From an uncultured Methylophilaceae bacterium (GTDB taxonomy: Bacteria; Pseudomonadota; Gammaproteobacteria; Burkholderiales; Methylophilaceae): a stretch of 45,876 nt of DNA. The notes under the pieces were generated by a model. That model ran no database searches and had not been told where the DNA came from. It saw nothing but the letters and a program-made list of their open reading frames with translations. The stretch's first letter is position 1. Each line of letters starts with the position of its first letter. A program made the position numbers and the translations under genes. The DNA is taken from assembly GCA_903863255.1 (NCBI GenBank), contig CAIPBJ010000115.1, forward strand, positions 1-45,876, in the 5' to 3' direction. Shown piece by piece: positions 1 through 45,876 of the stretch.

Positions 1-1
1 G

Positions 2-373
2 GTGCAAGGCTGGAAAACTGTAAAAGATGAAATGGGACATTTAGTTCATGAAAGTTTGTCAGGTAATGAGCTAATGTTTTCAAATGATCAATTTTATTTT
101 TCTAACCTAATAATTCCATACCAACAATCAGACTCTTCAAAATTCCAAATTGATAGGCTTTTTTTCATAAACCGAGTACGTTTTGATACTGTATATCTAG
201 ATAATCAATACACATTCTCTTTTAGGGCAAATCAAAAAAAGATTGAAATGATTACATTGAAATTTGATATGTATGTCAAAAGGAGAGTTTTAATAAATTC
301 TCTATTAGTATTACAAGCTGTAAATATATTGATTTACGTTTTTATTGAAGTGTACAAATTAATTCTAAAATGA
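2..373 (+). CDS. Hypothetical protein, probably cut by the left window edge
   Basis: I do not recognise this protein. The reading frame is open to the left edge and the only start visible is a GTG at base 2, so the true N-terminus probably lies outside the window. About 123 residues are visible, rich in aromatic and charged residues. A hydrophobic stretch near the C-terminus (roughly residues 96-120) could be one membrane segment. It is the only plus-strand gene in the first 4 kb and converges with the DUF4431 gene. Codon use is AT-rich like its neighbours. It is probably a real gene, but no function can be given. Confidence 0.5.
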   Translation: MQGWKTVKDEMGHLVHESLSGNELMFSNDQFYFSNLIIPYQQSDSSKFQIDRLFFINRVRFDTVYLDNQYTFSFRANQKKIEMITLKFDMYVKRRVLINSLLVLQAVNILIYVFIEVYKLILK

Positions 374-473
374 ATATACCATTCGACTTCCTAAGAGCAG
401 TAATTGTCTCTCAGGGATTCCTGCCCATAAGCGACATTCAAAAGTTAGATTGATGTATTAGTTACTTATATAT

Positions 474-887
474 TTAATCATGCTCAATAATTGGTGGAAA
501 CTTAAGGTCAATTAGAACAGGCGTATGGTGATGACCACTGATTGAATGAATCAAACTCCCGGTTACGGAAACATGTTGCCCTGAAAACTTTTTAAGTGAA
601 AAATTTCCAAGCGGAATAAGCGTCACAAGATTTTGGTTTTTTTCCGCTTGCTCATCAACCGATTCAATTGTACACAATGGCATATCAAGTTTTAGTAAAG
701 CTTGTACCTCTTTTGCGTCGGTTTCAGGATTTTCACCATAGTTTGGTGGTCCAAAAAAGGTTTTAAGTTCGACCTTTCCTTTTAACGTAATACCCTCTGT
801 GTCATAAGTTTTGCATGCTGAAAACGCATTTCCGTTAAAAGCAAAAAAACAGAGTAACGCTGCAGTAAAATTTAATTGGATATTCAT
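474..887 (-). CDS. DUF4431-type small exported protein
   Basis: This 137-residue protein starts with a classic Sec signal peptide: a short polar N-terminus, a hydrophobic core to about residue 20 and a likely cut after Phe-Ser-Ala. The mature part has the pattern GxVxLxxFFGPPNYGENPxTD and a late Ser-Gly-His-His-His-Thr-Pro-Val stretch, which I associate from memory with the DUF4431 family of periplasmic proteins of unknown function. The two Cys residues of the mature protein (near residues 24 and 72) could form a disulfide. It lies in a run of separated minus-strand genes with 100-190 base gaps, so it is probably transcribed alone. The biochemical role is unknown. Confidence 0.75.
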   Translation of the reverse strand: MNIQLNFTAALLCFFAFNGNAFSACKTYDTEGITLKGKVELKTFFGPPNYGENPETDAKEVQALLKLDMPLCTIESVDEQAEKNQNLVTLIPLGNFSLKKFSGQHVSVTGSLIHSISGHHHTPVLIDLKFPPIIEHD

Positions 888-1073
888 ATAACTAACGATG
901 ATGTGGAAAACAATTCTAATCTGTGCATTATTCCGTTAATTTAAAGTGTACGGCAAGTCTAAGAAATTGCATTCCACAATAGTCGACGCTGAATATCTGA
1001 ACTTTCGGCTCTTTTGAGACAGTCGATTATCTTCAAAGCAGTCTGTGATCAATAGAATTAAAAGGCGCCGTTT

Positions 1074-1565
1074 TTAAACGTCCTTTTTTAATGATGGATC
1101 TGGTTCAGCTGTAATTTCTTGAGTGAAAAACGCATATTCATAAGTACTTTGACCTACACTCAATGCGGATATAGCAGAGCCAAATCCACCAGCTATTGCC
1201 CATGATATTAGATTTTGAACTGCACTATGCATCATTGATACTTCAGAAAACAATAAACCCCCAAACGTAACGCTAATTGTTGTCCCTATGCATGCGCCTA
1301 TCAACATTCTGTAAATAGGGGATGGGTTTTGTTTTGTGAATCGACTTAATCCGAACCAATACGCGAAACCTACTACAGCGGCTGGAAAACCACCGAGAGG
1401 TAGTGCTAAAAACGATGCAAGAATACAGCTAAAGAAGGCTATTGGAATAAGGGTTAGCCATGAAGGTGCCGGGTCTATATCGCTTAGAATGCCTTGAGAT
1501 AATAGAAAAACTCCACCCCCTACGAAGGTCCCAAGAAAAACGAAGCGGAATATTATTAAGTACAT
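1074..1565 (-). CDS. Hypothetical integral membrane protein
   Basis: I do not recognise a family for this 163-residue, strongly hydrophobic protein. About four membrane segments can be seen (roughly residues 4-25, 36-70, 84-108 and 112-138), with Gly/Ala-rich packing, and the C-terminal 25 residues are polar and charged. It starts at an ATG and sits between DUF4431 and DUF4304 genes in the same orientation, with 110-190 bases on each side, so it does not look like part of a tight operon. It may be an accessory membrane protein carried with its unknown neighbours. Confidence 0.6.
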   Translation of the reverse strand: MYLIIFRFVFLGTFVGGGVFLLSQGILSDIDPAPSWLTLIPIAFFSCILASFLALPLGGFPAAVVGFAYWFGLSRFTKQNPSPIYRMLIGACIGTTISVTFGGLLFSEVSMMHSAVQNLISWAIAGGFGSAISALSVGQSTYEYAFFTQEITAEPDPSLKKDV

Positions 1566-1677
1566 TGTGGGTTCTGAAACCTAACGAAGCTGTAGAAATA
1601 GTATTCTCATATGTACATCATGCAGTTAATTAATATAAACAGCAAGCGGACGTCTCTTAATGTCCGAAATGGGCCGC

Positions 1678-2103
1678 TTACTCTTCCTGACGATTTTCAT
1701 CCCACCACGAAATTGCCTGCAGTTCAACCAATCTGACTACTTGTGAAGCAATTTCTCTGTATTTAGGACGACGTTTCAAGATGCCAACAGAATCAAAGGA
1801 AAACCAATTGTCAGTATCGGAGTCCAATGCACCAAGTCTTAACCTTTTAGAGGTTTGAGACACACGAAGCTTATTTGCAGAAGTCTCTTTATATATGTAT
1901 ACGTTTTTCCTACTTGGTTCTGCAAATGACAATTCGGCCACAAAGCTTCCACCGTTCAGATTGAACTGAAATGAAAGCAAATCAACGTGTTGATTTCGCT
2001 CACGATAAAAGTGGGGGAACGTTCCTTTGAAACCTATTTTACGTAGCACTGGAACCACTATTTCTTTGAGTGCATTATTCATTTCTGTACGTGTGTCAAC
2101 CAT
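1678..2103 (-). CDS. DUF4304 domain protein
   Basis: The protein has 141 residues and no signal peptide, so it is likely cytoplasmic. The N-terminal pattern (MNNALKEIVVPVLRKIGFKG followed by FPHFYRE) is the hallmark I recall for DUF4304, a family of small proteins of unknown function often found in accessory regions. The central part alternates hydrophobic and polar residues as in a beta sheet, and the C-terminus carries an aromatic Trp-Trp pair. Translation may start at the ATG giving Met-Val-Asp or at the internal ATG at residue 8, which begins the family pattern. The role is unknown; DUF4304 proteins sometimes occur like immunity or defence-associated genes, but nothing here proves that. 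Confidence 0.75.
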   Translation of the reverse strand: MVDTRTEMNNALKEIVVPVLRKIGFKGTFPHFYRERNQHVDLLSFQFNLNGGSFVAELSFAEPSRKNVYIYKETSANKLRVSQTSKRLRLGALDSDTDNWFSFDSVGILKRRPKYREIASQVVRLVELQAISWWDENRQEE

Positions 2104-2251
2104 AATTTAATATTCAGTCAATTATCAAAAAATACGATCGATTCATACTGGCTGCTTTGGGCCGAAAGTGTTCAAATACCACTATACTTACGAATCCCCA
2201 AAACAGACATTCATATTAACAAAATCCAGCTAAATCTTAGTTAGCTAACTT

Positions 2252-2701
2252 TTAATATTTATCCAGCCAAGTACCTGTTTTGTTATTCCTTCCACTATTT
2301 TTAAAACATGATTTACATAACTTATGACTAGGAATATTTCTCTCCCAGGAATTCTTGTCATTGCCACATTGAGCACATGTTGTCTTAGAGAGTTGGCGAG
2401 CTTGATCAATAGCACGCCAAATATTGACTTCCCGAGTTTGCTTCAAGACTTCAAATCTTACATCTAGCAAAGAATAGAGATCTGAAATTTGGACTAGCTC
2501 GATAGGGTATCTGGAAATTGATTTAATGAGCTCCTCAACTATATTCTTCCATCCAGCCTGAAACGTTATCTCTATATAGTTCGGAACGACAATTTTTGTA
2601 TTTGCACAAAGCAATCTCACGAAGAGGGTTGAGTCAAAAGATACATCTTGATTATATAAATCCGACACGATTGTTTTCCTTTCTAAATACTGGCAAATCA
2701 T
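2252..2701 (-). CDS. Hypothetical protein with C-terminal zinc ribbon, coupled to AAA ATPase
   Basis: This protein of about 149 residues has two parts. The N-terminal ~100 residues are helical with no recognised fold. The C-terminal ~45 residues carry two Cys pairs (Cys-Ala-Gln-Cys, then Cys-Lys-Ser-Cys about 20 residues later), a treble-clef or zinc-ribbon-like arrangement that could bind zinc and nucleic acid. The frame extends to a TTG at 2707, but the ATG at 2701 is the likelier start. Either way the gene begins inside the last ~50 bases of the upstream AAA ATPase gene, in another frame, so the two are almost certainly co-transcribed and translationally coupled. It is probably a partner or substrate adaptor of that ATPase. 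I do not recognise the family. Confidence 0.65.
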   Translation of the reverse strand: MICQYLERKTIVSDLYNQDVSFDSTLFVRLLCANTKIVVPNYIEITFQAGWKNIVEELIKSISRYPIELVQISDLYSLLDVRFEVLKQTREVNIWRAIDQARQLSKTTCAQCGNDKNSWERNIPSHKLCKSCFKNSGRNNKTGTWLDKY

Positions 2702-3605
2702 TAACAAGAATTTGGGTTCTTTCTTGGCGAATGGCTTTAAATGCCCCTTCTTCGATTGCTAATCGGATGGTTCTTGGTGATTGGGTAACTAAGGTCGTGA
2801 TGACTGAATCATCCAACCTCTTGTCTAATAATTTGCCATAAGCCTTTGTGTTAATCGTATGGGCGTAGATGCTCTCGACGACGTGAGGCATGCATTCGAT
2901 TTTAGGTTGCCTGATATTGAAAACGCGCATTCGTGACTGTATGGGTGCCGGTATATTTTCAATATAGTTACCTGTGGCAATCCAGATGATTTTACTGGCG
3001 TCCAACTCAATCTCAAGGGCTTCATCACGAAATCGCTTTGCAGAATGGGACTCTAACAAGCCATAGAAGACATTCATCGGATTGAATCTTGAACCAGTTA
3101 ATGACTTGTCGATCTCATCAATTAAAATGATAGGATTCGCCACCTCACTTTCCGCAAGAGTCTCACAAATGAAACCGGTCGTTCCTTCTGCCCACTGGAT
3201 ACTACTTCCGCTTAAGGAGAAAGAGGATGTAGCGGTTGCTAAGGAGATCTCAAAGAATGGCAAATTAATCAGCTTGGCTAGTTCACTGGCAAAATAAGTC
3301 TTACCAAGACCAGGATCACCTTGTAATAAGACAGGGGGAATTTCAAATGGCAGACTTAACCGAGCCAGACTAATGACGGTGTTTTCGTAAAAATCGATAA
3401 CTTCTTCAAATTGAGGAAAACGTAAACGAAGTTCATCAAACCTGATATTAATGGGCACTGAGCGGAGTACACGCTCACTATTCCAAAGTTTCTTAAGGGT
3501 TTGTGCTAGCCGACTTTGAACATCTTCAGAACGGCGTCTTAAAGAATCAACACGTTTCTTTACGCTATTAAAGTCAGCAATTGGATAAATAACATCATTA
3601 CTCAT
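2652..3605 (-). CDS. Lon-like AAA+ ATPase
   Basis: This 317-residue AAA+ ATPase has a Walker A motif (GDPGLGKT, near residue 115), a Walker B motif (ILIDEID, near residue 160), a sensor-1 type Thr-Gly-Asn after a short strand, and an Arg-rich stretch (QSRMR) that could supply the arginine finger. The order and spacing resemble the ATPase core of Lon, but there is no protease domain and no Lon substrate-binding N-domain. The N-terminal ~85 residues form a helical, likely coiled-coil region. The start is well supported: AGGAG lies 5 bases upstream of the ATG. The 3' end overlaps the zinc-ribbon gene. Stand-alone Lon-like ATPases of this length occur in accessory regions of proteobacteria; their targets are not known to me. 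Confidence 0.85.
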   Translation of the reverse strand: MSNDVIYPIADFNSVKKRVDSLRRRSEDVQSRLAQTLKKLWNSERVLRSVPINIRFDELRLRFPQFEEVIDFYENTVISLARLSLPFEIPPVLLQGDPGLGKTYFASELAKLINLPFFEISLATATSSFSLSGSSIQWAEGTTGFICETLAESEVANPIILIDEIDKSLTGSRFNPMNVFYGLLESHSAKRFRDEALEIELDASKIIWIATGNYIENIPAPIQSRMRVFNIRQPKIECMPHVVESIYAHTINTKAYGKLLDKRLDDSVITTLVTQSPRTIRLAIEEGAFKAIRQERTQILVNDLPVFRKENNRVGFI

Positions 3606-3619
3606 GACAGCTCCTATGA

Positions 3620-3643
3620 AGCCGTCACTATTTAATGACGGCT
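3620..3643 (-). promoter_or_regulatory. Perfect 8-bp hairpin in the leader of the AAA ATPase gene
   Basis: The arms AGCCGTCA (3620-3627) and TGACGGCT (3636-3643) are perfectly complementary around an 8-base AT loop. On the minus strand the hairpin lies between the stop of a short possible ORF and the AGGAG ribosome binding site of the AAA ATPase, about 5 bases away. There is no T-run after it, so it is not a standard terminator. It could control translation initiation or mRNA stability. Confidence 0.45.
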
Positions 3644-3758
3644 AATTAATTGGGGAAACAGGTAGACCAAAGATATTTCTTGGCGATCGACCTGTAGCAC
3701 CGATTCGCTTGAGATAAAGCGCAGGGTGCTTAATTGGGGAGATGGAGTAAGTATTCAT
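3642..3758 (-). CDS. Possible 38-residue leader ORF upstream of the AAA ATPase
   Basis: An ATG at 3758 opens a 38-codon frame ending in TAG at the foot of the hairpin before the AAA gene. The peptide is basic and rich in Pro, Ser and Ile, with the small repeat Ser-Pro-Ile near both ends (residues 7-9 and 35-37). This reflects the direct repeat CCCCAATTAA in the DNA. The DNA here looks more GC-rich than its surroundings. No clear ribosome binding site precedes the ATG, so it could be a chance ORF. If real, its position suggests a leader peptide or a small first gene of the AAA cassette. I do not recognise the sequence. Confidence 0.3.
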   Translation of the reverse strand: MNTYSISPIKHPALYLKRIGATGRSPRNIFGLPVSPIN

Positions 3759-4128
3759 GATTTAAATGGTATAGATTTCAAAAGAATCCTGTCAACAATA
3801 AACTTAATCCAACTCAATGTTTTTGTTCAGGAATATAAGACGGAATGTAGGATTATCTAGAAAAATGAGAATTTAAAAATAGATTTTCTCATTTGTTATA
3901 TGATAAGTTATTGTATATTGGTAGTTGAGAATTTAATTTAAATGAGACCCTACAAGTTTTCAGCGAATTGGGAAAAATTTCACAAATACCTAAGACATAA
4001 GTTGATTCATGCCAAATTGTTAAAGTGAACTCGAAACATTCAATATGTTGGCGGGATCAGCATTCATCTGGGAAGTTTTATCTATAATCAATCAGTAAAA
4101 ATATCGATCAGGATATCAATTTTCCAGA
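3759..4128. promoter_or_regulatory. Intergenic region with TGAGA repeat cluster
   Basis: This 370-base gap separates the AAA cassette from the divergent permease gene. It holds an inverted repeat AAATGAGAA (3863-3871) / TTCTCATTT (3886-3894), a second copy of the left arm as TTGAGAATTTAA (3925-3936; compare ATGAGAATTTAA at 3865-3876) and a further ATGAGA at 3942-3947. The clustering suggests repressor or activator sites for one or both flanking units. A 28-codon plus-strand ORF (3942-4028) begins in the last copy, but nothing supports it as a gene. No clear sigma-70 promoter could be assigned. Confidence 0.35.
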
Positions 4129-4881
4129 ATGCTTCATAACGAACCAACTACGTTGATTTTAATTGGGTTTGCTGGATTTTATGCGGGCACCCAAAACACG
4201 CTGGCTGGCGGTGGCTCTTTCATTACTTTCCCTGCATTATTGTTAGCTGGACTTAATCCGTTAACAGCAAACATAACTTCAACAATTGCGCTTTTTCCGA
4301 ATCAGATAACTACAGCCTTTGCTGGCAGAAAACTAGCAGGAGGAGCAGGAGCGGTAAACTTAAATGAACTTTTTTTCTTAAGTTTAGCAGGTGGTATCCT
4401 AGGTGCAATGCTTTTACTCAACACGCCAGTTGCATTTTTTTCAAAACTTGTACCCTGGCTGGTTTTATTTGCAACAACTGTATTTGCCTGGGGAAGCTTT
4501 CGTAAGGCCCCAATCCATGCAGCTCACAATCTGCCAAAAATTTCCATAATGACCGTTCAGTTTATAATAGGAATATATGGCGGATATTTTGGAGGCGGAA
4601 TAGGATTCTTAATGCTGGCCGCTTTGACAATTGCAGGACAAGATGTTCGGATGGCTAATGCCACTAAAAATGTTCTTGCAATGGCAATGAATGCCTCAGC
4701 AGTTATGTTATTTGTATTCTCCGGTCAGGTGATATGGCAAGCGGCTATCGCTTTGGCTCTGGGTGGATTGGGGGGGGCCTTTACTGGTAGTTGGCTGTTA
4801 AATCGGCTTTCGGCAAAGTTATTACGCGGATTTGTCGTATTTGTTGGTACGTTGTTAACGATTTGGTTGTTTGTGCGATAG
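4129..4881 (+). CDS. TauE/SafE (TSUP) family membrane permease
   Basis: This 250-residue membrane protein belongs to the TSUP (TauE/SafE, formerly DUF81) family, whose members export or import sulfite, sulfonates, thiosulfate or other small organic anions. The N-terminal half carries the typical glycine-rich repeat (AGTQNTLAGGGSFITFPALL followed by Gly-Leu-Asn-Pro) and the second half repeats it less perfectly (YGGYFGGGIGFLML), consistent with the internal duplication of the family. Seven to eight membrane segments can be counted. The start is an ATG without an obvious ribosome binding site. A run of eight G (4770-4777) lies in the codons for the Gly-Leu-Gly-Gly segment near the end. The substrate cannot be told from sequence, and there are no sulfur-metabolism neighbours. 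Confidence 0.85.
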   Translation: MLHNEPTTLILIGFAGFYAGTQNTLAGGGSFITFPALLLAGLNPLTANITSTIALFPNQITTAFAGRKLAGGAGAVNLNELFFLSLAGGILGAMLLLNTPVAFFSKLVPWLVLFATTVFAWGSFRKAPIHAAHNLPKISIMTVQFIIGIYGGYFGGGIGFLMLAALTIAGQDVRMANATKNVLAMAMNASAVMLFVFSGQVIWQAAIALALGGLGGAFTGSWLLNRLSAKLLRGFVVFVGTLLTIWLFVR

Positions 4882-5191
4882 CGGCAAATGAATGCAACTT
4901 TCACACTAATTAACGTTAAAAATTTCAAATGATTTTCAAAAAATTAACATCATAAATAACTATTTATAAACAAAATGTTTTGAAATAATGATGAATCAAA
5001 AGACTAAATAAATTATTTCAGTACTAATTAAAGCAAGTTGGATAAATGCGTCAGAGTTTATTCATAATGAAATTAAAACTGCACTAATCATATTCACGAC
5101 AAGGCAATTGCATTTCAAGCAAATGAGTACGTGGAGTCCTAATTTGTCCTGTAAGTAAAGGATTCACGAAACAAGCCGAGCTATAAAAACT
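4882..5191. other. 310-base AT-rich gap between convergent genes, nothing recognised
   Basis: The region lies between the 3' ends of the TSUP permease and the cupredoxin gene. It is AT-rich with many short ORFs of fewer than 25 codons. I see no stable GC-rich hairpin with a T-run, no RNA gene and no long repeat. One small palindrome (TTAACGTTAA) lies just after the permease stop. Confidence 0.4.
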
Positions 5192-5557
5192 TTAGGAAAC
5201 TATCAACAATCCATTCATGTCCTCGTGCCCAGAACCACAAAAAATGTCACAATAAAAAGTGAAAGTTCCAGCTTTGTCCGGAGTGAAGGATAGCCGAGAT
5301 TTCATTCCAGGTACTATATCGGTACGGACTTTGAAATCAGGAAGATTAAAACCCATTAAAGTATCTAATGATGTAAATTCCAAAATGGCCGGAACGCCCA
5401 TTTTCAAATGGATTTCATTAGGAGAAAATTCAAACTTTTTAGCAATGACAAAAATTACATTTTCTTCAGGTTCTGAAAATGCAAAGGAACAGATTGCACC
5501 GATCCCAAGAATCGAAGAGCCTATCAGAAACTTTCTCCTATCGATCTTCATATCCAT
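5192..5557 (-). CDS. Tat-exported cupredoxin with CuA-like C-terminal motif
   Basis: This 121-residue cupredoxin would act in the periplasm. Residues 6-11 (DRRKFL) form a twin-arginine motif followed by a hydrophobic stretch ending near Ser-Phe-Ala. The C-terminal loop carries Cys103, Cys107, His111 and Met114 in the spacing C-x3-C-x3-H-x2-M, as in the CuA centre of cytochrome oxidase subunit II and nitrous oxide reductase. The other CuA histidine of COX2 (in the His-Ser-Phe before Val-Pro and the later Ile-Pro-Gly) aligns here with Met68 in Leu-Met-Gly-Phe, so the site is not a standard CuA. The gene follows the metallophosphoesterase by 2 bases and is clearly in its operon. A role as a copper or electron carrier linked to envelope stress is an inference. 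Confidence 0.8.
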   Translation of the reverse strand: MDMKIDRRKFLIGSSILGIGAICSFAFSEPEENVIFVIAKKFEFSPNEIHLKMGVPAILEFTSLDTLMGFNLPDFKVRTDIVPGMKSRLSFTPDKAGTFTFYCDIFCGSGHEDMNGLLIVS

Positions 5558-5559
5558 GA

Positions 5560-6465
5560 TTAACTCTTGATTACCGGGTATTCTTTTATATCAAAAGCAT
5601 AGTTTTTACTTCCCGCATCCACTTCACGGAACCCTAAACCTCGGTAGGGCTGAGACATATCCCACGGAACAGGCATTCTTTTAGGTTGTGACCCAGGCGG
5701 AGGTAGTGGAAACATCAATGATTTAGCAGAGTGATGAGCTATGTGACCGGTCATGAAATGATTTTCTTGGTGAATATGACCATAGAATACGGTTACATTT
5801 GAATGGGCCATCAGAATTTCGATAGCTTTTGAACCGTCACGAGTCGCCCAGTCCCATTGAGGATATAAATCGAATAAAGGCCGATGAGTAAAAACAACGA
5901 CATTGGCATCTTTGGTTAATTTACTTAGATCATCGGCAAGCCAAGCCAATTGCTGATCTCCTAAAGCAGCGGCGGGATCAGAAACATTATCAAGAACGAT
6001 GAAATGTATCCCCTTGTGATCAAAAGTATAATGAGTTTCTCCAAAGAACTCTTTATAAGCTTCACCGTGATCCAATGAAGCGTCGTGCTCACCAGGCATG
6101 AATCTTACATTCTTAACTTTGAGTTCAGAAACGATAGCCTTGAACTCACCCAATCTTTTACGACGTTCATTGGGATTGTCTGTAGTATGGGTTAGGTCAC
6201 CAGTAAACATAATAAAATCAGGAGGTTGCTGAAGACTATTAACTGCAGAAACCGCCTTAATTAATGTGCCCTTAGCATCAGGATTGGGAGGACCTTCAAA
6301 TCCCCAATGTGTATCTGAAAGTTGAACAAAATAAAAATCATTAGTCTCTTCAGATTTTTCTTTGTATGCACCCATTGAAGCACAGCCAGATAGACTAGAA
6401 GCGAATACTACTCCACCAAGTCCAGCTAATCTTAAAAAGTCGCGTCTATTAATCGAATTCTTCAC
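5560..6465 (-). CDS. Tat-signal lipoprotein-like metallophosphoesterase
   Basis: This 301-residue protein of the calcineurin-like phosphoesterase superfamily carries a twin-arginine motif (NRRDFLRLAG, residues 6-15) and then Leu-Ser-Gly-Cys28, a possible lipobox, so it may be a Tat-exported lipoprotein. Metal-site motifs appear in order: Asp51-x-His53, Gly-Asp90, Gly-Glu-His-Asp (125-128) where GNHD is usual, Thr-His-Arg and Gly-His-Ile-His near residue 230. The Asn-to-Glu change affects a metal-bridging position, though I believe relatives in this subfamily share it. It forms a two-gene operon with the cupredoxin and is divergent from the ECF sigma factor across 99 bases. The substrate is unknown; cyclic nucleotides, nucleotides or phosphodiesters are possible. 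Confidence 0.85.
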   Translation of the reverse strand: MKNSINRRDFLRLAGLGGVVFASSLSGCASMGAYKEKSEETNDFYFVQLSDTHWGFEGPPNPDAKGTLIKAVSAVNSLQQPPDFIMFTGDLTHTTDNPNERRKRLGEFKAIVSELKVKNVRFMPGEHDASLDHGEAYKEFFGETHYTFDHKGIHFIVLDNVSDPAAALGDQQLAWLADDLSKLTKDANVVVFTHRPLFDLYPQWDWATRDGSKAIEILMAHSNVTVFYGHIHQENHFMTGHIAHHSAKSLMFPLPPPGSQPKRMPVPWDMSQPYRGLGFREVDAGSKNYAFDIKEYPVIKS

Positions 6466-6480
6466 GTATATCTCCTATTG

Positions 6481-6512
6481 TTAAACGATTAGTTGGTCGT
6501 TAACATGTATTA
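6481..6512 (+). promoter_or_regulatory. Candidate ECF-type promoter in the divergent sigma/phosphoesterase gap
   Basis: TTAAACGA (6481-6488) is followed 18 bases after its TTAAAC by ATGTATTA. The same TTAAACGA octamer precedes GTGTATAA upstream of the lipid operon (8814-8843) with a 16-base gap. The first octamer is also the left arm of an imperfect inverted repeat with TCGTTAA at 6497-6503. The AAC in the upstream element fits ECF promoters in general, but the unequal spacing weakens the case. Confidence 0.25.
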
Positions 6513-6564
6513 CTTAAATCGCTCAATATTTATTCCCAAAAATTCAATCTAAGGGAATAAAATT

Positions 6565-7167
6565 TTGATTAAGTTGGTATTGACTGATGAAATATGGAAA
6601 CTTGCGATGAATGAATCAAACAGGAAGCAACGTTTTCAGACAACGGTAATGCCACATATAAACTCAGCATTTAATCTGGCTCGTTGGCTGACTCGTGGAA
6701 ATCAAGAAGCTGAAGATATAGTGCAAGAGGCCTATTTAAGGGCATACAAGTTTTTTGATAGCTTTCATGGGGAAGATGGACGAGTCTGGTTACTAGGAAT
6801 CGTCAGGAATACCTTTTATACATGGCATCATCAAAATAAATTGCAGACCCAGTTTGTTGAATTCGATGAAGAACTTCATGGATCAGAAGCAAATGAAAAT
6901 TTGAGGGATGATGAATATAATCCTGAAAACATATTAATTCAAAAGGATAATCAACGCATTATTCAGAATGCACTGAATCAATTACCTATCGAGTTTCGTG
7001 AAGTTATGGTGATGAGAGAGCTTGAAGAATTGTCATATAAACAAATTGCCGAAATCACACAAGTTCCAATGGGTACAGTGATGTCGCGCTTGGGACGAGG
7101 CCGAAAACAGCTTGCAACTCTTCTTCATTCTGGGATAAACAATGGGGGGGGGCATAATGAACCATGA
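6565..7167 (+). CDS. ECF (RpoE-like) RNA polymerase sigma factor
   Basis: This 200-residue extracytoplasmic-function sigma factor would direct RNA polymerase to stress promoters. Region 2 is seen at about residues 35-90 (ALARWLTRGNQEAEDIVQEA-like acidic helix, then the Trp-Leu-Leu-Gly-Ile-Val-Arg-Asn segment) and region 4 at about 135-190 (Leu-Pro-x-Glu-Phe-Arg-Glu-Val and the MGTVMSRLGRGRKQL recognition helix). The TTG at 6565 is a good start because AAGGGA lies 8 bases upstream; the next ATG is 42 bases later. Its last codons overlap the start of the anti-sigma gene and contain a run of nine G. It is divergent from the Tat-substrate operon and upstream of tatA-like and lipid genes, which are likely targets. 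Confidence 0.92.
   Translation: MIKLVLTDEIWKLAMNESNRKQRFQTTVMPHINSAFNLARWLTRGNQEAEDIVQEAYLRAYKFFDSFHGEDGRVWLLGIVRNTFYTWHHQNKLQTQFVEFDEELHGSEANENLRDDEYNPENILIQKDNQRIIQNALNQLPIEFREVMVMRELEELSYKQIAEITQVPMGTVMSRLGRGRKQLATLLHSGINNGGGHNEP
7144..7152 (+). repeat. Run of nine G at the sigma/anti-sigma overlap
   Basis: The homopolymer encodes three Gly residues at the sigma C-terminus and also supplies the G-rich ribosome binding site for the anti-sigma start at 7157. Such a run is unusual in this AT-rich DNA. Loss of one G would join the two frames into one continuous polypeptide. Confidence 0.9.
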
Positions 7168-7957
7168 AGAAGCGCTGAACCAAATAGCGGCTTATATAGA
7201 TAACGAACTTAGCATTTCTGAAGCTGATACGCTAGCTAAGCACATAGCTGATTGTAAGGTATGCCAGCTTGAATATGAAACGCAAATAAATACAATCTCC
7301 CTCGTTAAAAAAAATGCTAATTATTTTGAAGCGACACCCATGTTTCTTAGTCAATTAGATCAATCGATTCATGAATCAGTAGGTAAATCCACCCCAAAAA
7401 ATGTTATTCAAAAACGATGGAATATAAATTTTGGTATCTCATGGGCGAACATTGGAACCATGATGATTTCATTGATAGCACTTGTATGGAGCACGTCACT
7501 ATTTTTGGCTATACCAAACACAGAAGAGAGGCTTACTGATGAACTGATTTCCAGTCATGTACGTTCTCTTCAGGTCGATCATTTATCGGATGTCATTTCT
7601 ACCGATAAACATACAGTTAAACCTTGGTTCAATGGCAAAGTTGATTTCTCACCTAGCGTAATAGATTTTGCCGAGTCAGGGTTCCCTTTAGAGGGGGGTC
7701 GTTTAGACTATGTTAATGGTAAGACCGTTGCAGTGCTTATATATCGACATAATAAACATGCAATCAACCTGTATGTTTGGCCAGAAAATAATAAGGACCA
7801 CCAAATAAAAGAGGAAAGCCGTCATGGGTTCAACGCTTTCCAATGGGTATACCAAGGAATGCAATACTGGATGATATCTGATTTAGAGGAAGGAAAATTG
7901 GAAAGTTTTGCAAATAGGGTTCAGGATGAAATCATCAAATCCCGACCTCAAGGATAA
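7157..7957 (+). CDS. Membrane anti-sigma factor with zinc-finger (zf-HC2) domain
   Basis: This protein of about 266 residues has a cytoplasmic anti-sigma domain with the His29-x3-Cys33-x2-Cys36 zinc motif, one membrane segment at about residues 98-119, and a periplasmic domain of about 145 residues. The latter contains the family-typical run Val-Lys-Pro-Trp-Phe-Asn-Gly-Lys and a later Ile-Asn-Leu-Tyr-Val-Trp-Pro. It should hold the upstream sigma factor at the membrane until an envelope signal releases it. The ATG at 7157 fits family N-termini; an in-frame ATG at 7142 would add five residues, three of them Gly. The gene overlaps the sigma gene by 11 bases. There is no ChrR-type cupin domain, so it is not a ChrR orthologue. 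Confidence 0.9.
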   Translation: MNHEEALNQIAAYIDNELSISEADTLAKHIADCKVCQLEYETQINTISLVKKNANYFEATPMFLSQLDQSIHESVGKSTPKNVIQKRWNINFGISWANIGTMMISLIALVWSTSLFLAIPNTEERLTDELISSHVRSLQVDHLSDVISTDKHTVKPWFNGKVDFSPSVIDFAESGFPLEGGRLDYVNGKTVAVLIYRHNKHAINLYVWPENNKDHQIKEESRHGFNAFQWVYQGMQYWMISDLEEGKLESFANRVQDEIIKSRPQG

Positions 7958-8008
7958 TGATTGGGGTATCAGTAAGCTATTTAAACTGTAGTATAGGAGG
8001 AAAATGAA

Positions 8009-8212
8009 ATGGGTTCATTCAGTATCTGGCATTGGTTAATCGTACTGATAATTGTAATGTTGATCTTTGGAACTAATAAACTTAAAAATATGGGTAGCGA
8101 CTTAGGAGAAGCGGTGAAAAATTTTAAGGATGCAATGAATAATGACAATAACATGCCAAATCATGACAAGATTTCATTAGGGTCAATTTCAGAAAATGAA
8201 CTCAAAAAATAA
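8009..8212 (+). CDS. tatA: TatA/TatE-like twin-arginine translocase subunit
   Basis: This 67-residue protein has one membrane helix at the N-terminus (residues 5-20), the conserved Phe-Gly (residues 20-21), and an amphipathic helix with Leu-Gly and Ala-Val-Lys-x-Phe-Lys, followed by a short polar tail, which is the TatA architecture. A strong AGGAGG lies 8 bases before the ATG. No tatB or tatC is nearby, so this is probably a stand-alone TatA paralogue in addition to a housekeeping set elsewhere. Its location 1.5-3 kb from two genes with twin-arginine signals and just after a sigma/anti-sigma pair suggests a stress-inducible Tat component. Confidence 0.9.
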
Positions 8213-8328
8213 GAGATTAATAAAACAGAGTTTGTTTTCTCGATATCTGCATTCATAATCATCGCCTAACAGATTAGAAAATTCGATTACTAGCCAAGTA
8301 ATAATGCTTTATAAGGTTGCAATGACTC

Positions 8329-8730
8329 ATGTCAAATATTGAATATCGCCAAAATTTCCCGCTTAATGCATTGGACATTGTTAGGTTATTTGAGTCATCA
8401 GGTATTCGCCGTCCTACAGATGATGTGCATCGAATTGAGCGAATGTTTGCAAATTCCAACCTGATTATATCTGCTTGGCATGAAGATCACTTAATAGGTG
8501 TTTGTCGTGCACTAACTGACCTGAATTATTGTTGCTACCTATCAGACATTGCCGTTGATAGGAACTTCCAGAATCATGGAATAGGAAGCGAGCTGATCGC
8601 AAGAATTAAAGCGTTTATCGGGAACGAAGTATCGCTAATTTTAATCTCAGCCCCGGGTGCACAGGAATTTTATGAAAGAATCGGCTTTGAAAGAAGTCAA
8701 TACTGCTTTACAGCGAAACGTTCCAAATGA
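8329..8730 (+). CDS. GNAT family N-acetyltransferase
   Basis: This 133-residue protein has a compact GNAT fold: a central strand with Leu-Ile-Gly-Val-Cys-Arg, the Ile-Ala-Val-Asp strand, then the acetyl-CoA pyrophosphate loop Arg-Asn-Phe-Gln-Asn-His-Gly-Ile-Gly (matching Q/R-x-x-G-x-G/A with His at the first glycine-rich position), and the C-terminal Tyr-Glu-Arg-Ile-Gly-Phe typical of the family. The substrate, a protein N-terminus or small amine, is unknown. It lies 116 bases after tatA, so co-transcription is possible, and 131 bases before the lipid operon. Confidence 0.82.
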   Translation: MSNIEYRQNFPLNALDIVRLFESSGIRRPTDDVHRIERMFANSNLIISAWHEDHLIGVCRALTDLNYCCYLSDIAVDRNFQNHGIGSELIARIKAFIGNEVSLILISAPGAQEFYERIGFERSQYCFTAKRSK

Positions 8731-8813
8731 CTCATAAATTTCACCTTTATTGCCAATAAGTTAATCATTAGGTAGTTCAACTACAAATAATATTAGATTC
8801 ATAAAAACTTTTC

Positions 8814-8843
8814 TTAAACGAATTGTTCTAATCACGTGTATAA
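8814..8843 (+). promoter_or_regulatory. Candidate promoter of the lipid-modification operon
   Basis: TTAAACGA (8814-8821) and GTGTATAA (8836-8843) lie 16 bases apart (measured from TTAAAC) and about 20 bases before the GTG start. The first element is identical to one upstream of the ECF sigma gene. This is the only motif linking the operon to the sigma factor and could be chance. Confidence 0.3.
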
Positions 8844-8861
8844 AAAATAAGAAAGTTAATC

Positions 8862-9902
8862 GTGAGCCTGACTCATATTGGCATTACCCTTGCAGAAAAT
8901 GGCTTTATACCAGATTTCATTATACGAAAAGGAATACGTAATTTATGTATTCAAAGATTGAATGATATTGCTTCAGATAATTGCGAAATATCAAGCCAAA
9001 TTCGTCAAATATTTTTTGAAACCATGGAAACAGCAGAAATAGCTCCGTTAGCGGAAATGGCTAATGATCAGCATTATGAAGTTCCGGCTGCTTTTTTTAA
9101 TTTTGTTTTAGGAAAAAATAGAAAGTACAGCAGTTGTTATTGGCCAAACGGCGTTCATAACCTTGACGATGCCGAAGACATGGCATTATCTGAAACGCTT
9201 AGACATGCAGAATTGGAAGATGGTCATGAAATATTAGAGTTGGGTTGTGGCTGGGGTTCCTTATCTATTTTAATGGCTAAGCGCTTTCCTAAAAGCAAAA
9301 TCACTTCCGTTTCAAATTCAAATTCTCAACGTAAATTCATAATGGACGAGGCATCTAAATTAGGGCTTCAAAATTTAAATGTTATTACTTGTGACATGAA
9401 TAGTTTTGATACGAATGCCACTTATGATCGTGTTGTTTCAGTAGAAATGTTTGAGCACATGAGAAACTATGATCGACTTTTTGAAAAAATTAGCAGATGG
9501 TTAAATCCTAACGGTAAATTCTTTATGCATATTTTTTGCCACAAAAGTGTACCTTATGCCTTTGAAGTCAAGGATGAAGGAGACTGGTTGAGTCAATACT
9601 TCTTTTCAGGTGGCTTCATGCCAAGTGACGATACACCTTTACGGTTCCAAAAACATCTAAAAATTTCGAAACAATGGCGATGGGACGGAACACATTACAA
9701 AAATACAGCGAATGCATGGCTTAAGAATATGGACGATAACATAGAATCAATTCGAGCTATTTTTAAAGTTTGTTACGGTGAAAGACACACAAAATTATGG
9801 GTATTTCGCTGGAGAATATTTTTTATGTCCTGTGCTGAATTATTTGGCTTAAGAAATGGTCAAGAGTGGTGGGTAAGTCATTATCTTTTTGAAAAGACAT
9901 AA
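8862..9902 (+). CDS. SAM-dependent methyltransferase, CFA-synthase-like (short form)
   Basis: This 346-residue protein belongs to the cyclopropane-fatty-acid synthase-like methyltransferases but lacks part of the N-terminal lipid-binding region of full Cfa proteins. The SAM motif I is ILELGCGWGS (residues 124-133). Tyr-Ser-Ser-Cys92-Tyr-Trp aligns with the Cys139 region of E. coli Cfa, and Glu-Met-Phe-Glu-His is retained in the later active-site segment. It starts at a GTG with only a weak upstream purine stretch, but the N-terminus (Pro-Asp-x-x-Ile-Arg-x-Gly-Ile-Arg) is what I recall for this subfamily. It is the first gene of a seven-gene operon; the next starts 3 bases after its stop. It probably methylates an unsaturated acyl chain, but a small-amine substrate is not excluded. 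Confidence 0.85.
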   Translation: MSLTHIGITLAENGFIPDFIIRKGIRNLCIQRLNDIASDNCEISSQIRQIFFETMETAEIAPLAEMANDQHYEVPAAFFNFVLGKNRKYSSCYWPNGVHNLDDAEDMALSETLRHAELEDGHEILELGCGWGSLSILMAKRFPKSKITSVSNSNSQRKFIMDEASKLGLQNLNVITCDMNSFDTNATYDRVVSVEMFEHMRNYDRLFEKISRWLNPNGKFFMHIFCHKSVPYAFEVKDEGDWLSQYFFSGGFMPSDDTPLRFQKHLKISKQWRWDGTHYKNTANAWLKNMDDNIESIRAIFKVCYGERHTKLWVFRWRIFFMSCAELFGLRNGQEWWVSHYLFEKT

Positions 9903-9905
9903 CTG

Positions 9906-10679
9906 ATGTTTATTGCTTCATATTATTTCATAACATTATTGCCATTGTTGGGCTTGGCAGTAATTGGTTGGTTAATCAGCCTCAAAAACGATAATGTGAC
10001 GATTGTAGATAGCTTATGGGCCATTTTTTTCCTGTTCGCATCAGTAACAAATTACATGCTTGATTCTTTTCATAGCGAAAGAGCCCAAGTTGTCTTGATA
10101 CTTGTTTTGATTTGGTCCATTAGATTGTCGACTTATTTATATTTAAGAAATAGGCACAAACCTGAAGATCATCGTTATCAGTTAATTCGTTTAAGGAATG
10201 AACCTCATTTTAAAATAAAAAGCATTTATATAGTTTTTGGATTGCAAGCTTGCCTGGCCTGGTTTATATCTTTACCGCTTCATGTAAGCCTTCATTCAAC
10301 ATCCCAATTGAAAATTGCAGATTACATTGGAGTAAGTTTATGGCTCATAGGAATGTTATTTCAAACAGTTGGAGATTTTCAGTTAGCTCGTTTTAAAGAT
10401 GATTTAGGCAATATCGATAAGGTATTGGCTTCTGGTTTGTGGCGTTATACGAGACACCCAAACTATTTCGGAGAATCCTGCATTTGGTTTGGTTACGGCT
10501 TAATTGCAATAGGTGCTGGTCAATGGTGGACGATAATTTCTTCTTTTTTGATGACCTATTTATTGATAAACATCACAGGTGCTAGATTACTTGAATCCGA
10601 TATCGCCGAGCGACGACCGGACTATAAAAAATATATTCAGAACACCCCCCAATTTTTCCCATGGTTTCCAGAAAGTTAG
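9906..10679 (+). CDS. DUF1295 membrane protein (steroid 5-alpha-reductase-like)
   Basis: This 257-residue protein has about six membrane segments. The C-terminal motif Arg-Tyr-Thr-Arg-His-Pro-Asn-Tyr-Phe-Gly-Glu (near residues 180-190) is the cofactor-binding signature shared by DUF1295, steroid 5-alpha-reductases and isoprenylcysteine methyltransferases. Family members reduce activated double bonds with NADPH or transfer methyl groups; DUF1295 itself is poorly characterised. Tight spacing on both sides places it in the lipid operon, where it might reduce a methylated or unsaturated acyl intermediate. That role is inferred from context. Confidence 0.82.
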   Translation: MFIASYYFITLLPLLGLAVIGWLISLKNDNVTIVDSLWAIFFLFASVTNYMLDSFHSERAQVVLILVLIWSIRLSTYLYLRNRHKPEDHRYQLIRLRNEPHFKIKSIYIVFGLQACLAWFISLPLHVSLHSTSQLKIADYIGVSLWLIGMLFQTVGDFQLARFKDDLGNIDKVLASGLWRYTRHPNYFGESCIWFGYGLIAIGAGQWWTIISSFLMTYLLINITGARLLESDIAERRPDYKKYIQNTPQFFPWFPES

Positions 10680-10685
10680 TTAAAA

Positions 10686-11240
10686 ATGGCACACAGTTTT
10701 GTTAAAAATCTACTGACGGGAATTTGTGCATTTTTATCAGCGTGCACAAATTTACCCGAAATTAAGACTGTAGATAATGTAGATCTGAACAGATTTATGG
10801 GGGATTGGTATGTTGTAGCATGTATACCTACCTTTATTGAAAAGGATATTTACAATGCAGTCGAATCATATAAATTGAACTCAGATGGAACCATAAAAAC
10901 GCATTTTACTTTTAGAAAGGGTGGGTTTGATGGAGAGAAAAAAGAATATGAACCCAAAGGTTATGTAATTCCAAAAACAGGCAATGCATTATGGGGTATG
11001 CAATTTATTTGGCCTATCAAAGCAGAATACAGGATTGTCTACCTAGATGAAGGTTATCAGTTAACCATTATTGCAAGAAATGCGCGTGATTATGTTTGGT
11101 TAATGTCACGTAAACCTGATATTTCTGATAAACAATATCAAACCTATGTAAATAAGATTAAAGATATGGGATACGATATAGATAAACTGGTAAAAATTCC
11201 GCAGCACTGGGATAAGCAAGCTGAAAATGAAGTCGAGTAA
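10686..11240 (+). CDS. Blc-like lipocalin lipoprotein
   Basis: This 184-residue lipocalin has an N-terminal lipoprotein signal ending Leu-Ser-Ala-Cys20, so the protein is likely anchored to the outer membrane. The lipocalin signature Gly-Asp-Trp-Tyr-Val-Val (residues 39-44) and the late Arg-x-Tyr-Val-Trp-Leu-Met-Ser-Arg strand match bacterial Blc, which binds fatty acids and lysophospholipids in the periplasm. The C-terminal Ile-Asp-Lys-Leu-Val-Lys-Ile-Pro-Gln is also typical. It sits between DUF1295 and the desaturase with gaps of 3-6 bases. In this operon it may bind or move modified or damaged acyl chains. Confidence 0.87.
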   Translation: MAHSFVKNLLTGICAFLSACTNLPEIKTVDNVDLNRFMGDWYVVACIPTFIEKDIYNAVESYKLNSDGTIKTHFTFRKGGFDGEKKEYEPKGYVIPKTGNALWGMQFIWPIKAEYRIVYLDEGYQLTIIARNARDYVWLMSRKPDISDKQYQTYVNKIKDMGYDIDKLVKIPQHWDKQAENEVE

Positions 11241-11243
11241 AAG

Positions 11244-12158
11244 ATGTTAAAAAATTTGTTTGCCTGGTTTGATAGCTATTCAATCAACGCTTCAGATAAT
11301 AGTTCTGAAGAAATTGTTCTTATAAGAGTCGTTCCCTTCATACTGTTGCATGTAGCTTGTATTGGTGTCTTCTTTGTAGGATTTAGTCAATTTGCGTTGA
11401 TGGTATCAATCATTCTTTACTTGTTGAGAATGTTCGCTATAACGGGGTTTTATCACCGTTATTTTTCTCACAAGGCTTTTAAAACCTCTCGTTTTGTGCA
11501 ATTTGTTTTTGCTTTCTTGGCTGCAAGTGCTGCACAAAGAGGCCCCCTATGGTGGGCGTCTCATCATCGACATCACCATGCTCATTCCGATAAACCGGAT
11601 GACAGCCATTCACCATTGCAAAACGGATTCATCTGGAGCCACGTTAGCTGGTTTTTAACTAATAAGAACTTCATGCCAAAGTCTGAGCGGATTAGGGATT
11701 TATTGGTCTATCCAGAACTCAAGTTTTTAGATCGATTTGATCTTATTGCACCGCTGTTTTTAGCTTTTGTTTTATATTTTTTTGGAGCTTTCTTAAAGAT
11801 TTATGCACCAGAACTTGGAACCAATGGATTTCAGCTTTTGGTTTGGGGTTTTGTCATCTCTACAGTCGTCCTCTACCATATGACATTTACCGTAAATTCC
11901 TTGGCGCATGTATGGGGTAAGCGTCGTTTTATCACAAATGATAATAGCCGTAATAATTCCATAATAGCTATTTTAACTTTAGGGGAAGGTTGGCATAACA
12001 ATCATCATCATTTTCCTAGTTCTGCGAGACAGGGGTTTTATTGGTGGGAAATTGATTTGACTTACTACGGGTTGAAAATTTTATCGGGGTTTGGCCTCAT
12101 TTGGGATCTGAGGAAAGTACCCTCAGAGGTTTTATCAGTTAAAAGAGTGACTCGATGA
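11244..12158 (+). CDS. Delta-9-type acyl desaturase
   Basis: This 304-residue integral membrane di-iron desaturase shows all three histidine boxes: His-Arg-Tyr-Phe-Ser-His (71-76), His-His-Arg-His-His-His (107-112) and His-Asn-Asn-His-His-His (251-256). About four membrane helices lie between them. Enzymes of this class use O2 and an electron donor to introduce a cis double bond into acyl-CoA or phospholipid chains. The stop overlaps the next start by 4 bases (ATGA). In this operon it would provide or place the double bond used by the CFA-like methyltransferases. A desaturase that acts on an already methylated chain, as in furan fatty acid synthesis, is another possibility. Confidence 0.9.
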   Translation: MLKNLFAWFDSYSINASDNSSEEIVLIRVVPFILLHVACIGVFFVGFSQFALMVSIILYLLRMFAITGFYHRYFSHKAFKTSRFVQFVFAFLAASAAQRGPLWWASHHRHHHAHSDKPDDSHSPLQNGFIWSHVSWFLTNKNFMPKSERIRDLLVYPELKFLDRFDLIAPLFLAFVLYFFGAFLKIYAPELGTNGFQLLVWGFVISTVVLYHMTFTVNSLAHVWGKRRFITNDNSRNNSIIAILTLGEGWHNNHHHFPSSARQGFYWWEIDLTYYGLKILSGFGLIWDLRKVPSEVLSVKRVTR

Positions 12159-13408
12159 AAATAGCTATTATTGGTGCCGGAATAGCGGGAAACACAATTG
12201 CCTGGCATTTATACAAGAATCATAAGATCACGGTTTATGAAGCCAACGAACACGTTGGTGGACATACACAAACACATGAAGTTGAAGCCTTTGGTCAAAA
12301 ATATCACATCGATACGGGTTTTATAGTATATAACAATTGGACTTATCCCAATTTTATCAGAATGCTTGACGAACTCGGGATCGAAACGCAATCAAGCCAT
12401 ATGAGCTTTAGCGTAAGGAATGAAGCTTCTGGCCTTGAATATAATGGCACTAGCTTAAATAGTTTATTCGCTCAAAGATCCAACCTTTTTCGTCCAAAGT
12501 TCTTGTGGATGATTAAAGAGATACTTCGGTTTAATAAAGAAGCGCCACGTGTTTTAAATAGCACAAATGATGATATGCTTTTTGGCGAGTATTTAAAGAA
12601 ACATCGATATAGTCAATCATTCGTGAATGAATATATTATTCCCATGGGTTCAGCCATCTGGTCTGCAGAGCCTAATCAATTATTTGAATTCCCTGCTAAG
12701 TTTTTCATTCGTTTTTTTCACAATCATGGCATGTTAAGTGTTACTGATAGGCCAGAATGGCGTGTGATTAAAGGGGGTTCAAAAGAATATGTCAATAAAT
12801 TAACAGAAGGTTTCAAGGACCGTATATTGGTAAACACTCCTGTAGAAAAGGTTACACGTAAACCAAAAACTGTATTAGTTAAAGCGAAAAGGGAGAAAGA
12901 AGAAGAGTTTGATTGGGTATTTTTTGCATGTCATAGTGACCAAGTGCTTGAGATTTTGAGTGATGCGAGTAACGATGAGAAGGAGATACTTGGTTCGATT
13001 CCTTATCAAACTAATCGAATCGTTTTACACACTGATATTAGTCTCATGCCAAAACGTAAATTAGCTTGGGCAGCATGGAATTATCATTTGACCTCTCGAC
13101 CATTAAATCAGGCCGCAGTCACTTACAATATGAACATTCTTCAGTCCCTGTTCTCGCCAGAGCCTTTTCTTGTAACGCTCAATCATACTGACGGTATTAA
13201 TCCAAATAAGATAATTAAAACGCTTAACTATTCCCATCCAGTTTTTAATGTAAAAGGGATAGATGCCCAATCTAAACATGCGAAAATCAGCGGCCTGAAT
13301 AGAACATCATACGCAGGAGCTTACTGGCGAAACGGATTTCATGAAGATGGCGTGGTGAGTGCTCTGACGGCTATTCAGCAATTTGAATTTGCACAGATGA
13401 ATACGTGA
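12155..13408 (+). CDS. FAD-dependent amine-oxidase-like oxidoreductase
   Basis: This 417-residue flavoprotein has the dinucleotide-binding motif Gly-Ala-Gly-Ile-Ala-Gly at residues 7-12, the Glu of the ribose site near residue 30 in the next strand, and Gly-Gly-His after it. The NAD(P)-binding/amine oxidase family includes carotenoid desaturases and protoporphyrinogen oxidase. The C-terminal Ala-Gly-Ala-Tyr-Trp-Arg-Asn-Gly-Phe-His-Glu-Asp-Gly is the FAD-contact segment usual for the subfamily found beside DUF1365 and CFA genes. The exact reaction is unsettled to my knowledge; oxidation of a fatty acyl chain is the common proposal. It is joined to the desaturase by a 4-base overlap and followed by DUF1365 after 7 bases. 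Confidence 0.88.
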   Translation: MKIAIIGAGIAGNTIAWHLYKNHKITVYEANEHVGGHTQTHEVEAFGQKYHIDTGFIVYNNWTYPNFIRMLDELGIETQSSHMSFSVRNEASGLEYNGTSLNSLFAQRSNLFRPKFLWMIKEILRFNKEAPRVLNSTNDDMLFGEYLKKHRYSQSFVNEYIIPMGSAIWSAEPNQLFEFPAKFFIRFFHNHGMLSVTDRPEWRVIKGGSKEYVNKLTEGFKDRILVNTPVEKVTRKPKTVLVKAKREKEEEFDWVFFACHSDQVLEILSDASNDEKEILGSIPYQTNRIVLHTDISLMPKRKLAWAAWNYHLTSRPLNQAAVTYNMNILQSLFSPEPFLVTLNHTDGINPNKIIKTLNYSHPVFNVKGIDAQSKHAKISGLNRTSYAGAYWRNGFHEDGVVSALTAIQQFEFAQMNT

Positions 13409-13415
13409 ATCAATT

Positions 13416-14162
13416 ATGGAAAAGCTTGAAAGTGCTATATATACAGGTAAGGTTTATCATCAGCGCTTCCTGCCGGTATTCCATGGATTTAATTATTCAC
13501 TTTTTATGATGTATATCGATTTGAAGGAATTACCTACTTTATTTAAACCATTCCGGTTTTGGTCTTTAGAGCACTGGAATATTGCTAGTTTTTTTAGAAA
13601 AGACTATGCAGATAGAGAAGTTAACGAACTAGAAGAATCAATTAGGAATCTAATAAAAAAAGAAACGGGTCAAAGCAGTACAGGACCAATACGAATCCTA
13701 ACTCATTTACGCTATTTTGGTTTTATATTCAATCCAGTAAGCTTTTATTATTGCTTCGATAATCAAGGTCAAACAGTTGAATTTATCATTGCAGAAATCA
13801 CCAATACTCCATGGGGAGAAAGGCATAGCTATGTACTAGATTGCGGAACCCAGTCTTCACCTTATCATTTTCACTTTAAGAAATCATTCCATGTATCGCC
13901 ATTCATGCCGATGGAAATGAATTATGACTGGCAATTTAATAAACCTAATGATGAGCTAGTCATTCACATGGAAAACCTAAAAAACCAAATAAAACAGTTT
14001 GATGCACTATTGGTTTTGAAGCGTGTGGAAATAAATCAAAGCAATATGTATAAATTCTTGGTGATGTTTCCGTTCATGACTCTTAAGATAATAATTTCTA
14101 TTTATTGGCAAGCTCTTTGGCTAAAGATTAAACGCGTACCCTTTTTCCCACATCCAAAGTAA
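13416..14162 (+). CDS. DUF1365 protein
   Basis: This 248-residue DUF1365 protein shows the N-terminal Tyr-x-Gly-x-Val-x-His-Gln-Arg-Phe-x-Pro and the central Arg-Tyr-Phe-Gly-Phe-Ile-Phe-Asn-Pro-Val-Ser-Phe-Tyr-Tyr-Cys, which is the family hallmark as I recall it. The C-terminal ~40 residues are hydrophobic and may contact the membrane. The family almost always lies between a FAD amine-oxidase-like gene and a CFA-like gene, as here, which implies a shared step in acyl-chain modification. Its biochemical activity is not established as far as I know. Confidence 0.88.
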   Translation: MEKLESAIYTGKVYHQRFLPVFHGFNYSLFMMYIDLKELPTLFKPFRFWSLEHWNIASFFRKDYADREVNELEESIRNLIKKETGQSSTGPIRILTHLRYFGFIFNPVSFYYCFDNQGQTVEFIIAEITNTPWGERHSYVLDCGTQSSPYHFHFKKSFHVSPFMPMEMNYDWQFNKPNDELVIHMENLKNQIKQFDALLVLKRVEINQSNMYKFLVMFPFMTLKIIISIYWQALWLKIKRVPFFPHPK

Positions 14163-14165
14163 ATA

Positions 14166-15464
14166 ATGAATATGTCTGAAATTCAAACCAAAAATATTCA
14201 ATTGCTATCAAGAATTACGCCTAAGCCAAGACGATTAGACCGCTTAGCGAAAGATATTCTGCTCAATCGATTAGCTAAATTAGAACACGGTACTATAACT
14301 ATAATAGACAACACGACTAGCTTGAAAAATAAACTGATATTTGGAGCCAGTCATTCGCAAACTTCTTTGGCGAATATTCATGTCACACTGGAAATAAATA
14401 ATTCGCAGTTTTATGGGGAAGTGGTTTTTGGTGGGTCTATTGGAGCAGGCGAGGCATACATGCTTGGTTATTTCAATTGTGACAACCTACCCAATCTAAT
14501 TCGAATGATGGCTCGTAATCAATCATTACTGGATTCAATCGAATCTAGTTTTGCAAAACTGACGGCACCGATTCAGAAGTGGATACATTTCGTCAATAAA
14601 AATACGCAACAAGGTAGTCGCAGGAATATTGCGGCGCATTATGATTTAGGTAATGATTTTTTTAGATTGATGCTCGATCCAACAATGATGTATTCATCTG
14701 CAATTTTCGAACATCCTGAACATACTTTAGAGCAAGCGTCCTTAGCTAAAATTAAACGTATTTGTAATAAGCTCGATTTAAAAGAATCGGATCATCTTTT
14801 AGAAATAGGCACTGGTTGGGGTGGGTTTGCAATCTTTGCAGCAAAGAATTACGGATGCAAAATTACCACTACAACAATATCAGAACAGCAATTTTTGCTG
14901 GCGATTAAACGTATTGAGGATGAAGGTCTCAAGGACAAAGTCACCGTATTACTCTCAGACTATCGTAACCTAAGCGGAAGATATGACAAGTTGGTATCAA
15001 TTGAAATGATTGAAGCAATAGGGCATCAATTTTACGACACATTTTTCGCAAAATGCAGTCAATTGCTCAAGCCTAATGGCATGATGCTTCTACAAGCCAT
15101 TACAATTTCAGATCAGCGCTACGATTATTCAATCAAGTCTGTTGATTTTATTCAGAGATATATTTTCCCGGGTAGTTGTATACCTTCAGTTACAGCTATG
15201 ATTAATAGCATTACTAATTCATCGGATATGCGTTTATTTAACCTAGAGGACATTGGACCTCATTATGCAAAGACACTAGCCGTATGGCGGGAAAATTTCT
15301 TTAAGAATATCGATAAGGTAAGATCGTTAGGTTATCCAGAAACGTTCGTTCGTATGTGGGATTTTTACCTATCCTATTGCGAAGGCGGTTTTGAGGAGCG
15401 TGTATTGGGTGATGTGCAGATGCTTCTTGTAAAACCAGAAAACAGAAGATCCCCAAGAATTTAA
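14166..15464 (+). CDS. Cyclopropane-fatty-acyl-phospholipid synthase family methyltransferase (long form)
   Basis: This 432-residue protein has full-length Cfa architecture: an N-terminal lipid-binding domain (about 1-150) and a SAM-methyltransferase domain with motif I LLEIGTGWGG (211-220). Compared with E. coli Cfa, the bicarbonate-site residues differ: Cys139 aligns with Ser178 (Met-Met-Tyr-Ser-Ser-Ala) and His266 with Gln310 (Leu-Leu-Gln-Ala-Ile). Glu239 is kept as Glu283, Ile268 as Ile312 and the later Tyr317 as a Tyr in Gly-Pro-His-Tyr. I believe this variant site is common in CFA proteins coupled to amine oxidase/DUF1365 genes. It may make a methylated or methylene product rather than a cyclopropane, which is an inference. 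It is the last gene of the operon. Confidence 0.88.
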   Translation: MNMSEIQTKNIQLLSRITPKPRRLDRLAKDILLNRLAKLEHGTITIIDNTTSLKNKLIFGASHSQTSLANIHVTLEINNSQFYGEVVFGGSIGAGEAYMLGYFNCDNLPNLIRMMARNQSLLDSIESSFAKLTAPIQKWIHFVNKNTQQGSRRNIAAHYDLGNDFFRLMLDPTMMYSSAIFEHPEHTLEQASLAKIKRICNKLDLKESDHLLEIGTGWGGFAIFAAKNYGCKITTTTISEQQFLLAIKRIEDEGLKDKVTVLLSDYRNLSGRYDKLVSIEMIEAIGHQFYDTFFAKCSQLLKPNGMMLLQAITISDQRYDYSIKSVDFIQRYIFPGSCIPSVTAMINSITNSSDMRLFNLEDIGPHYAKTLAVWRENFFKNIDKVRSLGYPETFVRMWDFYLSYCEGGFEERVLGDVQMLLVKPENRRSPRI

Positions 15465-15850
15465 TATCCCACCTAACAATAAAATTGAACTGTTGAACTA
15501 ATTTTAGTTAATCGAGACTTTAATTTGCAGTTTAGATAGATGAATACTGATCTTAAAAATTTGGAAACAGATCAACCCCGGGACTTGCCTTGATCAAATT
15601 AGGAAAATCCTCCCAGCATTTATTCAGTAAAGACGGAATCCTGATAAAAATAGCGACACATACAAAGTAAGCGGGTAGGTTGATAATTTATAGCATGCGA
15701 AACGTTCAATTCTTCTTTAGACAAATTTTGTCAAAATGTGATTTTGTCTTCTATTCAAGGTATTTATTAATCAAGCTAACTGGCATAATGAATCGAAATA
15801 TCAAATTATAAGATATCACATTGATATCTTAATAGAGATTAAGTGCAGAT
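15465..15850. promoter_or_regulatory. 386-base intergenic region with two inverted-repeat sites
   Basis: No gene or clear terminator is seen. Two dyads lie before the next gene. The first consists of AGACAAA (15719-15725), an internal TTTTGTC and TTTGTCT (15743-15749). The second is a 9-bp arm pair TAAGATATC (15809-15817) / GATATCTTA (15823-15831) around 5 bases, ending 19 bases before the ATG at 15851. The position of the second suits an operator or an mRNA hairpin near the ribosome binding site. Confidence 0.35.
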
Positions 15851-16687
15851 ATGGAAAATCAGAATCTAATGACCCTCTCTCAATTTGCCGTAAAGGCAAG
15901 AAAGGAAATTGGTCGAATTAAAGTAGCTGATTTAATGACGGATTCTCACTATGCAACTAATCTGCTGATCAGGTCATATTTTTCCAAGGACAAAGAACTA
16001 ATCGAAATAGCAAGAAAAGCCAGTAATGCCCTTGATTTAAGTTTGATGCATGCGATCGAGAAATATATTACCTTCATCACCAGCAAAGGGCAAAATCAAA
16101 ATATCTTAATAGTGCAAGATTATTTAGTTCGTCTAACCAATTTTCTAAGCCATGTAAATGGAGATGGGTTGTCTTACCGTAAGGCGATTAATGCATTTCT
16201 AAAGACCTTGAGGACCGAAGAAAGACCCTATTGTCTGAATCTTGCAAGAGAGTTTTTTCCATTCTGGATTGAAGTAGTTAAATCAGTTACTTCATCAAGC
16301 AAAGGCAATCTTTTTAATTTAATCTCGCTCAATAAACAACCTAGTCATAAGATGTTGTTAGAAGTATGGAATAACATCGACCATGAAAATGTTACGGAAA
16401 GAGAAAACATACCTCTGAGACACTATTCAGAATCAATGGATAATATTGGTATCGATCAGGAAGTGATTCATACTCGAAAAAAGATTGCTAAGATCATTAC
16501 AAAAGAGTTAAGAAACCATAATGAAACATTCGAAATGAATTATCGAAATGCTGTGAACAATACTCAATATCTATTTAAAATTCAGAATGTAAAGCGGGTT
16601 TTCATATGCGTTTCAAGAGAATTTTATTATTTTTGTATTAATCATCCTGAAGCCCATAAATTTATTTTATATCATGAAAGATTTTAG
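15851..16687 (+). CDS. Hypothetical protein, no family recognised
   Basis: I do not recognise this 278-residue protein. It has no signal peptide or membrane segment, is basic and mostly helical by composition, and contains several aromatic-rich stretches near the end (Tyr-Tyr-Phe-Cys, His-Lys-Phe). It is preceded by a 9-bp palindrome and sits alone between the lipid operon and a convergent minus-strand gene. The length and continuity of the frame support a real gene. The context gives no hint of function beyond possible self-regulation through the palindrome. Confidence 0.6.
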   Translation: MENQNLMTLSQFAVKARKEIGRIKVADLMTDSHYATNLLIRSYFSKDKELIEIARKASNALDLSLMHAIEKYITFITSKGQNQNILIVQDYLVRLTNFLSHVNGDGLSYRKAINAFLKTLRTEERPYCLNLAREFFPFWIEVVKSVTSSSKGNLFNLISLNKQPSHKMLLEVWNNIDHENVTERENIPLRHYSESMDNIGIDQEVIHTRKKIAKIITKELRNHNETFEMNYRNAVNNTQYLFKIQNVKRVFICVSREFYYFCINHPEAHKFILYHERF

Positions 16688-16704
16688 CTTGTTGATTTGA
16701 TGAT

Positions 16705-17037
16705 TTAATTAGCTTTCCAAGCATCATCCAGTCGTTTTAGTGCCTCATCGTAATTGGATTTCTGTTCAATATAATTTTTTTCAGAATCACTCTCAGTTTT
16801 CTTTAGCTCAATTAAGTTATCTTCTAATAGTTTTAATTGAGCTTTACGTTCTTTTATCAAGGCTTCTTGATCTTTAACTGCTCTTTTTGATTCTTCGTAC
16901 CTTTCTTTTGCTTCTTGCATATTGTTTTTTGCAAACGTTACATTTGTTTGCAGAACTGAAACCTCTCTTGCATTCGATATCATGCAAGTGAATAAAAGAT
17001 ACAAAAACAAACTTAGAGTTTTAAACGTAATCTTCAT
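16705..17037 (-). CDS. Small exported coiled-coil protein
   Basis: This 110-residue protein has a signal peptide at residues 1-23 (hydrophobic core, Ser-Asn-Ala before the likely cut), then about 85 residues of highly charged heptad-like sequence rich in Glu, Lys and Leu that should form a long coiled coil. No lipobox is visible, so it is probably a soluble periplasmic protein. The family is not recognised; the composition resembles small stress- or envelope-associated coiled-coil proteins. It stands alone between two unrelated genes. Confidence 0.65.
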   Translation of the reverse strand: MKITFKTLSLFLYLLFTCMISNAREVSVLQTNVTFAKNNMQEAKERYEESKRAVKDQEALIKERKAQLKLLEDNLIELKKTESDSEKNYIEQKSNYDEALKRLDDAWKAN

Positions 17038-17249
17038 TCAAGCATCGTCCTCAATAAAGGCATTATAAAAACTTTACAAGTTTCAAGCATATGCCGATAT
17101 CAATTTGTACTGGTAGGTTTTAACTAAAAATACCGTTAACTTTGCGCAACTTAATTAGTATAAAAATACTAACTGATTTTATTGAAGTTCGCTCTAGTTT
17201 ATTCAGAAAGAGATTATAACGTTGGTAATTTGACTCTTTAAGTTAAACC

Positions 17250-17606
17250 CTAATTCTTCTTTTTTGCATCTGATTTATCAGTTGGGGGATCAGTTAGCGA
17301 CGAGCCAGGTTTAAATGATGTTTTGACATATTTTTGTCCATCTTTTGAGATACAAGTTGTCCAACCAGTATTCCACTTAATTATCGCTGAACCATCTTTT
17401 TCAGTCCAAGTGCCATGTTTCATTGAATCGCCATGTGTTCCGGAAGCAGTTCCATCATGATCCAAAGTAGCTACGAATGATCCACCATGTGTATCGTTTA
17501 AAAGCCAAGATCCTTCGAAATCACTGGCAAATGCGTTACTTGATAAAAACAGTAATGTGAACATGATCGATAGAAAAGAAAAGTAGGTTTTTGTAGATTT
17601 TTTCAT
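17250..17606 (-). CDS. Small exported protein, beta-rich, unknown function
   Basis: This 118-residue protein has a clear signal peptide (residues 1-27, ending Ala-Phe-Ala-Ser). The mature part looks like a short beta-barrel or sheet (Gly-Ser-Trp, Gly-Gly-Ser-Phe-x-Ala-Thr-Leu, Gly-Thr-Trp) and ends in a polar Lys-rich tail. The Gly-x-Trp pattern with Gly-Thr-Trp resembles lipocalin-like small domains, but I cannot name a family. It has its own gap on each side and is probably transcribed alone. Confidence 0.65.
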   Translation of the reverse strand: MKKSTKTYFSFLSIMFTLLFLSSNAFASDFEGSWLLNDTHGGSFVATLDHDGTASGTHGDSMKHGTWTEKDGSAIIKWNTGWTTCISKDGQKYVKTSFKPGSSLTDPPTDKSDAKKKN

Positions 17607-17826
17607 TTAGTAAGTATCCTGATTGATTAAATTAATAACTACTTATTGAGACATTCGTTTAGAAAATTTGTTCATCTTACTATCAATCAAAGATAAGAAT
17701 GATAAAAGTTCAACGATTTATGAATATTTCAGAGAAATTCAGAATTAAACACTTAGGGTAGGTATGAATATTCAAAAATAGATAATTACATCTAATATTC
17801 AAATCCATACAAGTTGAATCAAAATC

Positions 17827-18660
17827 TTATGAGGAGATACTGTTTTCCAAGATTTTAACTTCGTGCTGGGGAAATGGAATGGTTATATTGGAACGCCTGA
17901 AGGCATCGATTATATCCTTATTAATATCGCTTTCAGTTTGAATGAAGTCAGGAACATTCACCCATGGCATTATATTGATATTTATGGATGAGGAAGCTAA
18001 GAGACTAATTGAAACTACAGGTGCAGGATCTTTAAGGGTCATTTTATTTTTATTTAATATTTCCTTTATTACAGCAATCGCAACATCCAAGTTAGTATCG
18101 TAGGCAACACCAACTTTGATATCGAGTTGACGAATATTTCCGTAATTATGAAGGATCTCACCAACAATCTTTCGGTTCGGAATTACAACCATGGATTTGT
18201 CAGCATGACTTAAAACAGTTGTAAATAGACTTATAGATACTACTTGGCCTTCCTCACTAACGATAGAAATATACTCTCCAACTCTAAAAGGCCTTGTAAA
18301 AATAATTGTAAGTCCAGCTACTATGTTACTTAAGACACCCTGCATAGCCAAAGCCACACCTGCACCTGCAACCCCAAGCCCGGCTATCAATGGCAGCAGC
18401 TCGACACCAAGGTTTTGAAGGGCCATTATCGTGAACAACGAGATGACAAATACTTTTACGATTCTGGTCAGCAACTGTCTGACTGGAGGATCAAGCTGAA
18501 AATTCTTAATCCCCTTATCAAGGATTCCACTTGCCCATTTACCTACGTATATGCCAAAAATAATGATTAGAATTGCTACAATGACTTTAGGTCCAAATTG
18601 AATAGCTATATCGAGAATTTTATTTTGAACATGGCTAACGGAATCAAGTTGGTTAATCAT
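17827..18660 (-). CDS. mscS: MscS-type mechanosensitive channel
   Basis: This 277-residue small-conductance mechanosensitive channel has three N-terminal membrane helices. The pore helix TM3 carries the Gly/Ala-rich pattern (GLGVAGAGVALAMQGVLSN, about residues 93-111) followed by Phe-Thr-Arg-Pro-Phe-x-Val-Gly-Glu-Tyr-Ile, typical of MscS. The C-terminal cytoplasmic beta and alpha-beta domains follow, including Val-Val-Ile-Pro-Asn. The channel would release solutes on osmotic downshift. The length matches E. coli MscS (286). It lies 101 bases downstream of the DUF4337 gene in the same direction, so the two may be co-transcribed. Confidence 0.93.
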   Translation of the reverse strand: MINQLDSVSHVQNKILDIAIQFGPKVIVAILIIIFGIYVGKWASGILDKGIKNFQLDPPVRQLLTRIVKVFVISLFTIMALQNLGVELLPLIAGLGVAGAGVALAMQGVLSNIVAGLTIIFTRPFRVGEYISIVSEEGQVVSISLFTTVLSHADKSMVVIPNRKIVGEILHNYGNIRQLDIKVGVAYDTNLDVAIAVIKEILNKNKMTLKDPAPVVSISLLASSSININIMPWVNVPDFIQTESDINKDIIDAFRRSNITIPFPQHEVKILENSISS

Positions 18661-18761
18661 CAGTAGTCAATCATAGATATAAGAATTTATAAATAGTCAC
18701 TAAGTACTCACGTTTAGAGCTAGGATGTTAATTAGATCCAAACTTGATCAGTTCAAGTTCT

Positions 18762-19331
18762 TTAAATCTGTAACAGAGCCAGCGCAGCAAAAATCAATCC
18801 CCCAGCGGCCATTCCATATACACCTAACAACAGTGCCTTTTTACGAGTCAGTAGGGAAATTGCAGACAATGAGATAGAAATTTGAATAAGGGTCATGGCC
18901 AGTGCCCATCTATGATGGACATGCATAAGTTCCTCTGATTTATCATCCCAGTCTTTTGATTCCGCTTCTAATGATTCTGCCTTCTTTTTTATTTCTGACT
19001 TTTCATTATCATATCGCTGGATAGCTTGTTTATATTTATCTTGATCAACATTAGGTAGGTTAAGCGCTATCTCAGATAGATTTTGTTTGGTACTTTTTGC
19101 TTGGAAAAAATTCCATTGATTGGAAGCTTCGGTTTTCTTGATGGCTGCATTGTTTTTGAACATAGCAGCCTCATTCTGAGTTGACCCAGCTTGGTAACTA
19201 AAAAATGCGCCAAGGGTAGCTAAAATGGCAGTCATTACAGCGATATTACTTGAGAATGAATCCTTACCATGAGCAGCGTGTTCTAATTCATGGTCATGAG
19301 GACCATGAACTTCAAATTCTTCTTCAGACAT
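18762..19331 (-). CDS. DUF4337 membrane protein
   Basis: This 189-residue protein has a His/Glu-rich cytoplasmic N-terminus (residues 1-25) and a membrane segment at about 28-45. The pattern Ser-Tyr-Gln-Ala-Gly-Ser-Thr-Gln-Asn-Glu-Ala follows, then Gln-Trp-Asn-Phe-Phe-Gln-Ala-Lys-Ser, a hallmark of DUF4337. A coiled-coil region comes next and two further membrane helices lie near the C-terminus. Function is unknown. It precedes mscS, and both may relate to envelope physiology. Confidence 0.8.
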   Translation of the reverse strand: MSEEEFEVHGPHDHELEHAAHGKDSFSSNIAVMTAILATLGAFFSYQAGSTQNEAAMFKNNAAIKKTEASNQWNFFQAKSTKQNLSEIALNLPNVDQDKYKQAIQRYDNEKSEIKKKAESLEAESKDWDDKSEELMHVHHRWALAMTLIQISISLSAISLLTRKKALLLGVYGMAAGGLIFAALALLQI

Positions 19332-19401
19332 GTTATTCCTTTAGAATATGTTTCATAGCGGCAGATTATAAATTCAAATATCTTCAAAAGTAAAAATTTT
19401 T

Positions 19402-20568
19402 TCAATTTAAAATTTTTGTCAGTGCTTGATCCAAATCATTAATCAAATCATCAGCTTGTTCTAAACCAATATAAAAACGGACCAACGAACCCTCAAAGGG
19501 AAAGTTTTTATGTAACTGATCCTTTGTATATGGAACTACCAGGCTTACAGCACCCCCCCAGCTGAAACCAATTCTGAAAAGTCTTAATGCGTTAACAAAC
19601 GCATCAATTTTTTCTTGCTCGAAGTCTTTTTTAAAAACGACAGAAAATAAGCTTGCTGATGCTGTAAAGTATTTTTTCCAAATGTTGTGACCTATTGAGC
19701 CTGGAATTGCAGGGTGCAATACTTTTTCAATTGATTTACTGGAATTTAACCAATTGGCGATTCTTCGAGCTGAGTTATCTTGAGCATGATATCGGAGAGG
19801 ATAATGTGGAAGACTCCTTAAAATCAAATGGCAATCTGCCTGGCTTACGCCTACCCCTAATTTCATTATTGATTCACTAAGCTTTAAATAGATCGAATCA
19901 CTGTTTGTTGAAAGTGAACCCATTAAAACATCGCTGCCACCAGATTGGTACTTTGTTAGGGCTTGAACAGAGATATCCGCACCGAGTTCAAAAACAGGTA
20001 ATGCTATTCCCGCTGACCAAGTTGAATCAACGGCGACTAAAGCGCCATTTTCATGTGCCACCCTAGCTATTAGGTATAAATCTGATACCTCCATTGTTAC
20101 TGAACCCGGTGTTTCGACCCAAACTAATTTTGTGTTAGGTGATATTCTTAAATTATCGGGATTAATGGGGTCATATAAATCATAATCAATACCAAAACGT
20201 TCTTTTAAAAAGTTAGCAAAATCAATAACCGGACCATAAACGTTAGAGGGAAAAAGTACCTTATCTCCAGAAACAAGAAAACTTATAAGAAAACATGTAA
20301 TTGCGGATAATCCAGATGGAAACAATATTGCATGTTTAACATTTTCGATTATTGCAATTTGCTTTTCTAGTCTCCTGGAAGTTGGTGTGCCCATTAAGCC
20401 ATATGAGTAAGAATGCTTATCCTTCCAATTTCGATTTCTTAGCTTGCTAACGTCATCAAAAACAATAGTAGATGCTCTTTCTATACTGTCAGCGAGACTT
20501 TTAAAGTTATCATTTTTGACAAAATCAGGTTGAATTAACTTTGTCCACTTTGAATCGGTTTTATTCAT
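19402..20568 (-). CDS. metC: Cystathionine beta-lyase
   Basis: This 388-residue PLP enzyme of the Cys/Met metabolism family would cleave cystathionine to homocysteine, pyruvate and ammonia for methionine synthesis. The PLP lysine lies in Ala-Leu-Thr-Lys-Tyr-Gln-Ser-Gly-Gly-Ser-Asp-Val (near residue 205). Ser-Tyr-Ser-Tyr-Gly-Leu-Met-Gly-Thr-Pro-Thr near the N-terminus, Pro-Ser-Asn-Val-Tyr-Gly-Pro, and Gly-Phe-Ser-Trp-Gly-Gly-Ala-Val-Ser-Leu are typical of MetC rather than MetB or MetZ. The Trp-Gly-Gly codons contain a run of seven C on the plus strand (19553-19559). It is a single gene with long gaps on both sides. Confidence 0.88.
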   Translation of the reverse strand: MNKTDSKWTKLIQPDFVKNDNFKSLADSIERASTIVFDDVSKLRNRNWKDKHSYSYGLMGTPTSRRLEKQIAIIENVKHAILFPSGLSAITCFLISFLVSGDKVLFPSNVYGPVIDFANFLKERFGIDYDLYDPINPDNLRISPNTKLVWVETPGSVTMEVSDLYLIARVAHENGALVAVDSTWSAGIALPVFELGADISVQALTKYQSGGSDVLMGSLSTNSDSIYLKLSESIMKLGVGVSQADCHLILRSLPHYPLRYHAQDNSARRIANWLNSSKSIEKVLHPAIPGSIGHNIWKKYFTASASLFSVVFKKDFEQEKIDAFVNALRLFRIGFSWGGAVSLVVPYTKDQLHKNFPFEGSLVRFYIGLEQADDLINDLDQALTKILN

Positions 20569-20846
20569 AGATAGAGACTAGAGCTTTATGGTTATTCAAG
20601 AAGTGAAAAGTATGATTAAAGACAATTATTTTATTTCTTATACAAATTTCTTTACATAATAAATACTGTAACTTAATTACGCACAATTTCAAAAGGGAAT
20701 CGTGACGTTCAAATCAGTGAATTAAGGTCAAATTATACGACTAATTGCATCTTAAAGACCCATTTGATTAGAGCAAAATAGAAACGATAATTTTCAGCAA
20801 CTATATAAAATTGCCATTAATGAGATTGATATAAATTGAGGATCAT

Positions 20847-22118
20847 ATGATTCGAATAACTGCAGCTATTATGATGAGTTTCTTTATGAGCGCAAATTGT
20901 AACGCTGCAACTTGGGTAAAGTTATTCGAAAATAATACCTCGAAAATAACCCTAGATAAGCAATCAATCCTTCAAAAGGATAACCTTAAAAGGGCATGGG
21001 TTAAAATTGAGTATAAAGTACCTCAACAAAATCTGGAATCACCTGATAAAGAATACAATACTTCTAAAGTTTTATGGTTCTTTGACTGTGGATCACAAAA
21101 ATCTGCAACTTCGCAAGTGTTTCAATATCTTGATGATCAGTTAGTTTACTCAGTAGCGATTGATTCAAAGCAGGCAGAATTCATAGAGCCCGTTCCTGAA
21201 ACGGATGTCGATATTGCAATGCGATATATTTGCTTCTCTGACAGAACTCCCGAAACCGGTTCAGATATTAAGGCTAATTCACAAGTCAGTAAGGCTAACT
21301 CGGAAGCCACTAAATCACAGGATGCTAACGTAAAAAAAGATTTACCGATAGCTGCAGGTAATAGTAAACCAGATTCGCAAACCCCAAAAACTGATGAGGA
21401 AATAAAACCTCAAGTTAAGCAACCTAATTTTAAGTCCGATTCCTCTAAAGTTCATTGGTCTTATGAAGGAAAGGAAGGACCGGATATCTGGAGTAAATTA
21501 AGTCCTGACTACTTTTTGTGTGAATTTGGAAGAAATCAGTCACCCATTAATATCGGATCGACAGTTCATGCGTCTTTAAGTCCTTTGAGGGCATTACAAA
21601 AATTCCCAGCAAAAGAGATAATTAACAACGGGCATGCTATCCAGGTGAATTTTAAGGAAGGCAATATGCTCGTTCTTGATAATGACCCTTATCAAATGAA
21701 GGAAGTGCAATTTCATACACCAAGTGAGAATACAGTTAATGGAATTTCATATCCTATGGAGGCTGAGTTCATCCATTCTGATTCTAAAGGAAATATAACA
21801 ATTGTCAGTGTGATGTTCAAAGAAGGTAAAGCGAACTCAGCTTTATCGAATTTGTTGGTTCAAATACCCGCAGCAGATAACGGGCCGGCTCAGGTTAAGG
21901 CTAGAGTTGTTCTAAGTGACTTGTTTCCACAAGAGAAGACATACTATCGATTGAGCGGTTCATTGACAAGTCCACCTTGTAATGAAGGAGTGCGATGGGT
22001 TTTAATGAAGTCTGCAATGACAGCTTCAAAAGAACAAATTGAATTGTTAAGTAAATCCGTAAGAGGTCACAATAATAGACCAGTTCAGGCCTTAAACGGC
22101 AGACTTATAGTCGAGTAG
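20847..22118 (+). CDS. Surface-adhesin-E-like domain fused to an alpha-carbonic-anhydrase-like domain lacking the zinc triad
   Basis: This 423-residue exported protein has a signal peptide (1-20, Asn-Ala-Ala), then a domain at about 21-135 like surface-adhesin protein E (Trp-Val-Lys-Leu-Phe near its start, Val-Leu-Trp-Phe-Asp-Cys-like centre), a polar low-complexity linker to about 205, and an alpha-carbonic anhydrase fold to the end. The CA part keeps Gln-Ser-Pro-Ile-Asn-Ile, Asn-Gly-His263 (proton-shuttle position) and Ser-Leu-Thr374-Ser-Pro-Pro-Cys. Of the three zinc histidines, however, only His290 remains: the first is Gln288 (Val-Gln-Phe-His) and the third Glu307 (Glu-Ala-Glu-Phe-Ile-His). 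It is probably catalytically inactive or altered and may be a binding protein. A strong hairpin follows the stop. Confidence 0.88.
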   Translation: MIRITAAIMMSFFMSANCNAATWVKLFENNTSKITLDKQSILQKDNLKRAWVKIEYKVPQQNLESPDKEYNTSKVLWFFDCGSQKSATSQVFQYLDDQLVYSVAIDSKQAEFIEPVPETDVDIAMRYICFSDRTPETGSDIKANSQVSKANSEATKSQDANVKKDLPIAAGNSKPDSQTPKTDEEIKPQVKQPNFKSDSSKVHWSYEGKEGPDIWSKLSPDYFLCEFGRNQSPINIGSTVHASLSPLRALQKFPAKEIINNGHAIQVNFKEGNMLVLDNDPYQMKEVQFHTPSENTVNGISYPMEAEFIHSDSKGNITIVSVMFKEGKANSALSNLLVQIPAADNGPAQVKARVVLSDLFPQEKTYYRLSGSLTSPPCNEGVRWVLMKSAMTASKEQIELLSKSVRGHNNRPVQALNGRLIVE

Positions 22119-22143
22119 AAACTAAAGCCGTATTTCAAAGCTT

Positions 22144-22171
22144 GCCCCTTCCGTGTGCGCACGAAAGGGGC
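22144..22171. terminator. Strong hairpin between convergent genes, likely bidirectional terminator
   Basis: The arms are 22144-22155 and 22160-22171: 12 base pairs with a single C/A mismatch, GC-rich at the base, around a TGCG loop. It lies 25 bases after the CA-like gene and 50 bases after the HU gene, which converge on it. The following T-rich stretch (TATCATTTTAT) is modest on the plus strand. Confidence 0.75.
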
Positions 22172-22221
22172 GCTATCATTTTATAATTCAAAGACTGTAA
22201 GTTGCTGTCCTAAAATAGCTA

Positions 22222-22494
22222 TTAATTCAAAGCGTCTTTTAATGCTTTTCCAGCTCGGAATGCTGGAGCTTTACGAGCGGCAATCTTGATTTCTTTCCCA
22301 GTTTGTGGGTTACGGCCTGTTCTTGCAGAACGTTGGCTAACGGCAAAAGTACCAAATCCAATTAGCGTAACTGTGTCACCACTTTTTAAAGCGGTTGTTA
22401 CACTATTCGTAAATGCATCTACAACTTTGGCTGCAGCGGCCTTTGAAATATCAGCTTCAGCAGCAATTTGAGCAATCAATTCTTGTTTATTCAT
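22222..22494 (-). CDS. hupB: HU-family DNA-binding protein
   Basis: This protein of about 90 residues is a histone-like HU subunit that bends and compacts DNA. It shows [11 protein letters not shown] at the start, Gly-Phe-Gly-Thr-Phe in the turn, and the DNA-binding arm [11 protein letters not shown] with Pro-Ala-Phe-Arg-Ala-Gly-Lys at the end. The frame extends four residues further to an ATG at 22506, but HU proteins normally begin at the Met-Asn-Lys chosen here. A 16-bp perfect palindrome lies about 100 bases upstream. Confidence 0.93.
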
Positions 22495-22600
22495 TTTGGT
22501 ATTCATTCTTAAGTGTTATAAGGGAGCTATATCTTAACTTAATTTATCTAAAAAATGCCAGTTCCACGTGTAGCTAAGTTTGATAATCATATAATTTTCC

Positions 22601-22616
22601 AAATTCTTAAGAATTT
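22601..22616. promoter_or_regulatory. 16-bp perfect palindrome between hupB and DUF2721
   Basis: AAATTCTTAAGAATTT is fully self-complementary. It lies in a 294-base divergent gap, about 100 bases from hupB and 170 from the DUF2721 gene. The same gap holds TTCTATAGAA (22714-22723) and a related TTCTATAGGA (22667-22676). These are candidate operators; no regulator can be named. Confidence 0.3.
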
Positions 22617-22788
22617 AAGATTCATTTAACGCTATATCAGACCCAAAATAGAGCAAAGAAGATTTGTTCTATAGGATATTAATTCATGGAATGATGAAGT
22701 AAAGTAAGCCTATTTCTATAGAATATAAAGTGTGTGATCGGATACAAGATTATGTACGTTATGAGCTCATAAAGTTTGGGGGGTGGAC

Positions 22789-23229
22789 ATGCAAAATGTA
22801 GTTGAACACGTAACTTCGGTCTCACATGTAATTCAGGTGGCAGTCGCGCCAGTCTTCCTGCTTACAGGGATTGGAGCAATTCTTTCGGTTTTAGCTGGTC
22901 GTTTAGGTCGTTTGGTAGATAGATTCAGAGTCTTGGTTGAAAGGCATGATGAGTTCCAGCCAAAAGTGATTGTTGAGATGAAAATTATTTCAAGGAGAGC
23001 GGTTTGGGTGCACAGATCGATTACATTATGCACGATCTCAGCATTGCTTGTGGCAGTAGTGATAGGAGCATTATTTATTGGTTCTGAAATTAATCTGGAT
23101 CCATCGCATATTGTAGCCGCAATGTTTATTTTGGCTATGCTAACTTTGATAATGGGAATGTTTTGTTTTTTGAAAGAAATCTATCTCTCTACTCATACAT
23201 TCGAATTACCAGAATCTTTAACTGATTGA
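22789..23229 (+). CDS. DUF2721 membrane protein
   Basis: This protein of about 146 residues has a membrane segment at about 15-37 ending Leu-Ala-Gly-Arg-Leu-Gly-Arg-Leu-Val-Asp-Arg, the recognisable DUF2721 motif, a charged linker, and two further membrane helices near residues 72-95 and 103-125. Function is unknown. The ATG at 22789 is preferred over a GTG six bases earlier because the run GGGGGG at 22778-22783 then serves as ribosome binding site with 5-base spacing. It ends 11 bases before oxyR and is probably co-transcribed with it. Confidence 0.8.
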   Translation: MQNVVEHVTSVSHVIQVAVAPVFLLTGIGAILSVLAGRLGRLVDRFRVLVERHDEFQPKVIVEMKIISRRAVWVHRSITLCTISALLVAVVIGALFIGSEINLDPSHIVAAMFILAMLTLIMGMFCFLKEIYLSTHTFELPESLTD

Positions 23230-23240
23230 GGGATTTCTAA

Positions 23241-24140
23241 TTGACTTTAAATGAATTTAGGTTTGTTGTAGCAGTTGCACAAGAAAAGAATTTTAGAAAA
23301 GCAGCTGAAAAGTGTTTTGTTACCCAACCAGCACTCAGCCTAGGCATTAAAAAATTGGAAGAAGAACTGGGTGTTTTGATATTTGAAAGAAGCCATACTG
23401 AAATTTCGATGACCCCAATAGGCGAAAAAATTGTCGAACAAGCAATTAAAGTTCTGGAAGAGGCCTCCCACCTTAAAGAGATCTCAAAGCAAGGAAGCAA
23501 CCAGCTGGTTGGAGAATTAAAATTAGGGGTAATTTTTTCTGTTGGACCCTATCTTTTACCAAAAATTATTCCAATTCTTCGATTAAGTGCACCAGAAATG
23601 CCTTTAGAAGTTGAAGAAAATTTGACCTCGAATTTGGAAATGCAGTTGAAAAATGGAATCATTGACGTTGCAATCGTAGCATTTCCTTTTGAGATAAGTG
23701 GAATAAGATTTATACCAATTTACGAAGAGACCTTTGTGATTGCCGTTCCAATCGGACATCATTGGTCTAACCTCGAGAGTATAGAAGCCAAAATGCTTTC
23801 TGACGAAAGAGTGCTTTTATTGAATAGTGGACATTGTTTTAGTAACCAAATAATGCAAGCTTGTCCTAATTTGTCCAAAAAGGGAGAAGTCCTTCAGGGT
23901 AATTCGCTAGAAACTATAAGGAATATGGTCGCATCGAATTTGGGGATTACTGTATTGCCATCAAGTGCTGTGGATGATCGCTACACCAATCCCCTTATTA
24001 AAATTATCCCATTCTCAAGGCCAGTTCCTTCAAGAAAAATAGGAATTGCCTGGAGAAAAAGTTATGGCAGGGAGCAAGCTGTCGATATGCTAGCAAAAGC
24101 GATGCGAGAGATGAAAACCAATTCTATATCATTAATATAG
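23241..24140 (+). CDS. oxyR: OxyR-type LysR regulator of the peroxide response
   Basis: This 299-residue LysR regulator has its helix-turn-helix at about residues 18-37 (Phe-Arg-Lys-Ala-Ala-Glu then Gln-Pro-Ala-Leu-Ser). The redox cysteines of OxyR are present at exactly the E. coli positions: Cys199 in Ser-Gly-His-Cys-Phe and Cys208 in Met-Gln-Ala-Cys, forming the peroxide-sensing disulfide pair. It begins at TTG, supported by GAGGG a short way upstream and by the family N-terminus Met-Thr-Leu-x-Glu-x-Arg. It should control catalase, peroxiredoxin and iron-sequestration genes, none of which is adjacent. Confidence 0.94.
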   Translation: MTLNEFRFVVAVAQEKNFRKAAEKCFVTQPALSLGIKKLEEELGVLIFERSHTEISMTPIGEKIVEQAIKVLEEASHLKEISKQGSNQLVGELKLGVIFSVGPYLLPKIIPILRLSAPEMPLEVEENLTSNLEMQLKNGIIDVAIVAFPFEISGIRFIPIYEETFVIAVPIGHHWSNLESIEAKMLSDERVLLLNSGHCFSNQIMQACPNLSKKGEVLQGNSLETIRNMVASNLGITVLPSSAVDDRYTNPLIKIIPFSRPVPSRKIGIAWRKSYGREQAVDMLAKAMREMKTNSISLI

Positions 24141-24202
24141 GGAGATTGTTTCTTATTGCTACGCAGGATATTGCGATTAACCAGAAAAAGCGGTTTTCAA
24201 CT

Positions 24203-25237
24203 TTAATACGTTATAAAAACTCTATATCCTGAGACGGGTGTGTCACTTGTAGTCAAGGGTAAGTTAATGACAACTTCTTCACCAGGCCCAATGCCACTTT
24301 CGGGAGTAATATTCGAAGGTAGATACTCATAAGGTTTGAAAGACCTTCTTAATATTGGAGTATCATTCGTGTCAGTTAATGTAAGTTCGATTATCGGAAA
24401 CGCTTGAGTATAAGGAGCGTTGTTGATGAGTTTACAATTAAACCTTACAAGATTTTGACGTTCAGAGTCTTCATGAAGATCGGAATCATCAATAACCAGA
24501 AGATTCGCATTTTTTGGTAAATCTATCCTGCATTTGAGTAATTTGCATGTATTTTCAAAGTAGGGTCTGACAAACGGCCATTCAGATGAAATGGTGCTTC
24601 TTAGAAAATAAAGCGTTTGAAATGTTCCAATTAACAGTAAAAGAAATGCAATAAAACTTAGGAGCCAAGTTGAGTATGTACTTTTCTTATGATTATTTTT
24701 CCTTACGATCGATGATAATTCATTGAGAGTGGTTGGCCCATTTTCAGGAAGATTGGAAAGTAAATCACCATCTGGTTTTGTAATCAGTATTTCTTCATTC
24801 GTCTGATCTTCAAAATTAGCAACATTTTCAAGATTTATATTTGGAGTGTCTTCATGAAGCGTCACTATTTGATCATCAAGGGGTGACGCTTCATCTTCTG
24901 ATACTTTGGTATCTATAGAGTGTTCATCGTTATCAGAATCAATATTTGATAAATCAGGCTCGACACTTTCGGGTTCGTTTAGACTTGGTGCTTCTTTGAA
25001 ATCAGGTTCATTTGTTGATTCAATCGTTTGATTGATGGATTCCTCGGAAATTATTGCATGACTGATTTCTTCACTTGAAGAAGGTTGATCTGACTCAGAC
25101 AACTCCTGTAAATGAGATATGCCATTAAATACAAAATTGCATTTACCGCATCTGACCTGACCTTGATAAGCAGATAATTGCTCAGGCTTCACTATGAAAG
25201 TAGTTGAACAATTAGGGCACTCAGTCACTAGGCTCAT
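24203..25237 (-). CDS. Zinc-ribbon DUF3426 membrane protein
   Basis: This protein of about 344 residues has an N-terminal MJ0042-type zinc ribbon (Cys-Pro-Asn-Cys and Cys-Gly-Lys-Cys about 20 residues apart). A long acidic, disordered linker (about 50-185) follows, then one membrane helix (about 190-215) and a C-terminal periplasmic DUF3426 domain ending in Gly-Tyr-Arg-Val-Phe. The start at 25237 is chosen because Met-Ser-Leu-Val-Thr-Glu-Cys-Pro begins the ribbon and gives a 4-base ATGA overlap with prmA; the frame is open 27 bases further. Function is unknown; the location after prmA is conserved in betaproteobacteria. Confidence 0.85.
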   Translation of the reverse strand: MSLVTECPNCSTTFIVKPEQLSAYQGQVRCGKCNFVFNGISHLQELSESDQPSSSEEISHAIISEESINQTIESTNEPDFKEAPSLNEPESVEPDLSNIDSDNDEHSIDTKVSEDEASPLDDQIVTLHEDTPNINLENVANFEDQTNEEILITKPDGDLLSNLPENGPTTLNELSSIVRKNNHKKSTYSTWLLSFIAFLLLLIGTFQTLYFLRSTISSEWPFVRPYFENTCKLLKCRIDLPKNANLLVIDDSDLHEDSERQNLVRFNCKLINNAPYTQAFPIIELTLTDTNDTPILRRSFKPYEYLPSNITPESGIGPGEEVVINLPLTTSDTPVSGYRVFITY

Positions 25238-26121
25238 TTTCGACTGCCTGTAAGTAGCACCCAACTATCTAAGTATGTAGGCTTATCCATAATAAACCAT
25301 TCAGAATACTTACCTGAAACCTGTTCTGCCTGTTCAGGTAGGATTCCTGAAAGTGCAATTCTCCCATCCTTCTTGCAAGCTTGAGCAAGCATGGGTGCTA
25401 GCACCATTAAGGCGCTTGATAAAATGTTCGCGACAACTAAATCTGAAGGTATGAGTGAATAATTATCAACTGTGTAAAAATCCGCTTCAACATGATTTTG
25501 TTCGGCATTGAAAATGCTCGCTTGGATGGCTTGAGTATCGATATCTACACCAACAACTTTGGAAGCCCCCAGTTTTTTTGCTGCAATGGCTAAGATTCCC
25601 GATCCACAACCATAATCCAAGATAGTTAAATTCTGTTTAACGTTATCTATGAGCCAACTTAAACATAGGTGTGTAGTAGGATGGCTACCTGTTCCAAAGG
25701 CTAAACCAGGGTCTAAAACAATATTTATTGCTTCAGGATCGGGTGCTGTGTGCCAAGTTGGAACGATCCAAAAATTATCAGTGATTCTAATTGGGTCAAA
25801 TTGTGACTGAGTAGAACGAACCCAATCCTTTTCTTCAATATGCTCAATGCTGTATTTTAGATTCACAATATCAAAAGCTGAACACAATTCGGTTATTACA
25901 TCTTCAATTACAACCGAATTTTCAAAAAGTGCGCTTATTCTGCTTTGAGACCACAAACCTGGAGGCGGGTCACCCGGTTCACCAAAAATAGGCTGTTCAT
26001 CAGGAGTTTCTGCATTTGCATCTTCGATGCTTACAGATAGCGCACCTAATTCGATCAAGCTGTCGCTCATTTGATCGGTCTGACATGCATCGGCTTCTAA
26101 TTTAAGCGAAATCCAACTCAT
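25234..26121 (-). CDS. prmA: Ribosomal protein L11 methyltransferase
   Basis: This 295-residue SAM methyltransferase modifies ribosomal protein L11. The N-terminal substrate-recognition domain (about 1-100, with Trp-Ile-Ser-Leu-Lys-Leu-Glu) is followed by the hinge Asp-Pro-Gly-Leu-Ala-Phe-Gly-Thr-Gly-Ser-His-Pro-Thr-Thr, which is diagnostic of PrmA, and by SAM motif I Asp-Tyr-Gly-Cys-Gly-Ser-Gly-Ile. Asn in Val-Ala-Asn-Ile-Leu is the post-I catalytic-site signature. It lies 14 bases after accC in the same direction. Confidence 0.95.
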   Translation of the reverse strand: MSWISLKLEADACQTDQMSDSLIELGALSVSIEDANAETPDEQPIFGEPGDPPPGLWSQSRISALFENSVVIEDVITELCSAFDIVNLKYSIEHIEEKDWVRSTQSQFDPIRITDNFWIVPTWHTAPDPEAINIVLDPGLAFGTGSHPTTHLCLSWLIDNVKQNLTILDYGCGSGILAIAAKKLGASKVVGVDIDTQAIQASIFNAEQNHVEADFYTVDNYSLIPSDLVVANILSSALMVLAPMLAQACKKDGRIALSGILPEQAEQVSGKYSEWFIMDKPTYLDSWVLLTGSRK

Positions 26122-26135
26122 GAATTAATTTTAAA

Positions 26136-27485
26136 TCACTTTGAATTGGTACCAAGCTTATTTTCTAAATAATGAATGCTTGTTTCACCTAACTGAAAGG
26201 CAGCATCATTCATTAAATCCCTGTGCAATGGAATATTGGTTTTAATTCCTTCAACTACCATTTCAGATAATGCAATATCCATTTTGGCAATAGCTTGGTC
26301 TCGGGAATCTGCATACGATATAAGCTTACCAATCATGGAGTCATAGTTGGGAGGAACCATGTAGTTCTGGTAAGCATGCGTATCGACACGTATACCTGGA
26401 CCGCCAGGCATATGAAAAGTTGAAATGCGTCCTGGGGAAGGTACAAATGTATAAGGGTCCTCAGCATTTATTCGGCACTCAATCGCATGACCTCTGAATT
26501 GAATATCTTTTTGCCGAAAACTTAACTTTTCTCCTGCTGCTACTCGAATTTGTTGTTGGACAATATCTATTCCCGTGATCATTTCAGTAACTGGATGTTC
26601 TACCTGCACTCGAGTATTCATCTCAATAAAGTAAAATTCATTGTTTTCATACAAAAACTCGAATGTGCCTGCTCCCCGATAATTGATTCTGCGGCATGCG
26701 TCTGCGCATCGTGTTCCTATTTTGTCACGAAGTCTGTCAGTAATACCGGGTGCGGGAGCTTCTTCAAGCACTTTCTGGTGCCTTCGTTGCATTGAGCAAT
26801 CACGTTCACCAAGATAGACCGCATTCCCATGTTGATCTGACAAAACTTGAATTTCGATATGACGAGGATGCTCTAGAAACTTTTCCATGTAAACCATTGG
26901 ATTTCCAAAAGCAGCTTGTGCTTCAGCCTTTGTCATATTGACAGATGCAATTAAGGCAGCTTCGGTATGGACGACCCTCATCCCTCTTCCGCCCCCACCT
27001 CCAGCTGCTTTTATAATTACCGGATATCCAATTTGTTTGGCTGTTTTTATAATAACCTCCGGGTCGTCTGGCAATGCTCCTTCAGAGCCTGGTACGCATG
27101 GCACACCAGCTTTTTTCATGGAGTCTTTTGCGCTGACTTTATCACCCATTAATCTAATGGTTTCCGCTCTTGGGCCTATGAATACGAAGCCACTTTGTTC
27201 GACACGTTCAGCAAAATCAGCATTTTCTGCTAAAAAGCCATAACCAGGATGGATTGCTTCCGAGTCGGTTACTTCAGCCGCGCTTATAACTGCCGGGATA
27301 TTAAGATAACTTTGCCCTGAAGGTGCTGGGCCAATACAAACCGATTCATCGGCTAATTTAACGTATTTGGCTTCTCGGTCAGCTTCGGAATAAACAGCAA
27401 CCGTTTTAATACCCATTTCACGGCAAGCTCTTTGGATTCGCAATGCAATTTCACCGCGATTGGCAATTAGGATCTTATCAAACAT
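26136..27485 (-). CDS. accC: Acetyl-CoA carboxylase, biotin carboxylase subunit
   Basis: The protein has 449 residues from the ATG at 27485, matching E. coli AccC. It carboxylates the biotin of AccB with ATP and bicarbonate, the first step of fatty acid synthesis. The N-terminus [12 protein letters not shown] is the family standard. The glycine-rich ATP loop (Gly-Gly-Gly-Gly-Arg-Gly-Met) and Glu-Met-Asn-Thr-Arg-x-Gln-Val-Glu-His-Pro of the active site are intact. The frame is open 36 bases further upstream into accB, but that start would be atypical. It lies 10 bases after accB. Confidence 0.97.
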
Positions 27486-27495
27486 AGGAATCTCT

Positions 27496-27948
27496 TTAGC
27501 CAATAATAAATAAAGGTTCACCGTACTCTACCGGCTGACCATTTTCAACCAGAATAGCTTTTATAACGCCTGCGTGGTCACATTCTATTTCATTTAGAAG
27601 CTTCATCGCCTCAATAATGCAAAGTGTGTCACCAACGTTTACAGTTGATCCGATATCAACAAAGGCTTTTGATTCGGGTGAAGGCGAGCGATAAAATGTT
27701 CCGACCATAGGAGATTTTATTATATGACCTTCAACAGCTGCAGGAGGTGACGCTTCGGTTGGTGAAGGTGCCGAAACTGGTTGGGCTGGTGAATGCTGAA
27801 TAAAAGGTTGGGAGTAATGTATAGTCTGCTGCGAATTTGGCACATTTCTACTTATCCTGACTTTTTCTTCCCCTTCAGTAAGCTCAAGTTCAGAAATGCC
27901 AGACTCTTCTACCAAATCGATTAATTTTTTAAGTTTACGTAAATCCAT
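27496..27948 (-). CDS. accB: Acetyl-CoA carboxylase, biotin carboxyl carrier protein
   Basis: The protein has 150 residues. The N-terminal ~35 residues are charged and helical, a Pro/Ala/Ser-rich flexible linker follows (about 36-75), then the biotinyl domain with Glu-Ala-Met-Lys116-Leu-Leu-Asn-Glu-Ile, where Lys116 is the biotinylation site. It carries CO2 between AccC and the carboxyltransferase. It forms the standard accB-accC operon, followed by prmA and DUF3426, with aroQ upstream. Confidence 0.97.
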
Positions 27949-27983
27949 TGTTAACCTCTTATTTATAAGGTGAAGTATGTTGT

Positions 27984-28454
27984 TTAATGAGTTTGTTGAC
28001 GATTTCGCATGGATCTAATGGCAAAATCAAGGGCGAAAAGATATCCATCGGCACCGAGTCCACTTATAACACCAACAGCGATATCACTAAAATACGAATG
28101 ATGTCTAAAAGGTTCTCGTGAATAGACATTTGACAAATGGACTTCAACAAAAGGAACCTTAATTGCAGAGATCGCATCCCTTATCGCTACTGAAGTATGA
28201 GTAAATGCCGCAGGATTGATAATTATGAAATCCACTCCATTGGCCGTCAAGGAATGCAATTTTTCAATAATGTCAGATTCAGAATTGCTTTGGTAGGTTT
28301 CAATCTTAACATCGGCCTTTTGCGCTATCTCTTTTAAGCTCTCGTTTATGTTGTTAAGAGAAAGCGTTCCATAATGATGCGGCTCCCTAAATCCAAGTAA
28401 GTTTAGATTAGGGCCATGAATTACCAAAATTGATTTAGAAGCTTTTTCAGCCAT
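27984..28454 (-). CDS. aroQ: Type II 3-dehydroquinate dehydratase
   Basis: This 156-residue type II dehydroquinase of the shikimate pathway shows His-Gly-Pro-Asn-Leu-Asn-Leu-Leu-Gly-x-Arg-Glu-Pro-x-x-Tyr-Gly near the N-terminus, Asn-Pro-Ala-Ala-Phe-Thr-His-Thr-Ser (substrate loop) and Glu-Val-His-Leu-Ser-Asn. The catalytic Tyr and His are in place. The length is typical. It lies 35 bases upstream of accB, matching the common aroQ-accB-accC order. Confidence 0.95.
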
Positions 28455-28573
28455 ATATGATTTTTTTGATCTTGGCTTAACTTTGCCAATAATAAATTTT
28501 ATCCAGATTTAGTTATTGTACAGCGAATTAACGAAATTAAAAGAATTTAACAGTTTTTAATAGAAATTTTAAA

Positions 28574-29113
28574 TTAATTGATTGAAGTGTGGAATAGAGG
28601 AAGTAATTTGTTTTCAACGGTTGTTAAGTCTATCCTGCCGAGAAATGTTTGAATGATTTTCCCTTTTGCATCGATAATAACTGTAAACGGTAATGCACCT
28701 TTGTCGTTTCCAAGGCTTTCTGCAATAGCCATAGATTGAATATCGCCTATTAATACGGGATAACTAACCTGATTAGTTCTAAGAAATTCTTTTGTTTTGG
28801 TAATATCGTCTGTTGAAATTCCAATGATTTCCAGACCTTGATTCTTATGTCTTAAATACAAGTTAGAAAGGTCCGGTATCTCTTCTCTACAAGGGGGACA
28901 CCAAGTTGCCCAAAAATTAACGATTAAAATCTTCCCTTGTAATTTGCTTAAAGGATGATTAACAAGATCTGAATCTATTAATTCTTTACTGAAGAATACG
29001 GAAGCATCAGATTTGTCTGAATTAACCGCAGTTGATGGAAAAATTACTTTGTAAAAAAGTCCTCCAATTGCAATAAAGATGAAGAAAATTAACAAACGAT
29101 AAGTGGATTGCAT
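28574..29113 (-). CDS. TlpA-like thiol-disulfide oxidoreductase
   Basis: This 179-residue membrane-anchored periplasmic thioredoxin-like protein has an N-terminal helix (about 6-25) as anchor or uncleaved signal, then a thioredoxin fold with Trp-Ala-Thr-Trp-Cys-Pro-Pro-Cys-Arg-Glu-Glu, the TlpA/ResA type active site, and a cis-Pro segment (Ala-Leu-Pro-Phe-Thr). It probably reduces cytochrome c apoproteins or other periplasmic thiols. The start overlaps the 3' end of dsbD by 25 bases, and DsbD is the natural electron donor for such proteins, so the pairing is functional. Confidence 0.9.
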   Translation of the reverse strand: MQSTYRLLIFFIFIAIGGLFYKVIFPSTAVNSDKSDASVFFSKELIDSDLVNHPLSKLQGKILIVNFWATWCPPCREEIPDLSNLYLRHKNQGLEIIGISTDDITKTKEFLRTNQVSYPVLIGDIQSMAIAESLGNDKGALPFTVIIDAKGKIIQTFLGRIDLTTVENKLLPLFHTSIN

Positions 29114-30948
29114 TCTTCGGCATTCAATGAGTTGACTCGGTTTAAAACATCTAGAAATTTTACTGGATCTTGAAAACCAACAACTCTTAGATTATGGATT
29201 TCCTGACCTGATTTATTGAAGAATATTATTCCTGGCGGACCAAAAAGATTATATTTCTTCAGCAATGCTATTTTCTCGGGTGAATTGTCAGTAACATCGA
29301 CTTGGATCATAACCGTGTTTATAAGGGCCTTCTTAACATTGGGGTCACTAAAAGTTATCCTTTCCATTTCCTTGCAGGCAACGCACCAATCAGCGTAAAA
29401 ATCCAAGGCTACAATTTTTCCGTTAGAAACGCTGATTTGTTTATCTAGCTCCGACTGACTTCCAACCCGCATGAAATTTAACGAATCTTCAACCTGGTCA
29501 TTTCTTATTCGTAATTCAGAGAGCGGACTGTAAGGAGATTTTGAACCTGACAGGGCCCCAATTAAAAGAGAAACACCGATCACAAGTAATATTATTCCAA
29601 ATCCTTTCCAAAGCCTTGCCCAGTTATTTGCATCGGAGTTTAAACCGTCTAATGCCCGAAGATAAATGGCTGGAATTATAAATAGAGATGACCAGAGTCC
29701 CATTTGAATACTAATATTGATAAGAGGTGAAATAATCCATATTGCAACAGCAAGCATCAAAACGCCAAAGAAATGTCTTACGGATTGCATCCACTCTCCC
29801 GCTTTCGGCAAAACATGGCCTGCAGAAGCACCAATTAATAATAATGGCATGCCCATACCTATCGATAGGGAGAATAAGGCAATCCCACCTATAAGTACGT
29901 TATGGCTTTGGCTGATATATAACAATGCACCAGCAAGCGGAGCAGCCACACAGGGACTTACAATCAAGGCTGAGATAATGCCCATAATAAATACACCCAA
30001 AAATTGCCCGCCCTTGAATCGATTGCTCGCTTTTACCATTTTACTTTCTAATTTGCTTGGTAATCTTAATTCATAAAACCCAAACATGGAGAACGCTAGA
30101 AATACGAAAATTAAGGCGGTTAATCCAAGAACCCAAATATTCTGCAAAGCGTTACTCAATAATTGACCAGAAAAGCCAGCTGCTATGCCAGCCAATGTGT
30201 AACTTAAGGACATTCCTAGTGTATAGGATAGGGAGAGGTAAAAACTATGCATGCGACTTGTGTGATGGTGGTGAATCTTTTTATCTCCCACTATTATTCC
30301 TGAAAGAATTGGAATCATAGGCAATACGCAAGGCGTTAACGCTAGAAGAAGTCCGAATCCAAAAAAACCAATAGAGATCAACCAGAACTTACCACCCTTG
30401 AGCAATAAAGTAGCCTGATTCTCTTCAACGGCCAAGGGAGGAGTTTCTATTTTAGTTGAAGACAAGGGAACGAACTGAATTGGAAATGATTTTGTGATTG
30501 GCGCATAGCACAAGCCCTTTTCACTGCAACCTTGATAGGTTGCAACTAAATTAATCTTGTTGGTATCTTTTGATAAGGATACAAGTTTAATAATCGCTTG
30601 GAAGTCATGGTGATAGACCTCTGTTTTGCCAAAATTAGGATCGCTCTTTATATCGCCATCTGGCAATTCTACGGACTGAATTTTTACTGCCGTATCTGGG
30701 ATATCAAATTTAATTCGGTTGCGGTACAAATAGTGAGAGTCAGCAATTTTAAAATCAGCTCTTAATACGGATCCATTCTGGTAGTTGATACTGAGCTTAA
30801 AAGCCTCATCTGGAGTTAAGAACTTTATGTCGTTTGATTGATCAATGAAATTAGAGGAGTTCGCAAAGGTTTTATCCGTTGCAAAAATTAAACCTGATAA
30901 AAGCATCATCACGAGGATAAAAAATTTAGAGACTAAATTAAAATTCAC
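29089..30948 (-). CDS. dsbD: Thiol:disulfide interchange protein DsbD
   Basis: This protein of about 619 residues passes electrons from cytoplasmic thioredoxin to the periplasm. The order is signal peptide, periplasmic alpha domain with Cys-Ser-Glu-Lys-Gly-Leu-Cys, an eight-helix membrane domain with Thr-Pro-Cys-Val-Leu-Pro-Met-Ile-Pro and Ser-Pro-Cys-Val-Ala-Ala-Pro, and a C-terminal thioredoxin domain with Asp-Trp-Cys-Val-Ala-Cys-Lys. The GTG at 30948 is preferred: it overlaps the cutA stop by 4 bases and begins just before a good signal peptide. A TTG at 30972 would add eight non-signal-like residues. cutA lies upstream and a TlpA-like gene downstream. Confidence 0.95.
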   Translation of the reverse strand: MNFNLVSKFFILVMMLLSGLIFATDKTFANSSNFIDQSNDIKFLTPDEAFKLSINYQNGSVLRADFKIADSHYLYRNRIKFDIPDTAVKIQSVELPDGDIKSDPNFGKTEVYHHDFQAIIKLVSLSKDTNKINLVATYQGCSEKGLCYAPITKSFPIQFVPLSSTKIETPPLAVEENQATLLLKGGKFWLISIGFFGFGLLLALTPCVLPMIPILSGIIVGDKKIHHHHTSRMHSFYLSLSYTLGMSLSYTLAGIAAGFSGQLLSNALQNIWVLGLTALIFVFLAFSMFGFYELRLPSKLESKMVKASNRFKGGQFLGVFIMGIISALIVSPCVAAPLAGALLYISQSHNVLIGGIALFSLSIGMGMPLLLIGASAGHVLPKAGEWMQSVRHFFGVLMLAVAIWIISPLINISIQMGLWSSLFIIPAIYLRALDGLNSDANNWARLWKGFGIILLVIGVSLLIGALSGSKSPYSPLSELRIRNDQVEDSLNFMRVGSQSELDKQISVSNGKIVALDFYADWCVACKEMERITFSDPNVKKALINTVMIQVDVTDNSPEKIALLKKYNLFGPPGIIFFNKSGQEIHNLRVVGFQDPVKFLDVLNRVNSLNAEECNPLIVC

Positions 30949-31286
30949 TTTATAGTAACCTTTGAAATCCAACTTAAGTATGAATGTAAACCACCTAAAA
31001 TTGGGACAAATACAATTTCAGGAAGTTCGTACGGATGCATTGCACAAATTGCATTTTCTAGTAAATCATATTTTGCCATTGTGGTTTTAATTAACATGGG
31101 CACCTCATTAATTTTCTCCATTTTACCTTCCCAGCTAAAAAGTGAAGTACATGGGGATAAAATATTAATGCACGCAGCGAGATTATTATTAATTAATTCA
31201 GCGCCAAGATGTTCGGCGCTTCCTACATCTGGTAGATTAGTAATAACTAATATTGGATCGTTTTTACTTAATTTCGTTTTATCCAA
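30945..31286 (-). CDS. cutA: CutA1 divalent-cation tolerance protein
   Basis: This 113-residue protein is a small trimeric CutA1-type protein. It shows Asn-Leu-Pro-Asp-x-Gly-Ser-Ala near the N-terminus, Leu-Ala-Ala-Cys-Ile-Asn-Ile, Trp-Glu-Gly-Lys, and His-Pro-Tyr-Glu-Leu-Pro-Glu-Ile near the C-terminus, the last being a family signature. It was historically linked to copper tolerance, while its true role is unclear. Its stop overlaps the dsbD start, as in many proteobacterial cutA-dsbD operons. Confidence 0.94.
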   Translation of the reverse strand: MDKTKLSKNDPILVITNLPDVGSAEHLGAELINNNLAACINILSPCTSLFSWEGKMEKINEVPMLIKTTMAKYDLLENAICAMHPYELPEIVFVPILGGLHSYLSWISKVTIK

Positions 31287-31373
31287 TGCACCAACCCTTA
31301 TTTAATATATTTGAATTCGATTCAACAAGTGTGATCTAGAAAGACTTTGCAATATTACCAATAGGCTTGATTT

Positions 31374-31775
31374 ATGTTTAGGAAAATACTGCTAATAATA
31401 TTACTCGCATTTCCTTTGCTTGAGATATGGGTATTACTTTTGCTTGCAAATCGTTACGGATGGTATCTATTATTTTATCTCATCCTTATTGCATTTTTGG
31501 GTTGGCGTCTCATTCAGGATGAAAAATCATTTTGGTCTGGGCAGTTAATTAAGGACCTATCAAGCGGCAAACCTTTGGGATTGGCACTTTTTAAAAGCTC
31601 CAAGAATATTCTGGCTGGGATTCTCTTGATTATTCCTGGAGTAATTTCAGATGTAATAGCACTTGTCTTATTGCTCATTCCAATCCAAACTCGTACGGTA
31701 AATCAAGACACCTATCAAGCTCAAAGAGCAGCCAACGATGAAATAATTGAAGGCGAATTTACACGTGAAGATTGA
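31374..31775 (+). CDS. fxsA: FxsA family membrane protein
   Basis: This 133-residue cytoplasmic-membrane protein shows Phe-Pro-Leu-Leu-Glu-Ile in the first helix and the family core Ile-Pro-Gly-Val-Ile-Ser-Asp-Val near residue 93, with about three to four membrane segments and a short acidic tail. In E. coli FxsA suppresses phage T7 exclusion by F plasmids; its normal role is unknown. It diverges from cutA across 87 bases. Confidence 0.88.
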   Translation: MFRKILLIILLAFPLLEIWVLLLLANRYGWYLLFYLILIAFLGWRLIQDEKSFWSGQLIKDLSSGKPLGLALFKSSKNILAGILLIIPGVISDVIALVLLLIPIQTRTVNQDTYQAQRAANDEIIEGEFTRED

Positions 31776-31808
31776 GCATTCCTGAGTAGTTTATGATTAA
31801 TATACCTG

Positions 31809-31817
31809 TGGTAAAAT
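31809..31817 (+). promoter_or_regulatory. Possible extended -10 promoter (TGGTAAAAT)
   Basis: TGG followed by TAAAAT lies 38 bases before the start of the 2Fe-2S reductase gene and just after fxsA. The -35 region at the right distance is poor. An identical 9-mer lies upstream of hemC on the opposite strand. Confidence 0.3.
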
Positions 31818-31854
31818 CTACACTTAACTAAGTTATTGTTTTATTTTATCCTTT

Positions 31855-32895
31855 ATGTCATTCAAAATTACAATTAAATCAACAAATCATAACTTTATTG
31901 CTAACAATGATGAAATACTTCTAAGTGCATCAATCGATGCAGGGTTAAATATTCCATATGGATGCCGAAATGGAGCTTGCGGAGCCTGCAAAGCAACGGT
32001 GCTTTTTGGCCAAGTTGATTTGGGTAAATTCCAAAGCAGTGCATTGTCTGAGCAGGAGATTAAGTCAGGTAAAATATTGTTATGTTGTGCAACAGCGCAT
32101 TCTGATTTGACGATCGATTGCAGGGAGGCCAGCGCAATTAGTGGTATAGCGCCAAGAATTTTGCCGGCTCGCGTTCAAAAAATGGATAAGATATCTCATG
32201 ACGTAATGGTGATTTATTTGAAACTTCCAAGTAACGAGCGATTACAATTTGTTTCCGGTCAATATATTGAATTCTTGTTAAAGGATGGAAAAAGGCGAGC
32301 ATTTTCTCTTGCAAACGCTCCCCATAACGATGAATTCTTAGAGCTTCATCTTAGGTTGGTTCCTGGAGGCCAGTTTACGCAATATGTATTTAATGAAATG
32401 CAAGAAAAAGCGATTTTACGAATAGAGGGGCCATACGGTAGTTTCTATCTTAGGGAAGAAAGTGATAAGCCCATTATCTTCGTGGCAGGAGGCACCGGAT
32501 TCGCTCCCATAAAAGGTATAGTTGAGCATATGATGCATCAACGAAATCAAAGAAATATGAAACTTTATTGGGGCGTAAAGTCACTTGAAGATCTTTATAT
32601 GAAAGAACTACCATCAAAATGGTCGGATATGAATGAAAATTTCGATTTTGTACCTGTGCTATCGGATCCTAGAGAATCCGATCAATGGACAGGTAGAACA
32701 GGATATGTCCATCATGCGGTACTTGAGGACTATAATGATTTAAGTCCGTATCAAGTTTATTGTTGTGGCGCACCAGAAATGGTTCATGCTGCGCACGAAT
32801 CTTTTATGAAGTTGGGTCTTCCTGAAGATGAATTCTTCTCAGATGCATTTACCTATGCCAACCCATTACCTAAAAACGCACAGGTAAGTTTATAG
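31855..32895 (+). CDS. 2Fe-2S ferredoxin-type NAD(P)H/flavin reductase (CDP-6-deoxy-glucoseen reductase-like)
   Basis: This 346-residue three-domain reductase has an N-terminal plant-type 2Fe-2S domain (Cys-Arg-Asn-Gly-Ala-Cys-Gly-Ala-Cys, and a fourth Cys in Leu-Leu-Cys-Cys-Ala), a flavin-binding barrel (Arg-Ala-Phe-Ser-Leu-Ala-Asn near 150) and a NAD(P) domain (Gly-Gly-Thr-Gly-Phe-Ala-Pro near 220, Cys-Gly-Ala-Pro near the end). It is commonly labelled CDP-6-deoxy-delta-3,4-glucoseen reductase, but no sugar genes are near, so it is more likely a general electron-transfer reductase. Its last 43 bases overlap the 3' end of hemY on the other strand. Confidence 0.88.
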   Translation: MSFKITIKSTNHNFIANNDEILLSASIDAGLNIPYGCRNGACGACKATVLFGQVDLGKFQSSALSEQEIKSGKILLCCATAHSDLTIDCREASAISGIAPRILPARVQKMDKISHDVMVIYLKLPSNERLQFVSGQYIEFLLKDGKRRAFSLANAPHNDEFLELHLRLVPGGQFTQYVFNEMQEKAILRIEGPYGSFYLREESDKPIIFVAGGTGFAPIKGIVEHMMHQRNQRNMKLYWGVKSLEDLYMKELPSKWSDMNENFDFVPVLSDPRESDQWTGRTGYVHHAVLEDYNDLSPYQVYCCGAPEMVHAAHESFMKLGLPEDEFFSDAFTYANPLPKNAQVSL

Positions 32896-34037
32896 TGTTC
32901 ATTGGCTAACTCCTTTTCCCCTTGAAGGTCGTAAAGTTTAGCAATGGCTAGATGTGTTTTAGGGCTTTCTTCAATTCCTAAACTCGCTTCAAAATAACTC
33001 GTTGCTTTTCCCCAAAGTTGAAGTCTTGAGCACATCTTTCCTAGGGAATAAAGTAAGTTCGCATCTTTTTCATGACTAATTAGCCAAAACTCCGCCTGCT
33101 GAAGATGTCTTGAAGGATTTGAAGTTACACAGTCTCCTAGCATGCCAGATAATTGACTTGACCACTTCTTGGTTAAATTCGATTCTATAATTTCAGCCGG
33201 TTGGTCAGGGTAATTAGCATCGATAAATAATTTTGAGGTATGGACTGCGATTCTTTCATTGAAGCGAATCTCGTCTGGAAGGCTTTTCCAGTAATTGGAT
33301 AATGCTGAAAGGTCTGACGAATATCTATCTATAAGTGACTGGTGAGCTTGAAGTTTGACTTCCTTTGTCTCCCAAGTCGAAATAGCATTCGACTTATCTA
33401 AATATGAAATAATAACAAGGACCCTTTCCCAATTTTTAAGACGAGTCTGAATTTTTAATTCTAATCTTAGTGCTGGAATATGGTTGGTACGTTCTTTATC
33501 AAGCGATTGCAAAACCTTGAGTGCTTGAGAGTACTGTTTGTCATCAAGAAAAAGTTCAGCTTGAGTGAGAAGACGTGAAACTAAGGCATCCGGAGCTAAA
33601 CGTTCAGCCTCAAGGAGATAATAGTCACGCCGAGACTTTCGTTTTAGTTTGTGTGCAGCCCGTGCTGCAATTAGTGCACTTAGCCCGGCATCTTCACCAA
33701 GTTCAAGTGCTTTCGCTGCTGCATTTTCGCAAATGTCGTATCGACCCTCTACCAATGCATGCAGACTGTCAATAAGGGCTTTATGCCCATTACTTCGTCT
33801 TTTCTCCTCCTTGTAAGCTCTAACGCTTGCGGGGAGGTTTCTGGTAAAGATAAATAACCTTAAACACAAATGTAAAAAAACAAATCCAAACGAGATCATT
33901 AAGATTAAAAAATTAAATGAAGTCTCCAAGCGAAATGGTGGCCTATTGATAAGGACATAGCCTTCGTTGTGGCTAGCTAGCAATGAGACGGCAATTGCAC
34001 AAGCCAGAATTAGAATTATCCAAATTAGGAAACGCAT
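32853..34037 (-). CDS. hemY: HemY, heme-biosynthesis-operon TPR membrane protein
   Basis: This 394-residue protein has two membrane helices near the N-terminus (about 3-22 and 41-62), then a long helical TPR-type domain, the architecture of proteobacterial HemY. This is not the Gram-positive protoporphyrinogen oxidase of the same name. It is the last gene of hemC-hemD-hemX-hemY and its start shares one base with the hemX stop (TAATG). It may assist late heme enzymes, though the function is not firmly known. The 3' end runs 43 bases into the convergent reductase gene. Confidence 0.9.
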   Translation of the reverse strand: MRFLIWIILILACAIAVSLLASHNEGYVLINRPPFRLETSFNFLILMISFGFVFLHLCLRLFIFTRNLPASVRAYKEEKRRSNGHKALIDSLHALVEGRYDICENAAAKALELGEDAGLSALIAARAAHKLKRKSRRDYYLLEAERLAPDALVSRLLTQAELFLDDKQYSQALKVLQSLDKERTNHIPALRLELKIQTRLKNWERVLVIISYLDKSNAISTWETKEVKLQAHQSLIDRYSSDLSALSNYWKSLPDEIRFNERIAVHTSKLFIDANYPDQPAEIIESNLTKKWSSQLSGMLGDCVTSNPSRHLQQAEFWLISHEKDANLLYSLGKMCSRLQLWGKATSYFEASLGIEESPKTHLAIAKLYDLQGEKELANEHYKLTCAFLGNGLA

Positions 34038-35149
34038 TATTTAATTATTCCTACTTTCTTTTTCGGTAGGTCATTTTGATTTAAATTTATTCGATCCAGG
34101 CTTAATTTATATTGGTTAACTAGATTGATAGTTTCGTTGATATCAGGCACAGTTATTATGATTTTACTAGCTGATAATTCCTTAATGGAGTTCAGTGCAT
34201 AAATAGTTTTCTGGTCTTTTTGATCAAAATAATAAGATATCCATTTACTTACAGTTATTAGGTCTTGATGGTAGATTTCATCTTCGTGTTGCAAGAGAGC
34301 TATTCTTGAAGTAAGTAAATGAAGCTTAATATTCTCATGAAGAAAAAAACTTTGCTCTGGTGAAAGCAATGGTGGTTCAGGACGATCGATTCGCTCGATG
34401 CGTACCATGTTTTTAATATCCTGCCACATCTCTTTAAATAATTTGGATAGTGGATCACTCTCTACCCCTGTTACCGGTTCTGAAACGGACAGAGGAAGTC
34501 TTTCACTGATTAATGGAAGCTGGTCTATATTTTTACTTAAATTATCGAGTTTAAGGCTAATTCCCAATACATCGATAGTGGGTAGATTCTGTAAGTTCTG
34601 TATGTCTTTGGAAATCGATTTTCGAAGCTGAATTGACTGCGGGGTGTCCAGCTGTTGAAGTCGACTATCAGCAGTTTGTAATGCTAAAAGTGCAATTTTT
34701 ACATTGCTTGCAAGCTGAAGCTGTTCATTAGCGATTACAATCAGTTCTTCAACTTCAGAAACTAATCTCTCTTCATGGTTATTTGCAAGAGCTTCATATA
34801 ACGCTTGAAGCGATTCTTGTTGATCTACTGATTCAGCAAGTTTTTGCTCGAGAATGGAAGTTCTTGCAAAAGCATCTGAACTTCTCTCGTCCGCGTTTTT
34901 AGATAACGCATAACTTTGTAGATTTTTACTGTTGAATTGGTCAAGCTTTTCAGATAGAGCATGTTCAATTTTAGCCATATGCTGACGCGTATTGAACCAT
35001 TGCCAAATTACCGTTAATACAGAGATTATGGCTAATGCCAATGCTATTTTCAGCAATAGTGACTGCCCACTTTTAAAATTTGTCATTGTAGTTATTTCTG
35101 ACTTCTTCTCTATGCCGTCATTTATTGGATTATCAGGATTAGTCTTCAT
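34037..35149 (-). CDS. hemX: HemX-type membrane protein (uroporphyrinogen-III C-methyltransferase family label)
   Basis: This 370-residue protein has a short cytoplasmic N-terminus, one membrane helix at about 30-50, then a long periplasmic coiled-coil-rich domain with Ala-Asn-Glu-Gln-Leu-Gln-Leu-Ala and Ala-Leu-Gln-Thr-Ala-Asp, the HemX pattern. No methyltransferase motif is present, so the frequent label is misleading. It lies 18 bases after hemD and is directly coupled to hemY. Confidence 0.9.
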   Translation of the reverse strand: MKTNPDNPINDGIEKKSEITTMTNFKSGQSLLLKIALALAIISVLTVIWQWFNTRQHMAKIEHALSEKLDQFNSKNLQSYALSKNADERSSDAFARTSILEQKLAESVDQQESLQALYEALANNHEERLVSEVEELIVIANEQLQLASNVKIALLALQTADSRLQQLDTPQSIQLRKSISKDIQNLQNLPTIDVLGISLKLDNLSKNIDQLPLISERLPLSVSEPVTGVESDPLSKLFKEMWQDIKNMVRIERIDRPEPPLLSPEQSFFLHENIKLHLLTSRIALLQHEDEIYHQDLITVSKWISYYFDQKDQKTIYALNSIKELSASKIIITVPDINETINLVNQYKLSLDRINLNQNDLPKKKVGIIK

Positions 35150-35167
35150 ATATCATTTTAAGTTGGG

Positions 35168-35944
35168 TTAACGAGCACCTAAATTTTTATTTAAACATTC
35201 GACCATGGACTCGTCACCAGGTGCACCAGCAACAAAGATATTTAGACCTGAAACACCTGGCTGCTCAGCAATTCTTGCGTTGTTTACAAACAAAATGATT
35301 TCCTTTAACCACGCGTTTGATTTTAGGGGTAATAAATCTAAAAGGTTACGCATCGCTTCACTGCTTGTAACTACAAGTGCATCCAGCTTTTTATTTTGCC
35401 ACATAACGAATAAAGTATCTTTATCCTTTTGTGGATTAATTCTTTTATAACATTCGGCAAAGTCTACGATTGCTCCTTGCTCCTCGAGTCGGTTCGCCAA
35501 AAGCTCCCGGCCACCAAGTCCTCTAACAATGATAATTCGCTTATTGGTTAAATTTTGCATTTCAGGTAGGGCAAGTAACGATTCGCTATCAAATCGCATT
35601 GTAGGAACAATGATATTTTGAATTCCAAATTCATTTAATTTATTGGCTGTCATTGGTCCAATAGCAGCTAAATTCATAGATTTGGGTAAAACAGGGAAAT
35701 AATTCAATATGCGGGGCATTGCATATTGAACAGCATTTGTACTGATAAAAATTGCTAAGTTGTAGTCATCTAAATTCTGTATGGTATGGTCAAATTGAGT
35801 GTAATCGTCAATTGGCACTACTTCTATCAGTGGGAATACTATTGGGGTTCCGCCATGAAGCTCGATCAAACGTGCTAAGTTGTCCGACTGATCCCTAGGT
35901 CTAGTGATTGCAATATGTAAACCTTTAAGTGAGTTATCAGTCAT
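35168..35944 (-). CDS. hemD: Uroporphyrinogen-III synthase
   Basis: This 258-residue protein converts hydroxymethylbilane to uroporphyrinogen III. The family is poorly conserved, but Ile-Thr-Arg-Pro-Arg-Asp-Gln near the start, the Phe-Ile-Ser-Thr-Asn-Ala-Val segment near residue 70 and Ala-Leu-Val-Val-Thr-Ser-Ser-Glu-Ala (near 195) are typical of HemD. The start overlaps the hemC stop by 8 bases, so translation is likely coupled. Confidence 0.93.
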   Translation of the reverse strand: MTDNSLKGLHIAITRPRDQSDNLARLIELHGGTPIVFPLIEVVPIDDYTQFDHTIQNLDDYNLAIFISTNAVQYAMPRILNYFPVLPKSMNLAAIGPMTANKLNEFGIQNIIVPTMRFDSESLLALPEMQNLTNKRIIIVRGLGGRELLANRLEEQGAIVDFAECYKRINPQKDKDTLFVMWQNKKLDALVVTSSEAMRNLLDLLPLKSNAWLKEIILFVNNARIAEQPGVSGLNIFVAGAPGDESMVECLNKNLGAR

Positions 35945-36878
35945 GCTCAGAGAGGCTATTCAGGATTTTATCAGCTCCTCGAGAAATAAGCTTTTCAGCA
36001 AGGAGTTTTCCAAGTGTTTCCGGTGTAATTGAAGTTGACTCAATCGTTTCACGTAACATTTCCACCCCATCTACTGAAGCTACAAAGCCAGTGATTTTGA
36101 ACAAGTCAGAGGATTTCTCTGCGAAAGCGCCCAAGGGCACTGTACAACTTCCAGCCAAAGCCCGACTCATTGCTCGTTCCGCATTCACACAATCTGCAGT
36201 TTCAGAGTGATTTAACGGTAACAACACCTGCAGAAGATCCGTACGTTTCGCATTGATTTCGATTCCAAGAGCACCTTGACCAACAGCAGGGATGCTATCA
36301 CTCACATCAATATATTGGGTTATCCTATTTCCCATTCCCAATCGTATAAGACCAGCTGCAGCTAGGATGATTGCAGAATATTGGTTCTCGTCAAGTTTAC
36401 GTAATCGAGTCTGCAGATTACCTCGTAAGGAAATAATATTTAAATGAGGGAAACGAGCTTTTAGTTGACTCTGCCTCCTCAAGCTCGACGTACCAACAAT
36501 GGAGGAAGCTGGCAAATCTTCAATAGATCTAAAATGATTCGAAACAAAAGCATCCCTCGGATCTTCACGTTTACCAATCGCAGCCAACAAGAAGTCATCT
36601 GGTAGGTTCATGGGAACATCTTTCATTGAATGCACAGCAATGTCCGCTCGCCCATCAAGAAGTGCCTGTTCCAATTCCTTAACAAAAAGTCCTTTTCCTC
36701 CAATTCTTGAAAGTGGTGAATCAAGAATCTGATCGCCCGTAGTTGTCATACCAAGAATTTCTATAGAGGAGTCGGGATACAATGTTTGTAATCGACTTTG
36801 AATAAAGCGTGCTTGCCACATGGCTAAGGCGCTTTCTCTGGTTGCTATTACAAGTCTTTTTGGGGTTGTCTTATTCAT
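35937..36878 (-). CDS. hemC: Porphobilinogen deaminase (hydroxymethylbilane synthase)
   Basis: This 313-residue enzyme polymerises four porphobilinogen units. It shows Ala-Thr-Arg-Glu-Ser-Ala-Leu-Ala-Met-Trp-Gln-Ala near the N-terminus, His-Ser-Met-Lys-Asp-Val-Pro, Leu-Arg-Arg-Gln-Ser-Gln and the cofactor-attachment Cys in Leu-Ala-Gly-Ser-Cys-Thr-Val-Pro-Leu-Gly. It is the first gene of the hem operon, with a candidate promoter about 30 bases upstream. Confidence 0.96.
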   Translation of the reverse strand: MNKTTPKRLVIATRESALAMWQARFIQSRLQTLYPDSSIEILGMTTTGDQILDSPLSRIGGKGLFVKELEQALLDGRADIAVHSMKDVPMNLPDDFLLAAIGKREDPRDAFVSNHFRSIEDLPASSIVGTSSLRRQSQLKARFPHLNIISLRGNLQTRLRKLDENQYSAIILAAAGLIRLGMGNRITQYIDVSDSIPAVGQGALGIEINAKRTDLLQVLLPLNHSETADCVNAERAMSRALAGSCTVPLGAFAEKSSDLFKITGFVASVDGVEMLRETIESTSITPETLGKLLAEKLISRGADKILNSLSEHD

Positions 36879-36908
36879 GAATATTTTATTTAGGTAATTA
36901 TTTGAATT

Positions 36909-36917
36909 ATTTTACCA
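36909..36917 (-). promoter_or_regulatory. Candidate extended -10 promoter of the hem operon
   Basis: On the minus strand TATGGTAAAAT includes the extended -10 form TGGTAAAAT. It lies about 30 bases before the hemC start, in the 97-base gap after the response-regulator gene. No good -35 hexamer is seen at the usual distance, which extended -10 promoters may not need. Confidence 0.4.
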
Positions 36918-36975
36918 TACGCATTTAAGAGGTCTGATTAATCACAGTCGATTAAAAATCCAATGTGGATGAACG

Positions 36976-37728
36976 CTATATTTTTAATTCTTTAAGAAGA
37001 TGAAACTGACGCCTGCTTACAGAAAGTGTTTCTGGAATATCCTTTAGTATTACTTCCCAGTGGTATTCTCCTTCATCGTTAAATTTTTTTTCATAACCTA
37101 GGATACTGGTAACAGCGACAAGACAATTTCTATGTAGCCTTAGAAATTGCGAACCAAATTCTTGTTCTATGCTGGTTAGAGAGTCGTCAATGAGATATTC
37201 TCTTTCTTTAGTTCGTATAGTCGTGTACTTTAGCTCGGCCCTGAGATAAATTACATCTATTAGGGGTACCAAAATGAAACGACCACGTTCGTTAACAGAA
37301 AAATGAGAACGCGTGGGTCGCAAGACTTTAATGGCTTCTAATTGTGATGGTATTAAAGCCCTTGCTTTAACAAGCGCAGATTGAAGTCTTTCTAATCGGA
37401 TGGGTTTCAAAAGATAATCAACGGCATTTATCTCAAAAGCTTGCACGGCATATCCATCAAAGGCGGTTGTAAAAATGATGACGGGAGGCGGTGACCCAAT
37501 CTTTTGAAGGTGCATTGCAGCCTCAATTCCATCTATTTGTGGCATTCGTATATCTAGAAGCAAGACCTTTGCTTGTGTTTCCTCGAAAAGTGTTAAAACC
37601 TCCTTTCCATTTTTTGCCTCACCTAATATTTCAATATTATCAATCTTTGAAAGCAGCTCCCGCAACCTGTTGCGAGCTGGAGTTTCATCATCTGCAATTA
37701 AGATGGTAAGGGGTGGTGAACAATTCAT
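36976..37728 (-). CDS. algR: LytTR-type response regulator (AlgR-like)
   Basis: This 250-residue response regulator has an N-terminal receiver domain with the phospho-acceptor Asp59 in Leu-Leu-Asp-Ile-Arg-Met-Pro-Gln-Ile-Asp-Gly and conserved Thr (Phe-Thr-Thr-Ala-Phe) and Lys (Leu-Leu-Lys-Pro-Ile). The C-terminal LytTR DNA-binding domain begins near 145 (Arg-Gly-Arg-Phe-Ile-Leu-Val-Pro) and includes Phe-Leu-Arg-Leu-His-Arg-Asn-Cys-Leu-Val. It overlaps the sensor gene by 4 bases (ATGA). The algZ-algR-hemC order matches Pseudomonas and many betaproteobacteria. The regulon here is unknown. Confidence 0.9.
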   Translation of the reverse strand: MNCSPPLTILIADDETPARNRLRELLSKIDNIEILGEAKNGKEVLTLFEETQAKVLLLDIRMPQIDGIEAAMHLQKIGSPPPVIIFTTAFDGYAVQAFEINAVDYLLKPIRLERLQSALVKARALIPSQLEAIKVLRPTRSHFSVNERGRFILVPLIDVIYLRAELKYTTIRTKEREYLIDDSLTSIEQEFGSQFLRLHRNCLVAVTSILGYEKKFNDEGEYHWEVILKDIPETLSVSRRQFHLLKELKI

Positions 37729-38738
37729 AAATGATAGGGTAACAGGATATGAACCTGATATTTATTATCCAGAATTTTGTGATTAAGTGATGCTTCAGCA
37801 TCAAAATGCAGGCTGAGTCTTTCTCGAATATTAGAAAGGGCAATTTTATTTCCGCTATGGTGATTTCCATTGGAGGGATAGGGGTTGGTCAGAATAATGT
37901 GAACCTGTTTGTTAGTCTTGAAAATTTTGATTGAAATTTCACCTCCATCCTCCAAGGGTTCAATTCCATGGTAAACGGCATTTTCGAGAAGTGGCTGAAG
38001 GATTAGAGGGGGGATTAATACATCCGGTGGCATGCTGTCGATTTCCCAGGTTATGATCAACCGATCGTCAAGCCTTAATTTTTCGAGGGCAAGGTACTGT
38101 CGCGAGAGTGCAATTTCTTTAGCCATTGGAACCAGATCGCGATTCTCAGACATTAGTACCCTAAACAAATCAGCCATGTCTTCTAAAGCGGTTTCTGCAA
38201 GATTAGGGTTTGATCGAATTAAAGACAGAACGGCATTAATACTGTTAAACAGAAAATGCGGACGAATTCTAGCCTGAAGTGCTTGAATTCTTGCTTCAGC
38301 TATAGCAGGAGTTAGTGCTCGTTGTCTTAAATCAAAATAAAAAAGAATGATTAGAAAACTAACGGAGCTTAATAAATAACATCGTGACAAATTTGGAATC
38401 AAGAATGAGTCAAAAATGGAGCACGCGAAGGAATGAAGAATAGAAACAAGAGATAAAAGCAAAAACAAAGATAGAAGAATACCAAACTGATAAGGAACGG
38501 ACCTCAATTTTGGTGTTATAAGGTAAAAGATTAGGAATGAGCACAATAAAGTCGGTTGAACGAAAGAACATAGTTCTAGGAACTTAGATAGTGTCCCTGA
38601 AATATCCTGGGATTCTAAAACTGCTGAAAAAAGTGTAATAACCAAGACGAGTATAAAAATCCGAATAGCTACTCCAAGATTCCTAAAATCTGGAAGAAGT
38701 CTTGTGAAACGACCTTGTGATTGTTCAAATCCTGTCAT
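37725..38738 (-). CDS. algZ: LytS/AlgZ-type sensor histidine kinase
   Basis: This 337-residue sensor kinase has four membrane helices in the first ~135 residues with little periplasmic sequence. The His-kinase domain has phospho-acceptor His161 in Ile-Arg-Pro-His-Phe-Leu-Phe-Asn-Ser-Ile-Asn, then the ATPase domain with Gln-Pro-Leu-Leu-Glu-Asn-Ala-Val-Tyr-His-Gly and Gly-Asn-Lys-Ile-Ala-Leu-Ser-Asn-Ile-Arg-Glu-Arg. This is the AlgZ/FimS class. It is the first gene of the pair and diverges from argH across 63 AT-rich bases. Confidence 0.9.
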   Translation of the reverse strand: MTGFEQSQGRFTRLLPDFRNLGVAIRIFILVLVITLFSAVLESQDISGTLSKFLELCSFVQPTLLCSFLIFYLITPKLRSVPYQFGILLSLFLLLSLVSILHSFACSIFDSFLIPNLSRCYLLSSVSFLIILFYFDLRQRALTPAIAEARIQALQARIRPHFLFNSINAVLSLIRSNPNLAETALEDMADLFRVLMSENRDLVPMAKEIALSRQYLALEKLRLDDRLIITWEIDSMPPDVLIPPLILQPLLENAVYHGIEPLEDGGEISIKIFKTNKQVHIILTNPYPSNGNHHSGNKIALSNIRERLSLHFDAEASLNHKILDNKYQVHILLPYHL

Positions 38739-38801
38739 ATAAGATTGTCATTTTGATTTATACTATTAATATAACCACATTATTGTTAATCGTTTTTAAC
38801 C

Positions 38802-40229
38802 ATGCAAGTAGATTCCAAAAAATCACAAAAAACAGAAGCTCCGTCCGAAATAAAAAAATGGTCAGGGCGATTTAACGAACCCGTCGCAGATTTAGTCAAG
38901 CGATATACTGCTTCGGTTAGTTTTGATAAGCGATTGGCCAATTATGACATCCAAGGTTCGCTAGCACATGCACGTATGTTAGGAATACAAGGGATTATCA
39001 GTATGGATGATGTTGCGGATATTGAAAATGGGTTACAACAAATTCTTCAAGATATTAAAGATAACAAATTTCAGTGGTCTGAAGAACTAGAAGATGTTCA
39101 TCTTAATATTGAAAAGCAATTGACGGACAAAATAGGAGATGCTGGCAAAAGGCTTCATACAGGTCGATCAAGAAATGATCAAGTCGCGACCGATGTGAGA
39201 CTTTGGTTAAGAAGCGTAACAGACGAACTTGTTCTGCGAATTAGATATCTGCAATCCTCCATACTTGATTTGGCAGAGAAGCATACAGATACGGCCATGC
39301 CAGGATTTACGCATTTGCAAGTAGCCCAGCCGGTTACTTTTGGACATCATTTGCTTGCTTATTTCGAAATGCTTCAAAGAGATCTTGAAAGACTTCTCGA
39401 TTCGAGAAAGCGGCTAAATTCTTTACCTCTAGGGGCTGCTGCACTTGCAGGTACAAGTTATCCTATAGATAGAGAAATGGTTGCAAAAGAGCTTGGGTTC
39501 GATCGGGTTTGTCAGAACTCGCTCGATGCAGTTTCCGATCGTGATTTCGCAATCGAATTTACCTCTGCAGCTTCGATTATTATGATGCATCTTTCAAGAT
39601 TCTCAGAGGAACTCATCCTTTGGTCTTCCCCAAGATTCGGTTTTATAGACATATCAGATGGCTTCTGCACAGGCTCTTCGATTATGCCCCAAAAGAAAAA
39701 TCCCGATGTGCCAGAATTGGTGCGAGGTAAAACTGGCCGTGTTTTTGGTCATTTAATGGGCTTACTTACCCTGATGAAAGGACAACCTTTAGCCTACAAC
39801 AAGGACAATCAGGAAGACAAGGAGCCACTTTTTGATACTGCAGACACGTTATTGGTAACGTTGGAGATTTATGCTGACATGCTGCGTGGCATTACAGTCA
39901 ATAAGCAGGCTATGAGTGATGCTGCATTGGAAGGGTTTGCTACAGCAACTGACCTTGCTGACTATCTGGTAAAAAAAGGAATCGCCTTTCGTGACGCTCA
40001 TGAAATAGTGGCGTTGGTTGTAAGAGAAGCTGTGGATAATAAGTTGAACTTGCAAGATATGAAATTACATGATTTAAAGAAATTTAGCCCTCAAATTACA
40101 GAGGATGTTTTTAATGTTCTTGATCTTCAAGGTTCTCTTGCAAGCAGAGATCATGTTGGTGGAACAGCGCCACTTCAGGTCCAGAAAGCGATTATTATTG
40201 CAAGAGAAAAGTTAGTCGAAGAAAATTAG
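38802..40229 (+). CDS. argH: Argininosuccinate lyase
   Basis: This 475-residue enzyme performs the last step of arginine synthesis. The signature [12 protein letters not shown] is present near residue 290, with [11 protein letters not shown] near 120 and Pro-Gly-Phe-Thr-His-Leu-Gln near 168. The N-terminus has about 15 extra polar residues before the usual Lys-Lys-Trp-Ser-Gly-Arg-Phe. Its stop (TAG) overlaps the stop of the convergent hemW gene within four bases. Confidence 0.97.
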
Positions 40230-41449
40230 TCATCTAGGAACAACTGCAATAAATCATTTAAATAACGTTGTCCCAATTGGCTAGGTTTTATTGTTTTATT
40301 ATCAATTTCCAAAAGGCCTCTTGATGAAGCAACGTTGGTTAAGTTTTCTAAGGACTCAAACATGAGCCCGGTTCGTTCAGAGTAAAGTGAACTTTCGAAG
40401 CCTTTTGTCAAGCGTAAGGCATTCATCATAAATTCAAAAGTCAGATCTTTCTTGTAAATGATCCATTCATTATCGACAGATTTCTGAATGAAAGAATTCT
40501 CGATGTACCGTTTAGGGTGTTTGTGGCGACTTTGACGAATGATTTTGTCATGAAAGCTAAGCTTGCTATGTGCACCAGCCCCGATACCAAGATAATCACC
40601 AAAGTTCCAATAATTTAGATTATGTTTGCATTCCATCTTTGGTTTAGCAAATGCTGATGTTTCGTAATGCTCGTATCCATGCTCAATCAGGCAAGATTCG
40701 ATTTCATCCTGCATCAATGAAGTTGTATCATCGTCCGGTAATTTCGGAGGGTTGTGATAAAAAGAGGTATTGGGTTCAAGAGTAAGATGGTAAAAAGACA
40801 GGTGTTGTGGATTGAAGCCTGTGGCTATTCTAGCATCCATAAGTGCATCATCGATGGTTTGATGGGGCAATCCATACATAATATCAAGATTGACTTTTTC
40901 GAAAATAGTGAGTGCTGACTCAATCGCTGATATGGCTTGAGTTCTATCATGAATCCTTCCCAAGGATTTTAGATAATTATCATTGAAGCTTTGTATGCCG
41001 ATTGATAGTCGATTTACACCAGAATCACGGTATCCACTGAAATTTGCTGCTTCAAAAGTACCGGGATTGGCTTCAAGAGTGATTTCGGCACCATATTCCA
41101 AAGATGTTAGCATCCTTACATGCGATAAGATGCGGTCAATGGATTGTGTTGAAAACAAACTAGGCGTTCCTCCTCCAAAGAACACGCTATGAATCTTTCT
41201 TCCCCATATTAAAGGCGTAGATTGCTCTAAATCAACAATCAATGCATTTACATAGTCATCTTCAGGCATGGTGCCTTTTGACTCGTGAGAATTGAAATCA
41301 CAGTAAGGGCATTTGCTTACGCACCAAGGGATGTGTATATATAGGGATAGAGGGATAGGTTTATTTAAGCCAATTATTGAATATGAATCAGGGGAATTCT
41401 CTTCTTTGTAATTGGAATTTAAATCACTTATCGGAATAATTGGGATCAT
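40226..41449 (-). CDS. hemW: Radical SAM protein HemW (HemN-like)
   Basis: This protein of about 407 residues belongs to the HemN/HemW radical-SAM family. The cluster-binding motif is [10 protein letters not shown], followed by Phe-Phe-Gly-Gly-Gly-Thr-Pro-Ser-Leu. Cys-x3-Cys-x2-Cys without a further adjacent Cys fits HemW, a heme chaperone, rather than the oxidase HemN. The ATG at 41449 is chosen over a TTG at 41479; both overlap the end of the preceding small gene. An N-terminal stretch of about 30 residues before the Pro-Leu-Ser-Leu-Tyr-Ile-His core is longer than usual. Confidence 0.92.
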
Positions 41450-41672
41450 TTTTAACGTATGGGTTTGCGAGGTTATCAATTATTGCATGCAATGTCGCTT
41501 TCATTTGATCCTCAGAAACCTCCATGAGTATTCCATCTTCAAAAGCATCCTGAATTATTTGAATAATCTCGTCAAAATTCTCGGTCATGACTTTGACTTT
41601 TTCGGTACATGAAACTAAACTTCCATCTTCTCTTGACCATTTTGGAAATTCTAATTTTGTATTACCTTTCAT
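41424..41672 (-). CDS. Small conserved-position hypothetical protein between rdgB and hemW
   Basis: This 82-residue acidic protein has no signal peptide. The N-terminus (Phe-Pro-Lys-Trp-Ser) is followed by a region with Cys, then a helical C-terminal half (Gln-Ile-Ile-Gln-Asp-Ala-Phe-Glu-Asp-Gly). I cannot name a family. The ATG overlaps the rdgB stop by 4 bases and the 3' end overlaps hemW, so it is part of the rph-rdgB-hemW operon. That tight coupling supports a real gene. Confidence 0.7.
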   Translation of the reverse strand: MKGNTKLEFPKWSREDGSLVSCTEKVKVMTENFDEIIQIIQDAFEDGILMEVSEDQMKATLHAIIDNLANPYVKNDPNYSDK

Positions 41673-42274
41673 GAACTTAAACGCTCCAATTTTTGAAGGA
41701 GTTTGGCCATAGCATGACCGCGATGACTAATGCGAGATTTTACTTCCATTGGTAATTCTGCAATTGCCTTTCCAGTTAGCAAATCGAGAAATAAAGGATC
41801 GTAACCAAAACCTTCCAACCCTTTGGGTTCGTTCAAAATTTCACCATTCCAGATGCCTTCCGCGATGATAGGTTCAGGATCAAGCTCATTCCTAACTATC
41901 AAGACCACACAATAGAAATGTGCATGCCGATTTTGTTCTGTCGCCATCATCTCTAATAATTTTGCATTATTGCGGGCATCACTTTTTGGGTTTCCGGCAA
42001 ATCTAGCTGATAAAATACCAGGTGCACCATTTAGTGCATCAACGCACAAGCCTGAATCGTCGGCAAGAGCTGGTAACCCAGTATATTTGCTGGCATGACG
42101 AGCTTTTGCCAACGCATTCTCAATAAATGTTAAATAGGGTTCTTCACATTCAGGAACGTTCAAAGTTGCCTGTGGAATGATATTAATTTTAAAAGAAGAC
42201 AGCAGATGTTCAATTTCGTTAAGCTTTCCCTTATTATTTGAGGCGATAACCAAATCTTTGAATGGAAGATTCAC
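41669..42274 (-). CDS. rdgB: RdgB/HAM1 non-canonical purine NTP pyrophosphatase
   Basis: This 201-residue enzyme removes dITP/ITP and XTP from the nucleotide pool. Ala-Ser-Asn-Asn-Lys-Gly-Lys-Leu-Asn-Glu near the start, Ala-Asp-Asp-Ser-Gly-Leu-Cys-Val-Asp-Ala-Leu-Asn-Gly-Ala-Pro-Gly in the middle and Gly-Phe-Gly-Tyr-Asp-Pro-Leu-Phe and Ser-His-Arg near the end are family motifs. It lies one base after rph, the standard rph-rdgB arrangement. Confidence 0.96.
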   Translation of the reverse strand: MNLPFKDLVIASNNKGKLNEIEHLLSSFKINIIPQATLNVPECEEPYLTFIENALAKARHASKYTGLPALADDSGLCVDALNGAPGILSARFAGNPKSDARNNAKLLEMMATEQNRHAHFYCVVLIVRNELDPEPIIAEGIWNGEILNEPKGLEGFGYDPLFLDLLTGKAIAELPMEVKSRISHRGHAMAKLLQKLERLSS

Positions 42275-42275
42275 G

Positions 42276-42992
42276 TTACAATCCTAAAACTGATTTTTGA
42301 ATGGATAATAATTTAGAAATTCCAATCTCGGCTAAGGACAGCATGGAATTCATGGCGTTTCTTGAAAAAGGTTCACCTTCTGCTGTTCCTTGAATCTCAA
42401 CGATACCACCGTTCCCTGTCATTACAATATTCATGTCAGTATCACAACCCGAGTCTTCTATATAATCAAGATCCAGAATTGGCAGGCCTTTATAAATTCC
42501 GACAGAGACTGCTGCTAGAGAGTCCTTTAAGGGTGATTCATTAATTATTTCCTTTTTCATTAAGTAGGCAATAGCATCATGCAGTGCAACGTAAGCGCCG
42601 GTGATGCTTGCTGTTCGTGTACCGCCGTCAGCCTGAATCACATCGCAGTCGAAATGAATTGTTCTTTCACCTAGCATTTCTAGGTCTACGATTGAACGCA
42701 AGCTTCTTCCTATTAATCTTTGAATTTCTTGAGTGCGTCCCGACTGCTTACCTTTAGCAGCCTCTCGGTCCATCCGGCTTCCTGTGGAGCGAGGAAGCAT
42801 TCCGTATTCTGCAGTTAACCAGCCCTGATTCTTGCCTTTGAGGAAGCCTGGAACTTTCTCCTCGATACTAGCCGTGCATATTACCGATGTATCACCGAAC
42901 TTAACTAAAACCGAACCTTCTGGATGTTTCGTGAAGTGTCTTATTATTTCAACTTGTCTGAGTTCATCGGGTTGGCGATTGCTGGGGCGCAT
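42276..42992 (-). CDS. rph: Ribonuclease PH
   Basis: This 238-residue phosphorolytic exoribonuclease trims tRNA 3' ends. The N-terminus [12 protein letters not shown] is standard, followed by [14 protein letters not shown], [11 protein letters not shown] and [12 protein letters not shown]. The enzyme is complete. It heads the rph-rdgB-small ORF-hemW run, 122 bases after the PP2C gene. Confidence 0.97.
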
Positions 42993-43114
42993 GAAAAGTC
43001 CTGTTATATAAATTAATATATTTTGACATTGTAGCTATGCTAATGAAAGCTAATTTAAGAAGTAAATAGTTGCATAAGCTGTAAAAAAATTATTTTACCT
43101 AGATCTTTCCTAAC

Positions 43115-44038
43115 CTATTTTTTTGTCTTGCTTAGAGCAACTTGAATTTCTGCAATTGCTATCTCGATTTCTTCATCAGTCAGATCATTTTTTGATTCTT
43201 CATCATCACGAATCGTAGTCTGATAGTTATTAGGATTCAAAATTGTTGTGATTTCTCCCAAAGGCAAGGTCCCGGTAGAAATAGTCAAATTCTTATTGAC
43301 ATCTTCGCCAAGGCGAAGAGCAATAGCGCTCATGTTGTCACCATCAAAACCGGCATTTTCTTCAGAGACGTCAAGCAGTTTTGGTAAAGTAATATTTAAC
43401 GGGCCAGTTTGTAAGATATCATTTATCTCATTGTCATCGAAATTCGACCAGACTCCATCCGTACATAAAACAATCGTGTCTCCTTCCCTAAGTGGTGTCT
43501 TAGAATTGACTTGTACTAATGGTGGAGTATCGCCTCCGATACAGTTATAGATCTTATGTTTATCTGGGTGTGCATGCATTTCACTTTTCGTGATGCTTCC
43601 ATTTCTATAAAGCATTTGTACTAGTGAATGGTCTTCTGTCCTAAATATTAATTGATTTTTCCTGAAATGATATAAACGTGAATCACCAACATGTGCGGAT
43701 ACAATATGATTATGTTGGACAATTGCCGCGACTATTGTTGTTCTCGGCGATTCAAGTAAACCATTCTTTAATCTTATTTTATCAATAGCATTGTGGATAT
43801 GAAGAATTTGTGTACGAAGAAATAACTCAGGGTCCTTAAGCGATGGAAGTGCGTTCTTTTGAAATTCATCCGTTAACATCTTTACTGCAAATTGAGCAGC
43901 TACTTCTCCATGCCTGTGGCCTCCCATGCCATCCGCGACAACTAATAGTAAGGCTTCTTTACTGTAAGAATAAGCAAGGCGATCCTGATTATATGGCCTT
44001 GGTCCTTGCCTGCTTGATTGAAATACACTAAATTTCAT
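43115..44038 (-). CDS. PP2C-type Ser/Thr protein phosphatase
   Basis: This 307-residue PP2C phosphatase keeps the metal-binding aspartates in Asn-Gln-Asp-Arg, Ala-Asp-Gly-Met-Gly-Gly-His, Cys-Thr-Asp-Gly-Val-Trp and Gly-Asp-Asn-Met-Ser. The fold ends near residue 240 and a polar, acidic C-terminal tail of about 60 residues follows, whose role is unknown. It lies 4 bases after the kinase gene, so the two are an opposing pair acting on shared targets. Confidence 0.93.
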   Translation of the reverse strand: MKFSVFQSSRQGPRPYNQDRLAYSYSKEALLLVVADGMGGHRHGEVAAQFAVKMLTDEFQKNALPSLKDPELFLRTQILHIHNAIDKIRLKNGLLESPRTTIVAAIVQHNHIVSAHVGDSRLYHFRKNQLIFRTEDHSLVQMLYRNGSITKSEMHAHPDKHKIYNCIGGDTPPLVQVNSKTPLREGDTIVLCTDGVWSNFDDNEINDILQTGPLNITLPKLLDVSEENAGFDGDNMSAIALRLGEDVNKNLTISTGTLPLGEITTILNPNNYQTTIRDDEESKNDLTDEEIEIAIAEIQVALSKTKK

Positions 44039-44042
44039 AATG

Positions 44043-44999
44043 TCATAGAATATCTTGCGCTAAATAAGTTTTAATTTTTTCTAAAAGACTGTTTGATTTC
44101 TCAAGTTCAATTTCTTGAGGCAACGCAGAATCTCCAACAAGCAATTTTTGCAGTGCAAAAACACTTTGCGGCCTTTTTAGATGGTCTAGAGACATGCAAC
44201 TATCAATCACCTCAAGTAAATTCTTTGAATAAATATCCTTACCAAGTTTGATTGCTGGTGTCAGTATATCTTTTTTAATGCGAATGTTTGCTGCTAATGG
44301 CGCTGCTCTAGCAAGGCAAGCATACATGCTTGCACCAACGCTATAAATATCGGACCATGGACCGAGTAAAGTTCGATCATTATATTGCTCTGGAGGGGCA
44401 AATCCAGGCGTGTAGCTAGTGGCAAGTTTGGGAAGATTTTCCCTTAATGTTTGTCTGGCTGAACCAAAATCTAATAACACGGGAGAACCATCCATTCGTA
44501 TGTAGATGTTTGATGGTTTAATATCAAGATGAAGCAACTTTTGTGCATGAACCTCACGAAGCCCATTCAATAATTCAATGAATACGCGACGAACAAAATT
44601 TTCACTTACTGGCTCGGTTTGCTTCAATATGGATTCTTGAAGTGATTTGCCTCGTTCATACTTCATTACCATATAGACAGTATCATTTGCACGAAAGAAA
44701 TTTATAACCCGAACAATATTCTTATGCTCAATATTTGCTAGCGCCCTGCCTTCCTCAAAAAAGCATTTCAACCCATGGCGAAAACTTGCGGCTGCTTCAG
44801 GCGAGCTAACACAAACATTTACACCGTCTGTTCGGAGAGCTAGTTCAGTTGGAAGATATTCTTTTATAGCAACGGTCTTATTGTTTTTATCATGTGCGAT
44901 ATAAACAAAACTAAATCCACCGGTATTAAGGACTTTTCTAATTTCGTAGCCCTGAAGTTTGTGGCCTTTAGGTAATGCTAAGTTTTGAGTGGTTACCAT
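44043..44999 (-). CDS. Ser/Thr protein kinase
   Basis: This Hanks-type kinase has about 318 residues. The glycine loop is seen near residue 30 (Asn-Thr-Gly-Gly-Phe-Ser-Phe-Val), the ATP lysine in Val-Ala-Ile-Lys-Glu-Tyr-Leu-Pro, the catalytic loop as His-Leu-Asp-Ile-Lys-Pro-Ser-Asn and the metal site Asp-Phe-Gly. The Arg usual before the catalytic Asp is Leu here, a non-RD kinase. There is no membrane helix or sensor domain. The ATG at 44999 gives a more usual N-terminus than the TTG at 45029. The pair with PP2C is divergent from yicC. Confidence 0.92.
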   Translation of the reverse strand: MVTTQNLALPKGHKLQGYEIRKVLNTGGFSFVYIAHDKNNKTVAIKEYLPTELALRTDGVNVCVSSPEAAASFRHGLKCFFEEGRALANIEHKNIVRVINFFRANDTVYMVMKYERGKSLQESILKQTEPVSENFVRRVFIELLNGLREVHAQKLLHLDIKPSNIYIRMDGSPVLLDFGSARQTLRENLPKLATSYTPGFAPPEQYNDRTLLGPWSDIYSVGASMYACLARAAPLAANIRIKKDILTPAIKLGKDIYSKNLLEVIDSCMSLDHLKRPQSVFALQKLLVGDSALPQEIELEKSNSLLEKIKTYLAQDIL

Positions 45000-45130
45000 T
45001 CTTGTATAGTAGATGTCATGAACTGTCAATTCACTTTAAGGTTAGTTATTTTGGCATGAATTTAGTTGAATTTGATACTATGTTTTAAATAGATTGATTA
45101 TTAATTGAAAAAAGAAGGAAAACAGTACAA

Positions 45131-45876
45131 ATGATCTACAGCATGACTGGATTTGCAACATTAGAAAGAGATACGGCTTATGGAAAGATACTCATAGAGC
45201 TGCGTTCAGTTAATCACCGTTATTTGGAAACACATATCAAATTAGATGAACACTTTCGAAGCTTTGAGCCTTTTGTAAGGGATTTTGTTGGACAGAAATT
45301 AGGACGGGGTAAAGTTGAAATCAGGATTAGCTTAATGCAAACCATGAGTATGGACAAAAGCGCTGAGTTAAACTTGAATATATTGAGTGAACTTGCCAAA
45401 TTGTCTAATTCGGTATTCCAGCATTTTCCAACGAGTCCATCTTTGACCGTATCCGAGATTCTTCATTGGCCTGGGGTCCTTATTAATCAAGCTATAGATA
45501 ATAAAATGTTGGAAGCAGATCTTAAATCCTTTTTAAGCCTTGCCATCGTCGATTTGTTAAATGCTAAGGCCCGTGAGGGTGAGAAATTAAAAGGGATCAT
45601 TCTTGAGCGCTTGGTGGAGATTGAAAATCAGATCGATCAACTAAAACCTCTGTTGCCTATGCAGATAAAAACCTACCAGGATAAATTGACAGCCAAGTTG
45701 AAAGAGAACTTAAAATCGCTTGATCAGGAAAGAATACAACAAGAATTGGTTCTATATGCACAAAGAATGGATGTGGACGAAGAGTTAACAAGATTGAGCG
45801 TGCATCTCAATGAAGTAAGACGGATACTTGAAAAGGAAAGCTTAGTTGGAAAAAAACTCGATTTTTTAATGCAAGA
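45131..45876 (+). CDS. yicC: YicC-family endoribonuclease, 3' part outside the window
   Basis: The frame runs from the ATG at 45131 to the window end without a stop, giving 248 complete codons of a protein that is usually about 285-295 residues. The N-terminus Met-Ile-Tyr-Ser-Met-Thr-Gly-Phe-Ala, Glu-Leu-Arg-Ser-Val-Asn-His-Arg-Tyr-Leu-Glu, and the later Asp-Val-Asp-Glu-Glu-Leu-Thr-Arg-Leu with His-Leu and Gly-Lys-Lys-Leu-Asp-Phe-Leu are YicC hallmarks. YicC proteins are now regarded as endoribonucleases. A purine stretch (AAGAAGGAAAA) ends about 10 bases before the ATG. gmk is often the next gene. Confidence 0.95.
   Translation, partial: MIYSMTGFATLERDTAYGKILIELRSVNHRYLETHIKLDEHFRSFEPFVRDFVGQKLGRGKVEIRISLMQTMSMDKSAELNLNILSELAKLSNSVFQHFPTSPSLTVSEILHWPGVLINQAIDNKMLEADLKSFLSLAIVDLLNAKAREGEKLKGIILERLVEIENQIDQLKPLLPMQIKTYQDKLTAKLKENLKSLDQERIQQELVLYAQRMDVDEELTRLSVHLNEVRRILEKESLVGKKLDFLMQ

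Follow-up and report, generated by a model that had tools for sequence, protein, structure and literature searches.

Monomethyl furan fatty acids are made in Rhodobacter and Rhodopseudomonas by the enzymes UfaD, UfaO and UfaM, and a fourth enzyme, FufM, adds a second methyl group (PMC7380195). The ufa genes of Rhodopseudomonas palustris (RPA2569-2571) and its fufM (RPA0924) lie at separate places; in Cereibacter (Rhodobacter) sphaeroides it is ufaM that is separated from ufaD-ufaO. A related arrangement is the nine-gene operon smlt2375-smlt2367 of Stenotrophomonas maltophilia, which is under sigma-Ec (sigma-E)/ChrR control and has been described as serving CFA synthesis (PMC11832516). Its co-regulated genes include a desaturase, a FAD oxidoreductase, two CFA-annotated methyltransferases and a lipocalin, with inner-membrane genes between them, and based on the gene order in three of our retrieved stretches (L131-L133) we infer that its hypothetical genes correspond to DUF1365, DUF2878 and DUF1295. 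On the Acinetobacter plasmid pYUSHP14-1 (NZ_CP090068), the same seven families as in the locus described here stand together on one strand, in the order lipocalin, desaturase, UfaD, UfaO, UfaM, DUF1295 and FufM and with a photolyase nearby. A more distant likeness, one of gene labels and to a eukaryote, is found in tables of a study on the singlet-oxygen response of Chlamydomonas, where CFA1, CFA2, a DUF1365 gene and a DUF1295 gene are listed as requiring SAK1 for induction and where another table labels the CFA2 gene id as coclaurine N-methyltransferase (PMC4067076).

Here, we present an operon from an uncultured Methylophilaceae bacterium, located in a window of 45,876 nucleotides, which by homology looks like a further case of the known furan pathway. 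All four enzyme families of the pathway described for C. sphaeroides and R. palustris are present in this one operon together with a desaturase, a lipocalin and a DUF1295 protein. UfaD, UfaO and UfaM are adjacent and in the same order as in R. palustris (L269), unlike in C. sphaeroides, and the S. maltophilia operon differs in its gene order, its nine genes and its position divergent from rpoE-chrR. The seven open reading frames are all on the plus strand (8862-15464) and tightly packed, the gaps from gene 1 to gene 7 being 3, 6, 3, -4, 7 and 3 bases, and a Pfam search of the window translations returned the families, as the analysis of the frames returned the spacing, that the original prediction had reported. 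Its start at 8814 had to be corrected, as that position is outside the open frame of gene 1, which begins with a GTG at 8862.

The operon is real and its arrangement is beyond chance, since among 24 relatives from the same family 16 have a strong UfaD match, and in 12 of these the full set of seven follows the same relative order. Conservation of the order beyond the amine oxidase/DUF1365/CFA trio, for which a search had been proposed, is thereby confirmed, always with one or two extra genes: in all 12 relatives genes 1 and 2 are separated by a DUF2878-like gene, and in 11 of them genes 2 and 3 are also separated, by a DUF6134-like gene, while the bare uninterrupted run seen in the window occurs in none of the 12. 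Loss of these two genes from the source genome was ruled out, as both are found together on another of its contigs (C125). Within the stretches fetched, the remaining four UfaD-bearing relatives comprise two operons broken by contig ends, one lacking genes 1 and 2, and one with the trio only.

Taking homology, clades, the UfaM motif, conserved gene order and co-occurrence together, we consider it highly probable that the operon encodes enzymes that build a dimethyl furan fatty acid on membrane phospholipids. The notion of a lipid-modifying operon with two methyltransferases holds. The end product had been regarded as unpredictable from sequence, a view that no longer stands, as UfaM, UfaD, UfaO and a FufM-like enzyme form the characterised dimethyl-furan set and the open-ended guess is replaced by a definite predicted product. 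In the proposed pathway, gene 7 (UfaM) would methylate a cis monounsaturated acyl chain and move its double bond, gene 5 (UfaD) would desaturate the resulting monoene, giving a conjugated diene with a methyl branch, gene 6 (UfaO) would insert oxygen from O2 and close the furan ring, and gene 1 (FufM-like) would methylate the free furan carbon, in the beta position. The product would be of the 9D5 type if derived from 18:1 delta-11, or of the 7D5 type if derived from 16:1 delta-9. Furan fatty acids are oxidant-quenching lipids, and the product may be used for quenching oxidants or for signalling. All four steps have been demonstrated for homologues in other bacteria (PMC7380195), and the operon proteins presumably carry out the same reactions.

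Gene 5 (12155..13408, plus strand), an Amino_oxidase in Pfam, is 41.9% identical over 98% to the UfaD of R. palustris XCP, which adjoins UfaO and UfaM in that genome. The making of furan fatty acids by CFA-like and desaturase enzymes in Rhodobacter, which the original prediction had invoked, is a relevant precedent, but the diene maker there is the FAD protein UfaD and not a delta-9-type desaturase. Gene 6 (13416..14162, plus strand) has a strong DUF1365 match (Pfam E=1.4e-81; 33 sequences in the gene 6/DUF1365 alignment) and is 28% identical over 95% to the XCP UfaO. A PDB sequence search with UfaO returned nothing at E<=1, and no relatives of UfaO were found in viral contigs. The identity of 28% is low and as such counts against a furan product.

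The remaining three genes would be accessory to these steps. Gene 4 (11244..12158, plus strand; FA_desaturase E=3.9e-21) is a stearoyl-CoA desaturase-like membrane fatty-acid desaturase with acyl-CoA desaturase 1 as its best PDB match (E=2.7e-29), and it probably helps to supply the monoene; the source genome has two FabA-family proteins (FabA and FabZ counted as one family), and the desaturase therefore need not be the sole monoene source. Gene 3 (10686..11240, plus strand), a Blc-type lipocalin lipoprotein (Lipocalin_2 E=2.6e-40; lipobox LSAC), probably handles modified or damaged lipids. Gene 2 (9906..10679, plus strand; Pfam E=3e-65) is a DUF1295 membrane protein with a steroid-reductase/ICMT fold and a presumed accessory of the pathway. 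Its profile and predicted model matched steroid/sterol reductases about as well as the methyltransferases AtTam46 and ICMT, with all of them at Z 11-14 against the model and a best Foldseek E-value of 0.006, and the fold search on the model thus does not separate reductase from methyltransferase. Among 20 sequences, a stretch resembling the PNYxxE of SRD5A carries E in 17 and Q in the other 3.

Across the phylum sample of 298 other genomes (own genome left out), DUF1295 was present in 16 of the 18 genomes with FufM versus 14 of the 280 others, and 25 of the 30 DUF1295-bearing genomes had UfaD. DUF1295 tracks the furan genes in this sample and may also act on furan lipids, and as a frequent neighbour of these genes it is singled out as the part of most interest. 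Furan rings are opened to ene-diones by singlet oxygen, and drawing on fold, motif and association we note, as a long shot, that DUF1295 could be a furan-lipid repair enzyme: a membrane enzyme of the steroid 5-alpha-reductase type could use NADPH to reduce the conjugated C=C of the ene-dione, yielding a 1,4-dione that could close back to the furan. If so, the furan lipid would be a catalytic and not a sacrificial quencher. The titles and abstracts listed from the open literature showed no earlier proposal of this idea, which is not proof of its absence.

The same accessory genes leave room for a new end product past the dimethyl furans, with the desaturase and DUF1295 modifying the acyl chain either prior to furan formation or following it. 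Such an extension would be compatible with dimethyl furan synthesis, and genes 2 and 4 are order-conserved in the family while having no role in the characterised pathway, but we consider it unlikely, as the characterised route needs neither gene for its four steps and R. palustris makes 9D5 using UfaM, UfaD, UfaO and FufM.

The second methylation, on which the dimethyl product depends, is assigned to gene 1 (8862..9902, plus strand; 346 aa). This SAM methyltransferase is 48.5% identical to the FufM candidate of R. palustris XCP, picked by elimination as the counterpart of CGA009 FufM: three CMAS matches of XCP exceed 100 bits, of which one adjoins UfaD/UfaO, one is of the CFA type and one of the FufM type, besides two further matches over the Pfam cut-off (44 and 30 bits), and the same three-way set has been described for CGA009 (PMC7380195). 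In a tree of 63 rows, the 26 FufM rows, including gene 1 and the Rhodopseudomonas candidates, form one clade (support 100/100), and the third CMAS of the source genome (C87) sits on a long branch of unsure placement. FufM scores in the phylum sample are bimodal, with at least 295.7 bits in 19 genomes and at most 106.6 for the rest among the matches listed. The nearest solved structure in a PDB sequence search is the plant coclaurine N-methyltransferase (E=5.6e-67; CFA synthase, 4e-26). By these comparisons gene 1 is FufM-like and not a cyclopropane synthase; two methyltransferases are present as first proposed, but they belong to different families and not both to that of CFA.

The match to plant N-methyltransferases could also mean that gene 1 methylates another target, such as a lipid head group or an amine, and that the operon makes the monomethyl furan only, and one genome (G075) has FufM with no UfaD at E<=1e-20. 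We regard this as very unlikely, since a likeness to plant AT4G33110 has also been noted for the FufM that was tested (PMC10940516), gene 1 groups with the R. palustris candidate as above, and UfaD was found in 17 of 18 phylum-sample genomes with FufM versus 74 of the 280 that lack it (p=8e-9, uncorrected for kinship). A pattern for a candidate catalytic motif common to FufM and the plant N-methyltransferases matched 43 of 58 rows and was set aside as evidence.

Dimethyl furan synthesis further calls for a UfaM-type enzyme, and gene 7 (14166..15464, plus strand; CMAS), 37.8% identical to the XCP UfaM, belongs to the single clade formed by the 23 UfaM rows of the same tree (support 100/98). The motif EMxEAxG is present in 38/38 UfaM-type rows, gene 7 counted, and in 0/14 cyclopropane-synthase rows, all 14 of which carry GMFEHVG (each of the two sets holds one gene twice). 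Gene 7 has EMIEAIG and a Q, and thereby E, A and Q in place of the G, H and H found throughout the 14 CFA rows, the second H corresponding to position 266 in E. coli numbering. Of the 38 UfaM-type rows, 37 have UfaD and UfaO matches on their own stretch, and the exception (L069) is a short locus covering the gene already present as L135. Three stretches (L134, L137 and L138) contain UfaD, UfaO and FufM with no UfaM-type gene within the part fetched, and in L121 this gene is a fragment only, which speaks against the furan reading; in C. sphaeroides ufaM is unlinked too. Because plant cyclopropane synthases, which form cyclopropanes, share the UfaM-type motif, the motif leaves ring closure possible. 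Both methyltransferases might thus be cyclopropane synthases, with cyclopropanes or otherwise modified chains as the product; this was proposed for the similar S. maltophilia operon (PMC11832516), and CFA synthase annotations stand there and in several plasmid records. We regard it as extremely improbable given the three substituted residues of gene 7, the company of UfaD and UfaO that nearly all UfaM-type rows keep, and a gene 1 far nearer to N-methyltransferases than to CFA synthases. The results suggest that similar operons now labelled as making cyclopropanes more probably serve furan fatty acid synthesis, and the UfaM and FufM criteria offer a simple route to their re-annotation.

Upstream of the operon lies a plus-strand pair (6565..7957) of an ECF sigma factor (6565-7167) and a zf-HC2 anti-sigma factor (7142-7957), but it is not directly beside it, as a TatA-like gene (8009-8212), a GNAT gene (8329-8730) and then 131 bases without a gene intervene, and the pair is probably outside the furan system. 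Nearly all of 40 relatives had some ECF match at E<=1e-15, and close homologues were found in three (64, 47 and 41% identity). Two of these (G031 and G007) keep the divergent metallophosphoesterase and the cupredoxin; G031 has no UfaD, and the furan operon of G007 is on another contig than the close ECF. In the third (G034) the anti-sigma match is weak, UfaD lies some 49 kb from the ECF homologue on its contig, and the 14 kb fetched contain neither metallophosphoesterase nor cupredoxin neighbours. The ECF pair was therefore rejected as the dedicated regulator of the operon and, judged by this company, seems to belong to a separate metallophosphoesterase/cupredoxin module, for which reason the suggested ECF control of the operon is unsupported; a regulatory effect from a distance is possible. 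ECF11 systems of the RpoE-ChrR type have an anti-sigma factor with a zinc domain and a C-terminal cupin. The window anti-sigma lacks this combination, with zf-HC2 alone in Pfam, no cupin match at E<=0.001 and an RsrA match below the cut-off in NCBIfam.

The best ungapped match for a promoter common to the ECF gene and the operon was reached in 20 of 300 shuffles and so lends such a promoter no good support, and scans for sigma-70 promoters and terminators gave no more than shuffles. There is no LitR/CarH-type regulator beside the window operon, and in the source genome a LitR-type regulator was rejected, with none at full length and one weak match of 74 residues. In several relatives, a LitR/CarH-type B12-binding MerR regulator (Pfam-checked in L037 only) is located upstream of the operon.

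The operon (8862-15464, forward strand) comprises seven genes, encoding in order a FufM-like protein, a DUF1295 protein, a Blc-type lipocalin, an FA_desaturase, a UfaD-like FAD amine oxidase, a UfaO-like DUF1365 protein and a UfaM-like protein. The genes were verified at the predicted place, all on one strand and as closely packed as claimed (gaps of 3, 6, 3, -4, 7 and 3 bases), and a Pfam search upheld all seven domain assignments, while the start was moved from 8814 to the GTG at 8862. The product had been called unpredictable; we predict that the operon most likely directs the synthesis of a dimethyl furan fatty acid. In the pathway described by Lemke et al. 2020 (PMC7380195), cis-vaccenate is methylated by UfaM, a methylated conjugated diene is the product of UfaD, which has a predicted NAD/FAD-binding domain, oxygen from O2 is inserted by UfaO (DUF1365) to form the furan, and the second methyl is added by FufM. 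Compared with the R. palustris strain XCP proteins, genes 5, 6 and 7 show 41.9%, 28.2% and 37.8% identity to UfaD, UfaO and UfaM, respectively. The diene step is therefore assigned to gene 5, the amine-oxidase-like protein, which leaves the FA_desaturase (gene 4) as an addition to the characterised pathway. The novelty lies chiefly in the packaging of the whole set together, in a new reading of operons annotated as cyclopropane fatty acid (CFA) operons and in the association with DUF1295.

Gene 7 is predicted to be of the UfaM type rather than a CFA synthase. In a 63-row tree, the 23 UfaM-type rows formed one clade (support 100/98) separate from the CFA synthases. The motif EMxEAxG was found in 38/38 UfaM-type rows and GMFEHVG at the same place in 14/14 CFA rows, and all 38 UfaM-type rows have Q where CFA rows have H; one gene is present twice in each of these sets, which exclude frames <200 residues and matches <60 bits. 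The UfaM-type motif is shared by plant cyclopropane synthases and therefore cannot decide by itself whether a ring is closed.

Gene 1 encodes a FufM-like protein. Among solved structures, it matched coclaurine and pavine N-methyltransferases of plants most closely (E=5.6e-67 at best), with CFA synthase structures far behind (4e-26), and the plant protein AT4G33110 has 37.9% identity to FufM (PMC10940516). Rhodopseudomonas loci were present in the best 80 of 376 matches when named genomes were scanned with gene 1. R. palustris XCP has three matches >100 bits to CMAS, the Pfam family called in genes 1 and 7: one adjoining UfaD and UfaO, one of CFA type and one of FufM type. The last was taken as FufM because PMC7380195 describes this three-CMAS pattern for CGA009, and gene 1 shares 48.5% identity with this protein. 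The 26 FufM-like rows of the same tree formed one clade (support 100/100). Across 299 phylum genomes, own genome included, the gene 1 search was bimodal, with at least 295.7 bits in 19 genomes and at most 106.6 in the other matches listed. With the own genome excluded, UfaD was present in 17 of 18 FufM genomes (the exception being G075) vs 74 of 280 without FufM (p=8e-9, kinship ignored). The own genome also encodes a third CMAS protein (contig C87, 41406-42230; open frame of 294 aa), whose branch in the tree is very long and which is not clearly of the CFA, UfaM or FufM type.

Of the 80 named loci listed, 78 have sufficient flanking sequence, and DUF1295 adjoins FufM in 69 of these; the loci are not independent because many are from Rhodopseudomonas, Bradyrhizobium and near kin. 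At the 18 phylum FufM loci, it lies within 300 bases in 12 and at about 550 bases in one, and was not seen in five. It was present in 16/18 FufM genomes vs 14/280 others (phylum sample, own genome excluded), and 25 of these 30 DUF1295 genomes have UfaD, the other five lacking FufM as well as UfaD. An RPA0923 deletion is among the constructs in the strain and plasmid tables of PMC7380195, and from the gene order in five fetched loci (L127-L130 and L146) we infer that RPA0923 is the DUF1295 gene adjoining fufM; R. sphaeroides without RSP1087-1089 still produces monomethyl furans, according to the same paper. Against the PDB, the DUF1295 profile matched AtTam46 best (1e-6), then two steroid 5-alpha-reductases (7e-6, 8e-5) and ICMT (5e-4). 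The predicted model (mean pLDDT 79.7) matched a sterol reductase, AtTam46, steroid reductases and ICMT, all at Z 11-14, which is only moderately strong for a helical protein, and the modelled fold would fit reductase and methyltransferase alike. In Chlamydomonas, CFA1, CFA2, one DUF1365 and one DUF1295 gene are tabulated as requiring SAK1 for singlet-oxygen induction, and the CFA2 gene id is listed as coclaurine N-methyltransferase in a second table (PMC4067076); a review mentions a search for similar fatty acid modification under way there (PMC8491031).

Strong UfaD matches were found in 16 of 24 same-family relatives. Conservation of gene order beyond the trio of genes 5-7 was borne out, as 12 of these 16 carry the full set of seven in the same relative order as the window, but the uninterrupted run occurs in none. 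Two family stretches (L041, L045) are broken off by contig ends, one (L052) is without genes 1-2 and one (L059) has the trio only, both in the part fetched. A DUF2878-like gene separates genes 1 and 2 in 13/13 family stretches with both, and in 12 of these 13 genes 2 and 3 are likewise separated by a DUF6134-like gene (calls Pfam-checked in L036 only), and the bare run of the window is therefore in no family stretch. Both are absent from the window's operon; in the own genome they lie side by side on contig C125 (L275, 2171-6425), with a DCC-type thiol oxidoreductase on one side, an ABC transporter on the other and a MAPEG-family protein in the vicinity, and the nine-gene set is thus split, not reduced. 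Outside the family, the same survey found UfaD in nine further genomes, with all seven genes in one stretch (L049), all but a lipocalin match in another (L050) and the trio only in seven. An Acinetobacter plasmid (NZ_CP090068) carries the seven families in a different order near a photolyase, and the set may therefore move horizontally. In three fetched stretches (L134, L137, L138), UfaD, UfaO and FufM occur without a UfaM-type gene, and L137 and L138 also lack DUF1295 there. On pRL12 (NC_008378), DUF1295-FufM adjoins UfaD and an RpoE-ChrR pair, with UfaM-like sequence as a short fragment only and DUF1365 neither annotated nor matched.

The proposed link to the neighbouring ECF pair (6565-7957, forward strand) found no support: the anti-sigma matches zf-HC2/RsrA only, close ECF homologues adjoin metallophosphoesterase and cupredoxin genes in 2/3 relatives, one without UfaD, and no convincing promoter motif common to the ECF gene and the operon was found. 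In Pseudomonas, ufaM is induced by light in a LitR-dependent manner (PMC9758184), and the core sigma-E/ChrR regulon includes furan genes (PMC6852236); the window's pair fits neither mode of control. The relatives' operons are preceded by a B12-type MerR regulator or by another ECF with an RskA-type anti-sigma, in some cases by both and in others by neither (one example of each kind Pfam-checked). A similar operon in S. maltophilia, upregulated with active sigma-Ec and contributing to MD tolerance and CAZ susceptibility, was read by its authors as CFA synthesis (PMC11832516).

Downstream of the operon, a 278-aa ORF (15851-16687) matched nothing in Pfam or NCBIfam at E<=0.001. Upstream lie, in order, cupredoxin and metallophosphoesterase genes (both minus strand), the ECF, the zf-HC2 anti-sigma, a TatA-like and a GNAT gene; within 5195-8212, the first two are thus divergent from the ECF/anti-sigma pair, which the TatA-like gene follows. 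A TatA match is absent from two fetched stretches (L266, L268) in which the cupredoxin, metallophosphoesterase, ECF and zf-HC2 anti-sigma genes are also grouped.
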